Source: a virus | Virus record (IMG/VR): IMGVR_UViG_3300025137_000058 | Coordinates: 1 to 52,643 of that record | Reading direction: 5' to 3' (one strand) | Length of the DNA: 52,643 bases | Part shown: piece after piece, positions 1 through 52,643 of the stretch | Layout: each line of letters starts with the position of its first letter | Numbering within the stretch: the stretch's first letter is position 1 | The notes under the pieces: model-generated | What the model saw: only the letters and a program-made list of their open reading frames with translations | What the model was told of the DNA's origin: nothing | The model's database searches: none | Program-made: the position numbers and the translations under genes

Positions 1-1080
1 CATAATCTTAAATTTAAAGGTAAACAATATAAAGAAATAGATATGGAGTTGGTAAAAATCAACAACTCTACTGAAATGGTTACATTTAAGATTATAGGTC
101 CAAAAGAATTATTTGGTAATGAAACTAACATATCGTTTAAAGCATTAAAACGAGGTCCATTTATGGCAACGAATATACCAAATGCTTTTGAAGTATTAGA
201 TAAAAATGCAGATATGAATGAAGATATGGATAGACAACCACAAGATAAAGACGTAAAGAAAGTAAAAGGTACACAACCTAAAAAGTATTTTAAAGGTATA
301 TCAAAAGATGCAAAAATGAAAAGAGCAAAATATTTTGCAAAGAAAAGTAAGTTACATCATAGTGACCCTGAGAGATATTCAGGTAAAAGACCAGGTGATA
401 GTGATGATGCTAAACCGTCTAAACCAGCAGACGCAACTATAAAGGTAAGAAAAATGTTAAAGAAAAAGGGATTTGAAGAATTTAAGAACGAGATTGCACC
501 AATTAAAGAAGGTAGTCTTGAAGATGTTACAAAAAGATTAAAAGCAAAGAAAATTAGAGTTAAAACAATCACAAGAACAATGGACAAAGTTACACACTTA
601 TATGTTCATGTAAATGATGTTGATGATGCACAACAAATATTAAAGAATGACCCACTGTATATAGCAGGTAAGTTAAGAGTGGTTGCAAAAGAAGAGGTAC
701 AAAATGAAGCATGTTGGGATGGATACAAACAAGTAGGTATGAAAAACAAGGGTGGTAAACAAGTACCTAATTGTGTACCTGAAGAAATGTCAACTGATGA
801 AGCAAAAAAGATAGAGGGTTATGTACCTGAATCTTATGAAGAGGGTGAAGACTATGCAAATCACACAAAAGAGGTAACACCTGGTGAAAAAGCAGACAAA
901 AAACCTATGGATTCCAAGAAAAGAACACCCGAAAATAGAATAACTGCTGAAGATGTAAAAGAATGGGCACTTCAAGATGAAACAATAGATAAATATAAGG
1001 GTAGATACAAGGAAGAGTGGAAATCTAAACTTGTAGAAGTAACTAAAAAGATGATGAGCAGAGTAAATGAAGACATTTAA
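1..1080 (+). CDS. Virion-associated (probable internal head) protein, 5'-truncated
   Basis: The frame is open from base 1, so the gene begins upstream; the first in-window ATG is at 43 (345 aa from there). The protein is rich in Lys and Glu. It has a basic segment around residues 80-115 containing YFKGISKDAKMKRAKYF and a segment around 223-247 reading ACWDGYKQVG then KGGKQVPNCVP. Both modules recur in proteins of marine T4-like phages annotated as structural or prohead-core. The C-terminus holds L-V-E, a possible prohead protease site. It overlaps the next gene by 14 bases. The virion role is inferred from the modules and the neighbours; no enzymatic motif is visible. Confidence 0.6.
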   Translation, partial: HNLKFKGKQYKEIDMELVKINNSTEMVTFKIIGPKELFGNETNISFKALKRGPFMATNIPNAFEVLDKNADMNEDMDRQPQDKDVKKVKGTQPKKYFKGISKDAKMKRAKYFAKKSKLHHSDPERYSGKRPGDSDDAKPSKPADATIKVRKMLKKKGFEEFKNEIAPIKEGSLEDVTKRLKAKKIRVKTITRTMDKVTHLYVHVNDVDDAQQILKNDPLYIAGKLRVVAKEEVQNEACWDGYKQVGMKNKGGKQVPNCVPEEMSTDEAKKIEGYVPESYEEGEDYANHTKEVTPGEKADKKPMDSKKRTPENRITAEDVKEWALQDETIDKYKGRYKEEWKSKLVEVTKKMMSRVNEDI

Positions 1081-1414
1081 AGAGTATGAAAATATAGATG
1101 AGAATTGCGAAGAGTGTATATTCGAACACGAAGAAGAAGAATTACAAGAAGCAGAGTATCAAGGTAAAAAAGTAACTCTTAATGACCCTATTAGAGGTGG
1201 TAGTAAGAAATTTTATGTGTATGTTCAAAATGAAAAAGGTAATATTATCAAAGTTTCATTTGGCGACACAACAGGTTTAAGTATTAAACGAGATGACCCG
1301 GCACGAAGAAGGTCTTTTAGAGCAAGACACAATTGTGATAATCCAGGTCCTAAAACAAAAGCACGATATTGGTCTTGTTACCAATGGAGAGCAAACGCAA
1401 AGGTGGATAACTAA
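1067..1414 (+). CDS. Small virion/prohead-core protein with capsid-targeting-like N-terminus
   Basis: 115 aa. It opens with MKTFKEYENIDE, which resembles the T4 internal protein capsid targeting sequence (MKTYQEFIAE) and ends in I-D-E, fitting the T4 gp21 cleavage rule (L/I-x-E). After an acidic stretch comes a basic conserved domain: about residues 35-75 read GKKVTLNDPIRGGSKKFYVY, and the C-terminus has RRRSFRARHNCDNPGPKTKA followed by RYWSCYQW. This C-terminal block is well conserved in marine T4-like phage proteins of unknown function. The two Cys could bind metal or form a disulphide. I infer packaging inside the head; the biochemical role is unknown. Confidence 0.65.
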   Translation: MKTFKEYENIDENCEECIFEHEEEELQEAEYQGKKVTLNDPIRGGSKKFYVYVQNEKGNIIKVSFGDTTGLSIKRDDPARRRSFRARHNCDNPGPKTKARYWSCYQWRANAKVDN

Positions 1415-1415
1415 A

Positions 1416-4043
1416 ATGATTAGATATAGAAAATCAATGAGAGATGCTTTAGGTGAAGTTAGAGGTCTTGTAGAGGATGCTACAACATCATACCCTCCTA
1501 AAGAAATTAATAAAAAGAAACATGATGCTTACAAAGACCCTAAAAAAGGTGAAAAAGAAATTCAAGAAGAAGACCCATCAATTGATGACATTGCGAAAGG
1601 TTTGAAGTTAGATAAGAAACTTGTTAAGAAGATAATGGGTGAAGAAATAAATGATTTACAGGAAATACCTGCTAGTCTAATGCAAGACCTAAGAAAGACT
1701 TTTGAACCATTAAGAGGTAAAAAAATATCAGTTGATAATAGTAATAAATTATCGGCGATTATGAATAAGTTTACATCAAAAGCAGATTTAATTACTTTGT
1801 TTAAAGCAGATATTCCATTTATATCTTTATTAGCATCCACTAGATTAATTCAAAAATTTGGTATGAGTGGTGCCCAAATTAATAAACTAAGAGAAGAAGT
1901 TGAACTTGATGAGATGTTTGACTATGCAATCATAGATGGTGATAATAAAATCCTAGGATTGTATAAAGGTCAAGACGGAAAAAAACATGCACAGATGAAT
2001 TTAAAAGGTGCAGAAAGACAACTTGGTATTAAGAAACCTCTTAAAGTTAGACCAGTGAGTAAAAAGAAAGTTGGTGACACAGTCATAGGTATTGGAGAAG
2101 AAGTTGAACTAAAAGAATTTTCATCACAACAAATTAAACAAGCATATGGTATTGCAAATGACCCTAGATATAAACAAGGTAATATGTCAGGTGCCGTAAA
2201 TGCTATTGAAAAAATTGCAAAAGGATTATCTAAACATCCAGATGTGCAAAAAGTTTTAAAAAGAACACAAGAAGAAGTAGAACTTGATGAAACACTTTTA
2301 GAATTTAAAAAAGGTGATATAGTTATTCCTAATGTAGGTCCTCACAAAGGTGTTAAACATGAAATAATTCACGATTTCAAAGATGGCACATACAACATAC
2401 AACCTGATATAGCATTAGCAAGAAATATTAAATATAGATTAGGCGCCGCTAGAGCAAAAGCAAGTGAACTTGTTGGTGTTGATGAAGAAACTGTTCCTGC
2501 AAATGTAAAAAAGATTGCTAAAGAATTAGACAAAGCAGTTGCTATGCACAAAAGTCAAGCACAAAGATTGCGTAAAGCAGGTGTTAGTGAAGAAGATAAA
2601 CTTGATGAAATGGGTTCTATCAAACCAAGACACTATGATGTAGAAGTAACAATTAAAAATAGAAGAGATGCTAAAGCAGTTGATGAATACATATCTGATA
2701 ACATGAGTATGGGTATAGAAGATTACGATAATGATGGTATAATGACTGCTAGTGGTTACACAGAAGGTACAGTTAACTTTCATGGTGATGATGCAGGTCA
2801 TATCGGTGTTGAATTACAAAAAAAGTTTGGAAGTAAAATAAAAGTTGTTGGTGAACAAGTTGAGATTAAGGAAGAGGTTGCAGATATATTTGTACAAAAT
2901 AAAGTTGGTTCTGAGCATCAAGTTCAAATTGCATTAACAATAAAAGCACTTGCAAATAAATTAGGATTAAGAAATGGTTCAGTAGGACCTGTAGTTAGAG
3001 TAATGGGTCCGAAAAATGTTGTGAATCAATTTCTAGGTTCTGTTATTGGTAAATCAAGTATGGGTAATGCAACACAAAAAGGAACAATTCCTAAAGACTA
3101 TGACAAAAGTTTAAATAAACAACTAAGAGAAGAAACACTAGAACTTGGTGAAGGTACTATGAAGGGTGGACTGATAACTGATAGAGTAGATGACATACTT
3201 AAAATAGGTCCAAAATTTGTTGCTTTAATTAGTCGAAAACCAACAGTACAACAATTAGAAAGAATGTGTGTACAAGAATTGTTTGATGATTCATTACTAG
3301 ATGATTTCTATTACATTGACCCTAGTTCAAAAGGTATTGTAAAGAGTGGTAATCCTGAAGCAAAAAAGGCGTATGGTAAACATGCTAGAGTACTACACAG
3401 TGTAGACCCTAGAAGTGTTTTACAATACAATTTAGCAGGTAGAACATTTCAAGGTAGAAGTGATGGTTTAATGTTACACAGTTTAGGCGCCGCCATGTTA
3501 GCATTTCATCTTGCTGATTTAGGAATACCAGCAATAAAAATTAACCCAGATTTAGAATTGTTTGATAATCCTAAATATAAGGGAACACAAAAAATAAGTC
3601 CTGATGTTATACTAAAAAACTTTAGAGTATCAAAATCTGATGTTTTGCGTGTGATACAAATGCATATGAGAGATATGAGTGGACCAGAAATAAGTAAATT
3701 AGTTTCTATCTCACCAAAAAGTTTACAATATCAATTTAAAGAAAATTCACAACATGCAGGTGCTAGAGGATTAGTTGAAAGATTAACGGGTATGGATTTA
3801 ACTGAAGTAAATGCTGATGTAACAAAAAGTCTTACAAAGAAATCAAAAGCATCAGGTATTCCCTTAGGTATATTAAAACAAGTTTTCAAAAGAGGAATGG
3901 CGGCGTTTGGTAGTGGTAGTAGAACTAACATGTCCCAACACGGATGGTCACACGCAAGAGTAAATTCTTTCATAGCAAAGAAACCAGGCACTTGGGGTGG
4001 AGCAGATAAAGATTTAGCAAAACAGGCGAGGAGTTCAAAATGA
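1416..4043 (+). CDS. Large multi-domain virion protein with repeated EEVELDE linkers and DUF5824-like C-terminus
   Basis: 875 aa from ATG 1416, one base after the previous stop; upstream in-frame starts would lie inside the preceding gene. Domains are separated by repeated linkers: EEVELDE (residues 160-166), EEVELKE (228-234), EEVELDE (286-292), EEDKLDE (392-398), EQVEIKE (480-486) and EETLELGE (572-579). Each ends in L/I-x-E, the T4 gp21 cleavage consensus. Residues about 235-292 contain AYGIANDPRYKQGNMSGAV, a recurrent marine-phage module. The last 65 residues (GIPLGILKQVFKRGMAAF, then WSHARVNSF) resemble DUF5824. A possible helix-turn-helix (SGPEISKLVSISPKSLQY) lies before it. Probable role: an internal head or scaffold polyprotein cut during maturation; this is inference. 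Confidence 0.65.
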   Translation: MIRYRKSMRDALGEVRGLVEDATTSYPPKEINKKKHDAYKDPKKGEKEIQEEDPSIDDIAKGLKLDKKLVKKIMGEEINDLQEIPASLMQDLRKTFEPLRGKKISVDNSNKLSAIMNKFTSKADLITLFKADIPFISLLASTRLIQKFGMSGAQINKLREEVELDEMFDYAIIDGDNKILGLYKGQDGKKHAQMNLKGAERQLGIKKPLKVRPVSKKKVGDTVIGIGEEVELKEFSSQQIKQAYGIANDPRYKQGNMSGAVNAIEKIAKGLSKHPDVQKVLKRTQEEVELDETLLEFKKGDIVIPNVGPHKGVKHEIIHDFKDGTYNIQPDIALARNIKYRLGAARAKASELVGVDEETVPANVKKIAKELDKAVAMHKSQAQRLRKAGVSEEDKLDEMGSIKPRHYDVEVTIKNRRDAKAVDEYISDNMSMGIEDYDNDGIMTASGYTEGTVNFHGDDAGHIGVELQKKFGSKIKVVGEQVEIKEEVADIFVQNKVGSEHQVQIALTIKALANKLGLRNGSVGPVVRVMGPKNVVNQFLGSVIGKSSMGNATQKGTIPKDYDKSLNKQLREETLELGEGTMKGGLITDRVDDILKIGPKFVALISRKPTVQQLERMCVQELFDDSLLDDFYYIDPSSKGIVKSGNPEAKKAYGKHARVLHSVDPRSVLQYNLAGRTFQGRSDGLMLHSLGAAMLAFHLADLGIPAIKINPDLELFDNPKYKGTQKISPDVILKNFRVSKSDVLRVIQMHMRDMSGPEISKLVSISPKSLQYQFKENSQHAGARGLVERLTGMDLTEVNADVTKSLTKKSKASGIPLGILKQVFKRGMAAFGSGSRTNMSQHGWSHARVNSFIAKKPGTWGGADKDLAKQARSSK

Positions 4044-4855
4044 GTTATTTAGAAACAAAAACAGGTAGTCTTGAAGAGGCAATCAGAAAGCATGATGAAG
4101 ACTATCAAGCAATGTTTAAAAAAGAATTAGATAAATCAGGTAAGTCGATAGGTCAAATGACACCTGATGAAAAGAAAGCATTCTTTAATAAGTTAGATAA
4201 AATGCATACTGCAAAGAATGAAGCAAAGGTTGACGAGTTAACTAAAGCACAAAAGAAGTTACCACCTGGATTGCAAAAAGCAATCAAGAAAAAGGAAATG
4301 AAAGAAGAACAGATTGATGAGGTTAATTTAACCTTTATTAGAAAGTTTGCAGACGATATGAAGAAGGACAAACAGTTTAAACCATTCGCAGATAAGTTTA
4401 TGAAAATGGCAATGAAGGGTGGTAGTCCAAGAGATGCACTTGAAAAATCATTACCAGATTATATCTCTGGTAAAGACATAGAAAAATTAATTGATAAAAA
4501 TAGAATGAGTGCTATATTTGGTGAAGATGTGCGTGAGTCAAAACAAGGTAAAGTTGATGTATTGAAAACAAAACTTGCTAAAGAGAAAGACACAGACGCA
4601 TTGCAAAAACAAATAACACAGTTGACAGGTCAGTTAGCATTAGCAAAACAAAAATTAGAAAACGAAAAGCACGGAAAATTACAACCTGAACCTAATCCTG
4701 AAACAGGTGAAGTTCCGTTAACAGTTGGTATTGCATACAAACATTTAAGAGATAAGATGAAAAAAGAAGAAGAGAAAAAACCAATAAAGAAAACTATGGT
4801 AGGGTCAAAAGCAGATAAAGTTGATACGGAACCTGAGGTTGAATTCGACAGATAA
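4040..4855 (+). CDS. Virion/prohead-core-like protein with coiled coil
   Basis: 271 aa, highly charged. The N-terminus has LEEA, a possible gp21-type site, and the module GQMTPDEKKAFFNKLDKMH at about residues 37-56, a segment common in marine T4-like structural proteins. EEQIDE near residue 90 repeats the acidic L/I-x-E linker of the upstream gene. Residues about 170-215 (LAKEKDTDALQKQITQLTG onward) form a predicted coiled coil. The C-terminus is Lys/Glu-rich and disordered. The start overlaps the upstream stop (ATGA) and the stop overlaps the next ATG (TAATGG), so it is translated within the same operon. No enzymatic signature is seen. Confidence 0.55.
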   Translation: MSYLETKTGSLEEAIRKHDEDYQAMFKKELDKSGKSIGQMTPDEKKAFFNKLDKMHTAKNEAKVDELTKAQKKLPPGLQKAIKKKEMKEEQIDEVNLTFIRKFADDMKKDKQFKPFADKFMKMAMKGGSPRDALEKSLPDYISGKDIEKLIDKNRMSAIFGEDVRESKQGKVDVLKTKLAKEKDTDALQKQITQLTGQLALAKQKLENEKHGKLQPEPNPETGEVPLTVGIAYKHLRDKMKKEEEKKPIKKTMVGSKADKVDTEPEVEFDR

Positions 4856-5346
4856 TGGATTCATCTACAAGAATTTATTGTGATATGGATGGTGTGCTTT
4901 GCGATTTTGCGAGAAACATTAAAACAACAACGGGAATGACAATCGATAAGTGGATGCGAGTCGATAAAAACGAAAGATGGAAAAAAATAATAGAAAAGGG
5001 TACTTTTTGGTCAACAATGCCATGGTTAAATGATGGTAAAAATCTTTGGAGATTTATAGAAAAGCATGACCCATATATTTTATCCGCCGCATCTCAACAA
5101 GACCCTAATTGTAAACCTGGAAAAATGCAATGGATAGCAAGAAACTTAGGTATACCTAGAAGTAGAGTTCATCTAGTTCAAAGACATGAAAAACAGATGT
5201 TTGCAAAGACGGGTGGTCAACCTTGTATTTTAATAGATGACTATGGCAGAAATACAAAAGAATTTACAACACGAGGTGGTGTTGGTATCAGATTTCAAAA
5301 TGCTGGTCAAGTTATCAGAGAATTGAAAGGACTTGGTTTCAATTGA
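4855..5346 (+). CDS. HAD-superfamily 5'(3')-nucleotidase-like phosphatase
   Basis: 163 aa. Motif I is DMDGVLCDF (residues 10-18), with nucleophile Asp10 and acid/base Asp12. Motif II is the ILSAAS Ser near residue 77, and motif IV is LIDDYGRN near residues 124-131. The arrangement and small size fit the 5'(3')-deoxyribonucleotidase/NIF-like branch of HAD hydrolases, common in T4-like marine phages. It could dephosphorylate nucleotides or nucleic acid ends in the cytoplasm; the substrate cannot be read from sequence. It sits at the end of the structural operon just before a late promoter. Confidence 0.8.
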   Translation: MDSSTRIYCDMDGVLCDFARNIKTTTGMTIDKWMRVDKNERWKKIIEKGTFWSTMPWLNDGKNLWRFIEKHDPYILSAASQQDPNCKPGKMQWIARNLGIPRSRVHLVQRHEKQMFAKTGGQPCILIDDYGRNTKEFTTRGGVGIRFQNAGQVIRELKGLGFN

Positions 5347-5347
5347 T

Positions 5348-5355
5348 TATAAATA
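5348..5355 (+). promoter_or_regulatory. T4-type late promoter TATAAATA
   Basis: A perfect match to the T4 late promoter element, two bases after the stop of the HAD gene. It lies 24 bases before the PqqA-like peptide start (5379) and upstream of the virion gene at 5499. The presence of a gp33-like coactivator in this window supports use of this element. Confidence 0.75.
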
Positions 5356-5378
5356 CTTTTTTAATTAAGGAGAAATTT

Positions 5379-5453
5379 ATGTGGAAGAAACCAGAAATAA
5401 AAATGATAAGTGTAGGATTAGAAATTAATTGCTATGCTTGTGCAGAAATATAA
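5379..5453 (+). CDS. pqqA-like: PqqA-like precursor peptide (24 aa)
   Basis: A 24-codon gene with a strong Shine-Dalgarno (AAGGAG at about 5368-5373) and its own late promoter. It starts MWKKP, has G13-L14-E15 and Tyr19, and ends at Ile24. Bacterial PqqA peptides (about 22-29 aa) share M-W-x-K-P, a central Gly, and the E-x-x-x-Y pair that PqqE crosslinks. Here the pair is E15/Y19, the numbering I recall for Klebsiella PqqA. Unlike classical PqqA, the tail has two Cys (C18, C22) instead of the usual Thr/Ser/Arg residues. No pqqB, C, D or E is in the window, so host enzymes would be needed. Alternatively it is a PqqA-derived peptide with another role. Confidence 0.72.
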   Translation: MWKKPEIKMISVGLEINCYACAEI

Positions 5454-5498
5454 ACAATTAAATTAACAAAGTGAGTACCTAAAAAGGGAGAGAATATT

Positions 5499-5804
5499 AT
5501 GTCAAGTTGGTCAAATACAGATGCTCATGGTAGTGCGCCGTTATGGGCACTAGCAAGGGTAAATAAAGAACCTAAAGCGGCGAACATGGGCGCCGCCGCA
5601 TCAGGTAAACTATTTAATAACGCAACAGAAGATAATCTTATAGATGGAGTGACTATCGGTCTTTTTAATTTTAAAGACGGAGAAGAACAAAGTGGTAAGA
5701 TTGCTCATGTTGGTTGGAATTTAAAAACTACTGGAACAGGAGGTCGTGCTAGTAGAATACAATTCGAAACTTTAGTATCTTTGGCAAATAGTCAAGATGC
5801 ATAA
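5499..5804 (+). CDS. Small virion structural protein of marine T4-like phages
   Basis: 101 aa beginning MSSWSNTDAHGSAPLWAL, with a conserved C-terminal half HVGWNLKTTGTGGRASRIQF. Both segments are typical of a short beta-rich virion protein family of marine T4-like phages. It has a clear RBS (AAAGGGAGAG) and is served by the late promoter at 5348. The exact location in the particle is not known to me; a decoration or neck component would fit its size. Ala-Ala-Ala at about residues 32-34 is coded GCCGCCGCA, part of the window-wide avoidance of GCAGC and GCTGC. Confidence 0.6.
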   Translation: MSSWSNTDAHGSAPLWALARVNKEPKAANMGAAASGKLFNNATEDNLIDGVTIGLFNFKDGEEQSGKIAHVGWNLKTTGTGGRASRIQFETLVSLANSQDA

Positions 5805-5815
5805 TTAACTTAACA

Positions 5816-5889
5816 AGGGACACTTTACGGTGTGGGGTGTCCCTACTAATTGATGTAAGTAAATACTTACAGTAGCATTCCCGAAAGGG
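5816..5889 (+). other. Structured intergenic RNA: three consecutive hairpins
   Basis: The 100-base gap between two structural genes holds three inverted repeats. AGGGACAC (5816-5823) pairs with GTGTCCCT (5837-5844). GTAAGT (5855-5860) pairs with ACTTAC (5865-5870) around AAAT. CCC-GAAA-GGG (5880-5889) is a GNRA-type tetraloop just before the RBS of the next gene. No T-run follows the first stem, so a simple intrinsic terminator is unlikely. An mRNA processing or translational control element is possible. Confidence 0.5.
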
Positions 5890-5904
5890 TTTAAAGGAGA
5901 TAAA

Positions 5905-6366
5905 ATGGCAGATAAAAAAATTACAGCATTAACCGATTTAGGTAATGGTCTAGCATCAGTAGATTTGTTTCATGTAGTTGACGACCCTACAGGAACACCT
6001 ATCAATAAAAAAATTACAGCAGAAGATGTATTTAATAATATACCGACATGGTTAGGATTAAATTCTACTTCACAAGCAATTACTGGAGATGGTTCAACAT
6101 CAACAGCAATTAATATTACAACACCAGTTACAGAAGTTAACGCAACTTCCGCCGCCGCTCCTTGTACATTGGCAGATGGAGCAAACGGTCAAATAAAAAC
6201 TATTATAAATGTTTCTACAAGTGGTACAAACAATATTGTAATAACACCTAGTAATTTGAGAGGATATGCAACAATAACTCTTAATGCACCTGGTGAAACA
6301 GTGACTTGTATGTTTAAGAATAGTAATTGGAATGTAATCGCAGGTAATGGTTACGCATTAGCATAA
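5905..6366 (+). CDS. Virion structural protein, beta-rich
   Basis: 153 aa. The N-terminus MADKKITALTDLG is typical of phage fibre or decoration proteins that begin with a short conserved attachment segment. The rest is Thr/Asn/Ser-rich with alternating beta pattern (NINVSTSGTNNIVITPSN-like stretches near residues 100-125) and ends WNVIAGNGYALA. RBS AAAGGAG lies just after the tetraloop hairpin at 5880-5889. No enzymatic motif; a surface-exposed head or fibre component is the best guess. Confidence 0.55.
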   Translation: MADKKITALTDLGNGLASVDLFHVVDDPTGTPINKKITAEDVFNNIPTWLGLNSTSQAITGDGSTSTAINITTPVTEVNATSAAAPCTLADGANGQIKTIINVSTSGTNNIVITPSNLRGYATITLNAPGETVTCMFKNSNWNVIAGNGYALA

Positions 6367-6381
6367 TAAGGAAATTTTAGA

Positions 6382-6609
6382 ATGAGTATATCAAAAAAAC
6401 TTTTAGTGGTTGAAAAACAAAAATTAGAGCAAGACTTTAATGCTCTATCTGAAAAATTAAAACAAAGTGAACTATCTATGCAAGGTTTAAGAAATAATTT
6501 AAACGCAATACACGGTGCTATGCAACAAGTGGACAAGTTATTAGGTATGTTTACAGACGATAAAGATGAGAAGGAAAAATCAGATGGTAAAGTCGTTCAA
6601 AAAACATGA
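6382..6609 (+). CDS. Small coiled-coil protein
   Basis: 75 aa, almost entirely heptad-like: residues 5-60 alternate hydrophobic and charged positions (LLVVEKQKLEQDFNALSEKL), then a charged tail DDKDEKEKSDGK. This looks like a small oligomeric coiled-coil protein expressed with virion genes. The function is unknown; small scaffold-associated proteins in T4-like heads have this look. Confidence 0.55.
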   Translation: MSISKKLLVVEKQKLEQDFNALSEKLKQSELSMQGLRNNLNAIHGAMQQVDKLLGMFTDDKDEKEKSDGKVVQKT

Positions 6610-6730
6610 TAAAGATAGAGAAGTAGAAGAATTTGAAGAAGATTTAACACAAGGAAAATCTTCTAAAAAAAACGAAGAGAAGAATAAAAACGAAGAAAAT
6701 AACGATAGAGGAAAAAATGAAAACATTTAA
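6584..6730 (+). CDS. Short highly charged protein (48 aa)
   Basis: ATG 6584 in a different frame from its neighbours, running to TAA 6728-6730. It begins MVKSFKKHDKD and consists almost wholly of Lys, Glu, Asp and Asn. It overlaps the end of the coiled-coil gene and the start of the 6717 gene, as is normal in this operon. The MVKSFK start resembles the MKTFK and MVKSLK starts of neighbouring putative head-internal proteins. No recognisable domain; real but weakly supported. Confidence 0.4.
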   Translation: MVKSFKKHDKDREVEEFEEDLTQGKSSKKNEEKNKNEENNDRGKNENI

Positions 6731-7145
6731 ACAACATGTGAAAGAAGACCATGGTAGTATGGGTGTCGGTACATCTGACCAAAATGCTATTGAAGATGGT
6801 TCTATAGGTGTGCATAATGTACATGACCCTGATGTTTTAAAAAGAGTTAACATATTTGTTAATTCTATGTCTATGAAAGAATATTTAAGTCCTGACCATG
6901 CAATAACTGAACTAAGAAATAAACTTATGAGAATAGGTTTAAATTTTGGTCCTGTTGGTTTTGATGAAAATAAAGGAGACCAAACAGTAAGAGTAAGTAG
7001 ATTTAAAACATTTGGTAAAGCAGATGACGGACAAGACATTGATAATGATGGTATCGAAGATGTGAAAGAAGGTGGTCTTAATCTAAGAATTAGACACGAA
7101 AAATCAAGTGAAGGAACATCAAAGGTATATTGCGAATTGATATAG
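6717..7145 (+). CDS. Conserved marine-phage virion protein with MKTFK N-terminus
   Basis: 142 aa. It starts MKTFKQHVKED, again like the T4 capsid targeting sequence, with V-K-E at the place of the expected cleavage. Downstream, residues about 35-80 (DVLKRVNIFVNSMSMKEYL, then AITELRNKLMRIGLNF) form a conserved helical segment known to me from marine T4-like phages, usually beside homologues of the next two genes. It ends RIRHEKSSEGTSKVYCELI. Function unknown; a packaged or core protein is inferred. Confidence 0.6.
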   Translation: MKTFKQHVKEDHGSMGVGTSDQNAIEDGSIGVHNVHDPDVLKRVNIFVNSMSMKEYLSPDHAITELRNKLMRIGLNFGPVGFDENKGDQTVRVSRFKTFGKADDGQDIDNDGIEDVKEGGLNLRIRHEKSSEGTSKVYCELI

Positions 7146-7508
7146 ATGTTTCACACAATAACGAAAGAGAACTGGTTATTATTCGCACAAAAGCATTATG
7201 ATAACCCTACTTTAGAAAAAGAAGTAGAATTTTATGATGATTTAAAGAGATTTAAATATCTTAAAAGACTTTTTCGTAAGTATGATACTAATTCAAGATT
7301 AAAAGTTCGATTAGCATTGAATCATATTATTGTGTTACAAAACGTGTTTGGTGTTGAACCATGCGTAACATTATTACTATATAAGATAGATAATAAACAC
7401 TATGGTATTTTGAAAGCAATATTAAATTATTTACAGTATTTGTATCCAGATGAATTAAATTTTGTAAAAGAGGATAAAATAGTAAGGGAACAACTAGAGA
7501 GGTTATAA
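7146..7508 (+). CDS. Conserved marine T4-like phage protein, unknown function
   Basis: 120 aa, starting directly at the previous stop. Sequence ITKENWLLFAQKHYDNPTLE then EFYDDLKRFKYLKRLFRKY then RLALNHIIVLQNVFGVE is the recognisable pattern of a helical protein conserved across marine T4-like phages and syntenic with its two neighbours. No transmembrane helix or catalytic motif. Its place in a late structural operon suggests an assembly role. Confidence 0.6.
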   Translation: MFHTITKENWLLFAQKHYDNPTLEKEVEFYDDLKRFKYLKRLFRKYDTNSRLKVRLALNHIIVLQNVFGVEPCVTLLLYKIDNKHYGILKAILNYLQYLYPDELNFVKEDKIVREQLERL

Positions 7509-8122
7509 TGTCAACAAAAGGTAATAGAGCAATAGATATGTTAATTACATATCGAGTATTGAAAATATTAACCACACCATTTGAAAAACAAGATGCTTTT
7601 AAATTCGGTATTATAGATAAAAATGGTAAAGTGTTAAGAAGATATAAAGATGTATCAAAGTCAGATGAGAAAAAAACATATACCTGGTTACATAGATTTG
7701 TTTTTAATATCAAAAGATTATTAGGTAAAGCAGGTCTTGGTGGAAGATTAGGTAGTTTAGGAGTAGCACTAGCACTTTTATTAAAAGAGGAGGAGTATAT
7801 TAGTAGACAACCTGCTAAGATGAGAAGACTTCTAGAACATACTGCTGGTGATTATAAGAAATATGATAAAGTTTTTGAGTCAGCAATTGTTCAATACTGT
7901 AAACATATTGGTATATGGGAAACATTAATAAAAGAAGATGCAAATCTACCATCAACTTCAATAGCAGTTTTACAAGAAAAATTTGAAAAAAATCCTGATA
8001 TGAAATTAACAGCAAATTATTTTGGTTGTGATATATTTGAAAATGCAGATAAAAGAATTGTTACTTCATCTAGGTCAAACAACGCCATTGGAAGTTTTTT
8101 AGGTAGAGGTTCATCAGTATGA
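7508..8122 (+). CDS. Conserved marine T4-like phage protein, unknown function
   Basis: 204 aa. The N-terminal half has ITYRVLKILTTPFEKQDAFK, then GIIDKNGKVLRRYKDV, then YTWLHRFVFNIKRLLGKA, followed by a Gly/Leu segment (GLGGRLGSLGVALALLL) that may pack as a hydrophobic helix rather than cross a membrane. This pattern is conserved in marine T4-like phages next to the preceding gene. Probable morphogenesis role by synteny; no enzymatic motif. Confidence 0.6.
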   Translation: MSTKGNRAIDMLITYRVLKILTTPFEKQDAFKFGIIDKNGKVLRRYKDVSKSDEKKTYTWLHRFVFNIKRLLGKAGLGGRLGSLGVALALLLKEEEYISRQPAKMRRLLEHTAGDYKKYDKVFESAIVQYCKHIGIWETLIKEDANLPSTSIAVLQEKFEKNPDMKLTANYFGCDIFENADKRIVTSSRSNNAIGSFLGRGSSV

Positions 8123-9630
8123 AAACATTTAAATCATTAGCACATGAAATGATAACAAAGGTAGATGAAGATGCTCCTGCTAATGCAGTGGGTACAGGTG
8201 CAAATGTGGCGTTACCACCAACACACGAACCTGGTGTTAAGAAAAAGAAGAAGAAGAAACACGACCCTATTTTAATGAACACCCTTAAAAGAAAAGTAGA
8301 AGAGAATAACGACAACAATAGTACAATGCTCAAAGGAGTATTAGATAAACTAGAACAGTTAGATACAATTGTTGATGAAGTATCAGGTGTAAAAAAAACG
8401 GATATATTTGAACAAGATTTTCAAAGCGAATACACCACATTTAAAGACAAATATATGGGTCAACTTTTAAATGAAACAGATACGGCGGCGGCGAAAGAAA
8501 TGGAACAATTGTTAGTTGATTGTGCAAGAAATGTTGCAAAAGATAATAATTATAATAAAGTTAAGAAAAAAATGGGAAGAGATGGTGATCCTGTGAAGTT
8601 AGGTAAAAGTATACTTACAAAAATAGGTAATCCAACATCTGGTATGATGATGAAAAGTGGTGATATAAACGGAAAGGTTTGGGGACCTGGACCTTATGAG
8701 GGTGAAAAACAATGGATAGGTACTCAACCCACTGCTAAAACGGATATAATATTAGATAAAATGAAAATATCTTTAAAAACAGGTAGTGCCCAATTAATGT
8801 CAGGTACTCCTGAAGAAACGGAATCAACTATGAGATATGCTATTAGAAAAGTTGGTGAAAAAAGAAATCGTGAAACTGAAAACATAAGTAACAATATTGT
8901 TGATGAAATAAATAAATTATTACGAAGTGGTGAACTTGACCCAAAATTTCCTGGTGGTGTCGATTTTCAGAAGAAGGGTGGAACTATAAAATATTTTGTA
9001 GGTACAAAACCAGTTACTCAAAAGGTTAAAGGTTGGGATAAAGGTGACATTGATGCTGAATTACAAAAAGCAGACAACTTCAATTTAAAATTTAAAGATG
9101 AATTAAGTACATTTTTTAATAATAATCTTGATTTCAAAACATTTTTTGTCTATGAGGCGATGACAGGTGAAACCAAATTTGATAAAGGTGATGCAACAGC
9201 AGACCATTTTTTAGTTGTTGATTATTCAGGTAGTGCAAATTTACATCAAGTTAGATTTCCTGGTAGTAATTATGTTAATTCTATTTTAAGACAAGTTAAA
9301 CCTGATGTTAAATTTAAAACTGCTCAAAGAAAAAGAAAAATTGATGGTACAAAATATGGGCAAGGATTTTATAGTATTAGGTCAGTTGTTGGTTTAGGAT
9401 ACAAAGCAATAGCACAAGCACAAAACGAATGTTTTGAAATGACAAAAGATACAAATTTTTTAACAGAAGGTATTATTGATAGAATAAAATCAATTTGGTC
9501 AAAAACAAAAAATTTCATTTCAGGTCTTATAAGAGATGTAAAACTATTCTTATCAAAAAGCATATCTAATATTATGGAATTTTTAGGTGTAGAACCTGAA
9601 GTTAGATTTAATAATACAGTAAGATGGTAA
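8119..9630 (+). CDS. Virion-associated protein with PD-(D/E)XK-like core
   Basis: 503 aa. It starts MKTFKSLAHEMITKVDE, a capsid-targeting-like N-terminus. A poly-Lys tract follows (residues about 40-47) and a helical region to about 130. The centre, residues about 205-225, reads TAKTDIILDKMKISLKTGSA, matching the beta-hairpin layout D-x(n)-S-L-K of PD-(D/E)XK nucleases. Homologues with this core are known in marine T4-like virions. The C-terminal 55 residues are amphipathic. If the N-terminus is a packaging signal, this would be a nuclease carried in the head and delivered with the DNA. The nuclease call rests on the short motif only. Confidence 0.55.
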   Translation: MKTFKSLAHEMITKVDEDAPANAVGTGANVALPPTHEPGVKKKKKKKHDPILMNTLKRKVEENNDNNSTMLKGVLDKLEQLDTIVDEVSGVKKTDIFEQDFQSEYTTFKDKYMGQLLNETDTAAAKEMEQLLVDCARNVAKDNNYNKVKKKMGRDGDPVKLGKSILTKIGNPTSGMMMKSGDINGKVWGPGPYEGEKQWIGTQPTAKTDIILDKMKISLKTGSAQLMSGTPEETESTMRYAIRKVGEKRNRETENISNNIVDEINKLLRSGELDPKFPGGVDFQKKGGTIKYFVGTKPVTQKVKGWDKGDIDAELQKADNFNLKFKDELSTFFNNNLDFKTFFVYEAMTGETKFDKGDATADHFLVVDYSGSANLHQVRFPGSNYVNSILRQVKPDVKFKTAQRKRKIDGTKYGQGFYSIRSVVGLGYKAIAQAQNECFEMTKDTNFLTEGIIDRIKSIWSKTKNFISGLIRDVKLFLSKSISNIMEFLGVEPEVRFNNTVRW

Positions 9631-10784
9631 AATCTCTTAAAGAATATTTGGGTGTTGGTGGTGGTTATAGAATAGGTGGTGCTGATAGTCTTGTACCAAC
9701 AGCAGACTTAGGAGATGGACCACCAAAAGGTCAAGGTGGTAGAGATATGCGTGGTGTAGGACTTCATGCATCAGCAGGTATAAAATATCTTATATATCAG
9801 ACAGGTAATGTAGGTAAGACTGCAAGAATTGTTATGAAGAACCTTAAAGATATTCAAACTGCAAGAAACTGGATTAAAGATAACGGACATAATTTTGTCC
9901 ATAAAGGTAAGAACTTTAGAATATATCAATACAAAGGTAACCCTAATAATATTAGACCAGATGATTTAATAGAACAAACAGACTTAACAAAACCACAAAT
10001 TAAAAAAGTACATAAAGTCGCAGATGAATTACCAAAGAAAGATTTTAGAGATAGATATGGGAAGAAAAAAGGTGATGAAGTAAGATATGGTACTGCAACA
10101 AACATGGTAAAGAAAAAATTAGGTCTAGAAAAATATGATAGTGATAAGACTTTCAGTGGAAAAGGAACACCAGAACAAAGATTGCAACTTCTAAAATTAA
10201 CAACTAAAGCATTAAAAACTTTTCCTAATTCACCTAAACAAAAAGAAATTCAAAAAGATATAAATGCATTACGAAAAAAAATGGGAATGAAATTTAAGGA
10301 GGAATTAGAATTAGATGAGTTGACAGTTTCAGGTGTAGCAACTAAAAAATTACAAATGTATTATAATAAGTTTAAAGATGCAGTTACAAAAACTGAAGTA
10401 TCTATACTTAATAATATAAAAAGAGAATTACAAAAAAGAGGTGTTGCACCATTAGTTGCATCTTACGAAGATAAAAATAGAATACCTAGAAAAGCAGGTC
10501 AAAAAGCAGGTTCAGATAGTCATTCTGACTTATATACTGACGAAAATCCTAAAGGTACGATACATGGTTTAGGATTTACTGATGAAAAGAAAGCAAGAGA
10601 ATCTATAAATAAGATTAAGAACTCTGGTAAGACACATGCTCATAAAATACAGGCGGCGATAGCAATGAGTCAGAGAGCAAAAGTCGCCAGTCAAAGAGCA
10701 AAAGACTCAGAGAAGAAAAAGAATTTAGGACAAGCACATAAAGTTTATCAGAGTTATATTGACACAAATAAAAAGAGTAAGTGA
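9624..10784 (+). CDS. Virion-associated multi-module protein
   Basis: 386 aa, start MVKSLKEYLGVGGGYRIGG. Residues about 130-170 contain DELPKKDFRDRYGKKKGDEV, then an acidic linker EELELDEL (about residues 224-231) with the L-D-E form of the prohead protease site. The C-terminal module (about residues 297-355) reads HSDLYTDENPKGTIHGLGF, then HAHKIQAAIAMSQRA, a domain repeatedly found in marine phage structural proteins. Composition and architecture match the large protein at 1416-4043, so both probably belong to the same internal-head set. Confidence 0.55.
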   Translation: MVKSLKEYLGVGGGYRIGGADSLVPTADLGDGPPKGQGGRDMRGVGLHASAGIKYLIYQTGNVGKTARIVMKNLKDIQTARNWIKDNGHNFVHKGKNFRIYQYKGNPNNIRPDDLIEQTDLTKPQIKKVHKVADELPKKDFRDRYGKKKGDEVRYGTATNMVKKKLGLEKYDSDKTFSGKGTPEQRLQLLKLTTKALKTFPNSPKQKEIQKDINALRKKMGMKFKEELELDELTVSGVATKKLQMYYNKFKDAVTKTEVSILNNIKRELQKRGVAPLVASYEDKNRIPRKAGQKAGSDSHSDLYTDENPKGTIHGLGFTDEKKARESINKIKNSGKTHAHKIQAAIAMSQRAKVASQRAKDSEKKKNLGQAHKVYQSYIDTNKKSK

Positions 10785-11479
10785 TGTATAGATATTTGAA
10801 TTTACCATTTCCATCAACACCAGATTTATCATTTGTTAGTAAGTATAAAAACAAAGACGCATTACTTGTTAATCCTAAAACAAATTTCAAAATAATTTTT
10901 GCAGATAAAGATGTTAATAGTTACAAGAATATACCCTATGATGATGAAATTGAGATAGACAAAGATATTAAATTTGATTTTCAAAATGATTTTGAAGAAT
11001 GGTTTAACAATAATTATTCAGATAAAAATTTAAAAATAGATAATGGTGGTATATCAATTACAAGACCTGGTGGAGCAAATACAATACATTCAGACTCACA
11101 TCATATAGGAAATATAAGTAGAGTTAAGATTAACTTTACATTCTCTGATTATAATAGTCAATTAGAATACGTTGAACAACATTCTGATGATAAAATTTAC
11201 ACATTTAAAGATGAAACAGGTTGTGTAATATCTTGTATAGATGAAAATGACTGTGATGTAAAACAACAAATCAAACATGAAACTTGGTTTCCTGTGCTAC
11301 TAGATGTTAAAAAATTTCATAGAAGAAATAATAGAAAATGTAAAACATCTAGTGTGGTTTTATCTTACAATGTAAGAGATAGTGAGAATAATTTTATAGA
11401 TTTTGATATAGTAGAAAAAATTCTAAGCACTAACTTATTACCTAAAGATTGTAAATTTAATTTGTTAAGTGATATATGA
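10784..11479 (+). CDS. 2-oxoglutarate/Fe(II) oxygenase-like protein, paralogue 1 of 3
   Basis: 231 aa from ATG 10784, which overlaps the upstream TGA (TGATG); the GTG at 10781 is less likely. It starts MYRYLNLPFP, like the paralogues at 44079 (FHRYIKLPFDF) and 44719 (YHRYINVPFEL). A central IHSD gives H-x-D, and about 80 residues later KKFHRRNNRK then VVLSYN supplies the distal His and a basic residue. This is the facial triad layout of jelly-roll Fe(II) oxygenases. Substrate unknown. It heads a small group with the following methyltransferase, so modification of a small molecule, protein or sugar is plausible. Confidence 0.5.
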   Translation: MYRYLNLPFPSTPDLSFVSKYKNKDALLVNPKTNFKIIFADKDVNSYKNIPYDDEIEIDKDIKFDFQNDFEEWFNNNYSDKNLKIDNGGISITRPGGANTIHSDSHHIGNISRVKINFTFSDYNSQLEYVEQHSDDKIYTFKDETGCVISCIDENDCDVKQQIKHETWFPVLLDVKKFHRRNNRKCKTSSVVLSYNVRDSENNFIDFDIVEKILSTNLLPKDCKFNLLSDI

Positions 11480-12213
11480 CAGACAATGGATTAAAATCTT
11501 GTGGTATAAGTCCTGCAATGCTATCTTTAGATACTATTGCTCAAGCAATAGTACAGAAAAATTTATGTAGACCTAAAGTATATAATTGTTTGAAACAGAT
11601 AACAAATCTACAAAATAAAAAGATATTAGATTGGGGTTGTGGGTCAGGATATTTTATATATGATAGTGGTGGTGAAATAGATATAAAAAAATATACAGGT
11701 GTAGATGTTGATTTAAGATGTGTAAAAAGATTGAAAGGAACCTGGAAAGATGCAACTGCAATTCATTATAATAAATATAATCAGCAATATAATTCACAAG
11801 GTGAACAAAATCCAGAATGGTGTTTACAAGAAACGGATAAATTTGATGTTATCTTTTCTTATTCTATTTTTACACACACATCATTTGAAGAATTTGAATA
11901 TGTTTTTAACAGACACAAAAAACATCTAGATAAAAATGGTATAATAGTACATACATTTGTTGACTTATATAATGTAACAGATACACAATATATGATACCA
12001 ACAGATAAATTACCTAAGTATTTAAAGGGAGAATATTTCCCTACAAATGAACTATATAGATATGATAATACAGTAAAAAAAGAATATGAAGAAATAAATA
12101 GCGAAAGATTTGATGCAATGTTTAGTAGACATTACGTCAAAGAAAAATTAAATTGTGAGATAAACGAATCCGATATGTTGTTATGTTCAGCAATTTATAA
12201 AAGGGAGGATTAA
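11476..12213 (+). CDS. SAM-dependent class I methyltransferase
   Basis: 245 aa. Motif I is ILDWGCGSGYF (residues about 53-63), the acidic end of strand 2 is YTGVDVD, and FDVIFSYSIFTHTSFEEFEY with LDKNGIIVHTF gives motifs IV-VI of Rossmann-fold methyltransferases. The substrate is not evident; phage enzymes of this type often act on sugars or small molecules. It overlaps the upstream oxygenase-like gene by four bases and lies directly before the holin. Confidence 0.8.
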   Translation: MTDNGLKSCGISPAMLSLDTIAQAIVQKNLCRPKVYNCLKQITNLQNKKILDWGCGSGYFIYDSGGEIDIKKYTGVDVDLRCVKRLKGTWKDATAIHYNKYNQQYNSQGEQNPEWCLQETDKFDVIFSYSIFTHTSFEEFEYVFNRHKKHLDKNGIIVHTFVDLYNVTDTQYMIPTDKLPKYLKGEYFPTNELYRYDNTVKKEYEEINSERFDAMFSRHYVKEKLNCEINESDMLLCSAIYKRED

Positions 12214-12214
12214 T

Positions 12215-12610
12215 ATGGCGTTACCATTAATAGGTACAGCACTAGGACTTGTAGGAGATTTAGCAGGTAACTGGATGAAAGGTAAAGTCGATAAACAGAA
12301 AGCAGAGAGTGACGTTAAAGTTGCAAAAGCAAAAGCAGAAGCAGTTGTGTATCAAAAACAAGCAACCGGTGAAATAGATTGGGATATAGAATCAATGAAA
12401 GGTTCACAATCATCATGGAAAGATGAATGGTTAACAGTTATATTTTCTATACCATTAGTGATGTGTTTTATTCCAGGTATGGAAGAAATAGTGCAGAATG
12501 GATTTGCTAGACTTAACGAACTACCAGAATGGTATCAATACACATTAGGTGTTATTGTCGCCGCCAGTTTTGGTGTACGTTCTGCGACTAAGTTTTTCGG
12601 AAAGAAATAG
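12215..12610 (+). CDS. Holin of the 3-TM (GTA holin-like) type
   Basis: 131 aa. A hydrophobic N-terminus (LPLIGTALGLVGDLAG) is followed by a charged Lys/Ala helix, the signature SSWKDEWLTVIFSIPLVMCF, and a last hydrophobic helix GVIVAASFGVRSATKFFG. The WKDEW motif preceding a membrane helix is typical of the three-TM holin family first described in gene transfer agents. It would form inner-membrane lesions at lysis. A strong terminator follows it, so it closes this transcript. Confidence 0.75.
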   Translation: MALPLIGTALGLVGDLAGNWMKGKVDKQKAESDVKVAKAKAEAVVYQKQATGEIDWDIESMKGSQSSWKDEWLTVIFSIPLVMCFIPGMEEIVQNGFARLNELPEWYQYTLGVIVAASFGVRSATKFFGKK

Positions 12611-12629
12611 TCGATTTTTTGACTTTTAT

Positions 12630-12667
12630 GGCAGTCAATTATTTTTGACTGTCAATTCTTTGTTTTT
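12630..12667 (+). terminator. Intrinsic terminator after holin
   Basis: GGCAGTCAA (12630-12638) pairs with TTGACTGTC (12645-12653; one G-U pair) around a 6-base loop, followed by a U-rich tail AATTCTTTGTTTTT. Confidence 0.7.
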
Positions 12668-12689
12668 AACTAAATACTAATAGGTGTCT

Positions 12690-12884
12690 ATGAGAAGATT
12701 AAGACAGCGATTATTATGTGCAGTTTTGAAAAAAAAGAAACGACCTGACGATAGAACAATTATATATCTTTTAAATCATAAATATTTAACTATAAGAAAA
12801 CAAAAAGACCGAAGACGAAGAAAAACATTAAAGAAGTTAGGTGTATTTAAGAGGAAAAGATATTCATGGATGAGTCAAATGTAG
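12690..12884 (+). CDS. Small very basic protein
   Basis: 64 aa from ATG 12690 (an in-frame GTG at 12684 would add two residues). About 40% Lys/Arg, with RRLRQRLLCAVLKKKKR and DRRRRKTLKKLGVFKRKR. It could bind nucleic acid or membranes. The RBS is weak. It overlaps the following gene by 19 bases and lies just after the terminator at 12630. No family recognised. Confidence 0.45.
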   Translation: MRRLRQRLLCAVLKKKKRPDDRTIIYLLNHKYLTIRKQKDRRRRKTLKKLGVFKRKRYSWMSQM

Positions 12885-13294
12885 AATTAAAAGTCCAGAT
12901 TGAAGGACTAAGAAAAGACGTAGAAAATGTAAACAACATACAGTCAAAGTTAGATACTGCTATAGATAAGTTGACAGACGTTTCATCTAGTATAAAGTCC
13001 ATGTTAGCAGTCCATGAAGAAAAGATAACAAAACAAGAACAAATAGATGAAGTCATATTTGATAAGTTAAAAGAAAGACAGGCGAATATAAATCAGGTCT
13101 ATGATGATTTATACAAAAATATAACACAAGTAGAAAGAAGATTACTACTAGAGATTAAATCACTTAAACATGAATTAACAGGTAGAGTAAGTATGTTGGA
13201 AAAGTGGAAATGGTTGATTGTTGGTGGTTCTATAGTTGTTGGTTTTATACTGTCTAGAAATCTTATGCCCTTGATAGATATGATGTCAAAATAG
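12866..13294 (+). CDS. Coiled-coil protein with C-terminal membrane anchor (XhlA-like)
   Basis: 142 aa. Residues 5-110 are a long heptad coiled coil (VELKVQIEGLRKDVENVNN onward). LEKWKWLIVGGSIVVGFILS near residues 111-130 is a single transmembrane helix. Coiled coil plus C-terminal TM resembles the XhlA/haemolysin-type accessory lysis proteins that partner holins. Proximity to the holin supports a lysis role, although a terminator separates them. Identity is inferred from architecture. Confidence 0.55.
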   Translation: MDESNVELKVQIEGLRKDVENVNNIQSKLDTAIDKLTDVSSSIKSMLAVHEEKITKQEQIDEVIFDKLKERQANINQVYDDLYKNITQVERRLLLEIKSLKHELTGRVSMLEKWKWLIVGGSIVVGFILSRNLMPLIDMMSK

Positions 13295-13296
13295 AC

Positions 13297-13325
13297 TTGA
13301 CAATATACTTACTTTAGAGTATATT
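13297..13325 (+). promoter_or_regulatory. Sigma70-type promoter for primase operon
   Basis: TTGACA (13297-13302), a 17-base spacer, and TATATT (13320-13325). The expected start site, about seven bases downstream, falls on or beside the primase ATG at 13332, implying a leaderless or nearly leaderless mRNA. Confidence 0.7.
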
Positions 13326-13331
13326 CATTCA

Positions 13332-14327
13332 ATGACTTCATATATTGATTCAAAATACATATCCAAAATATCATCTAGATTAGAACAGTTTAAACAAAAG
13401 AATAACTTGTTTAATTTCAGATGTCCACATTGTGGTGATTCTAAGAAATCTAAGACAAAAGCAAGAGCATATCTGTATACTAAGAAAAATGATGTGTTTT
13501 TTAAGTGTCACAACTGTGGTATGGGTCAAAATCTCTTAAACTTTCTCAAGTTTGTAGACCCAAAAATGTATGAAGAATACTTGCTTGACAGGTATAAAGA
13601 TAGTAGACCTGCAACACCTAAACCAGATTTTAACTTTAAACCTGTCAAGTTTACGGATCCAACACTACTAGATAGCATCACAAAGATATGTGACTTAAAA
13701 GACACACATCCTGCTAAAGAGTATTGTGTAAATAGAAAAATACCTGAAAAACATCTTGACAAATTATATTATTGTGATAAGTTTACAGAGTTTGTTAACA
13801 GAGCAAAGAAGGGTACTTTTGTAACTGCCAAGGAGCATCCTAGACTGATTATACCATTCTTTAATATGTCTAAAAAATTAATAGCATTTCAAGGTAGAGC
13901 ATTTGGAAATGAGAACCCAAAGTATCTTACAATAAAAATAGAAGAAGATGCTAAAAAAATATTCGGATTAGATAGAATCAATCTACAAGACCACATATAT
14001 ATTACAGAAGGTCCTATAGACTCTTTATTTCTAGACAATTGTATCGCCGCCGGTGGTTCTGATTTACTATTTGAAGAAGCACCTTCTAAGCAAGTTACAT
14101 ATATATTTGACAACGAACCTAGAAATCTTGAGATAATAAATAGAATGTCAATGATTATTAACAAAGATTTCAACATTGTTATATGGTCTGATAAAGTTAA
14201 AGAAAAAGACATAAATGATTTGGTTATGAACGGCATATCGAAAGACGAACTACTAAAAATTATTAAAGAAAATACATACTCAAAGTTATCTGCTTTGACT
14301 AAATTAACATATTGGAGGAAAAGATAA
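13332..14327 (+). CDS. 61: DNA primase (T4 gp61-like)
   Basis: 331 aa. Zinc-binding domain with C31-x-x-C34 (RCPHCG) and C59-x-x-C62 (KCHNCG). The TOPRIM core YITEGPIDSLFLDN lies near residues 222-236, with CIAAGGSDL after it and the downstream acidic FDNEPRN. This is the T4-type primase that makes RNA primers with the gp41 helicase; the helicase gene is not in this window. A sigma70-like promoter ends seven bases before the ATG and no Shine-Dalgarno is visible, so translation may start on a leaderless transcript. The following nrdA starts at the very next base. Confidence 0.9.
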   Translation: MTSYIDSKYISKISSRLEQFKQKNNLFNFRCPHCGDSKKSKTKARAYLYTKKNDVFFKCHNCGMGQNLLNFLKFVDPKMYEEYLLDRYKDSRPATPKPDFNFKPVKFTDPTLLDSITKICDLKDTHPAKEYCVNRKIPEKHLDKLYYCDKFTEFVNRAKKGTFVTAKEHPRLIIPFFNMSKKLIAFQGRAFGNENPKYLTIKIEEDAKKIFGLDRINLQDHIYITEGPIDSLFLDNCIAAGGSDLLFEEAPSKQVTYIFDNEPRNLEIINRMSMIINKDFNIVIWSDKVKEKDINDLVMNGISKDELLKIIKENTYSKLSALTKLTYWRKR

Positions 14328-16628
14328 ATGGAAAAACAAATATCAGTTGTTAAAAGAAGGAGCAGAGGTAGAGAACCATTAAACATAGAAAAGATACATG
14401 AGATGGTAGAGTATGCAGTTGAAGGTATAACAGGTGTTTCTTCTTCTCAAGTAGAAATGAGCAGTGGTTTACAATTCTTTGATGGTATCACTACTGATGA
14501 AATACAACAGATATTAGTTAAATCCGCCGCAGATTTAATATCGTTAGATACACCTAATTATCAATTTGTTGCTGGTAGATTATTATTGTTTAGTTTAAGA
14601 AAGCAGGTTTTCAAAAGAATGTGGGACCACCCACAATTTTATAGTCATGTAAAAAAATGTGTAGATATGAAACTATATGATGATGAAATATTAGAAAATT
14701 ATAATGAAGAAGACTTTAATCAAATGCAATCTTGGTTAGACCATGCAAGAGATTACGATTTTACATATGCTGGTCTTAGACAAGTTATAGATAAATACCT
14801 AGTGCAGGATAGAAGTACAAACGAGTTGTTTGAAACACCACAGTTTATGTATATGATGATATCTGCTACAGTGTTTGCAAAATATCCTGATACTACTAGA
14901 ATGGGTTATGTAAGGAGATACTATGATGCTATTAGTAAATTTAAAATCAATATTCCTACTCCCGTTATGGCAGGTGTTCGAACTCCTCTTCGTCAGTATG
15001 CTAGTTGCGTTCTCGTTGATGTTGATGATACTCTCGACAGTATTTTTAGTAGTGATATGGGTATTGGTAAGTATGTTGCTCAAAGGGCAGGAATTGGTAT
15101 CAACGCAGGAAGAATAAGAGGTATCAACTCTAGAATTAGAGGTGGTGAAGTTCAGCACACAGGTGTTATTCCATTTCTTAAAAAGTTTGAAGCAACAGTA
15201 AAATGTTGTACACAGAATGGTGTTAGAGGTGGTAGTGCAACTGTTCACTTTCCTATATGGCACACTGAGATAGAAGATATTATTGTGTTGAAAAATAACA
15301 AAGGTTCTGATGATAATAGAGTTAGAAAATTAGACTATTCTATTCAATTATCAAAACTTTTCTATGAGAGATTTATAAATGATGAAGACATAACTTTATT
15401 TTCACCACACGAGGTACCTGAATTATATGAAGCATGGGGTAGTGAAGAATTTGATGAGTTGTATGAGAAAGCAGAAAGAAAAACTAGTGTTAAGAAAAAG
15501 AAAATAAGTTGTCAGCAATTATTCTTTGACATATTAAAAGAAAGAGCAGAAACAGGTCGTATATACATTATGAATATTGACCATTGCAATACACATTCTA
15601 GTTTTAAAGATAGAGTTTATATGTCTAACTTATGTCAAGAAATTACATTACCCACAGACCCTATTCAACACATAGATGGTAATGGAGAGATTGCATTATG
15701 TATTTTGAGTGCTATCAATGTAGGTACTTTAAAGTCATTAGATGATTTAGAAGATTTATGTGATTTAGCAGTCAGAAGTTTAGAAGAAATAATAGACCAT
15801 CAACATTATCCTGTAAAAGCGGCGGAAATATCTACTAAATCAAGAAGAAGTTTAGGTATAGGATATATTGGTCTGGCACATTATCTTGCAAAAAATAAAG
15901 TTTCTTATGAAGATAAAGAAGCATGGAAATTAGTAGATGAACTTACAGAGTATTTTCAATATAACTTACTTAAAGCAAGTAACGAGTTATCAAAAGAAAA
16001 AGGTAAATGTGAATATTTTCATAGAACAAAATATGCAGATGGAATTTTACCTATTGATACATATAAAAAAGATGTTGATACTTTAGTCAATAGAAAACTA
16101 TCATTACCTTGGGAAGATTTAAGAAACAATATTAAAAAAGATGGGTTAAGACATAGCACACTATCTGCACAGATGCCATCTGAATCATCCAGTGTTGTGA
16201 GCAATGCAACAAATGGTATTGAACCACCTAGAGATTATATAAGTGTCAAGAAATCAAAGAAAGGTCCATTAAAACAAGTTGTTCCTGATTACACTAGACT
16301 TAAAAATAATTATACCTTACTATGGGATATGAATTCTATGGCAGGATATATAAATATAGTTTCTGTTATGCAAAAATATTTCGACCAAGCAATCAGTGGT
16401 AATTGGTCTTATAATCCAGAACACTTTGAAGATGGTCAAGTACCAGTATCAGTTATGGCACAAGATTTGTTAACAACGTATAAATTAGGTTGGAAGACTT
16501 CTTACTACCAGAATACATATGATAGTAAAAGAGATGATGATGAACCAGCACACTCAATTGGTTTTAAAGATGAAGTACCAGAAACAATTACTAAAGACGA
16601 AGAAGAATGTGAAAGTTGTACAATTTAA
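14328..16628 (+). CDS. nrdA: Ribonucleotide reductase class Ia alpha subunit
   Basis: 766 aa, full length. The N-terminal ATP-cone (residues about 5-95) begins ISVVKRRSRGREPLNIEKIH. Catalytic-barrel features: ASCVLVDVDDTLDSIF carries one active-site Cys, MSNLCQEITLPT carries N-x-C-x-E with the thiyl-radical Cys, and MPSESSSVVSNATNGIEPPR is the phosphate loop. The C-terminal tail ends ECESCTI with the redox-active C-x-x-C that is re-reduced by thioredoxin or glutaredoxin; a glutaredoxin is encoded at 34438. It makes deoxynucleotides for phage DNA together with nrdB at 17278. Confidence 0.95.
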   Translation: MEKQISVVKRRSRGREPLNIEKIHEMVEYAVEGITGVSSSQVEMSSGLQFFDGITTDEIQQILVKSAADLISLDTPNYQFVAGRLLLFSLRKQVFKRMWDHPQFYSHVKKCVDMKLYDDEILENYNEEDFNQMQSWLDHARDYDFTYAGLRQVIDKYLVQDRSTNELFETPQFMYMMISATVFAKYPDTTRMGYVRRYYDAISKFKINIPTPVMAGVRTPLRQYASCVLVDVDDTLDSIFSSDMGIGKYVAQRAGIGINAGRIRGINSRIRGGEVQHTGVIPFLKKFEATVKCCTQNGVRGGSATVHFPIWHTEIEDIIVLKNNKGSDDNRVRKLDYSIQLSKLFYERFINDEDITLFSPHEVPELYEAWGSEEFDELYEKAERKTSVKKKKISCQQLFFDILKERAETGRIYIMNIDHCNTHSSFKDRVYMSNLCQEITLPTDPIQHIDGNGEIALCILSAINVGTLKSLDDLEDLCDLAVRSLEEIIDHQHYPVKAAEISTKSRRSLGIGYIGLAHYLAKNKVSYEDKEAWKLVDELTEYFQYNLLKASNELSKEKGKCEYFHRTKYADGILPIDTYKKDVDTLVNRKLSLPWEDLRNNIKKDGLRHSTLSAQMPSESSSVVSNATNGIEPPRDYISVKKSKKGPLKQVVPDYTRLKNNYTLLWDMNSMAGYINIVSVMQKYFDQAISGNWSYNPEHFEDGQVPVSVMAQDLLTTYKLGWKTSYYQNTYDSKRDDDEPAHSIGFKDEVPETITKDEEECESCTI

Positions 16629-16637
16629 GGAGAGAGA

Positions 16638-17285
16638 ATGGCATATTTAGCAATTAATACACCACACGAAGAAGTTTTTGTGAAGAAAGAATATTTGTAC
16701 GACTTAGAAAAAGGTCATGGTGAACTAGTACCTGGTATTTGGGTAAGTGCGAAGTCTATTATGGGAAGAGCATTATACTTTGAAACATTCTTACCAGAGT
16801 ATGGTGCATTGTTTGATAAACTTCCTATATCAGCATTTGTATGGAAAAAAGATTTTGAAGGTAATTTACCTTTAACAGAATTACAATTATGGGATTGTTT
16901 TAGTTATGACGTAACAATTATACAAAAAGTTTTATTAGGTGGTAGTGTATGTAAATACATGTCACCAGAAAAGAAGTGGTATAAAGGACATTACATGTGG
17001 ACTATAGATAGTTGTGCATCATCTGAGTTAGAGAGAGATGTTACTTTTTCTGAAACTCCTAGTCAACACAAGTCTTTTAATATTATAAGATTAGAAAACG
17101 GTCATTTCGCCGCCCAACCAAATAACAGAGTAATATTTTATGATAAATCTTTATCACCTAGTAAATTAAAGTTTCCTGATTTTAAAGTTTCTACTGTAGA
17201 ATATGAAGTGGAAGGAACACATAAATGGACTGCTGGAGATACAGACGATTGGTACTATGAACTAAAGGATAATAAAGATGAGTAA
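16638..17285 (+). CDS. Conserved protein between nrdA and nrdB
   Basis: 215 aa. Recognisable pattern VKKEYLYDLEKGHGELVPGI, then SVCKYMSPEKKWYKGHYMWT and IDSCASSELERDVTFSETP, ending GDTDDWYYELKDNKDE. The same protein sits at this place in other marine T4-like phages. No catalytic signature is evident to me. Its fixed position, eight-base overlap with nrdB and cytosolic character suggest a link with nucleotide metabolism, but this is inference. Confidence 0.6.
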   Translation: MAYLAINTPHEEVFVKKEYLYDLEKGHGELVPGIWVSAKSIMGRALYFETFLPEYGALFDKLPISAFVWKKDFEGNLPLTELQLWDCFSYDVTIIQKVLLGGSVCKYMSPEKKWYKGHYMWTIDSCASSELERDVTFSETPSQHKSFNIIRLENGHFAAQPNNRVIFYDKSLSPSKLKFPDFKVSTVEYEVEGTHKWTAGDTDDWYYELKDNKDE

Positions 17286-18381
17286 AAGTGTATTTAATAA
17301 AAGAAAAGGATTAGATTCGACTAAGCAACCTATGTTTTTTGGTGAAGATTTAGCAGTACAAAGATATGATACTTTTAAATATCCTGTATTTGATAAATTA
17401 AATCAAACACAACTAGGTTATTTTTGGAGACCAGAGGAAGTATCTTTACAAAAAGATAGAAATGATTTTTTAGATTTAAGAGATGAACAAAAATTTATAT
17501 TTACTTCTAATTTAAAATATCAAACTATGTTAGATAGTGTACAAGGTAGAGGACCATGTTTAGCATTTTTACCTTTTGTTTCATTACCTGAGATAGAAGG
17601 TTGTATAGTAACATGGGATTTCATGGAAACAATACACAGTAGAAGTTATACATACATTATAAAGAACTTATACCCTAATCCTAGTGAGTTATTTGATACT
17701 ATTATAGAAGACGAGAAGATAGAACGCAGAGCAAAATCAGTAACACAAACATATGATGATTTAATAAAATTAGGTTATCAGTGGACAATATCACCAGATA
17801 AGGTTGATATGTATGAGTTAAAGAAAAGATTGTGGTTAGCAATGTGTACTGTTAACATACTTGAAGGGTTAAGGTTTTATGTATCATTTGCTTGTTCATT
17901 TGGATTTGGTGAACTTAAAAAATTAGAGGGTTCAGCAAAGATAATATCTTTTATAGCAAGAGATGAAAGTCAACACTTTGCAATGTCACAACAAATTATT
18001 AATATGTATAGAGAACGAGAAAACGATAAGGTAATGAATCAAGTTATAAAAGATACAGAGCAACAAGTTTATCAGATGTTTGATGATGCTGTATCAGAGG
18101 AGAAAAGATGGGCAACATATCTATTTTCACAAGGCAGTATGATTGGATTGTCAGAAAAATTGTTACACCAGTTTGTAGAACACATGGCAAACCGAAGAAT
18201 GAAAGCGATACGACTAACGCCGAAATACGACCAAAAGTCAAACCCTTTACCATGGATAACACATTGGTTAAGTAGTAGAGGATTGCAAAACGCACCACAA
18301 GAAACAGAGATAGAATCTTATGTTATTGGAGGAATAAAACAAGATGTTAAAAAAGACCAATTTAAAAAGTTCAAGTTATGA
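17278..18381 (+). CDS. nrdB: Ribonucleotide reductase class Ia beta subunit
   Basis: 367 aa. All di-iron ligands and the radical Tyr are visible in order: DEQKFIFTSNLKYQ (Asp/Glu helix), WDFMETIHSRSYTYII (E-x-x-H, then the Tyr equivalent to E. coli Y122), ILEGLRFYVSFACSF (Glu) and ARDESQHFAMSQ (E-x-x-H). It generates the tyrosyl radical transferred to NrdA. The C-terminal tail (KKDQFKKFKL) is basic and shorter than usual subunit-docking tails. Confidence 0.95.
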   Translation: MSKSVFNKRKGLDSTKQPMFFGEDLAVQRYDTFKYPVFDKLNQTQLGYFWRPEEVSLQKDRNDFLDLRDEQKFIFTSNLKYQTMLDSVQGRGPCLAFLPFVSLPEIEGCIVTWDFMETIHSRSYTYIIKNLYPNPSELFDTIIEDEKIERRAKSVTQTYDDLIKLGYQWTISPDKVDMYELKKRLWLAMCTVNILEGLRFYVSFACSFGFGELKKLEGSAKIISFIARDESQHFAMSQQIINMYRERENDKVMNQVIKDTEQQVYQMFDDAVSEEKRWATYLFSQGSMIGLSEKLLHQFVEHMANRRMKAIRLTPKYDQKSNPLPWITHWLSSRGLQNAPQETEIESYVIGGIKQDVKKDQFKKFKL

Positions 18382-18539
18382 TACAAAAACATAAGTGTCA
18401 GAGTTGTGGAACTGAAATGGAAATAAAATTTAATGAAACAAAAGAAATATATCCTATAATGTGTCCATTTTGTGGACACGAATTTGAAGATGAGGAGATA
18501 AGTGAATATGGTGAAGAAGACGAGGACGATTGGGATTGA
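18378..18539 (+). CDS. Small zinc-ribbon protein (53 aa)
   Basis: ATG 18378 overlaps the nrdB stop by four bases. Two Cys pairs, KCQSCG (residues 6-11) and MCPFCGHE (about 29-36), 22 residues apart, form a zinc ribbon; an acidic tail follows (DEEISEYGEEDEDDWD). Likely a nucleic-acid or protein adaptor. It overlaps the start of the RuvC-like gene, suggesting co-translation with the resolvase. No closer family assigned. Confidence 0.65.
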   Translation: MIQKHKCQSCGTEMEIKFNETKEIYPIMCPFCGHEFEDEEISEYGEEDEDDWD

Positions 18540-19074
18540 TTACAGTTTAAACAGTCCAGCAGTCTGTATAAATGATGAAGAAGAAGTTGATATTACAAAA
18601 TGCAAGTTTTATTTCTTAACTACAAAGAAAAAATATCAAGGTAACATTGCTAAAGGTGTTTATGGTGACGAGTACCCTTTATATAGCACACCTGAGGAAA
18701 GATTTGATGGTATATCGAATTGGGTACTAAGTCTAATAAAAGATATACATAGTTATGTGTATATCGAAGGATATTCCTATGGTTCAAAAGGTCAAGGTTT
18801 ATTTCAGATAGCAGAGAATGGTGGTTTACTCAAACACAAGTTATGGAAATCACCAAACGCAGAGTTTAATATTATAGTACCAAGTGTTGTCAAAAAGAGA
18901 GCAACTGGTAAAGGTAACGCAGACAAACAAATGATGTATGAACAATTTATGAAAGATAGTGGAACTGATTTAGTATCTGAATTAGGTATGAATAGGTTGA
19001 ACAATCCTGTAACAGACATAGTTGATGCATACTACATAATGAGGACAGGATATGAAAATAGGAATAGTAACTAG
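18508..19074 (+). CDS. RuvC-like Holliday junction resolvase
   Basis: 188 aa from ATG 18508 (GTG 18502 is an alternative). RNase H-fold motifs in order: TIGIDYSLNSPAVCI (first Asp), YVYIEGYSYG (Glu) and TDIVDAYYIMRTGY (last acidic helix). It is the T4-like marine phage replacement for endonuclease VII and would cut branched replication intermediates before packaging. The segment VVKKRATGKGNADKQMMYE matches the basic loop of this family. Confidence 0.8.
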   Translation: MVKKTRTIGIDYSLNSPAVCINDEEEVDITKCKFYFLTTKKKYQGNIAKGVYGDEYPLYSTPEERFDGISNWVLSLIKDIHSYVYIEGYSYGSKGQGLFQIAENGGLLKHKLWKSPNAEFNIIVPSVVKKRATGKGNADKQMMYEQFMKDSGTDLVSELGMNRLNNPVTDIVDAYYIMRTGYENRNSN

Positions 19075-19825
19075 TTTTAACGAAAGACTTTATAAGTATT
19101 ATGCACATAGATTTTTAAAATCTTATAATTTACCATTCAATTTACACATCTACCACGAAGGTTGGACACCTGAAGACTTTCCTTTAAGAGATAATATACA
19201 TTATCATAATATAATGGCAGGTAAGAATGGTAATGCTTTAAAAAAATTCATACAAAGAATTAAAGAAAGAAATATACCTAGCACAGAAGAAGGTAGACCT
19301 GATAAAATAATTCAGGGAGCAAATTATAAAATGGATGCAATTAGGTTTGCTTACAAAGTTTTTGCAAAAACAGATTTAATGTTACATGAAACAGAGAAAA
19401 CTAATTATGATTATGTTTTTTGGATGGATGCTGATGTAGTGTTCAAAAAGTTTTTTGATGCAAAAGTTATTGTAGAAAAGTTCTTACCAAGTGAATACCA
19501 TATATCACACATACACAGACCCACATACTATAGTGAATGTGGATTTGTAGGTTATAATTTAAGACATTGGGAAACAAAAATGTTTGTTAAAAAATTTAGA
19601 CATATGTATACTTCAATGAGTTTTGCAAGAGAAGAAGAATGGCACGATAGTTATTTATTTGATGTTGTTAGAAAAAAATGTGAAGATGTAGATGGATTAA
19701 AAAGTTTTAATTTAGCACCATATATTAGAAAAGTAGGAAATCCTTGGCCTAATACTCCGATGTCAGAGTATATGGACCATCATAAAGGTAAAGCAAGAAA
19801 AGATGCAGGTGAAATGCTACCATGA
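19052..19825 (+). CDS. GT-A fold glycosyltransferase
   Basis: 257 aa. N-terminal KIGIVTSFNERLYKYYAHRF; the metal-binding D-x-D is in YVFWMDADVVFKKF (about residues 128-141). C-terminal part SECGFVGYNLRHWETKMF then HDSYLFDVVR is typical of nucleotide-sugar transferases with a C-terminal acidic or His ligand. First gene of the glycan island; acceptor unknown. It overlaps the resolvase by 23 bases. Confidence 0.75.
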   Translation: MKIGIVTSFNERLYKYYAHRFLKSYNLPFNLHIYHEGWTPEDFPLRDNIHYHNIMAGKNGNALKKFIQRIKERNIPSTEEGRPDKIIQGANYKMDAIRFAYKVFAKTDLMLHETEKTNYDYVFWMDADVVFKKFFDAKVIVEKFLPSEYHISHIHRPTYYSECGFVGYNLRHWETKMFVKKFRHMYTSMSFAREEEWHDSYLFDVVRKKCEDVDGLKSFNLAPYIRKVGNPWPNTPMSEYMDHHKGKARKDAGEMLP

Positions 19826-20319
19826 AGAAATTTAAAAATAAATTATCAAACTTTTTTAAATGGGTTAAAGGTGCTAATATAGTTGAGTTAGATTATATAG
19901 ACGTAAATGAGGATCCTGTTAGACCTGAATTAGATTTGAAATTTAGGTTAGAAAATAATAGAAAGATATATGGTTTAGAATATAAAGACAACATTGAGGG
20001 TATTACTTGTGTTGCTATGTGTAGTGAAGTTCCTAAATCAACAAGAGCATTAGAAAAATTTAGTAGTGATGCAAAAGAAAAACATACTGCAATTGCTTAC
20101 ACAGTCTGGTCTAGAAAAAGAGGAGCAGGAAAAGTCTTACTTGATAAACTAAAAAAACATTTAGAAAAAAATACTAGTGCTAAAAGATTTTTAACATTAT
20201 CACCATTAACACCTGTTGCAACACATTTTCACATTAAAAATGGTGCTAGATGTTTATCAATAAATTCAAATACACAAAATTTTGAATATGAATTAAATAA
20301 GAGAGGTAAAGATGAGTAA
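19822..20319 (+). CDS. GNAT-like acetyltransferase
   Basis: 165 aa. The segment AYTVWSRKRGAGKVLLDKLK (about residues 93-112) has the R-x-x-G-x-G/A acetyl-CoA loop and following helix of GNAT enzymes, and FLTLSPLTPVATHFHIKNGA resembles the C-terminal strand-helix unit. A related protein is known in marine T4-like phages. It could acetylate an amino sugar or protein; the island context favours a sugar, but this is inference. Confidence 0.55.
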   Translation: MKKFKNKLSNFFKWVKGANIVELDYIDVNEDPVRPELDLKFRLENNRKIYGLEYKDNIEGITCVAMCSEVPKSTRALEKFSSDAKEKHTAIAYTVWSRKRGAGKVLLDKLKKHLEKNTSAKRFLTLSPLTPVATHFHIKNGARCLSINSNTQNFEYELNKRGKDE

Positions 20320-20668
20320 TATATCGGGTAAAATATGGGGTCAAACAGAACTTATACATGCTAATGGAGTGTTAGAGTTTCATAGAATTGAATACAAGAA
20401 AGATATATCTTGTTCAAAACATAGACACAAATATAAATGGAATGGGTTCTTTTGTGAATCTGGTAAAATGATTGTAAGAGTTTGGAAAAATGATTATGAT
20501 TTAGTAGATGAAACAATACTAGGACCTGGCGATTTTACACAAGTAAAACCAAATGAGTATCACCAGTTCATAGGTTTAGAAGATGGTGTAGCATTTGAAT
20601 TATATTGGGCAGAGTTTGACCATGGTGATATAGAAAGAGAAACAGTTGGTAGTAAAATAAATGATTAA
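20312..20668 (+). CDS. Cupin-fold protein
   Basis: 118 aa. The two cupin motifs are visible: SCSKHRHKYKWNGFFCESG (H-x-H and distal Glu) and GPGDFTQVKPNEYHQF (Gly-rich turn and last His). A single beta-barrel of this size suits a small metal-dependent isomerase, epimerase or sugar-binding protein. In the glycan island a sugar-processing role is the simplest reading. Confidence 0.75.
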   Translation: MSNISGKIWGQTELIHANGVLEFHRIEYKKDISCSKHRHKYKWNGFFCESGKMIVRVWKNDYDLVDETILGPGDFTQVKPNEYHQFIGLEDGVAFELYWAEFDHGDIERETVGSKIND

Positions 20669-21335
20669 TGTTTTTATAGGTTACGATACAAAAGAAAAAG
20701 TATCGTTCAGTGTGTTGTCATATAGCATTATGAAGAATAGCACCCAACCTATATCAATAACACCAATATACTTAGACAATATAAAAGATGATTTTGTTAG
20801 AGAGAGAAACAATTTATCATCTACGGAGTTTTCATTTAGTAGATTTATCACACCTCACCTAATGAACTATCAAGGGTGGGCGGTGTTTATGGATTGTGAT
20901 ATGCTAATGAAAGCAGATATCAATGAACTCTGGAGATTAAGAGATGACAAGTATGCAGTACAAGTCTGTAAACATGATTATACACCAAAGAGTAAAGTAA
21001 AGTTTTTAAATCAAAAACAAACTGTATACCCTAAAAAGAATTGGTCTAGTTTTATGTTGATGAACTGTAAGAAGTGTACAGCACTTACACCTAATTATGT
21101 GAACAGAGCATCAGGATTAGAACTACATCAATTTAAATGGTTAGAAAGTGAAAAATTAATAGGTGAAATACCTTTAGAGTGGAACTGGTTAGCAGGAGAA
21201 TACGAATATAAAGAAGATGTGAAGAATGTGCATTTCACAGAAGGAGGTCCTTGGTTTAATGCTTATGAAGACGTTGATTATTCTAATGACTGGTTTAATA
21301 ATTATAGTCAAACAACACAAACGGATATGGAATGA
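20661..21335 (+). CDS. GT-A glycosyltransferase (GT8-like)
   Basis: 224 aa. It starts MINVFIGYDTKEKVSFSVL; the D-x-D is in WAVFMDCDMLMKADI (about residues 73-87), and the C-terminus has EIPLEWNWLAGEYE and HFTEGGPWFNAY, the pattern of GT8-like enzymes common in marine T4-like phages. It would transfer a sugar from a nucleotide donor to an unknown acceptor. Confidence 0.8.
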   Translation: MINVFIGYDTKEKVSFSVLSYSIMKNSTQPISITPIYLDNIKDDFVRERNNLSSTEFSFSRFITPHLMNYQGWAVFMDCDMLMKADINELWRLRDDKYAVQVCKHDYTPKSKVKFLNQKQTVYPKKNWSSFMLMNCKKCTALTPNYVNRASGLELHQFKWLESEKLIGEIPLEWNWLAGEYEYKEDVKNVHFTEGGPWFNAYEDVDYSNDWFNNYSQTTQTDME

Positions 21336-22318
21336 AATCTTTAGCAGTATATTACAACACAACAGTTAAGTATGGTTTTAAAATGGAGTTGATGAGTGCA
21401 TTTGCAAAACCCATTGAAGAAAGTGGAATTAGAGTCAGACACTTCAGAGGTCCTGAAGGATTTGAGGTAGCAGATGACTTTTCACATGCAATTATTTTTA
21501 ACTATCAAAGAGTAAAAGAAAATCAAGCAGAATTGAAAGCACGATTGCAGTTAAGAGTAAACGTATGGAACAAATATAAAGAAAGTGGTAAAATCTGGAT
21601 GTTCGATAATGATGTACTAAATGGGGTAGACGCACATTTAAATCATAACTATCATTATGATGTAAAAAATTCTTATGTAAGAGTTGCTTATGGTAACATA
21701 TATCCAGGTAAAGCAAAATACTTTAATGATAATTGTCCAAGAGATAGATGGGATTTGATGGCGAAGATTAAAAGAATTAAAGTACAAGAGTATGATTTAA
21801 GAAAAGGTGAATTCATTTACATTTGTTGTAATAGAGGTTCAAGTGGATACTCAGGTCTTGGTGTTAACGCATCAATGTGGGCGATAGAAACAGCAGATGA
21901 GTTAAGAAAACATACAGATAGACCTATAATAATAAGACAACATTCATCAAGGTCATATGAAGAACATAAAACGGATTTTAAAAGATTAACAGAATATTGT
22001 GAAACAGCAGATAAAGTTTCTTTAGAATCACCTTTAGGTGAATATCCAGGATTAGTGGGTCAAATAAAAAGAGCATATGCAGTTGTAATATTTACATCTA
22101 CTGCTGGTGGTCCTGCTATTGTGGAAGGAAAACCATTGTTCATTTGTAATGAGCATTGTTATTATCTACCTATGAACGCAGGTGAGTTATCTGATATAGA
22201 AAAACCTAACATAAGTATGGATAGACAACAATTTTTAAATAATTTGGGTTACTCACATTGGAGATTACCAGATTTAAAATCAGGAGAATATTGGGAGAGA
22301 ATAAAAGATGTCATATAG
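21332..22318 (+). CDS. GT-B-like protein of glycan island, paralogue A
   Basis: 328 aa. The C-terminal half has EYPGLVGQIKRAYAVVIFTS, then TAGGPAIVEGKPLFICNE. This Ser/Thr-rich strand followed by E-G-x-P is the donor-site signature of GT-B folds such as capsule polysaccharide transferases. Genes at 22308 and 29723 carry matching segments, so these are diverged paralogues. No D-x-D. The upstream region YICCNRGSSGYSGLGVNA may bind a phosphate. Confidence 0.5.
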   Translation: MKSLAVYYNTTVKYGFKMELMSAFAKPIEESGIRVRHFRGPEGFEVADDFSHAIIFNYQRVKENQAELKARLQLRVNVWNKYKESGKIWMFDNDVLNGVDAHLNHNYHYDVKNSYVRVAYGNIYPGKAKYFNDNCPRDRWDLMAKIKRIKVQEYDLRKGEFIYICCNRGSSGYSGLGVNASMWAIETADELRKHTDRPIIIRQHSSRSYEEHKTDFKRLTEYCETADKVSLESPLGEYPGLVGQIKRAYAVVIFTSTAGGPAIVEGKPLFICNEHCYYLPMNAGELSDIEKPNISMDRQQFLNNLGYSHWRLPDLKSGEYWERIKDVI

Positions 22319-23228
22319 ATGTGTAGACTGGTCATTAGAAAAAGCAAACGAAAGAGTAAAAAATGGTAAAAATGAGAGAGACCCTTATATTGAAAGTTTT
22401 TCTACAGGAAGTGGTGGTAAATACTTAAATGAAGATACTTTCACAACTAAGGATAAAACACCTTGTGTATTTAGAGGGTTAGGTAAAACTCATTTAATAT
22501 ATGCTTGTATAGAAAATAATATTGATTACTTATATATTGACACAGGTTATATGGGTAATAATTTAACAAAACATTATCATAGAATAGCATTTAATAATTT
22601 ACAAACACTAAATCATCTATCACCTAAAGAAGTAAAAGATAGAATGTATGCAGAGTTTGGTGACATCATAGCACCTAAAGTTTTGAATACTAAAAGACCT
22701 TTAGTAAGGTGGAATTTGCAAGTTAGAGAAGAACATAAGAATAAAAAAATATTAGTTGTGCCACCTAGTCAAAAAGTTTTTAATCATTTTGGCGGTGATG
22801 CTAAAAAGTATACTAAAAATTTAATAGAGAAGATTAAAACAATATCAAACAGACAAATTATTATAAGAGAAAAAATGTCAAGGTCACAAAGAGTTGATTA
22901 CTCTTTACAAGACCAACTAAGAAAAGGTAAATATCATTGCATAGTTACATTCAATAGTATAGCATCTGTTGAAGCAGTAAGTATGGGTGTTCCAGCAGTA
23001 ACTTTAGGTCCAAATGCTGGTGGATTTATAAGTGAGTTAAATTTTAAGAACATAGATAAACCATATTTTCCTAACACACAAGATATATTTGACCACTTAG
23101 AGTATTTAAAATGGTGTCAATTTACAGGTCCTGAAATGCTAAGACCAGATACTTCTAGAGTTATAAAATGTTTGCAAGGTGATGAAAGACCACAACTGTT
23201 CAAAATAAATGAGGATTTTAATGTTTAG
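22308..23228 (+). CDS. GT-B-like protein of glycan island, paralogue B
   Basis: 306 aa. It has KKILVVPPSQKVFNHFGG (about residues 145-162), matching KHVLICPSSPTVTQQL in the 29723 gene, then CIVTFNSIASVEAVSMGVPA, the donor-binding E-A-x-x-x-G-x-P segment of GT-B enzymes. The N-terminus FRGLGKTHLIYACIENN then YLYIDTGYMG is shared in pattern with the 29723 gene. Probable glycosyltransferase or polysaccharide export-like enzyme; acceptor unknown. Confidence 0.55.
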   Translation: MSYRCVDWSLEKANERVKNGKNERDPYIESFSTGSGGKYLNEDTFTTKDKTPCVFRGLGKTHLIYACIENNIDYLYIDTGYMGNNLTKHYHRIAFNNLQTLNHLSPKEVKDRMYAEFGDIIAPKVLNTKRPLVRWNLQVREEHKNKKILVVPPSQKVFNHFGGDAKKYTKNLIEKIKTISNRQIIIREKMSRSQRVDYSLQDQLRKGKYHCIVTFNSIASVEAVSMGVPAVTLGPNAGGFISELNFKNIDKPYFPNTQDIFDHLEYLKWCQFTGPEMLRPDTSRVIKCLQGDERPQLFKINEDFNV

Positions 23229-24447
23229 ATTTCTAAATCATTCTAGTTTTATAGTAGGTAATATTTTAGTGGATCCATGGTTTAACGAAAGTGTTTTTTT
23301 AAATAGTTGGAACTTACTAAAAGAATTTGATTATGATATTAATAAATTAAGATACGAATACATTTACCTATCACACGAACACCCAGACCATTTTCACATA
23401 CCAACTTTAAAAAAGATTGCTAATCCTGAAAGTAAGACAGTTATATTTCACAAAACCACAGACGGTAAAGTTGTAGACTTTGTAAAAAATATGGGTTTTA
23501 AAATTATAGAATGTGAAAATGACATGTTTTATGACTTGAACTTTGGTAAAATAAAAGTACAATCAAATGGGTTTGACAGTTTCTTCATCTATAAAACAAG
23601 CACAGGTCAAACTATTATTAATATGAATGATTATCAAGTAAAAGATGCTGATGAACTTGAAAAATTAAATGAACCAGATGTGGACTATTTATTCTCACAA
23701 TTTACATATGCTAATTGGGCAGGTAATAAAGATGATGATATGCTACCCAAAAAAGCACAGAGAATTATAAATGATAGGTTGAGTATACAGTTTAAAGTAT
23801 TTAAACCAAAAACATGGATACCTTCAGCATCATACATCTACTTTTCACATGAAGAAAATTTTTATATGAATAAACATACTCCTAGTTTTAGTAGTATCAA
23901 AGCATTTGCAGAATCAAAAAATATTAATTGTGTTTTTCCTACACCTGATATGATACACAATAATAGAATGGGTGATAATGCAATACAATATTGGACAACA
24001 ATGAAAGGATTAATAAATCCTATACATAAAAATAATGTGCAACCTTTAGAAGAAGTAAAAAAATCATTCTTAGTAATGTGTGAGGAAATACATAATAAAA
24101 ATAATATGTCTTTGTTTAACGAAGAAGAAACTTACATTAGTGTACCAGACTGGAGCAATGTCATAAAATATGATATTAAAAATACAACATTTGAAATAGT
24201 ATCACAACTAGAAAACGATATAACTATGTCGAGTGAGTGCTTACATTTTTTAATTAAAAATAAATGGGGTAGAGGTACTGTATTAATAAGTGGTAGGTGT
24301 CAGATAAATTACGAAAAAGCAAATAACTTTTTTAATCAGACAAACTTATGGTATTATAATAACATTGGTAAACATTTAGGTACAAACCTAACAATGAGTG
24401 AAATTATTAATCAAGATAACTTTTATGAGGAATTAATTAATGTCTGA
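23221..24447 (+). CDS. Metallo-beta-lactamase-fold hydrolase
   Basis: 408 aa from ATG 23221, chosen because GAGGA sits just upstream; ATG 23209 is the alternative. N-terminal NHSSFIVGNILVDPWFNES then YLSHEHPDHFHIPTLKK gives the H-x-H-x-D-H metal site, and INMNDYQVKDADEL follows where the next Asp ligand is expected. The long C-terminal half (FSQFTYANWAGN onward) resembles large MBL proteins of sugar loci, such as UlaG- or CMP-sugar hydroxylase-like enzymes. Substrate unknown. Confidence 0.7.
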   Translation: MFRFLNHSSFIVGNILVDPWFNESVFLNSWNLLKEFDYDINKLRYEYIYLSHEHPDHFHIPTLKKIANPESKTVIFHKTTDGKVVDFVKNMGFKIIECENDMFYDLNFGKIKVQSNGFDSFFIYKTSTGQTIINMNDYQVKDADELEKLNEPDVDYLFSQFTYANWAGNKDDDMLPKKAQRIINDRLSIQFKVFKPKTWIPSASYIYFSHEENFYMNKHTPSFSSIKAFAESKNINCVFPTPDMIHNNRMGDNAIQYWTTMKGLINPIHKNNVQPLEEVKKSFLVMCEEIHNKNNMSLFNEEETYISVPDWSNVIKYDIKNTTFEIVSQLENDITMSSECLHFLIKNKWGRGTVLISGRCQINYEKANNFFNQTNLWYYNNIGKHLGTNLTMSEIINQDNFYEELINV

Positions 24448-24748
24448 CTTAAAACAATCAGTAGTTGAAGCATTGAGATGTGTGTACGACCCTGAGATGC
24501 CATCAGTAAACATATTAGACTTAGGTTTGATATATGAAATTGAGTGCAAACAAGATGGTGAAGTTTATATAGAACACACACTGACCAGCATGAACTGTCC
24601 GTTTGCAGATGAGATATGCAAAAGCATAGAAGATGCAGTCAAAGGTGTAGTAGGAGTATCCAAGGTCAATCGTAAGTTAGTGTTCACACCACCATTTGAT
24701 ATTAACATGATACCTGAAGAAACAAAAATTATATTAGGATTGATGTAA
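24440..24748 (+). CDS. DUF59/MIP18-family Fe-S assembly protein
   Basis: 102 aa, the usual length. Signature segments: VYDPEMPSVNILDLGLIYEI (about residues 14-33), HTLTSMNCPFADEI with the conserved Cys, and LVFTPPFDINMIPEETK. Relatives include SufT and PaaD, which help insert or mature Fe-S clusters. It is unexpected among glycosyltransferases; a second Fe-S gene lies at 36056. The client is unknown. Confidence 0.85.
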   Translation: MSDLKQSVVEALRCVYDPEMPSVNILDLGLIYEIECKQDGEVYIEHTLTSMNCPFADEICKSIEDAVKGVVGVSKVNRKLVFTPPFDINMIPEETKIILGLM

Positions 24749-24751
24749 AAT

Positions 24752-25606
24752 ATGTCAATAGATAGATATTTTTTTAGAACAGTGTGCAGAACTTTAAAAG
24801 ACTTGCAAAGTTCCAAAAGACTTACTGTTGCAACTTTAGGTTATCCTGATTTACTTGTTACAGAAACCATGTTTAAAAATCAAGGTATAGATACAAACAA
24901 ATTAGAAGTAAGAAAGAAGTTTGCAGATACAAGTATGCATAAAAAGTTACGAGCAAAACTGGAAGCAGATGGTACAGAACATCTGTACACAGCAGAGAGT
25001 TTCTTTGATTACTTTAATATGAACATAGATGTCTTTGATGTATATTCACATTTAGGTATCGAAAGAATATTAGATTTAAATGAATCTCTACCCTTTGCTT
25101 ATGTAGATAAGTATGATTTGATTTTAGATGTGGGTACATTAGAGCATTGTTTTAATGTAGGTCAAGCATTTAAAAATATTATGCAGATGACTAAATTAAA
25201 TGGGTCTATTTTCATGGCAGGTCCAGCATCAAAGATAAATCATGGGTTCTGGAACTTTAACCCTACTGCATACACAGATATATTTCACCAAAATGGTTGG
25301 GTCATAAAAGATTTAATAGGTGTTAAAGGTACAACTAGAGATATAGGTGAACTTGTAGAACATAATCTAGATTATTTTATACCTGACCCAGAGAATAGAA
25401 AGATGTACCCTAACAAACCTGAAGAAGTTATAATTATGTGTATTGCTAAAAAAGTAAAACAACAAGAGTTTCAATATCCTCTACAAATGAAGTATGCAGG
25501 TGATAGAGAAGATAAGACATTATATAAAGAACTACAAAATATGTATTCTAACACAAAAAAGACAACAGTGTTAGATGGTGAAAAGACACTTGATTATTCT
25601 TCATAA
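24752..25606 (+). CDS. Methyltransferase-like protein
   Basis: 284 aa. The centre, YDLILDVGTLEHCFNVGQAF (about residues 121-140) followed by TKLNGSIFMAGPAS, is the second half of a class I SAM methyltransferase. VATLGYPDLLV (about 26-36) may be a degenerate motif I without the G-x-G-x-G loop. SAM binding is therefore uncertain. It could be a sugar methyltransferase with an unusual cofactor site. Confidence 0.5.
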   Translation: MSIDRYFFRTVCRTLKDLQSSKRLTVATLGYPDLLVTETMFKNQGIDTNKLEVRKKFADTSMHKKLRAKLEADGTEHLYTAESFFDYFNMNIDVFDVYSHLGIERILDLNESLPFAYVDKYDLILDVGTLEHCFNVGQAFKNIMQMTKLNGSIFMAGPASKINHGFWNFNPTAYTDIFHQNGWVIKDLIGVKGTTRDIGELVEHNLDYFIPDPENRKMYPNKPEEVIIMCIAKKVKQQEFQYPLQMKYAGDREDKTLYKELQNMYSNTKKTTVLDGEKTLDYSS

Positions 25607-25609
25607 ATA
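25602..25609 (+). promoter_or_regulatory. Possible late promoter CATAAATA
   Basis: One mismatch from TATAAATA, overlapping the stop of the 24752 gene and 27 bases before the RBS/start region of the WbpD-like gene. One of few intergenic gaps in the island, so a promoter here is plausible. Confidence 0.35.
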
Positions 25610-25635
25610 GTATAAACTAAATCAACGAGGTAAAA

Positions 25636-26055
25636 ATGATACGAGATGTTAAGACGGGTGAGAACTGTAATATAGTAGAACCTGTAAATCTATATGATTG
25701 TACAATAGGCGACCATTGTATGGTAGGTCCATTTGTAGAGATACAAGGTAATGTTACTATTGGTAATAAAGTAAGAATTCAATCGCATAGTTTCATATGC
25801 GAGAACACACAGATATTAGATAGTACCTTTATAGGTCACGGTGTTATGTTTACAAATGATAAGTTTACAGACGGTAAATTAACTAAAGATTTTCTACCAA
25901 CAAAGGTAGGTTATAGATGTAGAATAGGTTCAAATGTAACTATATTACCCGTTTCTATTTGTGATGATGTTGTGATTGGTGCAGGTTCAGTTGTTACAAA
26001 AGATATCACTAGAAGAGGAGTTTATGCAGGTAATCCAGCAGTGAGAATTAAGTAA
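25636..26055 (+). CDS. Hexapeptide-repeat N-acetyltransferase (WbpD/WlbB-like)
   Basis: 139 aa left-handed beta-helix. Repeats of the type I-G-x-x-x-x-V are seen at CTIGDHCMVGPFVEIQGNV, TIGNKVRIQSHSFI and VVIGAGSVVTKDITRRG, and the end GVYAGNPAVRIK is typical. Size and N-terminus (MIRDVKTGENCNIVEPVNLY) match the amino-sugar 3-N-acetyltransferases WbpD/WlbB. Next to a Gfo/Idh/MocA dehydrogenase and a DegT aminotransferase, this completes an oxidation-transamination-acetylation trio. Confidence 0.75.
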   Translation: MIRDVKTGENCNIVEPVNLYDCTIGDHCMVGPFVEIQGNVTIGNKVRIQSHSFICENTQILDSTFIGHGVMFTNDKFTDGKLTKDFLPTKVGYRCRIGSNVTILPVSICDDVVIGAGSVVTKDITRRGVYAGNPAVRIK

Positions 26056-27005
26056 TGATTGCACTTGTTGGTTATGGTTATTGGGGAAAGAATTTAGCAA
26101 GAGTATTTAAAGATAAATTAAAATACATAATTGATAAAGACGACCATAATTTAAATAAAGCAAAGTATAGTTATGGTAATAATGTTAACTATGATAGAAG
26201 TTTAACGAATGTTTTAAAAACTGATAAAAGTATTAAAGCAATACTAATAGCAACAAAACCCGAATCACATTTAGACATTGCAAAGTTGTGTTTAAGATAT
26301 GGTAAACATATATGGATTGAAAAACCTGTTTGTACAACATACAAACAAGCATTAGAACTACTAAAATACCATGAGAAGACAAATAATAGATTAAGAGTGA
26401 TGGTTGACCATACATTTTTATTTCATCCTGCTATTAATAAATTAGTATCAATTAATATAGGTGAACCTTTATATTACGATAGTCATAGAATTAGTTTAGG
26501 ATTATTTCAAAAAGATGTTGATGTTGTAAAAGATTTAGCAATACATGACTTAGCAATAATTAAACATTTGTATCCCATGATGCAATTAAAGAAAAAAACT
26601 ATAGTTAAACATAATCATGTGAATAATATTCATAATCAAGCAATATTATGTTTAGAATTTGAACAAGGTGGGTTGACAAAACGAAAGTTTACTGCTACCA
26701 TTAATTGCAATTGGGTAAGTCCTGTAAAGAAACGAGAAATAATCTTGACAGGAACAAAAAAATCTGTTATATATGATGACATAGACGTGAATAAAATTAA
26801 AATTTATAATACAGGAAAGATTGGCGAAGATTATAATATAAATCAATTAGGTGATATGAAAAGTCCTAAACTAGATACGACTGAAGCATTAGTCAATGGT
26901 AGAGCAAACTTTTTAGGTGCAATAGATAATGAGTGCAAACCTATGATGTCAGACTTAAAATTTTCTGTAGATTTGATGAGATGGATAGATGATACCATAT
27001 TATGA
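26055..27005 (+). CDS. Gfo/Idh/MocA-family sugar dehydrogenase (WbpB/WlbA-like)
   Basis: 316 aa. Rossmann start MIALVGYGYWGKNLARVF (G-x-G-x-x-G). The family signature is the catalytic Lys in GKHIWIEKPVCTTYKQA (about residues 91-107), and the later LAIHDLAIIKHL carries the His-Asp pair. In WbpB the reaction is NAD-dependent oxidation at C3 of a UDP-sugar uronic acid. It starts inside the stop of the acetyltransferase (TAATG) and overlaps the aminotransferase by 17 bases. Confidence 0.8.
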   Translation: MIALVGYGYWGKNLARVFKDKLKYIIDKDDHNLNKAKYSYGNNVNYDRSLTNVLKTDKSIKAILIATKPESHLDIAKLCLRYGKHIWIEKPVCTTYKQALELLKYHEKTNNRLRVMVDHTFLFHPAINKLVSINIGEPLYYDSHRISLGLFQKDVDVVKDLAIHDLAIIKHLYPMMQLKKKTIVKHNHVNNIHNQAILCLEFEQGGLTKRKFTATINCNWVSPVKKREIILTGTKKSVIYDDIDVNKIKIYNTGKIGEDYNINQLGDMKSPKLDTTEALVNGRANFLGAIDNECKPMMSDLKFSVDLMRWIDDTIL

Positions 27006-28083
27006 CATGAATGAAATTCATAAACCTCTGAAAGACGAGTTTATGAGTCAAGTAAAAGAATTACTGGATACAAACAATTTTGTATTTGGAACAGATAAGT
27101 TCGAAGAAGAATTTGCAGAGTATACTGGTGCAAAATATTGTGTGGGTGTAAATAGTGGTACATCAGCATTAATACTTGCCCAATTTGCATGTGGTGTTCG
27201 ACCTGGTGACTTAGTAAAAACAGTATCTCATACATTTACAGCAACAGTCACAAGTATAAAACATTTAGGTGCTTCACACGAATTTGTAGATATAGATGAA
27301 AAAACTTATTGCATGGATCCAGAAAAATTAACACAAGATTTTAGAACAAAAATTATACTACCTGTGCATATGTATGGTAATGCTTGTGATATGCCTGGAA
27401 TAATCTCTAAGAAATCAACATCTACAATTATAGAAGATTGCTCACAAGCACACGGAACTAGAATAAATGGTAAACACGTTGGTACTTTTGGTAAAGCAGG
27501 TACTTTTAGTTTTTATCCAGGAAAAGGTATAGGTGCATTTGGTGATGCTGGTTGCATTATAACAGATGATGAGGGTTTAGCAATCGAATTAAAAGAACAA
27601 CGTAGTTGGAAAGAAAATGATGTAGGTTTTAATTTTAGAATGGCAAACATTAATGCTAAGTTTATAAGTTTAAAACTAAAACACTATCCTGAAGTTTTAA
27701 AAGCAAAGAAAGAAATAGCACAATATTATGATAAACATTTATCAGATTGTCATGTTAATGATGGTGTAGAGCATAGTTATCATATCTATCCTTTATTACA
27801 TAAAGATAGAGAGAACTTGATTAGGAGATGTAATACTGAATTACAATTAAAAAAACATTACGACAAACCTGTGCATCATAATCCAGCATTTCATTTCACA
27901 TCAGATACATGCACATATTGTAGTGCTAAAGAAATGAAAGATTTTAATTTACCTGTAACAGATAAAGTATCTGCATCACAGGTGAGTGTACCTATTTATC
28001 CAGGTCTAAATAAAGAAGAAGTGATTGATATTTTACAAAAACATTGGAGTAATGGTAATGGTTCATCTAATTCCGTTTTATAA
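26989..28083 (+). CDS. DegT/DnrJ/EryC1/StrS sugar aminotransferase (WbpE/WlbC-like)
   Basis: 364 aa. PLP-fold features: CVGVNSGTSALILAQFACGV (cofactor phosphate), TIIEDCSQAHGTRINGKHVG (PLP-ring Asp and the conserved D-x-x-Q-A-H-G), and FSFYPGKGIGAFGDAGCI with the Schiff-base Lys. N-terminus MIPYYDMNEIHKPLKDEF fits the family start. It would aminate the 3-keto sugar made by the WbpB-like enzyme. The upstream donor (UDP-GlcNAc uronic acid) is not made by any gene in this window. Confidence 0.85.
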   Translation: MIPYYDMNEIHKPLKDEFMSQVKELLDTNNFVFGTDKFEEEFAEYTGAKYCVGVNSGTSALILAQFACGVRPGDLVKTVSHTFTATVTSIKHLGASHEFVDIDEKTYCMDPEKLTQDFRTKIILPVHMYGNACDMPGIISKKSTSTIIEDCSQAHGTRINGKHVGTFGKAGTFSFYPGKGIGAFGDAGCIITDDEGLAIELKEQRSWKENDVGFNFRMANINAKFISLKLKHYPEVLKAKKEIAQYYDKHLSDCHVNDGVEHSYHIYPLLHKDRENLIRRCNTELQLKKHYDKPVHHNPAFHFTSDTCTYCSAKEMKDFNLPVTDKVSASQVSVPIYPGLNKEEVIDILQKHWSNGNGSSNSVL

Positions 28084-28891
28084 AGACGCAAATTTTAAAA
28101 TAAAAGAAGCACCAGAAATCATTGACTTTGTCAAGAAAAAGAGATATGATTATCACAAATACTTAGAGTGTTTAACTGAAACATTTTACAGATATAATCC
28201 TGAAGGTAAATTATTATTGTCAACAGATATGACTACCAATCCAGTTAATTATCAAGGTGAATGCTACAGACAAGATACAAGTGATAAAACAATCATACAG
28301 TCTAAAGTATACAATGAAACAAGATTAATTTGTGACGATAATGGTATAGATGAAAACATTATTATGTGTGGTACAGACCACTTAATTAACAGAAAGTTAG
28401 ATAAAATATTTTTAAACCAAGACTTTGATATAAAAATACCTATAAGAAAAACTGCTAGAGTAAACAATGCTATGATAGTTGTTAAAAAGGTAACTGATAA
28501 TGTTAAGAGATTTTTTGAGTACCGATATGAGAGGTTTATATCTGATGAAGATAGCGATCCACATTGGAATTGGTATGGAGACCAAAGAACTTACGATAAA
28601 ATATTAAGAGAAGAATTAAATTTATTACCTGTGCGAGAACCACCTCAAAAGTTTCCTTATCAATTAGGTTCTTATGAGGTCAGAGGTTGTAAAATAAAAC
28701 TCATAGAATACGGCGGAAATGAGTGTGGTAGTTTCGACATATGGCCTAACCATAGAAGAGGATTTGAAGACAATACTTATTTTTACGATTTTAAAGGGAA
28801 GAGGAAAGAATACTTCTTCTCATCATATGAAAAAGAGAGGAGAAATTATGAACGACAAAGAAAAAAAGAAGATATACGAGTGTCACCCTAA
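28058..28891 (+). CDS. GT-A-like nucleotide-sugar transferase family protein
   Basis: 277 aa from ATG 28058, which has GGAG eight bases upstream; in-frame ATG 28052 is too close to it. Segment MCGTDHLINRKLDKIFLNQD, then IKIPIRKTARVNNAMIVV and DPHWNWYGDQRTYDKILREE, follows the layout of GT-A enzymes in which D/N, a substrate loop and W-x-G-D-Q recur. C-terminal NECGSFDIWPNHRRGFED. Acceptor unknown. It overlaps the aminotransferase gene end. Confidence 0.5.
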   Translation: MVHLIPFYKDANFKIKEAPEIIDFVKKKRYDYHKYLECLTETFYRYNPEGKLLLSTDMTTNPVNYQGECYRQDTSDKTIIQSKVYNETRLICDDNGIDENIIMCGTDHLINRKLDKIFLNQDFDIKIPIRKTARVNNAMIVVKKVTDNVKRFFEYRYERFISDEDSDPHWNWYGDQRTYDKILREELNLLPVREPPQKFPYQLGSYEVRGCKIKLIEYGGNECGSFDIWPNHRRGFEDNTYFYDFKGKRKEYFFSSYEKERRNYERQRKKEDIRVSP

Positions 28892-29141
28892 TACTGGTCA
28901 AATAAGATGGAGATATGTGGGTGAAAACCCAGATGATTATGGTTACCCTAATTATGGTAATATGTTGAATAAGAAAGAAACTTGGGGTAAGATGCCACCT
29001 CCACCATTAAATGAACCAGCAAGAACACCTGATGCTCCTTGGATAGACGAAAGAGTGAATGAAAATAAGAGTCATAAACTATTGAAAGAGGATAAAAATG
29101 ATGAACAAGAAGATAGGCAATTATCTTTTCCCTTCAAGTGA
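28848..29141 (+). CDS. Small conserved phage protein
   Basis: 97 aa from ATG 28848, preceded by GAGAGGAGAAAT. KIYECHPNTGQIRWRYVG and a Pro-rich centre WGKMPPPPLNEPARTPDAPW, ending RQLSFPFK. Short proteins with an E/Y-x-x-N/H-P-x-T-G-x-I-R start are frequent in marine phages. No function known; it overlaps both neighbours. Confidence 0.55.
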   Translation: MNDKEKKKIYECHPNTGQIRWRYVGENPDDYGYPNYGNMLNKKETWGKMPPPPLNEPARTPDAPWIDERVNENKSHKLLKEDKNDEQEDRQLSFPFK

Positions 29142-29739
29142 TATACATTTTGAAAGATGGATATTAGAAGGTGAATATCAAGCAAAACAAAGAGATGCTC
29201 TCTTTGAATTCATGGATGACCGAAGAAAAATAGAATATATCATTGACGTAGGTGGACATGTTGGATTATGGTCAAGACCTATGATGCGAAGAGCAGACAC
29301 AAAATACATTTGGGCGTTTGAACCAAACAAAACAGTAAGAGAGTGTTATGTCTTAAATATGGGTGGATTTGAAAATTATTCTATTTACCCATTTGCTTTA
29401 GGTCACAAAAAAACAAAAGGTTACTTAAATGTAGAAAGTGATAACTCTGGTAATACAAATATACACCCTACAAAAACTGGTAATACTGAGATTAGAACTT
29501 TAGATAGTTTTAACATTAAAAATGTTGATTATATAAAAGTAGATGCTGAAGGTTATGAGTATAATATTGTACAAGGTGCAAAAGAAACATTAGAAAGATG
29601 TAAACCTTATGTTCATCTTGAAATGAAAACAAAAAGAATGCGTCATACGTTTAAAGATTATGCTAAATTATTAAAGACAATGAATTACAAAGAAGTTTAT
29701 AGAATAGGTTGTGAGGTACTATATGATTATAACACATAA
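29098..29739 (+). CDS. FkbM-family methyltransferase
   Basis: 213 aa. YIIDVGGHVGLWSRPMMRRA (motif I), WAFEPNKTVRECYVLN (motif II, acidic) and VDYIKVDAEGYEYNIVQGAK (the V-D-x-E-G-x-E signature of FkbM enzymes). These typically O-methylate sugars or polyketides, which fits the glycan island. A second in-frame ATG at 29101 is possible. Confidence 0.85.
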   Translation: MMNKKIGNYLFPSSDIHFERWILEGEYQAKQRDALFEFMDDRRKIEYIIDVGGHVGLWSRPMMRRADTKYIWAFEPNKTVRECYVLNMGGFENYSIYPFALGHKKTKGYLNVESDNSGNTNIHPTKTGNTEIRTLDSFNIKNVDYIKVDAEGYEYNIVQGAKETLERCKPYVHLEMKTKRMRHTFKDYAKLLKTMNYKEVYRIGCEVLYDYNT

Positions 29740-30544
29740 ATTAGCATGGGATAAATGTTTATCACATCAAATATTTCCTCTTATAGAAAAAGGGTGGAAA
29801 GATGAAGATAGACCTATACACTTCTTTTGGGGATTAGCAGGTAAAAATAGAGGTGAAATAGCGAAGTGTGTGGAGAAACAAGAAGAATGGTATTATATTG
29901 ATATAGGTTATATTACAGACGAAATTACTCGATATCCTGCACCAAAGATTACAAAACCTGATACAACTTACTTTAGAATAGTAAAAGGTGGTTTACACAC
30001 TATAAAAGGTAAAGTAGGTGATGGTAAACGACTGAAAAGATTACAAACAGAAGGTTTAGATGCTGAATTTAAAGGTTGGTATACTGGTGATACAAAACAT
30101 GTGCTAATATGTCCTTCATCACCCACAGTAACACAACAACTTAACAATATGACACAAGAAGATTGGGTGTTTGAAGTTAAAATGGAGTTAGAGAAGCATA
30201 CTGATAGAGAACTTATTGTTAGAAATAAACCTAGACCAGGAAATGAATGGTGGGGAACAAATATTAGAGAACAATTAAAGGATTGTCACTGCTTAGTAAC
30301 AAATATGAGTATTGCATCTGTAGACGCAATATTAAACAGAGTACCTGTAGTAACTGATGGTAGAAATGTGGCATGGGCGGTAGCATCTAGAGAACCAAGA
30401 TTTATAGAAAAACCTTTTAAACCAGGTAAAAAAACGGTAAATGAGTGGTTAAAATTTATTACCGAACAACAATTTACTCTGGATGAGATAGAAGATGGTA
30501 TAGCATATAAATTATTAAAAGAACAAGGTGTTGTGAGTGATTAA
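29723..30544 (+). CDS. GT-B-like protein of glycan island, paralogue C
   Basis: 273 aa from ATG 29723 (GAGG upstream; GTG 29711 possible). N-terminal pattern RPIHFFWGLAGKNRGEIAKC and WYYIDIGYITDE parallels the 22308 gene; KHVLICPSSPTVTQQL and CLVTNMSIASVDAILNRVPV match its donor-site region. The rest, PRFIEKPFKPGKKTVNEWLK, differs. Paralogy with 21332 and 22308 suggests expansion by duplication. Confidence 0.55.
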   Translation: MIITHKLAWDKCLSHQIFPLIEKGWKDEDRPIHFFWGLAGKNRGEIAKCVEKQEEWYYIDIGYITDEITRYPAPKITKPDTTYFRIVKGGLHTIKGKVGDGKRLKRLQTEGLDAEFKGWYTGDTKHVLICPSSPTVTQQLNNMTQEDWVFEVKMELEKHTDRELIVRNKPRPGNEWWGTNIREQLKDCHCLVTNMSIASVDAILNRVPVVTDGRNVAWAVASREPRFIEKPFKPGKKTVNEWLKFITEQQFTLDEIEDGIAYKLLKEQGVVSD

Positions 30545-31229
30545 TTTCTGTTGTGTGTTGTATGGAGAAAAATATGGCACAGATTATGTGCAAAATCTAT
30601 ATAATATGGTCAAAAGACATTTAACTGTTGAGCATAAATTTTATGCATTTTCTGACAATGTTAGACTAAAAAAATTAGTAAAAGGGGATATTATCGTAAA
30701 AGAGTTTCCTTTATACGATATGCAAGGTTGGTGGAACAAAATGCAGTTGTTTCACCCAGACAATGGTCTATCAGGTTTAAATCTTTACATGGATTTAGAT
30801 GTTGTGATTCTTAAAAATATAGACTGTTTCGCACAATTTTCAAATAAATCTTCATTTAACATTACATCTGACTTCAATGGTAGAAAAATATGGTATAATT
30901 CTAGTCTAATGAAATGGGATAGTGAAACCATGAAACCTATAATATGGGATGAATTTATTAAGAAAAGAAGTCATTATTACAGACTTCAAGGTGACCAAAA
31001 TGCTATTACAGAATTGCTAAGACAGAATAAGAAGTTTCACCATGAGAATGTAGAGACCTTTCCTAATGATTGGACTAACTCATATAAGTGGTTTGATAGA
31101 GTTGACCCTAGATTTAGTAAGAATCTATGGACTTTTGAGCAAAAACCAGACAGTAAAGTAGCAGTTTTTCACGGATATCCTAAACCTCATCAATCTGAAG
31201 AAGAGTGGGTAAAAAACAACTGGAAATAA
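30537..31229 (+). CDS. GT-A glycosyltransferase
   Basis: 230 aa, GTG start at 30537 overlapping the previous stop. INFCCVLYGEKYGTDYVQNL, then NKMQLFHPDNGLSGLNLYMD with D-x-D (YMDLDVVI, about residues 84-91), and GDQNAITELLRQNKKFHHEN. C-terminus VAVFHGYPKPHQSEE carries the His typical of this phage family. Last gene of the glycan island; an early promoter follows five bases later. Confidence 0.8.
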   Translation: MINFCCVLYGEKYGTDYVQNLYNMVKRHLTVEHKFYAFSDNVRLKKLVKGDIIVKEFPLYDMQGWWNKMQLFHPDNGLSGLNLYMDLDVVILKNIDCFAQFSNKSSFNITSDFNGRKIWYNSSLMKWDSETMKPIIWDEFIKKRSHYYRLQGDQNAITELLRQNKKFHHENVETFPNDWTNSYKWFDRVDPRFSKNLWTFEQKPDSKVAVFHGYPKPHQSEEEWVKNNWK

Positions 31230-31233
31230 AGTG

Positions 31234-31264
31234 TTGACATTTACACCCAATCTGCTATTATAAT
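31234..31264 (+). promoter_or_regulatory. Early promoter P1 (TGATTCG family)
   Basis: TTGACA (31234-31239) and TATAAT (31259-31264; spacer 19, or TATTAT at 31256 with spacer 16), followed by the family tail AGTATACTGATTCGTAAC and AAAAGGAAAA RBS. Shares this tail with P2 and P4. Confidence 0.7.
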
Positions 31265-31302
31265 AGTATACTGATTCGTAACAATAACAAAAGGAAAAAA
31301 TT

Positions 31303-31527
31303 ATGTCTACTATGTATAATAATGATGATATTTACCAATTAATAAATGAAGACGTTGCACTGGACGTTGATAAAGTTAAAGTCGCCACAGACAAGATTGA
31401 TGTTCAAATGTCGATTTTAGTTGATACCTTGAAGAAAATGCAAGTTAAACTGAACATTCTTCAAGAAGATAATTCAATGATGAAATCAAAACTTGATAGC
31501 ATTGAGCAAGATATTTTATTAACCTAA
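31303..31527 (+). CDS. Small coiled-coil early protein
   Basis: 74 aa. Residues 20-72 are heptad-like (KVKVATDKIDVQMSILVDTL, then LKKMQVKLNILQEDNSMMKS). First gene after promoter P1, with a good RBS (AAAAGGAAAAAA). No domain recognised; small coiled coils in this position may bind host proteins. Confidence 0.6.
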   Translation: MSTMYNNDDIYQLINEDVALDVDKVKVATDKIDVQMSILVDTLKKMQVKLNILQEDNSMMKSKLDSIEQDILLT

Positions 31528-31540
31528 TTGAGAGGACACT

Positions 31541-31813
31541 ATGGACTATTCAAAACAATTCAATAAACGAAGAACTGAATTCTTTGCTTCACTAATATCA
31601 AGCATTGATTATAAGTCTTTTAAAAGTCAAGAGGACTATGAAAAGACTATAGAGGGTGTGTATATGACTATGTTTAGACACAATCTAAAAGGTCAATATG
31701 TTTATGAAAACCCTAATCCTAACGCAGACAATGATGATGCGTGGTTAGTTGGGGAAACTTATGATGATGATGACAGGAAAAAAACACTTGACATTATACA
31801 CAATAAGGTGTAA
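31541..31813 (+). CDS. Small early protein, unknown
   Basis: 90 aa. Starts MDYSKQFNKRRTEFFASLIS; the middle has VYMTMFRHNLKGQYVYENPN and the end is acidic (GETYDDDDRKKTLDIIHNK). RBS GAGAGGAC. The last codons contain the -35 box of the next promoter, so coding and control overlap. Family unknown. Confidence 0.6.
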   Translation: MDYSKQFNKRRTEFFASLISSIDYKSFKSQEDYEKTIEGVYMTMFRHNLKGQYVYENPNPNADNDDAWLVGETYDDDDRKKTLDIIHNKV

Positions 31814-31819
31814 TATAAT
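31788..31819 (+). promoter_or_regulatory. Early promoter P2 (TGATTCG family)
   Basis: TTGACA (31788-31793) lies inside the preceding gene. TATAAT (31814-31819) has a 20-base spacer; TAATAT at 31811 gives 17. Tail AGTATACTGATTCGTAAC then AAAAGGAAA, identical to P1 over this stretch. Confidence 0.65.
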
Positions 31820-31850
31820 AGTATACTGATTCGTAACAAAAGGAAATAAT

Positions 31851-32078
31851 ATGAAAAATAATAATGTGAGTGCAAGAACTTTAAATGAAAGAGTTTATTT
31901 AAAACAGACTGCTTATAAGATTTACATGGACTGTCAAGCAGTTATGGCAGGTCAATGCAATACAGAGATATCTATATTAGAAGACAAGTTTGGTGAAATT
32001 GCAGAAAAGTTGAATACAAATACCGAATCACTTTGGGAAAAGTGTGAGTGTATACAAGAACAAAATATCAACGTATAG
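31851..32078 (+). CDS. Small early protein, unknown
   Basis: 75 aa, helical: MKNNNVSARTLNERVYLKQT, then CQAVMAGQCNTEISILEDKF and SLWEKCECIQEQNINV. Four Cys spread over the protein, two in a C-x-C near the end. First gene after promoter P2. No family recognised. Confidence 0.55.
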   Translation: MKNNNVSARTLNERVYLKQTAYKIYMDCQAVMAGQCNTEISILEDKFGEIAEKLNTNTESLWEKCECIQEQNINV

Positions 32079-32091
32079 GAGTAATATAAAT

Positions 32092-32313
32092 ATGGGTATG
32101 ATGGATGATGCATGGCGTGAAACTGTAAAGGATAAGAAAAAAGTGAATGATGAAGATAAAATATTTGATGATGTTTACCTTTCAAAGGTGAAAGAAAGAA
32201 TTCGCACATCTGAAGGTGATTTTACTACTGTAGGTAGTACCGATTTGCAAGAAATAAAAGAAATATTAAGACATCTAATAAAAAAACTTGACAAAATATC
32301 AGGAATAAGTTAA
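32092..32313 (+). CDS. Small early protein, unknown
   Basis: 73 aa from ATG 32092 with AGGAG 10-14 bases upstream; an earlier in-frame start at 32044 would lie in the preceding gene and lacks an RBS. MGMMDDAWRETVKDKKKV then VYLSKVKERIRTSEGDFTTV and a charged helical end LQEIKEILRHLIKKLDKI. Its last codons carry promoter P3. Function unknown. Confidence 0.55.
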   Translation: MGMMDDAWRETVKDKKKVNDEDKIFDDVYLSKVKERIRTSEGDFTTVGSTDLQEIKEILRHLIKKLDKISGIS

Positions 32314-32316
32314 ACT
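32288..32316 (+). promoter_or_regulatory. Early promoter P3 (TGATTCG family, diverged)
   Basis: TTGACA (32288-32293), 17-base spacer, TAAACT (32311-32316), then GATTCGTATATT and ATG 32329. The start site would be only a few bases before the ATG and there is no Shine-Dalgarno. Confidence 0.55.
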
Positions 32317-32328
32317 GATTCGTATATT

Positions 32329-32643
32329 ATGAAAAAATTGAATAAAAAACAAAGATTAGACAAAGCACAAAAAGAACATAGAAAGTTTCTATTATCTATG
32401 GGTCTAACTATCAATAGCAGAAACAAAGTTATAATTAAACAAAGATTAGGAACACCGTTTCCTGATTTGTCTACAAAAGAAACATATAAATTAAGCAATA
32501 ACATATCAGGTATTGGTAGAAAGAAATGGTCTCCTAGTGAACCTTATATTCCTGCTGGTAAGACTGTTGGTATAGGGTACAATAAAGGTACATATCAGTT
32601 AGTTGATGGTTCTGATATAATAACAATGGGGAGAAAAGTATGA
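32329..32643 (+). CDS. Small basic early protein, possibly leaderless
   Basis: 104 aa. Basic helix MKKLNKKQRLDKAQKEHRKF, then GTPFPDLSTKETYKLSNNIS and a C-terminal segment PAGKTVGIGYNKGTYQLVDG. No Shine-Dalgarno; promoter P3 is immediately upstream. Function unknown; the basic N-terminus could bind nucleic acid. Confidence 0.6.
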   Translation: MKKLNKKQRLDKAQKEHRKFLLSMGLTINSRNKVIIKQRLGTPFPDLSTKETYKLSNNISGIGRKKWSPSEPYIPAGKTVGIGYNKGTYQLVDGSDIITMGRKV

Positions 32644-32852
32644 GCGATTTTAAATTAACAGAGTCCGATTTTGATGATTGCTCTACTATAATATGCTTGA
32701 GTGAAAGAGCAAAAGAATTTTGGAATATGAGAGAGTATTCTAAATTTGTGGTTGTAGGTAATTCTGTGAATAACCTATATGTTATTAATAATTATAATAG
32801 AAGGAAAATTTGTAATGAAATTCGTGAAAATGATATGGATTTTACTAACTAG
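32640..32852 (+). CDS. Small early protein, unknown
   Basis: 70 aa, overlapping its predecessor by four bases (ATGA). LTESDFDDCSTIICLSERAK, then FVVVGNSVNNLYVINNYNRR. Its 3' end overlaps the lipoprotein gene by 38 bases. No domain recognised. Confidence 0.5.
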   Translation: MSDFKLTESDFDDCSTIICLSERAKEFWNMREYSKFVVVGNSVNNLYVINNYNRRKICNEIRENDMDFTN

Positions 32853-33288
32853 TTTAGCACTTGTTAATTGTGCTAGTCGTTCCGAGATAGGTGCAGTAGT
32901 GGGTGGTGCATCAGCGACATACAGTTGTGTAGAATTTTTAAGTAATAATCCTTATGTAGCAGGTGCGTGTGCTATAGCAGGTGCATTTGTTGGTGCAAAT
33001 GCTATGTATAATGATGACCAAGATGTACATAATGCACAATTCGTAGACCATTTAAATAATGCAGGTTCTAGAACACACTATACTAACTGGTTCAATCAAA
33101 AAACTGGAAATAGTGGTATAATAAGAACATCTAATACCTATATGGAAGGTCCACTAGTCTGCAAAGATTATGACTCAACAATAGATATATCTCCGACATT
33201 TCCTATGTACGGATATGGTAAATCTGGTAGAAACGTAACACACGGTGTTGTTTGTCAGTTACCTGATGGAAGATGGGTGCATAGATAA
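32815..33288 (+). CDS. Glycine-zipper lipoprotein (17-kDa surface antigen-like)
   Basis: 157 aa from ATG 32815 (RBS AGAAGGAAAA). Signal MKFVKMIWILLTSLALVNC ends in a lipobox-like L-V-N-C (Asn at -1 is unusual). A Gly/Ala-rich zipper follows (EIGAVVGGASATYSC, VAGACAIAGAFVGANAMY), then a C-terminal domain PLVCKDYDSTIDI and VTHGVVCQLPDGRWVHR like the rickettsial 17-kDa antigen. Predicted outer-membrane or periplasmic lipoprotein; it could alter the host envelope or block superinfection. The start of an envelope-directed cassette. Confidence 0.65.
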   Translation: MKFVKMIWILLTSLALVNCASRSEIGAVVGGASATYSCVEFLSNNPYVAGACAIAGAFVGANAMYNDDQDVHNAQFVDHLNNAGSRTHYTNWFNQKTGNSGIIRTSNTYMEGPLVCKDYDSTIDISPTFPMYGYGKSGRNVTHGVVCQLPDGRWVHR

Positions 33289-33668
33289 TGAATAACTTTT
33301 TTAAAATAATGTTTGTTGCATTTTTTGTTTTAATTGCAATAATATCACTAGTGAGAGATAGTGATGCTGGTGATGATATACTATATCAAAAAATAGTACC
33401 TTCACAACAAAATGTAGACGGACAACATTGTCTTATAAAAACTATTATCAGACAAAAAGGTGATACTATTACTAAAGAAGAAGTATTAGAGTGTGCTGAT
33501 GGTAGAAATAGATTAGATGGTCCTAGTTATTGGGAAATCTTTGCAGAATTTTACTATAGAGATGTATCTGCTCCTGAATATTGTAGATACTATAGTAGAG
33601 GTAGACATGCATTTAAAAGTGCTGGTAAAACTTGTTTAAAAACTAACGGAAGGTGGGAGATAAAATGA
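33288..33668 (+). CDS. Periplasmic/secreted small protein
   Basis: 126 aa. N-terminal signal peptide FFKIMFVAFFVLIAIISLV with a likely cleavage after SDA (about residue 27). The mature part has four Cys (HCLIKTII, VLECADGRN, PEYCRYYS, KTCLKTNG) that could form two disulphides in the periplasm. No family recognised. Starts at the last base of the lipoprotein stop. Confidence 0.6.
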   Translation: MNNFFKIMFVAFFVLIAIISLVRDSDAGDDILYQKIVPSQQNVDGQHCLIKTIIRQKGDTITKEEVLECADGRNRLDGPSYWEIFAEFYYRDVSAPEYCRYYSRGRHAFKSAGKTCLKTNGRWEIK

Positions 33669-33844
33669 TTAAGAATATTATAATAGTAGGATTACTTGCG
33701 TGGGTAATCTATTTAACAGGTCTGTCAAATTTTTTTGATAGCATACGAACCACGGTTGACAAAGTAGAAGAAATAGTCGATAATAAAGATAAAATTATAG
33801 GCGAATTTAATAATGAAAGTGAAAGTGAGGAAGAAAATGAATAA
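33665..33844 (+). CDS. Small single-TM membrane protein
   Basis: 59 aa from ATG 33665 (GGGAGA upstream). IIIVGLLAWVIYLTGLSNFF is a membrane helix near the N-terminus, then a charged tail ending in an acidic run (ESESEEENE). Coupled by overlap to both neighbours in the envelope cassette. Confidence 0.6.
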   Translation: MIKNIIIVGLLAWVIYLTGLSNFFDSIRTTVDKVEEIVDNKDKIIGEFNNESESEEENE

Positions 33845-34460
33845 ATTTATTATGTTAATAAGTTTAATTGTACTAGCAGGTTGTAGCAGTAAAAATTACT
33901 CTATCAAAAGTGAGAGTGGTAAAGTAGTTAACACTGTACCTAGTTGGTTTATGGCAGATATTAAAGAGTCTAAAGCATGTGACTTATCTATGTGGACTAA
34001 GAAAGATAATAGCAAACAATGTATCTATGGTATGGGTACTGCTGTATCACCAAGTTTAGACCTTGCGATAGAGAAAGCAAAGTTAAAAGCAAAAGCAGAT
34101 TTGGCAGACTTAGTTAAAGGTCAAATGAATAAGCAATCAAAAATATTTGCAAAGGAAGTTGGTGCTAGTGTAAAGAATAAGAAAGTAGCAAATGATTTTG
34201 AAACTGTAACAGTCAACGAGATTAAAGCAACTGTAGTAAAAGGTTATGAAATCTTTGAACAAGATGTTACACTGACTGTTAACGGTAACTACAGAGCATG
34301 GGTAGGTCTAAGATTACCTCTTGGTGAGTTTAATAAGTTGTACGAATACAATGCAGAGGAAATATTAAATGCTTACAAAGTACAAGATAAATCTAAAGAA
34401 GCATACTCTAGTCTTATGAAAAAAGACGAAGGTTCAAATGAAAATAGAAATATTCAGTAA
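33837..34460 (+). CDS. LPP20-like lipoprotein
   Basis: 207 aa from ATG 33837, preceded by GTGAGGAAG. Classic lipoprotein signal MNKFIMLISLIVLAGC with lipobox L-A-G-C. The mature part has YGMGTAVSPSLDLAIEKAKL, KAKADLADLVKGQMNKQ, and YRAWVGLRLPLGEFNKLYE, matching the LPP20/periplasmic helical lipoprotein pattern. Anchored in the envelope. With the preceding three genes it makes four consecutive exported products. Confidence 0.7.
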   Translation: MNKFIMLISLIVLAGCSSKNYSIKSESGKVVNTVPSWFMADIKESKACDLSMWTKKDNSKQCIYGMGTAVSPSLDLAIEKAKLKAKADLADLVKGQMNKQSKIFAKEVGASVKNKKVANDFETVTVNEIKATVVKGYEIFEQDVTLTVNGNYRAWVGLRLPLGEFNKLYEYNAEEILNAYKVQDKSKEAYSSLMKKDEGSNENRNIQ

Positions 34461-34710
34461 ACCTAACTGCATCTATTGTGAAAAGTCCAAGACCTTGTTA
34501 AGAGGTCTTGGATTTAAGTACATTGAGAAGAGTATTAATGACTATGAAACAAAACAGCAATTTCTAGAAGCGATTGGTAAGAGAGTTAAAACTGTACCTC
34601 AAATTAAAATAAATAGTAAACTAGTTGGTGGTTATAATCAATTAGTAGAATACTTTGCTGATAAGGGTAAAGTAAATTTTAAAGGAGAGATTATAAATGA
34701 GCAAAGATAA
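34438..34710 (+). CDS. Glutaredoxin
   Basis: 90 aa. Active site KPNCIYCEKSKTLL (C-x-x-C), cis-Pro motif KTVPQIKINSKLVGGYNQL with T-V-P and G-G. A T4 NrdC-type reductant for ribonucleotide reductase (14328-18381) and possibly a partner in Fe-S cluster work. Overlaps the lipoprotein gene by 23 bases. Confidence 0.9.
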   Translation: MKIEIFSKPNCIYCEKSKTLLRGLGFKYIEKSINDYETKQQFLEAIGKRVKTVPQIKINSKLVGGYNQLVEYFADKGKVNFKGEIINEQR

Positions 34711-34867
34711 TATAATACGATTTCCTAAAATTAATTCAAGAGAAGTTAAATTAAAAGATTTAGCAAAAGATATTGAAGTACAGATGATACAAATAAAAGA
34801 ACAAAGGTCATTGATAGATGAAGAAAAAAAATTAATTCTAGAGAGTATACTGAATGACAAAAGATAA
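34697..34867 (+). CDS. Small protein sharing DNIIxFP N-terminus with next gene
   Basis: 56 aa from ATG 34697 (AAAGGAGAG). It begins MSKDNIIRFPKINSREVKL; the rest is a charged helix ending LILESILNDKR. The next protein begins MTKDNVILFPGKP, so the two N-termini match in seven of nine positions or conservatively. Possibly a partial duplication or a shared binding motif. Confidence 0.55.
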   Translation: MSKDNIIRFPKINSREVKLKDLAKDIEVQMIQIKEQRSLIDEEKKLILESILNDKR

Positions 34868-35324
34868 TGTAATACTATTTCCTGGTAAACCTTTTGATAA
34901 GAAAAAAATAATTACAGACAAAAAAGAAGTACAAAAGATATCAAAAGAAATAGAAGAACAACAAACACGAGAGTTTGTGGAAGCATGTGTTGATGATGTT
35001 GCACTACATTTAATTAGATTTTTCTATGATTTAAAAATACAAGTGAACTCTCCACAATTTACAAGAGATTTTGCTATGGTAATTGATACAATCAGAGGTT
35101 TAGTTTATAGAGATTTTGGTACAAAACATCCATCACAAAAATTAGTAGATGAAATAGTATCACTCTTTTCAAGTAAAACCAAAGGACCTAGTGCAAAAAT
35201 AGATTACAAAAGAATTTTAAAGAATGTAAAAGAAAAGAAGAAAGAAGCATTTAGTAAAACATTAAAAAAAGATTTACAAGAAATTGACGAAAATGATGGT
35301 ATAGGATTTGACCCAGATTTTTAG
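34854..35324 (+). CDS. Conserved marine T4-like phage protein, unknown function
   Basis: 156 aa. N-terminal MTKDNVILFPGKP, a coiled segment IITDKKEVQKISKEIEEQQT, then a helical core VALHLIRFFYDLKIQVNSPQ and DTIRGLVYRDFGTKHPSQKL. The core is conserved in marine T4-like phages. No catalytic motif. Followed immediately by a late promoter. Confidence 0.55.
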   Translation: MTKDNVILFPGKPFDKKKIITDKKEVQKISKEIEEQQTREFVEACVDDVALHLIRFFYDLKIQVNSPQFTRDFAMVIDTIRGLVYRDFGTKHPSQKLVDEIVSLFSSKTKGPSAKIDYKRILKNVKEKKKEAFSKTLKKDLQEIDENDGIGFDPDF

Positions 35325-35332
35325 TATAAATA
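35325..35332 (+). promoter_or_regulatory. T4-type late promoter TATAAATA
   Basis: Perfect match one base after the preceding stop codon; 24 bases before ATG 35357, leaving room for the GAAGGAGAAA Shine-Dalgarno. Confidence 0.75.
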
Positions 35333-35356
35333 CCAATATGAATTGAAGGAGAAATT

Positions 35357-35929
35357 ATGGTAGATAACCGATTTAGAGTAGAAAATTTAAACAACCCACC
35401 TGGACAACCAAAGGGTAAAGACAATCCAAACTTAATATCCAGAAAAAGTATGGAATCTTTTGCAAGAACATCAGGTAAAAGTAGTAAAGCAACATATCAC
35501 GAGATATTAAAAAGAATTAACAATGCAAAAGATAAACCAAAGAAGTTGCAAATATTAAGAGATTATGACAGCGAACCATTAAGAATGTTAATGAAGGGTG
35601 CATTTGACACTCGCATTAAATGGGATTTACCACCAGGAACACCTCCATATAAAGCAAATGAGGCGCCTGTTGGTACACAACATACTTGGTTAGCAGATGA
35701 ATCAAGGAAATTATGGCACTTTTTAGTGGGTGGTAATCCTGGTTTATCGAAGACTAGAAAAGAAACAATGTTTATACAAGTTTTAGAAAATTTATCTAAA
35801 GAAGAAGCAACATTATTGATTAATATCAAAGATAATAAATTGAACAAAGCATATAAAGGTCTAACTGCTAATTTAGTAAAAGAAGCATTTGGATGGAATG
35901 ATGAATTTATGAGAAAAGAAAATGTCTAA
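35357..35929 (+). CDS. Conserved T4-like phage protein (DUF6433-like)
   Basis: 190 aa. Core pattern ATYHEILKRINNAKDKPKKL, then DYDSEPLRMLMKGAFDTRIK, the Pro-rich LPPGTPPYKANEAPVG, and RKETMFIQVLENLSKEEATL. I associate this with the DUF6433 family of T4-like phages, whose function is unknown. The late promoter directly upstream suggests a morphogenesis or packaging-linked role. Confidence 0.6.
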   Translation: MVDNRFRVENLNNPPGQPKGKDNPNLISRKSMESFARTSGKSSKATYHEILKRINNAKDKPKKLQILRDYDSEPLRMLMKGAFDTRIKWDLPPGTPPYKANEAPVGTQHTWLADESRKLWHFLVGGNPGLSKTRKETMFIQVLENLSKEEATLLINIKDNKLNKAYKGLTANLVKEAFGWNDEFMRKENV

Positions 35930-36056
35930 ATTAACACGATATAAACTAGAAGTTCCAGGTGGTTCATATGAACACACAAACCTTACAGTACTATATTTAA
36001 CTGTATTTTTACATAGATTTACACACTTGATAAAAGACGGTAAATGGATGGATTGA
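35922..36056 (+). CDS. Small protein (44 aa)
   Basis: ATG 35922 overlaps the previous stop; its own stop overlaps the next ATG (TGATG). MSKLTRYKLEVPGGSYEHTN then LTVLYLTVFLHRFTHLIKDG. The tight stop-start coupling at both ends supports it as a gene. A short hydrophobic helix is present; function unknown. Confidence 0.5.
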   Translation: MSKLTRYKLEVPGGSYEHTNLTVLYLTVFLHRFTHLIKDGKWMD

Positions 36057-36331
36057 TGCGACCAGATAAAGATATAATAAGAGATATCAATGATATCATT
36101 AAAAGACAGATACAACCATCAGTAGAAATGCATGGTGGTGTCGTAACTTTAGAGAAATATGAAGATGGTGTAGCAACTATGTTTATGAGTGGTGCTTGTA
36201 GTGGTTGTGCATCATCTGATTATACTCTCCAACAAGGTATTTTACAGTTATTACAACATTATATACCTGAAATCAAAAACATACAAAAAATAGAAGACCC
36301 TAATTCGACTGTAGACCCATATTTTACTTGA
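36056..36331 (+). CDS. NifU C-terminal domain (Nfu-type) Fe-S scaffold
   Basis: 91 aa from ATG 36056 (an ATG at 36044 is also in frame). RQIQPSVEMHGGVVTLEKYE, then FMSGACSGCASSDYTLQQGI with the cluster-binding C-x-x-C, and ILQLLQHYIPEIKNIQKIED. This is a stand-alone Nfu domain that carries and delivers [4Fe-4S] clusters. With the DUF59 protein at 24440 and a glutaredoxin at 34438, the phage has three cluster-biogenesis-type proteins. The stop overlaps the -35 box of promoter P4. Confidence 0.85.
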   Translation: MRPDKDIIRDINDIIKRQIQPSVEMHGGVVTLEKYEDGVATMFMSGACSGCASSDYTLQQGILQLLQHYIPEIKNIQKIEDPNSTVDPYFT

Positions 36332-36358
36332 CATTTTCGCCAGTTATGCTATTATAAT
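36328..36358 (+). promoter_or_regulatory. Early promoter P4 (TGATTCG family)
   Basis: TTGACA (36328-36333) overlaps the Nfu stop codon. TATAAT (36353-36358, spacer 19; TATTAT at 36350 gives 16). Tail AGTATACTGATTCG then AAAAGGAAAA, as in P1. Confidence 0.7.
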
Positions 36359-36395
36359 AGTATACTGATTCGAAATGATAACAAAAGGAAAAAAT

Positions 36396-36764
36396 ATGAT
36401 AAACAATGATAAAAAATTAGATGTAGCAATAACAAATTTGACGACATATTGTATTCAAGATTATATAAGATGGTCAACAAATAATGGTGTGCAAAAATTA
36501 AGCGATTATTGTAAAAAAGAAGTTGAAAAGGGTCTTGGATTTAAGGTTAAAAAAGGTTCAAAATACATAAAAATTCTTAGAGAACAAGGTTCACAAGAAT
36601 CTGTTTGGGGATTTATAGTTGCTAGTGAAAATGATAAGAAGTTTCAACTTGGTGATATACTTATGGCGGCAGGTTGGAGAGGTCCAGCGAGAAATAAAGC
36701 AAGAGGAAACGTACTTTCCGGTGACTTTAATAGTAGATGGACTGGTCCTAATTATCTTAATTAG
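36396..36764 (+). CDS. Small conserved early protein
   Basis: 122 aa from ATG 36396 (RBS AAAAGGAAAA; the ATG 36375 start lies before the RBS). QDYIRWSTNNGVQKLSDYCK, then VWGFIVASENDKKFQLGDIL and AGWRGPARNKARGNVLSGDF. The C-terminal block is compact and Gly/Arg-rich. Function unknown. Its last seven codons form the left arm of an intrinsic terminator. Confidence 0.6.
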   Translation: MINNDKKLDVAITNLTTYCIQDYIRWSTNNGVQKLSDYCKKEVEKGLGFKVKKGSKYIKILREQGSQESVWGFIVASENDKKFQLGDILMAAGWRGPARNKARGNVLSGDFNSRWTGPNYLN

Positions 36765-36773
36765 GACTTTTTT
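36745..36773 (+). terminator. Intrinsic terminator overlapping coding end
   Basis: GTCCTAATTA (36745-36754), loop TCT, TAATTAGGAC (36758-36767), then T6. The 10-bp stem includes the last codons and the stop codon (36762-36764) of the gene, and the next promoter starts two bases after the T-run. Confidence 0.85.
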
Positions 36774-36774
36774 C

Positions 36775-36803
36775 TTGACAATAGTGAAAAAGTTTAGTAT
36801 AAT
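36775..36803 (+). promoter_or_regulatory. Early promoter P5 (TGATTCG family)
   Basis: TTGACA (36775-36780), 17-base spacer, TATAAT (36798-36803), then TATAGTATGATTCG and GGGAAAAAAT before ATG 36831. The best consensus match of the family. Confidence 0.8.
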
Positions 36804-36830
36804 TATAGTATGATTCGAAAGGGAAAAAAT

Positions 36831-37040
36831 ATGACACAAACAAATATGACATTCAATGAAAACTTAGGTTTTCAATTCGAAAGATTTATCAGTGATGAGA
36901 TAGTTCTTAATGGTATAAAAGGTATTCCAAATATACTTGAGATGATTAAAGACACTATTGATAACGGTGACACTGAAGATGCTAAAATGTGGGTATCAGA
37001 ACTACAGAATGAACTACTTGAAAACAACGTGAGAGGTTAA
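36831..37040 (+). CDS. Small early protein, unknown
   Basis: 69 aa from ATG 36831. MTQTNMTFNENLGFQFERFI, then LEMIKDTIDNGDTEDAKMWV. Acidic and helical. The in-frame ATG 36810 precedes the RBS (AAAGGGAAA) and is rejected. First gene after promoter P5. Confidence 0.6.
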   Translation: MTQTNMTFNENLGFQFERFISDEIVLNGIKGIPNILEMIKDTIDNGDTEDAKMWVSELQNELLENNVRG

Positions 37041-37041
37041 T

Positions 37042-37254
37042 ATGACAAACAGTGAAGTTCTTAAAATGAGAGAAAAACTAGACAACTTGACGGATGCAAT
37101 TGACAATATAGACAATTTTGTGTTTTTGAAAACAAATGAAGATAATGTAAAAGACTCTTGGTCGAGTGTCTGGAATTTTCTAAATAAGTTGAGTAAAAAC
37201 AACTTTACAGACGTTGAGCAGATAAACAAATTTGCAAAAGAGAATGCTGAATGA
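37042..37254 (+). CDS. Small early protein, unknown
   Basis: 70 aa. MTNSEVLKMREKLDNLTDAI then DNIDNFVFLKTNEDNVKDSW; helical and acidic with one Trp-rich turn. RBS GTGAGAGG. Overlaps the next gene by four bases. Confidence 0.55.
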   Translation: MTNSEVLKMREKLDNLTDAIDNIDNFVFLKTNEDNVKDSWSSVWNFLNKLSKNNFTDVEQINKFAKENAE

Positions 37255-37526
37255 ATACAGCATCAAAAATATTATTTGTGTTAGGTATATGTTTATTAAG
37301 TTACCTAACAGTGAAAGACACTAATTCAGGAGAGGTAGACGTTACTCAGATTTTAAAAGTTGAACTTCAACGTCTTGCACATAAACAATCATTAGAAATA
37401 ATTGCTATAATGAAAGAATATTTACCTGCTATATTAGACCAAGTTGCACAAGATTTGCGATATGATGCAGACCAGAAATTTAAGTGCAGTCTTTTAGAAG
37501 ATACTGCAATTAAAGACGACTGTTAA
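37251..37526 (+). CDS. Small exported or membrane-anchored protein
   Basis: 91 aa. N-terminal hydrophobic helix ILFVLGICLLSYLTVKD is a signal or anchor; the remaining helix QILKVELQRLAHKQSLEIIA carries a C-terminal pair of Cys (FKCSLLED, KDDC). Probably faces the periplasm. No family recognised. Confidence 0.55.
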   Translation: MNTASKILFVLGICLLSYLTVKDTNSGEVDVTQILKVELQRLAHKQSLEIIAIMKEYLPAILDQVAQDLRYDADQKFKCSLLEDTAIKDDC

Positions 37527-37557
37527 ATTTTTATTAATATATTATGAAAGGACCATT

Positions 37558-37818
37558 ATGTCAAAAGAAATAGACACATACCTAAAATCACTAATTAAAG
37601 ATATACCAGATAAACTAGACCGTTTCTACAACTCAAATGAGAAATCTATGGTGTATTATGTGGGTAACTTCGCAGAAGATGTACTAAATAACTTTACAGA
37701 GAAACAATCTGATAAACTATTTAAGAAAGTACGAGGTTACCACGATAATTATATTTTTGTACAACGAAAGTTAAAGCAAGAATTAGACGGGTATGAATAC
37801 ATTGTCGCAAAAAAATAA
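37558..37818 (+). CDS. Small protein, unknown
   Basis: 86 aa. EIDTYLKSLIKDIPDKLDRF then NFAEDVLNNFTEKQSDKLFK and YIFVQRKLKQELDGYEYIV. RBS GAAAGGACC. Overlaps the glucosaminidase gene by 26 bases, so the two are probably co-translated. No domain. Confidence 0.55.
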   Translation: MSKEIDTYLKSLIKDIPDKLDRFYNSNEKSMVYYVGNFAEDVLNNFTEKQSDKLFKKVRGYHDNYIFVQRKLKQELDGYEYIVAKK

Positions 37819-38467
37819 AACATCTTGGAAGAATAGATTACTACTGCTATTGCACACTTGCATAGTGGTAGTAGTTGCATATGGTGTAGGTACATTTTTA
37901 CCTAATGAATATGCAGAAAAAAAGATATCTACTAAGATAGAAGATTTTTACACATCATGGGCGTTAAATATAGGATTACACGAACCTAGTTTTGAATATT
38001 CAAATGATGCTACTTTTGTTAGAGCAATGTACAAATGTATTGATTTTGTTAATTTTACAACACCTATAGATAAACGTATACCATATGAAATGATTATTGG
38101 TATGGGAGGTTTAGAAACTGGTTATGGTACAAGTCGGTTTTCAAAAGAAGCAAATAATCTTTTTGGTATCAGAACATACAATGAGAATATACCACACATA
38201 TTAATTGAATCGAAGACAAAATGGTATGGTTGGGGAATTAGAAAGTTTGAAACTAAGTGTCAATCAGTCGAGTATCTAGTGCAGTTACTAAATAGTCATT
38301 ATGCTTACAAAGAGTTTAGAAAAAAAAGACAACAAATGCTTGATAACAAGCAAGACCTGGAAACAGAGGAACTGTTAAGAACTTTAACAGGAGTATTTCA
38401 CACAACACCAGATTACACAGAGAGGGTATTGAAACAAATACCTAGAATAAGGAAACATATGCAATGA
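37793..38467 (+). CDS. Membrane-anchored glucosaminidase (Bax-like)
   Basis: 224 aa. N-terminal TM or signal-anchor RLLLLLHTCIVVVVAYGVGT (about residues 15-34), then a glucosaminidase-type lysozyme domain: PYEMIIGMGGLETGYGTSRF (catalytic Glu) and SKEANNLFGIRTYNENI, ending RVLKQIPRIRKHM. It would cut peptidoglycan in the periplasm, as an endolysin (signal-anchor release type) or an envelope-remodelling enzyme. It is distant from the holin at 12215. Confidence 0.75.
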   Translation: MNTLSQKNKTSWKNRLLLLLHTCIVVVVAYGVGTFLPNEYAEKKISTKIEDFYTSWALNIGLHEPSFEYSNDATFVRAMYKCIDFVNFTTPIDKRIPYEMIIGMGGLETGYGTSRFSKEANNLFGIRTYNENIPHILIESKTKWYGWGIRKFETKCQSVEYLVQLLNSHYAYKEFRKKRQQMLDNKQDLETEELLRTLTGVFHTTPDYTERVLKQIPRIRKHMQ

Positions 38468-39531
38468 TATTTACCTTACTAACATTTTTTTCAGCAATAT
38501 TAATATCCGTAATCGCCGCCGGGTATAGTATTATGGGTTTAGCAACATTATTTTCAGGTGCAGTTGTACCTATTATTGCTATGGGTACTGCATTAGAAAT
38601 AGGTAAACTGGTAAGTGCAAGTTGGTTGTATCAAAACTGGAAGAATAGCAATGTATCTGTACTATTAAAAACGTATTTGTTTAGTGCTATTATAGTATTA
38701 ATTTTTATAACATCTATGGGTATCTTTGGATTTCTATCTAAAGCACATTTAGACCAGGTAAAACCTACATCAGGTAACAAAATACAAATAGAGTTGCTTG
38801 ATAGTAAGATTAATGCTCAACAAAATAGAATTGATAGGTCGCAGAAAACTATTAATCAATTAGATAAAGCATTAGATGTTTACATAGAAAAAGAGTTTGT
38901 TACAAGAGGGTTAAGGGAAAGAAAAAAACAAGAACCAGAAAGAAACATATTAAATGATGATATTACAGACGCATCTACCGTCTTAGGTGAACTAATGTTA
39001 GAGAAAAATACTCTTAAAATAGCACAAGATAAAATAGAAGCAGAAGTAGGTCCATTAAAATATGTTGCAGAACTAATATACGGTGATAGTGCAGAAGATT
39101 ACTTTGATTCGGCAGTTCGAATTGTTATCATTATATTAGTATTTGTTTTTGACCCTTTAGCAGTATTATTGCTTATATCAGCAAATATTTCATTATCAGA
39201 ACATAGACAAAGAAAAAGGTTGACAAAAGTAAATGAAAAGGATATACTGGTACAGAGATTAGAAAAAATATCACATTCAGAAAAAATCAAAGATAAAAAA
39301 TTGAGAGAGTTAAGAAAAAAAGAAAGAGATTATAAACAGTTTGTACATAAGTTAGGTGCAAAAGAATTATCAGATTTAAATGCTGATGAGATAAAAGTTA
39401 AATTAGACCAGATTATGGATTGGAATGAACAAGCAGACAATCAAAAACCACAAGACATATCTGAGCAATTTAAACCTAAAAAATATTTGGAGGTAGATAA
39501 TGACGGACTTAATAGAAAAAAGAATAAGTAG
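38464..39531 (+). CDS. Multi-TM membrane protein with long coiled coil
   Basis: 355 aa. Three N-terminal helices (LLTFFSAILISVIAAGYSIM, ATLFSGAVVPIIAMGTALE, YLFSAIIVLIFITSMGIFGF), a coiled coil from about residue 110 to 195, a fourth TM (VRIVIIILVFVFDPLAVLLL) and a charged C-terminal coiled coil. Known to me as a conserved membrane protein of marine T4-like phages without an assigned role. Overlap with the glucosaminidase suggests an envelope or lysis function; inference only. Confidence 0.6.
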   Translation: MIFTLLTFFSAILISVIAAGYSIMGLATLFSGAVVPIIAMGTALEIGKLVSASWLYQNWKNSNVSVLLKTYLFSAIIVLIFITSMGIFGFLSKAHLDQVKPTSGNKIQIELLDSKINAQQNRIDRSQKTINQLDKALDVYIEKEFVTRGLRERKKQEPERNILNDDITDASTVLGELMLEKNTLKIAQDKIEAEVGPLKYVAELIYGDSAEDYFDSAVRIVIIILVFVFDPLAVLLLISANISLSEHRQRKRLTKVNEKDILVQRLEKISHSEKIKDKKLRELRKKERDYKQFVHKLGAKELSDLNADEIKVKLDQIMDWNEQADNQKPQDISEQFKPKKYLEVDNDGLNRKKNK

Positions 39532-39634
39532 AGCAGAAAAGGCGAAAGCAAGGTGTACTGACACCGATATGATAAACTTTTGGGATAGAGTTATAAAGTA
39601 TTTTGAAAATAAATTAGAGAGGACATATCATTAA
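39500..39634 (+). CDS. Small protein (44 aa)
   Basis: ATG 39500 with GGAGGT eight bases upstream; stop TAA overlaps the next ATG. MTDLIEKRISRAEKAKARCT then INFWDRVIKYFENKLERTYH. Charged helical peptide; real on RBS and coupling, function unknown. Confidence 0.5.
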   Translation: MTDLIEKRISRAEKAKARCTDTDMINFWDRVIKYFENKLERTYH

Positions 39635-40230
39635 TGAATATATTTTACCTAGATAGATGTCCCGTAAAATCAGCAGAGATGTCCTGTGATAAGCACGTTG
39701 TTAAAATGATATTAGAATCAGCACAACTATTATGCACAGTGCATAGAGTATCTGATGGTACAGAGTATTATGATAAGACTGCTAAAGGTAGAAGGATAAA
39801 AAGATGGAAGCACCCAAATAGTAATCTAGAAGCAACATTATATAAAGCAGGTTGGTTAAAACACCCTAGCACACAATGGTTATTTGAAAGTCCATTTAAT
39901 TACGTTTGGTTGTATGAACATATGATGGCGTTAAATGAAGAATACAAAAAAAGATACAATCATACAAAAGACCATATAACAATACAAAAACTAGGAGAAG
40001 TGTTAAAATCATTACCTGTAAATTTTGAGAATGAAGATGCATGGGAAACAGAACCATTACCTGCAATGCCTGAATATTGTAAAATAAAAGGTGATGCAGT
40101 AGCATCTTATAGGAAGTATTACATTATGGAGAAGAGAAGATTTGCAACTTGGAAATCACCTGCTAAAATACCTGACTGGTATTTAAAAGGTATTAATAAT
40201 ATAAAGGAGAAAGAATGTCAAAGTCAATGA
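39634..40230 (+). CDS. Conserved phage protein, unknown function
   Basis: 198 aa. N-terminus MNIFYLDRCPVKSAEMSCDK then HVVKMILESAQLLCTVHR, followed by HPSTQWLFESPFNYVWLYEH and a C-terminal KRRFATWKSPAKIPDWY. This N-terminal pattern is widespread in tailed phages. The clustered Asp, Cys, His and Lys residues hint at catalysis or metal binding, but I know no demonstrated function. Confidence 0.6.
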   Translation: MNIFYLDRCPVKSAEMSCDKHVVKMILESAQLLCTVHRVSDGTEYYDKTAKGRRIKRWKHPNSNLEATLYKAGWLKHPSTQWLFESPFNYVWLYEHMMALNEEYKKRYNHTKDHITIQKLGEVLKSLPVNFENEDAWETEPLPAMPEYCKIKGDAVASYRKYYIMEKRRFATWKSPAKIPDWYLKGINNIKEKECQSQ

Positions 40231-40457
40231 GAAATGATATGCTTGATGCAGTAAGAATGTCTTGTGAAGGACAATTACAAGCACATAAAATAAACGTAGA
40301 AATTTATTTAAATAAATCAATAGGTATTGGTGAACATAGTGATATCATACAAACTGTTATAAAAGAATTAGAGCAAGTGGCGAAGTATGAAGAACTATTG
40401 AATACTTTAGAAAATCATTTTAAAAAAGAAGAAGTTTACATAGATGAAATTAAGTAA
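40215..40457 (+). CDS. Small conserved phage protein, unknown
   Basis: 80 aa. MSKSMRNDMLDAVRMSCEGQ, then KINVEIYLNKSIGIGEHSDI and a helical end. The segment N-x-E-I/V-Y-L-x-x-x-x-G-I-G-E-H is a repeated signature of small phage proteins. RBS AAAGGAG. Function unknown. Confidence 0.55.
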   Translation: MSKSMRNDMLDAVRMSCEGQLQAHKINVEIYLNKSIGIGEHSDIIQTVIKELEQVAKYEELLNTLENHFKKEEVYIDEIK

Positions 40458-41496
40458 GATACCTGGTTTAGGTAGATTTGGCATATACGTTGATGATTTA
40501 AAGATTGAAGATTTGAATAATGATAGATGGTTACTATTAGGTGAAGAACACCTAAAAGGTTTAGTAACCATTATTCGTGATGTTAAATTCAAAGATGCAG
40601 GTGAGTATAAAAAGTGGATGAAGAAATGGGGTAATCCACTTTATTTACCCATGTTAGCATTAAAGAAAAAATACAACATCAAAAAGTGGACTGCTTATGA
40701 TTTCTTTAAAATGGATAAAGAAGATAAAAAGTATATAGAAGATGTTAAAAGAATGGTCGTATCAGCAGATGGTAGATTTAATAGTGTGTTGAGAGTTACA
40801 GAGAACAGAACATCTGATGATAAACCTATGGGTCTATTTGGTAGAGGTGATTTAGAATGGCACTGTAATGATGGTGGACTGCTATATTCTATTCCTGGTA
40901 TATCATTATGGGGTCAAAGAAATATGACCAATAGTAGCACAGGTTTTATGACAACAGTTGATTGGTATGAGGAACAACCTGAGAGTGTTAGAAAAGAATT
41001 AGATGATGCAATTGTGATTCACAAATATTCATCACAACAAGTTAATCCAGATGGTGAAAAATATGATGATGAGGTTGTAAGCAGAAACGTATTCTGTGAT
41101 GGTAATATAGCATCAAAATTACATAATGATGAAAACCTACCAGAGATACCTTTGGTTAGAAAATCTTTATACGGATATCGTGGTATACATTTAAGCACAT
41201 CATGTTATCAAATCGTAGGTTTATCAGTAAAAGAATCACAAAAGTTTTTTGACCATTTACGAAAGTCACTGTTTCAGGAGAAATATACTTACAGACATAA
41301 ATATAAGAAAGACAATGATTTATTGATTTTTGATAATACCATTACGTTACACAATAGAGAAGGTAAAACTAAGGATAGATTAGCATTTAGAATACCTAAC
41401 GATTATTCTAAATTAAGACCTGAGTATAATCCTTACATTCAAGAACCATATAAATCAGATTACGCAATAATAAAGGAAAATTATGCCAACATATGA
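40444..41496 (+). CDS. TauD/TfdA-like 2-oxoglutarate oxygenase family protein
   Basis: 350 aa. The N-terminal lid is followed by LFGRGDLEWHCNDGGLLYSI (about residues 134-153), the place of W-H-x-D in TauD. The distal part DLLIFDNTITLHNREGKTKD and RLAFRI supplies the second His and the 2-oxoglutarate Arg. The proximal motif reads H-C-N rather than H-x-D, so iron binding may be altered or Asn may be a ligand. Marine phages carry many such genes; substrate unknown. Confidence 0.65.
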   Translation: MKLSKIPGLGRFGIYVDDLKIEDLNNDRWLLLGEEHLKGLVTIIRDVKFKDAGEYKKWMKKWGNPLYLPMLALKKKYNIKKWTAYDFFKMDKEDKKYIEDVKRMVVSADGRFNSVLRVTENRTSDDKPMGLFGRGDLEWHCNDGGLLYSIPGISLWGQRNMTNSSTGFMTTVDWYEEQPESVRKELDDAIVIHKYSSQQVNPDGEKYDDEVVSRNVFCDGNIASKLHNDENLPEIPLVRKSLYGYRGIHLSTSCYQIVGLSVKESQKFFDHLRKSLFQEKYTYRHKYKKDNDLLIFDNTITLHNREGKTKDRLAFRIPNDYSKLRPEYNPYIQEPYKSDYAIIKENYANI

Positions 41497-41788
41497 TTTT
41501 GAAAATACAAAGACTGGTAAAGTTTTTGAGAAGTTTATTTCTATTTCTGACAAAGAAAAGTATTTAAAAGATAATCCAGATATAAAACAATGTGTTTCTG
41601 GAATAAATATAGTAGGTGGAGTTTCTGGTATATCATACAAATCTGATAGTGGTTGGAATGATAATTTAACTAGAATTGCAGAAGCACACCCACAAAGTAA
41701 TTTAGCAAAAAATCAATTAAGAAGAAGCACAAAACAAGTTAAGACTGAAAATGTCTTAAAAAAACATAGAAAGAGAAACAGATGGTAG
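41483..41788 (+). CDS. Conserved phage protein with FmdB-like N-terminus
   Basis: 101 aa. MPTYDFENTKTGKVFEKFIS resembles the start of FmdB-type proteins but lacks the zinc-binding Cys pairs. Then IKQCVSGINIVGGVSGISYK, NLTRIAEAHPQSNLAKNQL and a very basic end. Common in marine T4-like phages; role unknown. Confidence 0.6.
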   Translation: MPTYDFENTKTGKVFEKFISISDKEKYLKDNPDIKQCVSGINIVGGVSGISYKSDSGWNDNLTRIAEAHPQSNLAKNQLRRSTKQVKTENVLKKHRKRNRW

Positions 41789-42183
41789 ATATTCCAGATT
41801 ATATGCGAGGGTTTGATTTAGATGAAGATTATGGATTTACTACTGTCCAAGCAAAACCAAAAACAGAAACATCTGTTGATAAGAAAGTGGTGGAAAATAC
41901 TAACATAGAATTATCAAAAGTAAAAAACGATTTATCAGATTTAAAATCAATGATGAACGAAGTATTACAAGTGGTTGCAGAAAAAGATGATATAACAAAA
42001 GAGATAGAAGATACAGAAGTTCTTAAAAGATTTAAAAGCATAGAAAAAGTCATATTACCATTTTTATATAATCTGAGTAAAACAGATGAACCTTACATAC
42101 ATTGGCCTAATAGAGGTCCTATTATAAAAGCACAAATAGATAAGATATTAGAATTAACAAGAGGTAGAGATGGAACTAAGTAA
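41782..42183 (+). CDS. Coiled-coil phage protein
   Basis: 133 aa. MVDIPDYMRGFDLDEDYGFT, a heptad region ELSKVKNDLSDLKSMMNEVL, and a conserved end EPYIHWPNRGPIIKAQIDKI. The C-terminal block is shared with marine T4-like phage proteins. Oligomeric structural or assembly role likely but unproven. Confidence 0.55.
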   Translation: MVDIPDYMRGFDLDEDYGFTTVQAKPKTETSVDKKVVENTNIELSKVKNDLSDLKSMMNEVLQVVAEKDDITKEIEDTEVLKRFKSIEKVILPFLYNLSKTDEPYIHWPNRGPIIKAQIDKILELTRGRDGTK

Positions 42184-42679
42184 AAACTTTACATTAAGAG
42201 AGATGACAAGGTCACAAACTGCTACTAGAAAAGGACTAGATAATAAACCTTCTGGAACCCACGAAGCAAATTTAGTATTACTTTGTCAAAACATATTACA
42301 ACCATTAAGAGATTATTATGGTAGACCTTTAAGAGTAACATCTGGTTATAGAAGTCCAGAATTATGTGTTGCTATCGGGTCATCAATTAATTCACAACAC
42401 GCAAAAGGTCAGGCGGCGGATTTTGAGATACCAGGTGTATCAAATAAAGATTTAGCAGAACACATCAGAGATAATTTAAGTTTTGACCAATTGATATTAG
42501 AGTTTCATAGTCCAGTAGACCCTATGAGTGGTTGGGTACATTGTTCTTTTAATAACAAAGTTGAAAATAGAAAAGAATTTTTAAGAGCATATAAAGATAA
42601 TGGTAAAACAAAATATGAAATGTATAGTAATGAAGTATTTGCAACTGAAAGTGATATAGTGAGTGGTTCAAAAAAATAA
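42170..42679 (+). CDS. M15-family zinc peptidase
   Basis: 169 aa. Zinc and catalytic motifs: VTSGYRSPELCVAIG, SQHAKGQAADFEIPG (H-x6-D) and SGWVHCSFN (W-V-H). This is the peptidase M15A D-Ala-D-Ala carboxypeptidase/endolysin-like fold. It could cut peptidoglycan cross-bridges at lysis or entry, complementing the glucosaminidase at 37793. Confidence 0.85.
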   Translation: MELSKNFTLREMTRSQTATRKGLDNKPSGTHEANLVLLCQNILQPLRDYYGRPLRVTSGYRSPELCVAIGSSINSQHAKGQAADFEIPGVSNKDLAEHIRDNLSFDQLILEFHSPVDPMSGWVHCSFNNKVENRKEFLRAYKDNGKTKYEMYSNEVFATESDIVSGSKK

Positions 42680-43049
42680 AACTGATGACCATTTTATTGA
42701 AGAAGATGATTATGTATATGCAGGCAATCATTTAATAGTAGACATATATGGTTACGATAAAGAGTATAGAGATTTTAATCATCTATTAGCAAAAGCATCA
42801 CATCTTGCAGGTGCTAAATTGCTCTACTCATATACACATGATTTTGACAATGGTGGTATTACAGGTGTCGCCATATTAGCAGAATCACATATATCATTTC
42901 ACACTTGGGCAGAGAGAGATTATATTGCATTTGATGTCTTTATGTGTGGTGACACACAACCATACAAAGCAATTAATTTTATCAAAAAAGAATTGAAAGC
43001 AGAAGACGTGAAAATTAAAATAATTAAAAGAGGTAAAATTGCAAAGTAG
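42663..43049 (+). CDS. speD: S-adenosylmethionine decarboxylase-like proenzyme, copy 1
   Basis: 128 aa, GTG start at 42663. Processing site E74-S75 in AILAESHISFHTWAERDY, where Ser becomes the pyruvoyl group; His80 (+5) and Cys95 (+20, VFMCGD) have the spacing of prokaryotic AdoMetDC. Likely makes decarboxylated AdoMet for polyamines that balance DNA charge, or has the arginine/ornithine decarboxylase activity known for some homologues. The second copy follows at once. Confidence 0.85.
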   Translation: MVQKNKTDDHFIEEDDYVYAGNHLIVDIYGYDKEYRDFNHLLAKASHLAGAKLLYSYTHDFDNGGITGVAILAESHISFHTWAERDYIAFDVFMCGDTQPYKAINFIKKELKAEDVKIKIIKRGKIAK

Positions 43050-43407
43050 TTGGGGTTTCCATTTGATATTAGATTGTAAAGGTAGTAAAATGTCTAAAGA
43101 GTTAGTCAAAGATGCTAAATTTATAAAGGAGTTTACAAAGATTTTAGTAGATGGTATTGAGATGAAAGCATATGGTGAACCTATTATAGAACACTTTGCA
43201 ACGCACGAAGAAAATGCATCAGGTTATAGTTTGGTGCAATTAATAGAAACATCAGCAATCACAGGTCACTTTTGTGATATCAATGGTGATTTTTATTTAG
43301 ATATTTTTAGTTGCAAGAGTTTCAGCATTGACATTGCAAAAGAAATAGTGTATAGTTACTTTAAACCTAAATTAATAAGAGAAACATTTTTAACTAGACA
43401 GGCATAA
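43039..43407 (+). CDS. S-adenosylmethionine decarboxylase-like proenzyme, copy 2
   Basis: 122 aa. The start is a TTG at 43039 with AGAGG upstream; the first ATG (43090) would remove the conserved WGFHLILDC. LIETSAITGHFCDI gives Ser72 and His77 (+5), and IFSCKSF gives Cys92 (+20), so the catalytic set matches copy 1, but the residue before the Ser is Thr, not Glu. Low identity to copy 1 points to a different subfamily, not a recent duplication. Confidence 0.7.
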   Translation: MQSSWGFHLILDCKGSKMSKELVKDAKFIKEFTKILVDGIEMKAYGEPIIEHFATHEENASGYSLVQLIETSAITGHFCDINGDFYLDIFSCKSFSIDIAKEIVYSYFKPKLIRETFLTRQA

Positions 43408-43411
43408 TATA

Positions 43412-44098
43412 ATGAAATTTAATTTTATAGACATAGACAAGAGTGTATTACCTACTGCAAAAGGTAGAAGAAAAGGTAAGTATCGTTTTTATGAAGTAAA
43501 TGGTACAAACTATCCAAGTGTTACATCCGTTCTAGGTGTAAGAAAGAAAGTAGAACTTCAACAGTGGAGAGATAGAATTGGCGAAAATGTTGCTAATTGG
43601 GAAATGGGTAGGGCGGCAAGACGTGGTACTGCAACACACAATCTTATAGAAAACTACATCAAAGGTGAACCACTCACAGAAAAGAGTGTACTACCTTTAG
43701 GTTTATTTAAGTTAATGAAACCTTATGTTGATAAGATAGAGAATATACATTGTTTAGAAACAGTATTATATTCTAGTAAGTATAAATTAGCAGGTCAAGT
43801 AGACTGTATTGCAGAGTATGATGGTGAATTATCAGTAATTGATTTTAAGACTGCTAACAAAGAACGAAAAGTAGAGTGGATTGAAAACTATTTCTTACAA
43901 TGCACTGCATATGGTTTAATGTATGAAGAATTATTCGAAAAACCTATAAAGAAGATAGTTTTAATCATAGGTGGTGAAGATGGTTCTATGGTGACTCATG
44001 TAAGAAATAAAGAAGATTACATACCTAAATTAGAAGAAGTCGTAGAAGACTTTTATAAGATGTTTAATCTGGAGTATAATGAGCAACAACTTTCATAG
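43412..44098 (+). CDS. PD-(D/E)XK nuclease (RecB/Cas4-like)
   Basis: 228 aa. Motif AARRGTATHNLIENYIKG (helical His), LAGQVDCIAEYDGEL (Asp) and LSVIDFKTANKE (D-x-K), then FLQCTAYGLMYEELF (Q-x-x-x-Y). This order, with the Q-x-x-x-Y helix, is the RecB/Cas4 nuclease family. Likely acts on DNA ends in recombination or host DNA degradation. No Fe-S Cys cluster as in Cas4 is seen. Confidence 0.85.
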   Translation: MKFNFIDIDKSVLPTAKGRRKGKYRFYEVNGTNYPSVTSVLGVRKKVELQQWRDRIGENVANWEMGRAARRGTATHNLIENYIKGEPLTEKSVLPLGLFKLMKPYVDKIENIHCLETVLYSSKYKLAGQVDCIAEYDGELSVIDFKTANKERKVEWIENYFLQCTAYGLMYEELFEKPIKKIVLIIGGEDGSMVTHVRNKEDYIPKLEEVVEDFYKMFNLEYNEQQLS

Positions 44099-44726
44099 AT
44101 ACATCAAATTGCCTTTCGATTTTATAAAACCTTCTGAAACTATGAGAACAATGAGTTCTGAACAAGAAGAAAAAACTTCTATATGGGATACAGAGAAAAA
44201 AGGTAAAACAGATGTATACAAATTCAATATACCAGAATTAAATGAAAATGTAAAATCCTTCTTAGATGACTATGATTTGTTTTATAATACAAAATTAATG
44301 TTTTATACAAGTCCTAAAGACAGGATAAATATTCATGTTGATAGCAACAAAGATGCAAATTATTTAAACGATACAAAGAACTATTTTGATAACCATGTTA
44401 AACTAAATTATACTTGGGAAAATGAAAATAGTTCTTTGAGATGGTGGAAAACAGAAGATAATAATAATCTGAAGGTAGATACACATACTTATGAAAATGG
44501 TAAGACATGGAAGGTCATATGGGCAGAAGAGGGTAAATGTCAAATGATATATGAAAAACGAATTGATAAACCAAGTATTGTAAATACAGGAATGTTACAT
44601 TCTACAAATAATCCATCAAATAAAGAGAGGATTACATTGTCATACAATTTAGTTAAAAAAGAAAACTTACAACTTTTAACTTTTGATGAGATAGAAGAGG
44701 TTTTTGGAGATTTATTATATGAATAA
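44079..44726 (+). CDS. 2-oxoglutarate/Fe(II) oxygenase-like protein, paralogue 2 of 3
   Basis: 215 aa. Starts MSNNFHRYIKLPFDF. The H-x-D is in KDRINIHVDSNK (about residue 87), and NTGMLHSTNNPSNKERITLS gives the distal His and Arg about 85 residues later. The next gene is a closer relative (shared HRYI, H-x-D, G-x-L-H-S-x-x-N-P-S and WW segments), and the gene at 10784 a more distant one. Substrate unknown. Confidence 0.55.
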   Translation: MSNNFHRYIKLPFDFIKPSETMRTMSSEQEEKTSIWDTEKKGKTDVYKFNIPELNENVKSFLDDYDLFYNTKLMFYTSPKDRINIHVDSNKDANYLNDTKNYFDNHVKLNYTWENENSSLRWWKTEDNNNLKVDTHTYENGKTWKVIWAEEGKCQMIYEKRIDKPSIVNTGMLHSTNNPSNKERITLSYNLVKKENLQLLTFDEIEEVFGDLLYE

Positions 44727-45429
44727 GTACCATAGATACATAAACGTACCTTTCGAACTAAAAGAACCACCTTTAAATCGTTATGCTGATGATGAAGAGT
44801 TCAGAGTTAAGGGTAGATGTGGATTAGACCAGTGCAAAGACAGATGCGAGTTCGCAAATATTAATGCTTGTTACGACCAAGATTTTTTTAAGTGGTTGAA
44901 ACTATCATTAAAAGTGAATGAGGATAAAGTTCAAGATTTTTTAGCAGAATATGGTTTGTTTAGTGATAATATATTATATTTTATTACCAAACCTGATGAT
45001 AAGATGATTGTGCATATAGATAATAATAAAGAAGAATATTATCTTGCAGAAGAAAGAAAAATAGAAGATTACTTAGATGACCATGCTAAGATTAATTTCA
45101 CTTGGGGACCTAAAGAAAGCACAATGCGTTGGTGGTCAAGTGATAAAAAAGATATTAGTATAGAAAGTGATGTTGATGAAGACGGTAATGATTGGAAATT
45201 AGTTATAGGTAACGAGAAGAAAAGTAAACTACTGTACGAGAAATCGATTTATAAACCAAGTCTTGTAAATGCAGGAGTTTTGCATTCCGTTTACAATCCA
45301 TCAAAAATAGAAAGAAGAATAACACAATCTTTTAATATAGTAGACAAGAGAAAAATAAAGTTAGTATCTTTTCAAGATGCAGTTGAAATATTTGATAAAT
45401 ATATAACGGAACAAGAGGAAATAGCATGA
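44719..45429 (+). CDS. 2-oxoglutarate/Fe(II) oxygenase-like protein, paralogue 3 of 3, with Cys cluster
   Basis: 236 aa from ATG 44719 (an in-frame TTG at 44704 is unlikely). MNKYHRYINVPFEL; H-x-D in DKMIVHIDNNKEE; distal NAGVLHSVYNPSKIERRITQ. It has an insertion absent from paralogue 2: GRCGLDQCKDRCEFANINAC (about residues 33-52), four Cys that could bind zinc or an Fe-S cluster. A tandem duplicate of the preceding gene that gained this element, or whose partner lost it. Confidence 0.55.
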   Translation: MNKYHRYINVPFELKEPPLNRYADDEEFRVKGRCGLDQCKDRCEFANINACYDQDFFKWLKLSLKVNEDKVQDFLAEYGLFSDNILYFITKPDDKMIVHIDNNKEEYYLAEERKIEDYLDDHAKINFTWGPKESTMRWWSSDKKDISIESDVDEDGNDWKLVIGNEKKSKLLYEKSIYKPSLVNAGVLHSVYNPSKIERRITQSFNIVDKRKIKLVSFQDAVEIFDKYITEQEEIA

Positions 45430-45989
45430 CTTCAAAAACAGTAAAATACACAGTATATGAGAATACAGAAGCACCAACAACTTGGAGTAATAGTGATAAT
45501 GATGTTACAGTTGTAAATGACGGAACTACGCACATTGTTATTAGTGATTTAGACCACACTACTTCTAGAAGTGGTAATGTAGTTAGACAAGGTACATTTG
45601 ATTTAGACTTAACAAAAGATACTACTCTTAATTCAAAATTTTTTACTAATATTGGTGGTGAAGAAATTGTATCAACATTTAATGTTGTAATATCACCTCA
45701 AGGCGGTACTAGTTATAATCTTGTAGCAAAATATGTTGATGAAACAGATTCAACAACATTAGAAGATGCAGTAGAAAATGATAGTTTTGATGATTGGTGT
45801 AAATTTAAAATAAATGGTGTAACAAAGCATACATTAGATTCATTAAGTGTGGGTGAGCAACAATTAGGAACTCATGCACATACATGGAATGGGTCTGATG
45901 CATTATCAATCGAATATGAGGCAAGTCAAAGAAATATTGATGACTCATCATATCAAACAGCATTTAGTGTAAAATTTGACATAACCTAA
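45426..45989 (+). CDS. Beta-rich protein, probable virion component
   Basis: 187 aa, ATGA overlap with the upstream gene. Alternating beta pattern: YTVYENTEAPTTWSNSDNDV, TTHIVISDLDHTTSRSGNVV, VSTFNVVISPQGGTSYNLVA. Thr/Ser/Asp-rich like phage fibre or decoration proteins. No enzymatic motif. Not in the main structural block, so assignment is tentative. Confidence 0.45.
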   Translation: MTSKTVKYTVYENTEAPTTWSNSDNDVTVVNDGTTHIVISDLDHTTSRSGNVVRQGTFDLDLTKDTTLNSKFFTNIGGEEIVSTFNVVISPQGGTSYNLVAKYVDETDSTTLEDAVENDSFDDWCKFKINGVTKHTLDSLSVGEQQLGTHAHTWNGSDALSIEYEASQRNIDDSSYQTAFSVKFDIT

Positions 45990-46003
45990 ACTAATTTATT
46001 ATT

Positions 46004-47137
46004 ATGAGATTTGATGGATTAATACCTGGTTATCAGGTGGATGTGAATGTAAATAATAAATCTTCAGTAAACAGATATTGGGATTATGGTAGAATTGTTG
46101 ATGGTAAGAAACAATTAGACCCACATTTACATTATGGTTGTTATCTTCTAGGATATAAACAATTAGATTTTATAACAAAAACACAAATACAGATGATACT
46201 ATCTGAACTACCAGAAGTTGGTGAGAACTTTCTATCTTCAGATGAACTATATCTAAACAGTAGAAGTTTTGAGTTAGCAACAAAAATAAAAGAGATGAGT
46301 GGTGGATTTAAAAGTTTCTATGCACTATCAGGTAGTGATGCAAATGAAGGTGCTATCAAATTAGCATTTGCATATAATCAGAAAAAAGGTAATGATAAAA
46401 GAAAAGTCATATTAAGTTTTGATGGTAGTTATCACGGTTCTACATATCTAACTCAATCAGTCGGTAATACTTTATTTAATGAAGACCCATTTTATGGAGT
46501 ACCAAAATATAATTGGAGTAGAATAATTGATAGAAATGATGACATTACAAAAACAGTTGATTTAGAAAAAGTAGCATGTATTATAGTAGAAACACATACT
46601 TATGCTAAGAAATTAAAACCATATACAGAGAAGTTTTGGAAGAATTTAGAAATCATTAGAATCATGTACGATATTCCTATAATTGTAGATGATATATTCA
46701 TGGGTGGTGGTAAATTAGGTAAGTTCTTTGGTTGGGAGACAACATCATTTAGACCTAGTATATTTACAATGGGTAAATCAATCACTGGTGGTCATTTTCC
46801 ATTATCAATGACTTGTTATGACAGTTATATTGATGACGCATTAGGTGATGATTTTAATTGGGACCATGGATATACATATTCTTTTTATCAACCAGGTATT
46901 ATGAGTATGTTATACTATCTTGAAAAATTAAACTTTGATAATTTTGATAAAATTAGAAAAACAGTCACAGAAATATTTGAGAAAAATGACTTTGAAATAC
47001 AAGCAAATGCTGGTATTATTTTTAGCACTAAACGAGAAAAACCATATCATCTAATAGCACCTTTAAATGCTACTGATGAATATTATGACGTGTTAAATAC
47101 AACATTGACAAATTTAAAAGAAAGTGTTATAACATAG
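46004..47137 (+). CDS. Class III PLP aminotransferase
   Basis: 377 aa. FYALSGSDANEGAIKLAF (phosphate site), LSFDGSYHGSTYLTQSVGN, IIVDDIFMGGGKLGKFFGW (PLP Asp) and FTMGKSITGGHFPLSMT (Schiff-base Lys). This is the glutamate-semialdehyde/acetylornithine aminotransferase family, slightly shorter than bacterial homologues. No strong Shine-Dalgarno before the ATG. Nearby AdoMetDC genes suggest a possible link with amino acid or polyamine metabolism. Confidence 0.85.
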   Translation: MRFDGLIPGYQVDVNVNNKSSVNRYWDYGRIVDGKKQLDPHLHYGCYLLGYKQLDFITKTQIQMILSELPEVGENFLSSDELYLNSRSFELATKIKEMSGGFKSFYALSGSDANEGAIKLAFAYNQKKGNDKRKVILSFDGSYHGSTYLTQSVGNTLFNEDPFYGVPKYNWSRIIDRNDDITKTVDLEKVACIIVETHTYAKKLKPYTEKFWKNLEIIRIMYDIPIIVDDIFMGGGKLGKFFGWETTSFRPSIFTMGKSITGGHFPLSMTCYDSYIDDALGDDFNWDHGYTYSFYQPGIMSMLYYLEKLNFDNFDKIRKTVTEIFEKNDFEIQANAGIIFSTKREKPYHLIAPLNATDEYYDVLNTTLTNLKESVIT

Positions 47138-47138
47138 T

Positions 47139-47315
47139 ATGACAAAAGATAGTTTTGGAAATTTCTCTAATCATATCATTAAGATTGATTGGGCAAAAAT
47201 AGAATGCTCAGGACAAGATAATAGTCACCCGAAGGTTTACTATCATCTTAAAGTAGGCGAAACAAAACAATGTGCATATTGCAACTTAACCTGGAAGAGA
47301 ATAAAATTATTATGA
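47139..47315 (+). CDS. zf-CHCC zinc-finger protein (58 aa)
   Basis: ATG 47139 follows the previous stop. The CHCC pattern is complete: IECSGQDNSHPKVYYHLKVG then TKQCAYCNLTW, i.e. Cys23, His30, Cys45 and Cys48. This family (like mitochondrial NDUFS6) is typical of alphaproteobacteria and mitochondria. The stop overlaps the gp33-like start (ATGA). The phage role is unknown; the gene context suggests transcription or complex assembly. Confidence 0.8.
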   Translation: MTKDSFGNFSNHIIKIDWAKIECSGQDNSHPKVYYHLKVGETKQCAYCNLTWKRIKLL

Positions 47316-47524
47316 ATAGTGTTACATTTTATAGTGAAGTAGAAAAGATTAAAAGACAGAAACGAGATATGACATATATGGACGCAGTTGTTTTTTATTG
47401 TGAAGAAAATGATATAGAGATAGAAACTGTAGGTAAATTTATATCAAAAGTTTTAAAAGAAAAGATAGAATCAGAAGCAAGAGATTTAAACTTCTTACCA
47501 AAAGTAGGAAAATTACCTATATGA
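47312..47524 (+). CDS. 33: Late transcription coactivator (gp33-like)
   Basis: 70 aa from ATG 47312. MNSVTFYSEVEKIKRQKRDM, then TYMDAVVFYCEENDIEIETV and a characteristic end SEARDLNFLPKVGKLPI. This matches the phage late-transcription coactivator family that bridges RNA polymerase and the sliding clamp at late promoters. The TATAAATA elements at 5348, 35325, 49008 and 50018 would be its targets. Confidence 0.85.
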   Translation: MNSVTFYSEVEKIKRQKRDMTYMDAVVFYCEENDIEIETVGKFISKVLKEKIESEARDLNFLPKVGKLPI

Positions 47525-48141
47525 CACAAGTAACATTGATGGATAAAATGGGTTCTGACTTATCTGTTGTTAATTCTGCAAGAGTTTCATTTGCAAAAGA
47601 GCATGAAACAATGCAAGATAATGATGAGAAGTTGATTAAATATCTAGCAAATCATAATCATTGGTCACCTTTTGGTCATGGTTCTTTGCAATTTAGAATA
47701 AAAGCACCTGTATTTGTTGCAAGACAGTTAGTTAAACATCAAGTAGGTTTAGTCTGGAATGAAGTTAGTCGTAGATATATTGACTCAGACCCAGAGTTTT
47801 ATGTTCCGTTTTTATGGAGAGAAAAACATGAAAACAAAAAGCAAGGTTCTACTGATAAAGAGGTAGAATATGATATTACACCTTTGATTAAGAAATCAAA
47901 AGAGATGTATCAAGATATGTTAGATAGTAATATTGCACCTGAGTTAGCAAGAATGATATTACCTCAATGTATGATGACAGAGTGGATATGGTCAGGTACA
48001 TTATATGCTTTTGCTAGAGTATGTAATTTAAGAAATAAACCAGATGCTCAACAAGAAACAACTGAAGTTACAAGAGATATAGCACATCATATGAAGGACC
48101 AGTTTCCTATTAGCAGTAAATATTTGTTAGAGAATGAATGA
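47521..48141 (+). CDS. thyX: Flavin-dependent thymidylate synthase
   Basis: 206 aa. FAD/dUMP signature KHQVGLVWNEVSRRYIDSDP (variant of R-H-R-x7-S) near residues 78-97, preceded by the NHNHWSPFGHGSLQF His-rich segment, and followed by LARMILPQCMMTEWIWSG. It makes dTMP without DHFR. AlaA-type ATGA overlaps couple it to gp33 and the next gene. Confidence 0.9.
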   Translation: MTQVTLMDKMGSDLSVVNSARVSFAKEHETMQDNDEKLIKYLANHNHWSPFGHGSLQFRIKAPVFVARQLVKHQVGLVWNEVSRRYIDSDPEFYVPFLWREKHENKKQGSTDKEVEYDITPLIKKSKEMYQDMLDSNIAPELARMILPQCMMTEWIWSGTLYAFARVCNLRNKPDAQQETTEVTRDIAHHMKDQFPISSKYLLENE

Positions 48142-48977
48142 AAAGAGTATTTTGTATTGGTAATGGTGAGAGTAGAAAGGGTGTTAATTTAGACACACTA
48201 AAACCTCATGGTAAAATATATGGGTGTAATGCTATATATCGAGATTATACACCTGACGTATTGATTGCAGTTGACCAAGGTATCATACACGAGATATATC
48301 ATAGTGGATATGCATACAATAACGAGTGTTACTTTAGAAATTGGCACTTACATGATGAAAAGAATTTCAACATAACAGTTTACGGAACTGAAGATAAAGA
48401 GGTGATAGATTTCATAAAGAGTCTAAATTTATTGACAGTAAATAAAAAAGGTAATAGCACAAAGTTTGCTATGGGTGGACCTGCACTATATCAGTTTGCA
48501 AAACAAGTTAAAAAGAATCCAGCAAAATTAAAACAGTATCAAGAATCATTTAAAGCAAAGGTAACTTGGGTTGAAAATGATAAGGTCAATAGTATTAAAG
48601 AAGAGCAAGGTGGTCAGGATTTAGGTTGGGCGGCAGGTTGCACTGCTATATGGTTTGCGATTAGGAATGAAGAACCACAACAAGTTTATTTAATTGGACA
48701 TGATTTAAATAGTAAGACAGATTTAATTAATAATATGTACAAGGGTACACCTAATTATAGTGGAGTATCACATAAAGAAACACCGTCAAATAATTGGTTG
48801 ATACAGTTGAATGCACTTATAAAAGAAAATCCTGATATAGCATTTTATAAAGTAAACAGAGAACCTATTGATAACAATTGTAAAGTAAATAGACAACAAC
48901 CACAATTAAGAGGTCATAAAAATTTAGTGTATATTACATATGAACAATTACAAAGGAGCATTGACAATAAGTGGTAA
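48138..48977 (+). CDS. Conserved phage protein with glycosyltransferase-like N-terminus
   Basis: 279 aa. FCIGNGESRKGVNLDTLKPH, then KIYGCNAIYRDYTPDVLIAV and VDQGIIHEIYHSGYAYNNE. G-x-G-x-S-R and G-C-N-A-x-x-x-D-x-x-P-D are seen in DUF115/MptE-like and sialyltransferase-like proteins of phages. The middle QGGQDLGWAAGCTAIWFAIR and VYLIGHDLNSKTDLINNMYK are conserved in marine phages. Substrate unknown. Confidence 0.6.
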   Translation: MKRVFCIGNGESRKGVNLDTLKPHGKIYGCNAIYRDYTPDVLIAVDQGIIHEIYHSGYAYNNECYFRNWHLHDEKNFNITVYGTEDKEVIDFIKSLNLLTVNKKGNSTKFAMGGPALYQFAKQVKKNPAKLKQYQESFKAKVTWVENDKVNSIKEEQGGQDLGWAAGCTAIWFAIRNEEPQQVYLIGHDLNSKTDLINNMYKGTPNYSGVSHKETPSNNWLIQLNALIKENPDIAFYKVNREPIDNNCKVNRQQPQLRGHKNLVYITYEQLQRSIDNKW

Positions 48978-49007
48978 TTTTGATATAGTAGTACACATTA
49001 TGAATCA

Positions 49008-49015
49008 TATAAATA
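49008..49015 (+). promoter_or_regulatory. T4-type late promoter TATAAATA
   Basis: Perfect element in the 91-base gap before gp32, 54 bases upstream of ATG 49069. The leader then carries an ATAAGGAGAATAT Shine-Dalgarno. No convincing sigma70 promoter is seen in the gap. Confidence 0.65.
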
Positions 49016-49068
49016 GTAATGATACCGATAATATAGGTAACACGAATATAATAATATAAGGAGAATAT

Positions 49069-49962
49069 ATGGATTTCGAAACATTAAAACAATCATCTAG
49101 CAACTTTGATGCTTTAACCAAAGCATTAGATGAAAAACTAAACACAGAAGATAATAAAGGTGATAAGAGTAAATATCAAGACGATAGACTCTGGAAACCA
49201 GAACTTGATAAATCAGGTAATGGTTATGCAGTATTAAGATTTTTACCTGCATCTGAAGGTGAAGACATGCCATGGGTAAGATTATGGTCACATGCATTTC
49301 AAGGACCTGGTGGTTGGTTTATCGAAAACTCTCTTACAACTCTTAATCAAAAAGACCCGGTGTCAGAAGAAAATTCAAGACTTTGGAATACTGGTGTTGA
49401 TTCTGACAAAGAGATTGCAAGAAAGAGAAAAAGAAAATTATCATATTATGCAAACGTCTATGTTGTGAGTGACCCTAAAAGACCAGAGAACGAGGGTAAA
49501 GTATTCTTATACAAATTTGGTAAGAAGATATTTGATAAGATTACTGAAGCAATGAAACCACAATTTGAAGACGAATCACCAATCAACCCATTTGACTTCT
49601 GGAAAGGTGCAAACTTTAAACTGAAGATTAGAAAAGTTGATGGTTATTGGAACTACGATAAATCAGAATTTGAGGGTGTAAAACCTGTTGCTGAAGACGA
49701 TACAAAGATAAAAGCAATATGGCAGAAACAATATCCTCTAAAAGAATTCTCTGACCCTAGTAATTTTAAATCCTATGATGAACTCAAAGAGAAACTGAAT
49801 AGGACAATTATGGGTTCGAGAAGTGCTACAGACATCAGTCAAACAGACCTCCCACCTAAGACTAATGGTGTAGCAAAAGTTGAAGAAGTTAAAACTTCCA
49901 ATGCTAGTGAAGGTGAAGACGATACTATGTCATATTTTAGTAAGTTAGCAGACGAAGATTAA
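49069..49962 (+). CDS. 32: Single-stranded DNA-binding protein (gp32)
   Basis: 297 aa. Core features: PELDKSGNGYAVLRFLPASE, WVRLWSHAFQGPGGWFIENS, RKRKLSYYANVYVVSDPKRP and KVFLYKFGKKIFDKI, then an acidic tail ASEGEDDTMSYFSKLADED. The T4 zinc Cys are not evident, as in marine T4-like relatives. Binds ssDNA in replication and recombination, and may autoregulate its mRNA. Closed by a strong terminator. Confidence 0.95.
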   Translation: MDFETLKQSSSNFDALTKALDEKLNTEDNKGDKSKYQDDRLWKPELDKSGNGYAVLRFLPASEGEDMPWVRLWSHAFQGPGGWFIENSLTTLNQKDPVSEENSRLWNTGVDSDKEIARKRKRKLSYYANVYVVSDPKRPENEGKVFLYKFGKKIFDKITEAMKPQFEDESPINPFDFWKGANFKLKIRKVDGYWNYDKSEFEGVKPVAEDDTKIKAIWQKQYPLKEFSDPSNFKSYDELKEKLNRTIMGSRSATDISQTDLPPKTNGVAKVEEVKTSNASEGEDDTMSYFSKLADED

Positions 49963-49988
49963 TCTCTCTCATACTTCGAAACTTTAGA

Positions 49989-50016
49989 AGGGAAGTGGAA
50001 ACACTTCCCTTTTTTT
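49989..50016 (+). terminator. Intrinsic terminator after gp32
   Basis: AGGGAAGTG (49989-49997), GAAA tetraloop, CACTTCCCT (50002-50010), then T7 including the last stem base. A 9-bp perfect stem. Confidence 0.95.
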
Positions 50017-50017
50017 A

Positions 50018-50025
50018 TATAAATA
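50018..50025 (+). promoter_or_regulatory. T4-type late promoter TATAAATA
   Basis: Perfect element directly after the gp32 terminator. The T4 spacing rule puts the start site at about 50031, one base before ATG 50032, so the mRNA may be leaderless. Confidence 0.8.
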
Positions 50026-50031
50026 TATGTT

Positions 50032-50586
50032 ATGGTAAGTATATTAGACCCAATCACTAAAAAACAAGGTGACTCAATGAAGTCACAATCTTGGTATAGA
50101 AGTCAAATAGCAAGTCTTACAGACAAAATTACTGCTGGTAATTTATTGCGTTCAGGTAGACTCTTAAACAGACCTAGTGCAGGTAGATTAAATATGTTTA
50201 TCTATGACCCTAAAACAAAAGATAAATTACCATATTACGATATGTTTCCTCTAGTATTACCCTTAGATGTGATACCTGGTGGATTTATAGGAGTAAACTT
50301 TCATTATCTACCTCCAGCATTAAGATTAAGATTTTTAGAATCCTTACAAGCATATGCATCAAGCAAACTTATTAATAAAAGAACACGACTTGATGTATCG
50401 TATGACCAATTAAAGAAAAACAAATACACAAAACCAACCATAAAGAAGTATTTGTATAAACAAGCAAGGTCAAATTTTTTAAGAGTAGACGCAAACGAAT
50501 CAGCAATCGCAGTTATGTTACCGGTGGCACAATTTGCTAAAGAAAGTGTAAGGAGGGTATATACTGATAGTAGAGGTATGTTATGA
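50032..50586 (+). CDS. Conserved T4-like late structural protein
   Basis: 184 aa. KSQSWYRSQIASLTDKITAG, then NMFIYDPKTKDKLPYYDMFP, LVLPLDVIPGGFIGVNFHYL and a basic C-terminus. The Y-D-P-K-x-K-D-x-L-P-Y-Y-D-x-F-P-L segment is highly conserved in marine T4-like phages; such proteins are usually placed among tail or head completion proteins, possibly DNA end protector type, but I cannot settle which. Start: ATG 50032 is near-leaderless; ATG 50077 is an alternative. Confidence 0.6.
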   Translation: MVSILDPITKKQGDSMKSQSWYRSQIASLTDKITAGNLLRSGRLLNRPSAGRLNMFIYDPKTKDKLPYYDMFPLVLPLDVIPGGFIGVNFHYLPPALRLRFLESLQAYASSKLINKRTRLDVSYDQLKKNKYTKPTIKKYLYKQARSNFLRVDANESAIAVMLPVAQFAKESVRRVYTDSRGML

Positions 50587-50804
50587 GTTTTCGACAACGT
50601 ATCAAAGATAGGTATAACAAACTATGCACCACAGACAATGTTATAGATATAACTGTAGATGCTATTATATTGTTAGCAGATGTTCTGACATCACCTATTT
50701 TAATTGTTGTTAGACTTATCAAACACATTGTCAATGTCTATTTTATAGATAGAATAAAAAGAGCAATCAAATGGGTTGTTCATAAAGTATTAAGGATAAA
50801 ATAA
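50583..50804 (+). CDS. Small amphipathic protein, unknown
   Basis: 73 aa. MSFRQRIKDRYNKLCTTDNV, then VDAIILLADVLTSPILIVVR, a possible membrane-associated helix, and a basic end RAIKWVVHKVLRIK. ATGA overlap with the upstream gene and TAATG with the nuclease. Function unknown; late by position. Confidence 0.5.
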   Translation: MSFRQRIKDRYNKLCTTDNVIDITVDAIILLADVLTSPILIVVRLIKHIVNVYFIDRIKRAIKWVVHKVLRIK

Positions 50805-51208
50805 TGTATGAATATAGAATAAAAGAAATTACAAAGATAGTTGATGGTGACACTATTGATGCTATAATAGACTTAGGATTTGACATATTACATAGTGCTA
50901 GAATTAGATTATATGGTATAGACACACCTGAAAGCAGAACAAGAGATTTAGAAGAGAAGAAGTATGGATTATTAGCAAAGAAGTTTCTGACTAATTGTTT
51001 AAAAACTGAACACCCTATCATATTAAGAACACATAAAGAAGAGAAGGGTAAGTTTGGTAGAATATTAGGTGAAATAATTATTGATGAAAAGAACATAAAT
51101 ACATATATGATAGAGAGTTATCATGCTGTTCCTTATCAAGGTCAAAGTAAATATGACATTGATGAGTTACATATGAACAATAGAGAGATGTTAAGTAAGG
51201 ATAATTAA
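50804..51208 (+). CDS. Thermonuclease-like (SNase) protein
   Basis: 134 aa. Staphylococcal nuclease fold motifs: ITKIVDGDTIDAIIDLGF (Asp), RIRLYGIDTPESRTRD (Arg and the D-T-P-E/A motif), KEEKGKFGRILGEIIID (Glu-Lys-x-x-x-R region) and ESYHAVPYQGQSK. Probable Ca-dependent nuclease. Placement in the late block suggests a virion-associated or DNA-processing role. Confidence 0.8.
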   Translation: MYEYRIKEITKIVDGDTIDAIIDLGFDILHSARIRLYGIDTPESRTRDLEEKKYGLLAKKFLTNCLKTEHPIILRTHKEEKGKFGRILGEIIIDEKNINTYMIESYHAVPYQGQSKYDIDELHMNNREMLSKDN

Positions 51209-52185
51209 TGGGAATAATAAAAATAGGTGGTAAAATTGCTGGTATTGATGTAGGTATCAATATAACAAGAGATAAATCACTAGAAAATGTAACAAGAGAC
51301 CCGAGATTAAAACAGAATGGTGGTAAACCTGGTGTAAATCCTAATTCTGTATTAGGACAATTCTTAGCAAAAACAAATAAAGCAGAAGGATTTAGCAGAC
51401 CAAATAGATTTTACATAAACATACGACCACCGAAGGCGATGAGAGCATCTGCTGGTCAATTAGGAACTATAGATGAATTTGATGGTTTTCCTAATTACAA
51501 ATTTGAAACAAATACCATTGCAAGAGATGTACAAGCATTTTGTAGTAAAATTTCGATACCTGATAGAAAAATGGGTACAACAGACTATAAGACGGGTGCA
51601 GGTCCAACAAGAAATATAGTAACAGATGTAACATATGCAGACTTTAGTGCAACATTTTATTGTGACAAAATGATGGTAGAAAGAAACTTTTTTGAATTAT
51701 GGCAACAATCTGCATATAATAATCAATCATATAATTATGATTATTATGATAACTATGTTGGTGAGATAGAAATATTTCAATTAGGTAGTTTTACAGAAAA
51801 TCAAAATGGTGATGATATAGCACATGCAGTCTGTATAGAAGAATGTTACCCTACAAGTGTGGGTACAGTTGAATTAGGTTTTGAAACAGGTAAAAATCAG
51901 ATATGTACAATTGATGTAACATTTTCATATAGACAATGGACAAATTATACGATAGATAATATGGGGAAAATACATGGTAGAGGTGGTAAAGATACTGCAA
52001 ATAAATATACTGTTGTAGAAAAACAAGGTGGTGGATTCATCACAGGTATAATGCAAAAATTACCACCTATATTAAGAAGACCAGCAAGACAAGTTACTGA
52101 AGAATTAGTAAGACGAACACCAATAGGAATAATTACAGGTGGTAGAGTATCAGAACCATTTAAAGTTCCTACTGGAATATATTAA
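51208..52185 (+). CDS. 54: Baseplate tail-tube initiator-like protein (gp54-like)
   Basis: 325 aa. N-terminal disordered segment, then RFYINIRPPKAMRASAGQLG, CSKISIPDRKMGTTDYKTG, GPTRNIVTDVTYADFSATFY and FFELWQQSAYNNQSYNYDY, YVGEIEIFQLGSF. This is the tail-tube-like fold shared by gp54, gp48 and gp19; the order of conserved blocks fits gp54 best. It would link the baseplate to the tail tube. The C-terminal extension (GGGFITGIMQKLPPILRRPA) is Pro/Arg-rich. Confidence 0.7.
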   Translation: MGIIKIGGKIAGIDVGINITRDKSLENVTRDPRLKQNGGKPGVNPNSVLGQFLAKTNKAEGFSRPNRFYINIRPPKAMRASAGQLGTIDEFDGFPNYKFETNTIARDVQAFCSKISIPDRKMGTTDYKTGAGPTRNIVTDVTYADFSATFYCDKMMVERNFFELWQQSAYNNQSYNYDYYDNYVGEIEIFQLGSFTENQNGDDIAHAVCIEECYPTSVGTVELGFETGKNQICTIDVTFSYRQWTNYTIDNMGKIHGRGGKDTANKYTVVEKQGGGFITGIMQKLPPILRRPARQVTEELVRRTPIGIITGGRVSEPFKVPTGIY

Positions 52186-52208
52186 TATTATAACATTGGA
52201 GTTAGATA

Positions 52209-52643
52209 ATGAAGTTACCTAATTTGGATACACCAAGATATGAGTTGACACTACCATCTACAGGTGCAAAGATACCATACAGACCTTTTTTAGTAAAAGA
52301 AGAGAAACTATTATTAATTGCAAAAGAAACTGATAAAGCAGAGGAAATGTCATCAGCAACTTTGCAAATGATAGAAAATTGTACTTTTAATAAGTTAGAA
52401 TTAGAAACATTACCGTTATTTGATATAGAATATCTATTATTGAAGATAAGAGCAAAATCGGTAGGTGAAAAAGCAACTTTGAGATTAATTGCTCAAGATG
52501 ATAAAACAACAGTTGTACCTGTTGAAATAGACTTATCAAAGATAGAAGTTGTTATTGATAATAAACATACTAATAAAATTATATTAGACGGAGAGAAGAA
52601 ATTAGGAATTGTGTTTGCATATCCTACTTATAAATTAGCATCT
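52209..52643 (+). CDS. 26: T4 base plate hub protein (gp26-like), 3'-truncated
   Basis: 145 codons before the window ends, no stop. ATG 52209 with GGAG upstream. MKLPNLDTPRYELTLPSTGA, then KIPYRPFLVKEEKLLLIAKE, ENCTFNKLELETLPLFDIEY and LLLKIRAKSVGEKATLRL. These blocks identify the T4 base plate protein family (gp26-like hub assembly). Follows the tube-initiator gene in the baseplate block. Confidence 0.85.
   Translation, partial: MKLPNLDTPRYELTLPSTGAKIPYRPFLVKEEKLLLIAKETDKAEEMSSATLQMIENCTFNKLELETLPLFDIEYLLLKIRAKSVGEKATLRLIAQDDKTTVVPVEIDLSKIEVVIDNKHTNKIILDGEKKLGIVFAYPTYKLAS

Follow-up and report, generated by a model that had tools for sequence, protein, structure and literature searches.

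In PQQ synthesis, PqqD-bound PqqA is crosslinked by PqqE at a glutamate and a tyrosine, and both residues end up in PQQ; because these crosslinked residues become the cofactor, PqqA is consumed one to one for each PQQ made. With one molecule spent per PQQ, PqqA could plausibly become limiting when host transcription has been shut off by a phage.

Carriage of pqqA by phages is itself already known. PqqA together with a methanol dehydrogenase was reported for the Lake Baikal phage VP_266 in 2020 (PMC7678222), and a 2026 report on reservoir sediment viruses lists pqqA, pqqE and pqqD as viral auxiliary genes (PMC13188868). No further report of phage pqqA was found in the open literature, and the gene goes unmentioned in the papers on the OM43 phages MEP301, Venkman and Melnitz. 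New in the present analysis are the occurrence of the alphaproteobacterial peptide type in marine myophages, its setting in a late operon, the copies left unannotated in cultured methylophages, and how widely the gene is distributed.

The window and its peptide gene

The window, meaning the whole stretch of 52,643 nucleotides that was analysed, is an IMG/VR virus record encoding a T4-type tail tube, a phage SSB, a ribonucleotide reductase, a primase and a RuvC-like resolvase. Its nearest named relatives are the Pelagibacter phages HTVC008M and Mosig and the Methylophilales phage Melnitz; judged by these genes and relatives, it is a true phage genome, that of a Melnitz/HTVC008M-like, Kyanoviridae-like marine myophage. 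The features around the peptide gene are as follows:

4855 to 5346, + strand: HAD / 5'-3' deoxyribonucleotidase-like gene (phrog_2643, E=9e-25), with homologues in Melnitz and HTVC008M
5348 to 5355, + strand: TATAAATA, a T4-type late promoter box, 2 nt 3' of the HAD stop and separated from the pqqA ATG by 23 bases
5367 to 5372, + strand: AAGGAG, ribosome-binding site assigned by sequence, 6 nt 5' of the pqqA ATG
5379 to 5453, + strand: pqqA-like gene, ATG to TAA, 24 residues, MWKKPEIKMISVGLEINCYACAEI; assigned by its TIGR02107 match and by same-site orthologues in L345, L346, L347, L349 and L350
5470 to 5498, + strand: AGTGAGTACCTAAAAAGGGAGAGAATATT, a conserved leader preceding the gene at 5499, from comparison of the window, L345, L346, L349 and L350 with L361 and L388
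5499 to 5804, + strand: downstream gene, 101 residues, presumed structural (weak phrog_26159 match, E=0.0075); the gene at the equivalent position in Melnitz and HTVC008M is annotated as an S-layer protein

A sequence-only reading of this DNA had proposed a PqqA-like peptide of 24 residues carrying E15 and Y19, and the equivalog family model bore this out. TIGR02107 (NCBIfam PQQ_syn_pqqA, an equivalog) matched the window ORF with 29.2 bits (E=5.9e-7), above its cut-off of 20, and scored 37.9 bits against the L345 orthologue and 23.4 bits against the L349 type; Pfam PF08042 aligned over its full 19-position model with 20.5 bits, just below its gathering cut-off of 21.1. The window contains a single copy of the PqqA signature M-W-x2-P-x7-G-x-E-x3-Y, and 100 dinucleotide shuffles of it gave no copy. 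The length of the peptide falls within the roughly 22 to 29 residues used as the family criterion, the leader residues W2 and P5 are present, and the E-x-x-x-Y pair stands at E15/Y19, which we take to be the pair crosslinked by PqqE. The good ribosome-binding site claimed by the same reading is likewise found in AAGGAG.

No member of the PQQ beta-propeller, PqqD or radical SAM families was found when the 52.6-kb window was searched for them, and a metallo-beta-lactamase-fold gene (23209-24447), considered as a candidate PqqB, was tested and proved not to be PqqB. Possible auxiliary genes of other kinds include a TauD-like dioxygenase (40444-41496), a Gfo/Idh-type sugar dehydrogenase adjoining an aminotransferase (26055-28083) and a class-III aminotransferase (46004-47137). 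A gene annotated without function, phrog_2524 (12215-12610), lies 6.8 kb from pqqA; a homologue stands immediately 5' of pqqA at about 14 other loci (e.g. L025, L142 and L206).

Conservation at the site and the late promoter box

Relatives were fetched with the HAD gene as anchor and without use of the peptide. In the five orthologue-bearing relatives, all with HAD identity of at least 74%, pqqA stands behind the HAD gene and ahead of the 5499-type gene; the sequence of a sixth close relative, L348, stops 65 bp past the HAD gene. The other HAD-anchored relatives, at most 54% identical, did not show pqqA at that site, and in Melnitz and HTVC008M the next gene starts 34-50 nt after the HAD gene.

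The expectation of the sequence-only reading that short ORFs at this place in related phages would be conserved proved correct: in the five relatives, whose HAD genes are 77 to 95% identical in nucleotides, all five orthologues keep W2, P5, G13, E15, Y19 and YACAE. Coding constraint, which that reading had also put forward for examination, was evident; pairwise pN/pS was 0.29 over the whole gene and 0.05 at codons 12-24, from pairs that are not independent. The flanking intergenic DNA carries indels in L346 and L349, the length of the ORF is unchanged, and the ribosome-binding site is kept among the relatives. Together these data confirm the ORF at 5379-5453 as a real gene for a PqqA-type peptide, and the gene at this site is under purifying selection.

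The promoter box has a different history from the one first suggested. TATAAATA occurs seven times on the + strand of the window and never on the - strand, and 78 of 81 relatives with enough sequence have it within 130 nt 3' of the HAD stop, against an expected 0.03 per locus. Nearly all of these 78 loci are without pqqA at that place, and the pqqA-less relatives L361 and L388 have a similar GAGTACCT...GGGAGAGAATA leader before the downstream gene. Since both box and leader are present in relatives lacking the gene, pqqA was introduced between a late promoter that already existed and the gene served by that promoter. The claim that the peptide gene has its own late promoter therefore falls; by this comparison the box is ancestral to the locus, belonging originally to the downstream gene, and would now serve pqqA as well as, presumably, the gene at 5499. 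A recurrent TATAAATA upstream of other phage pqqA genes was also sought, and was present within 120 nt in only 3 of 119 among the matches listed, so the arrangement is peculiar to the window locus.

Two types of PqqA in viruses and bacteria

The wider distribution was drawn from two IMG/VR scans of at least 120 matches each, whose counts are minimum values from a non-random sample, with phage origin checked for part of the loci. The matches fall into two types: the classical type, MWTKPSATEMRFGFEVTMYVMNK, and the type of the window, MWKSPVVKEVAVGLEINCYACAEI, here named class II. In a scan that left residues 15 and 19 free, E15 and Y19 were present in 120 of 120 matches listed, with the glutamate encoded by GAA in 80 and GAG in 40, and the tyrosine by TAT in 87 and TAC in 33. 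Class II phage peptides found through their C-terminal half alone had the leader W and P in 117 of 119 among the matches listed, and 47 independent pairs, again among the matches listed, gave a pN/pS of 0.38 at codons 3-12, positions which the search pattern leaves free. In the class II tail, either Cys or Ser stands at position 18, whereas Cys21 was fixed by the search pattern. The window copy is unusual in having M9, where 114 of 117 phage relatives among the matches listed have E.

Class II pqqA stands in up to 20 gene-context groups among the matches listed, at least 10 of which contain several loci, although the number of single-locus groups is possibly inflated by short contigs; such a variety of contexts suggests that pqqA has been acquired repeatedly. 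PqqD and PqqE were searched for in about 44-45 pqqA-bearing records, the window included, and neither was found; radical SAM genes appeared in these records only in one 356-kb IMG/VR contig. This contig (L038, G032) has a classical pqqA and about 10 radical SAM genes, and is either a jumbo phage or host DNA. In a 72-kb virus record (L062, G037:34406-41952), a XoxF-type methanol dehydrogenase is encoded about 7 kb from a classical pqqA; the dehydrogenase stands behind a curli-like ORF. Phage-type pqqA was also seen in L232, binned as Maricaulis, and L277, assigned to Flavobacteriaceae, which are probably phage contigs in MAGs; L232 carries a phrog_2524 homologue as well.

Among cultured phages, a classical PqqA query revealed pqqA in nine sequenced Methylophilales phage records: Venkman, P19250A, MEP301, MEP401, MEP402 and four of Melnitz. 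These nine are not claimed to be all, as taxonomy holds further Methylophilales phages (MEP431-434, Venkman EXVC038S and phiMB624-A), which did not appear among the matches. The window peptide itself gave no tblastn match among INPHARED phages, and none of three PqqA queries matched a Pelagibacter phage record, an absence that is not firm given how weak a 24-residue tblastn query is. One match, to an Acinetobacter 'phage' MD-2021a (L495, CAKLQF020000010), was rejected as a piece of bacterial chromosome with ppk and pqqBCD, and holds no phage pqqA. The prediction that standard gene calling would miss the gene was accurate: no annotation covers pqqA in Venkman, P19250A, MEP301 or MEP402, and in Melnitz the call is on the opposite strand. 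In Melnitz-2 (76100-76205; L491:2961-3066) the call is a hypothetical gene that covers the true pqqA, MKWTKPVAQEMRFGFEVTMYIMTR, in antisense orientation and adjoins a tRNA-Leu. Genes of fewer than about 30 codons are thus a blind spot of viral metabolic gene surveys.

In bacteria, class II PqqA belongs to Alphaproteobacteria; the marine MAGs and single-cell genomes that carry it were deposited under Rhodospirillaceae, Pelagibacterales, HIMB59 and other names. Because YACAE class II peptides are the normal PqqA of this class, the two tail cysteines, which had been read as unlike classical PqqA and hence atypical, are no oddity. Among 16 genomes with class II pqqA, pqqE was above cut-off in 15, mostly about 2-3 kb from a pqqA, and a PQQ alcohol dehydrogenase in 11; one locus that was read through, L278, is a full operon with pqqA-B-C-D-E in that order. 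Three marine alphaproteobacterial genomes (G055, G057 and G059) have 4-5 copies of pqqA, and L263:2096-2819 holds three in tandem inside 730 bp, as if the dose of PqqA matters in hosts too.

Probable supply of host PQQ synthesis, its alternatives and known systems

We consider it quite likely, given the type of the peptide and its conserved residues, that the window gene is a phage-borne pqqA of alphaproteobacterial type, acting as an auxiliary metabolic gene that feeds PQQ synthesis of the host. The host would, going by the peptide type only, be a PQQ-synthesising bacterium. The gene would be transcribed late, from the ancestral T4-type late promoter; since the phages examined have no PqqD or PqqE, the peptide must rely on host enzymes, and it would be bound by host PqqD, crosslinked between E15 and Y19 by host PqqE, trimmed by host proteases and finished by PqqB/PqqC, yielding one PQQ per peptide. 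Takeover of host transcription by the phage may cause a shortage of PqqA that starves PQQ synthesis, and a 75-bp phage gene could refill it and so keep PQQ-dependent alcohol and methanol dehydrogenases supplied during virion production. Supply is favoured over the alternatives on these sequence grounds, as the simplest account, because pqqA is carried without pqqB-E and because the substrate residues are invariant. Some features of the window weigh against it: the copy has M9, it scores just below the Pfam cut-off, and no PQQ-dependent enzyme was detected in the 52.6 kb.

The sequence-only reading had also suggested that the peptide may be a decoy for PqqD/PqqE. By occupying them it would turn off host PQQ synthesis, or free capacity of SAM and iron-sulphur enzymes. 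The retention of the leader residues would suit such a role, as would the large amounts of peptide that a late promoter would give, but binding needs the leader and not the crosslinked pair, and E15 and Y19, needless for a decoy acting through its leader, are invariant in the 120 matches listed. The pairing of pqqA with a PQQ-dependent methanol dehydrogenase in at least one phage record and in Baikal VP_266 (PMC7678222) also points to supply; we therefore regard the decoy as disfavoured and unlikely. Still less probable is that the peptide, once crosslinked by PqqE, is released in this modified form to serve the phage otherwise, as a signal, virion component or inhibitor. The two conserved Cys/Ser positions of the tail could bear extra chemistry, and the gene lies in a late operon beside structural genes; however, an identical tail is found in bacterial pqqA, including one that heads a full pqqABCDE operon, and the pqqA of other phages adjoins unrelated genes.

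That pqqA is a passenger, a host gene picked up by chance, unused and degenerating, is slightly more doubtful again: the gene is very small and the window copy has its unusual M9, but the selection test at the same locus in five relatives (pN/pS 0.29) largely refutes this reading, and the kept ribosome-binding site and the many independent carriers also speak against it. Short ORFs are common in AT-rich DNA, but a chance ORF or regulatory leader peptide is refuted, with next to no probability left to it, by the family model score above cut-off, the absence of the signature from all shuffles and the conservation of residues amid synonymous change.

With supply as the favoured role, the pqqA of the many other viruses that infect PQQ-using bacteria probably also keeps the energy metabolism of the infected cell supplied. 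With more reserve, we find it probable that phages of PQQ-dependent bacteria supply PqqA as a general strategy, in which unrelated phages have taken up two host-matched types on many occasions and annotation almost always misses them, and that phages commonly control this stoichiometric cofactor step in marine Alphaproteobacteria and in methylotrophs. Should PqqA indeed be supplied by phages of ocean bacteria that oxidise methanol and alcohols, viral infection has a direct bearing on the oxidation of these compounds in the sea. Some carriers are in culture together with their hosts (Venkman and Melnitz on H5P1, MEP301 on FZCC2181), which already makes the idea testable.

The locus may be set against four known systems. 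VP_266 (PMC7678222) likewise encodes PqqA, proposed to aid PQQ-dependent host metabolism, but is a freshwater phage with a presumed Methylophilaceae host, whereas the window is marine, of alphaproteobacterial type, and yielded no PQQ enzyme in 52.6 kb. The reservoir viral pqq genes (PMC13188868) are from sediment and, in the accessible part of that report, are treated as phosphate-solubilising and given no peptide-level analysis, unlike the present study. The Methylophilales phages Venkman, P19250A, MEP301, MEP401, MEP402 and Melnitz share with the window the signature and the phage setting, Melnitz being of the same phage family, but their pqqA is of the classical type of 23-24 residues (FGFEVTMY) and lies at other genomic positions. 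The marine alphaproteobacterial PqqA of L278, L247 and L344 (MWKKPEIREVAVGLEINCYACAEL) is identical to the window peptide at 19 of 24 residues, with the same length, leader and GLEINCYACAE core and tail; the window copy differs in being encoded by a phage, with no pqqB-E nearby, behind a T4-type late promoter and with M9 in place of E.
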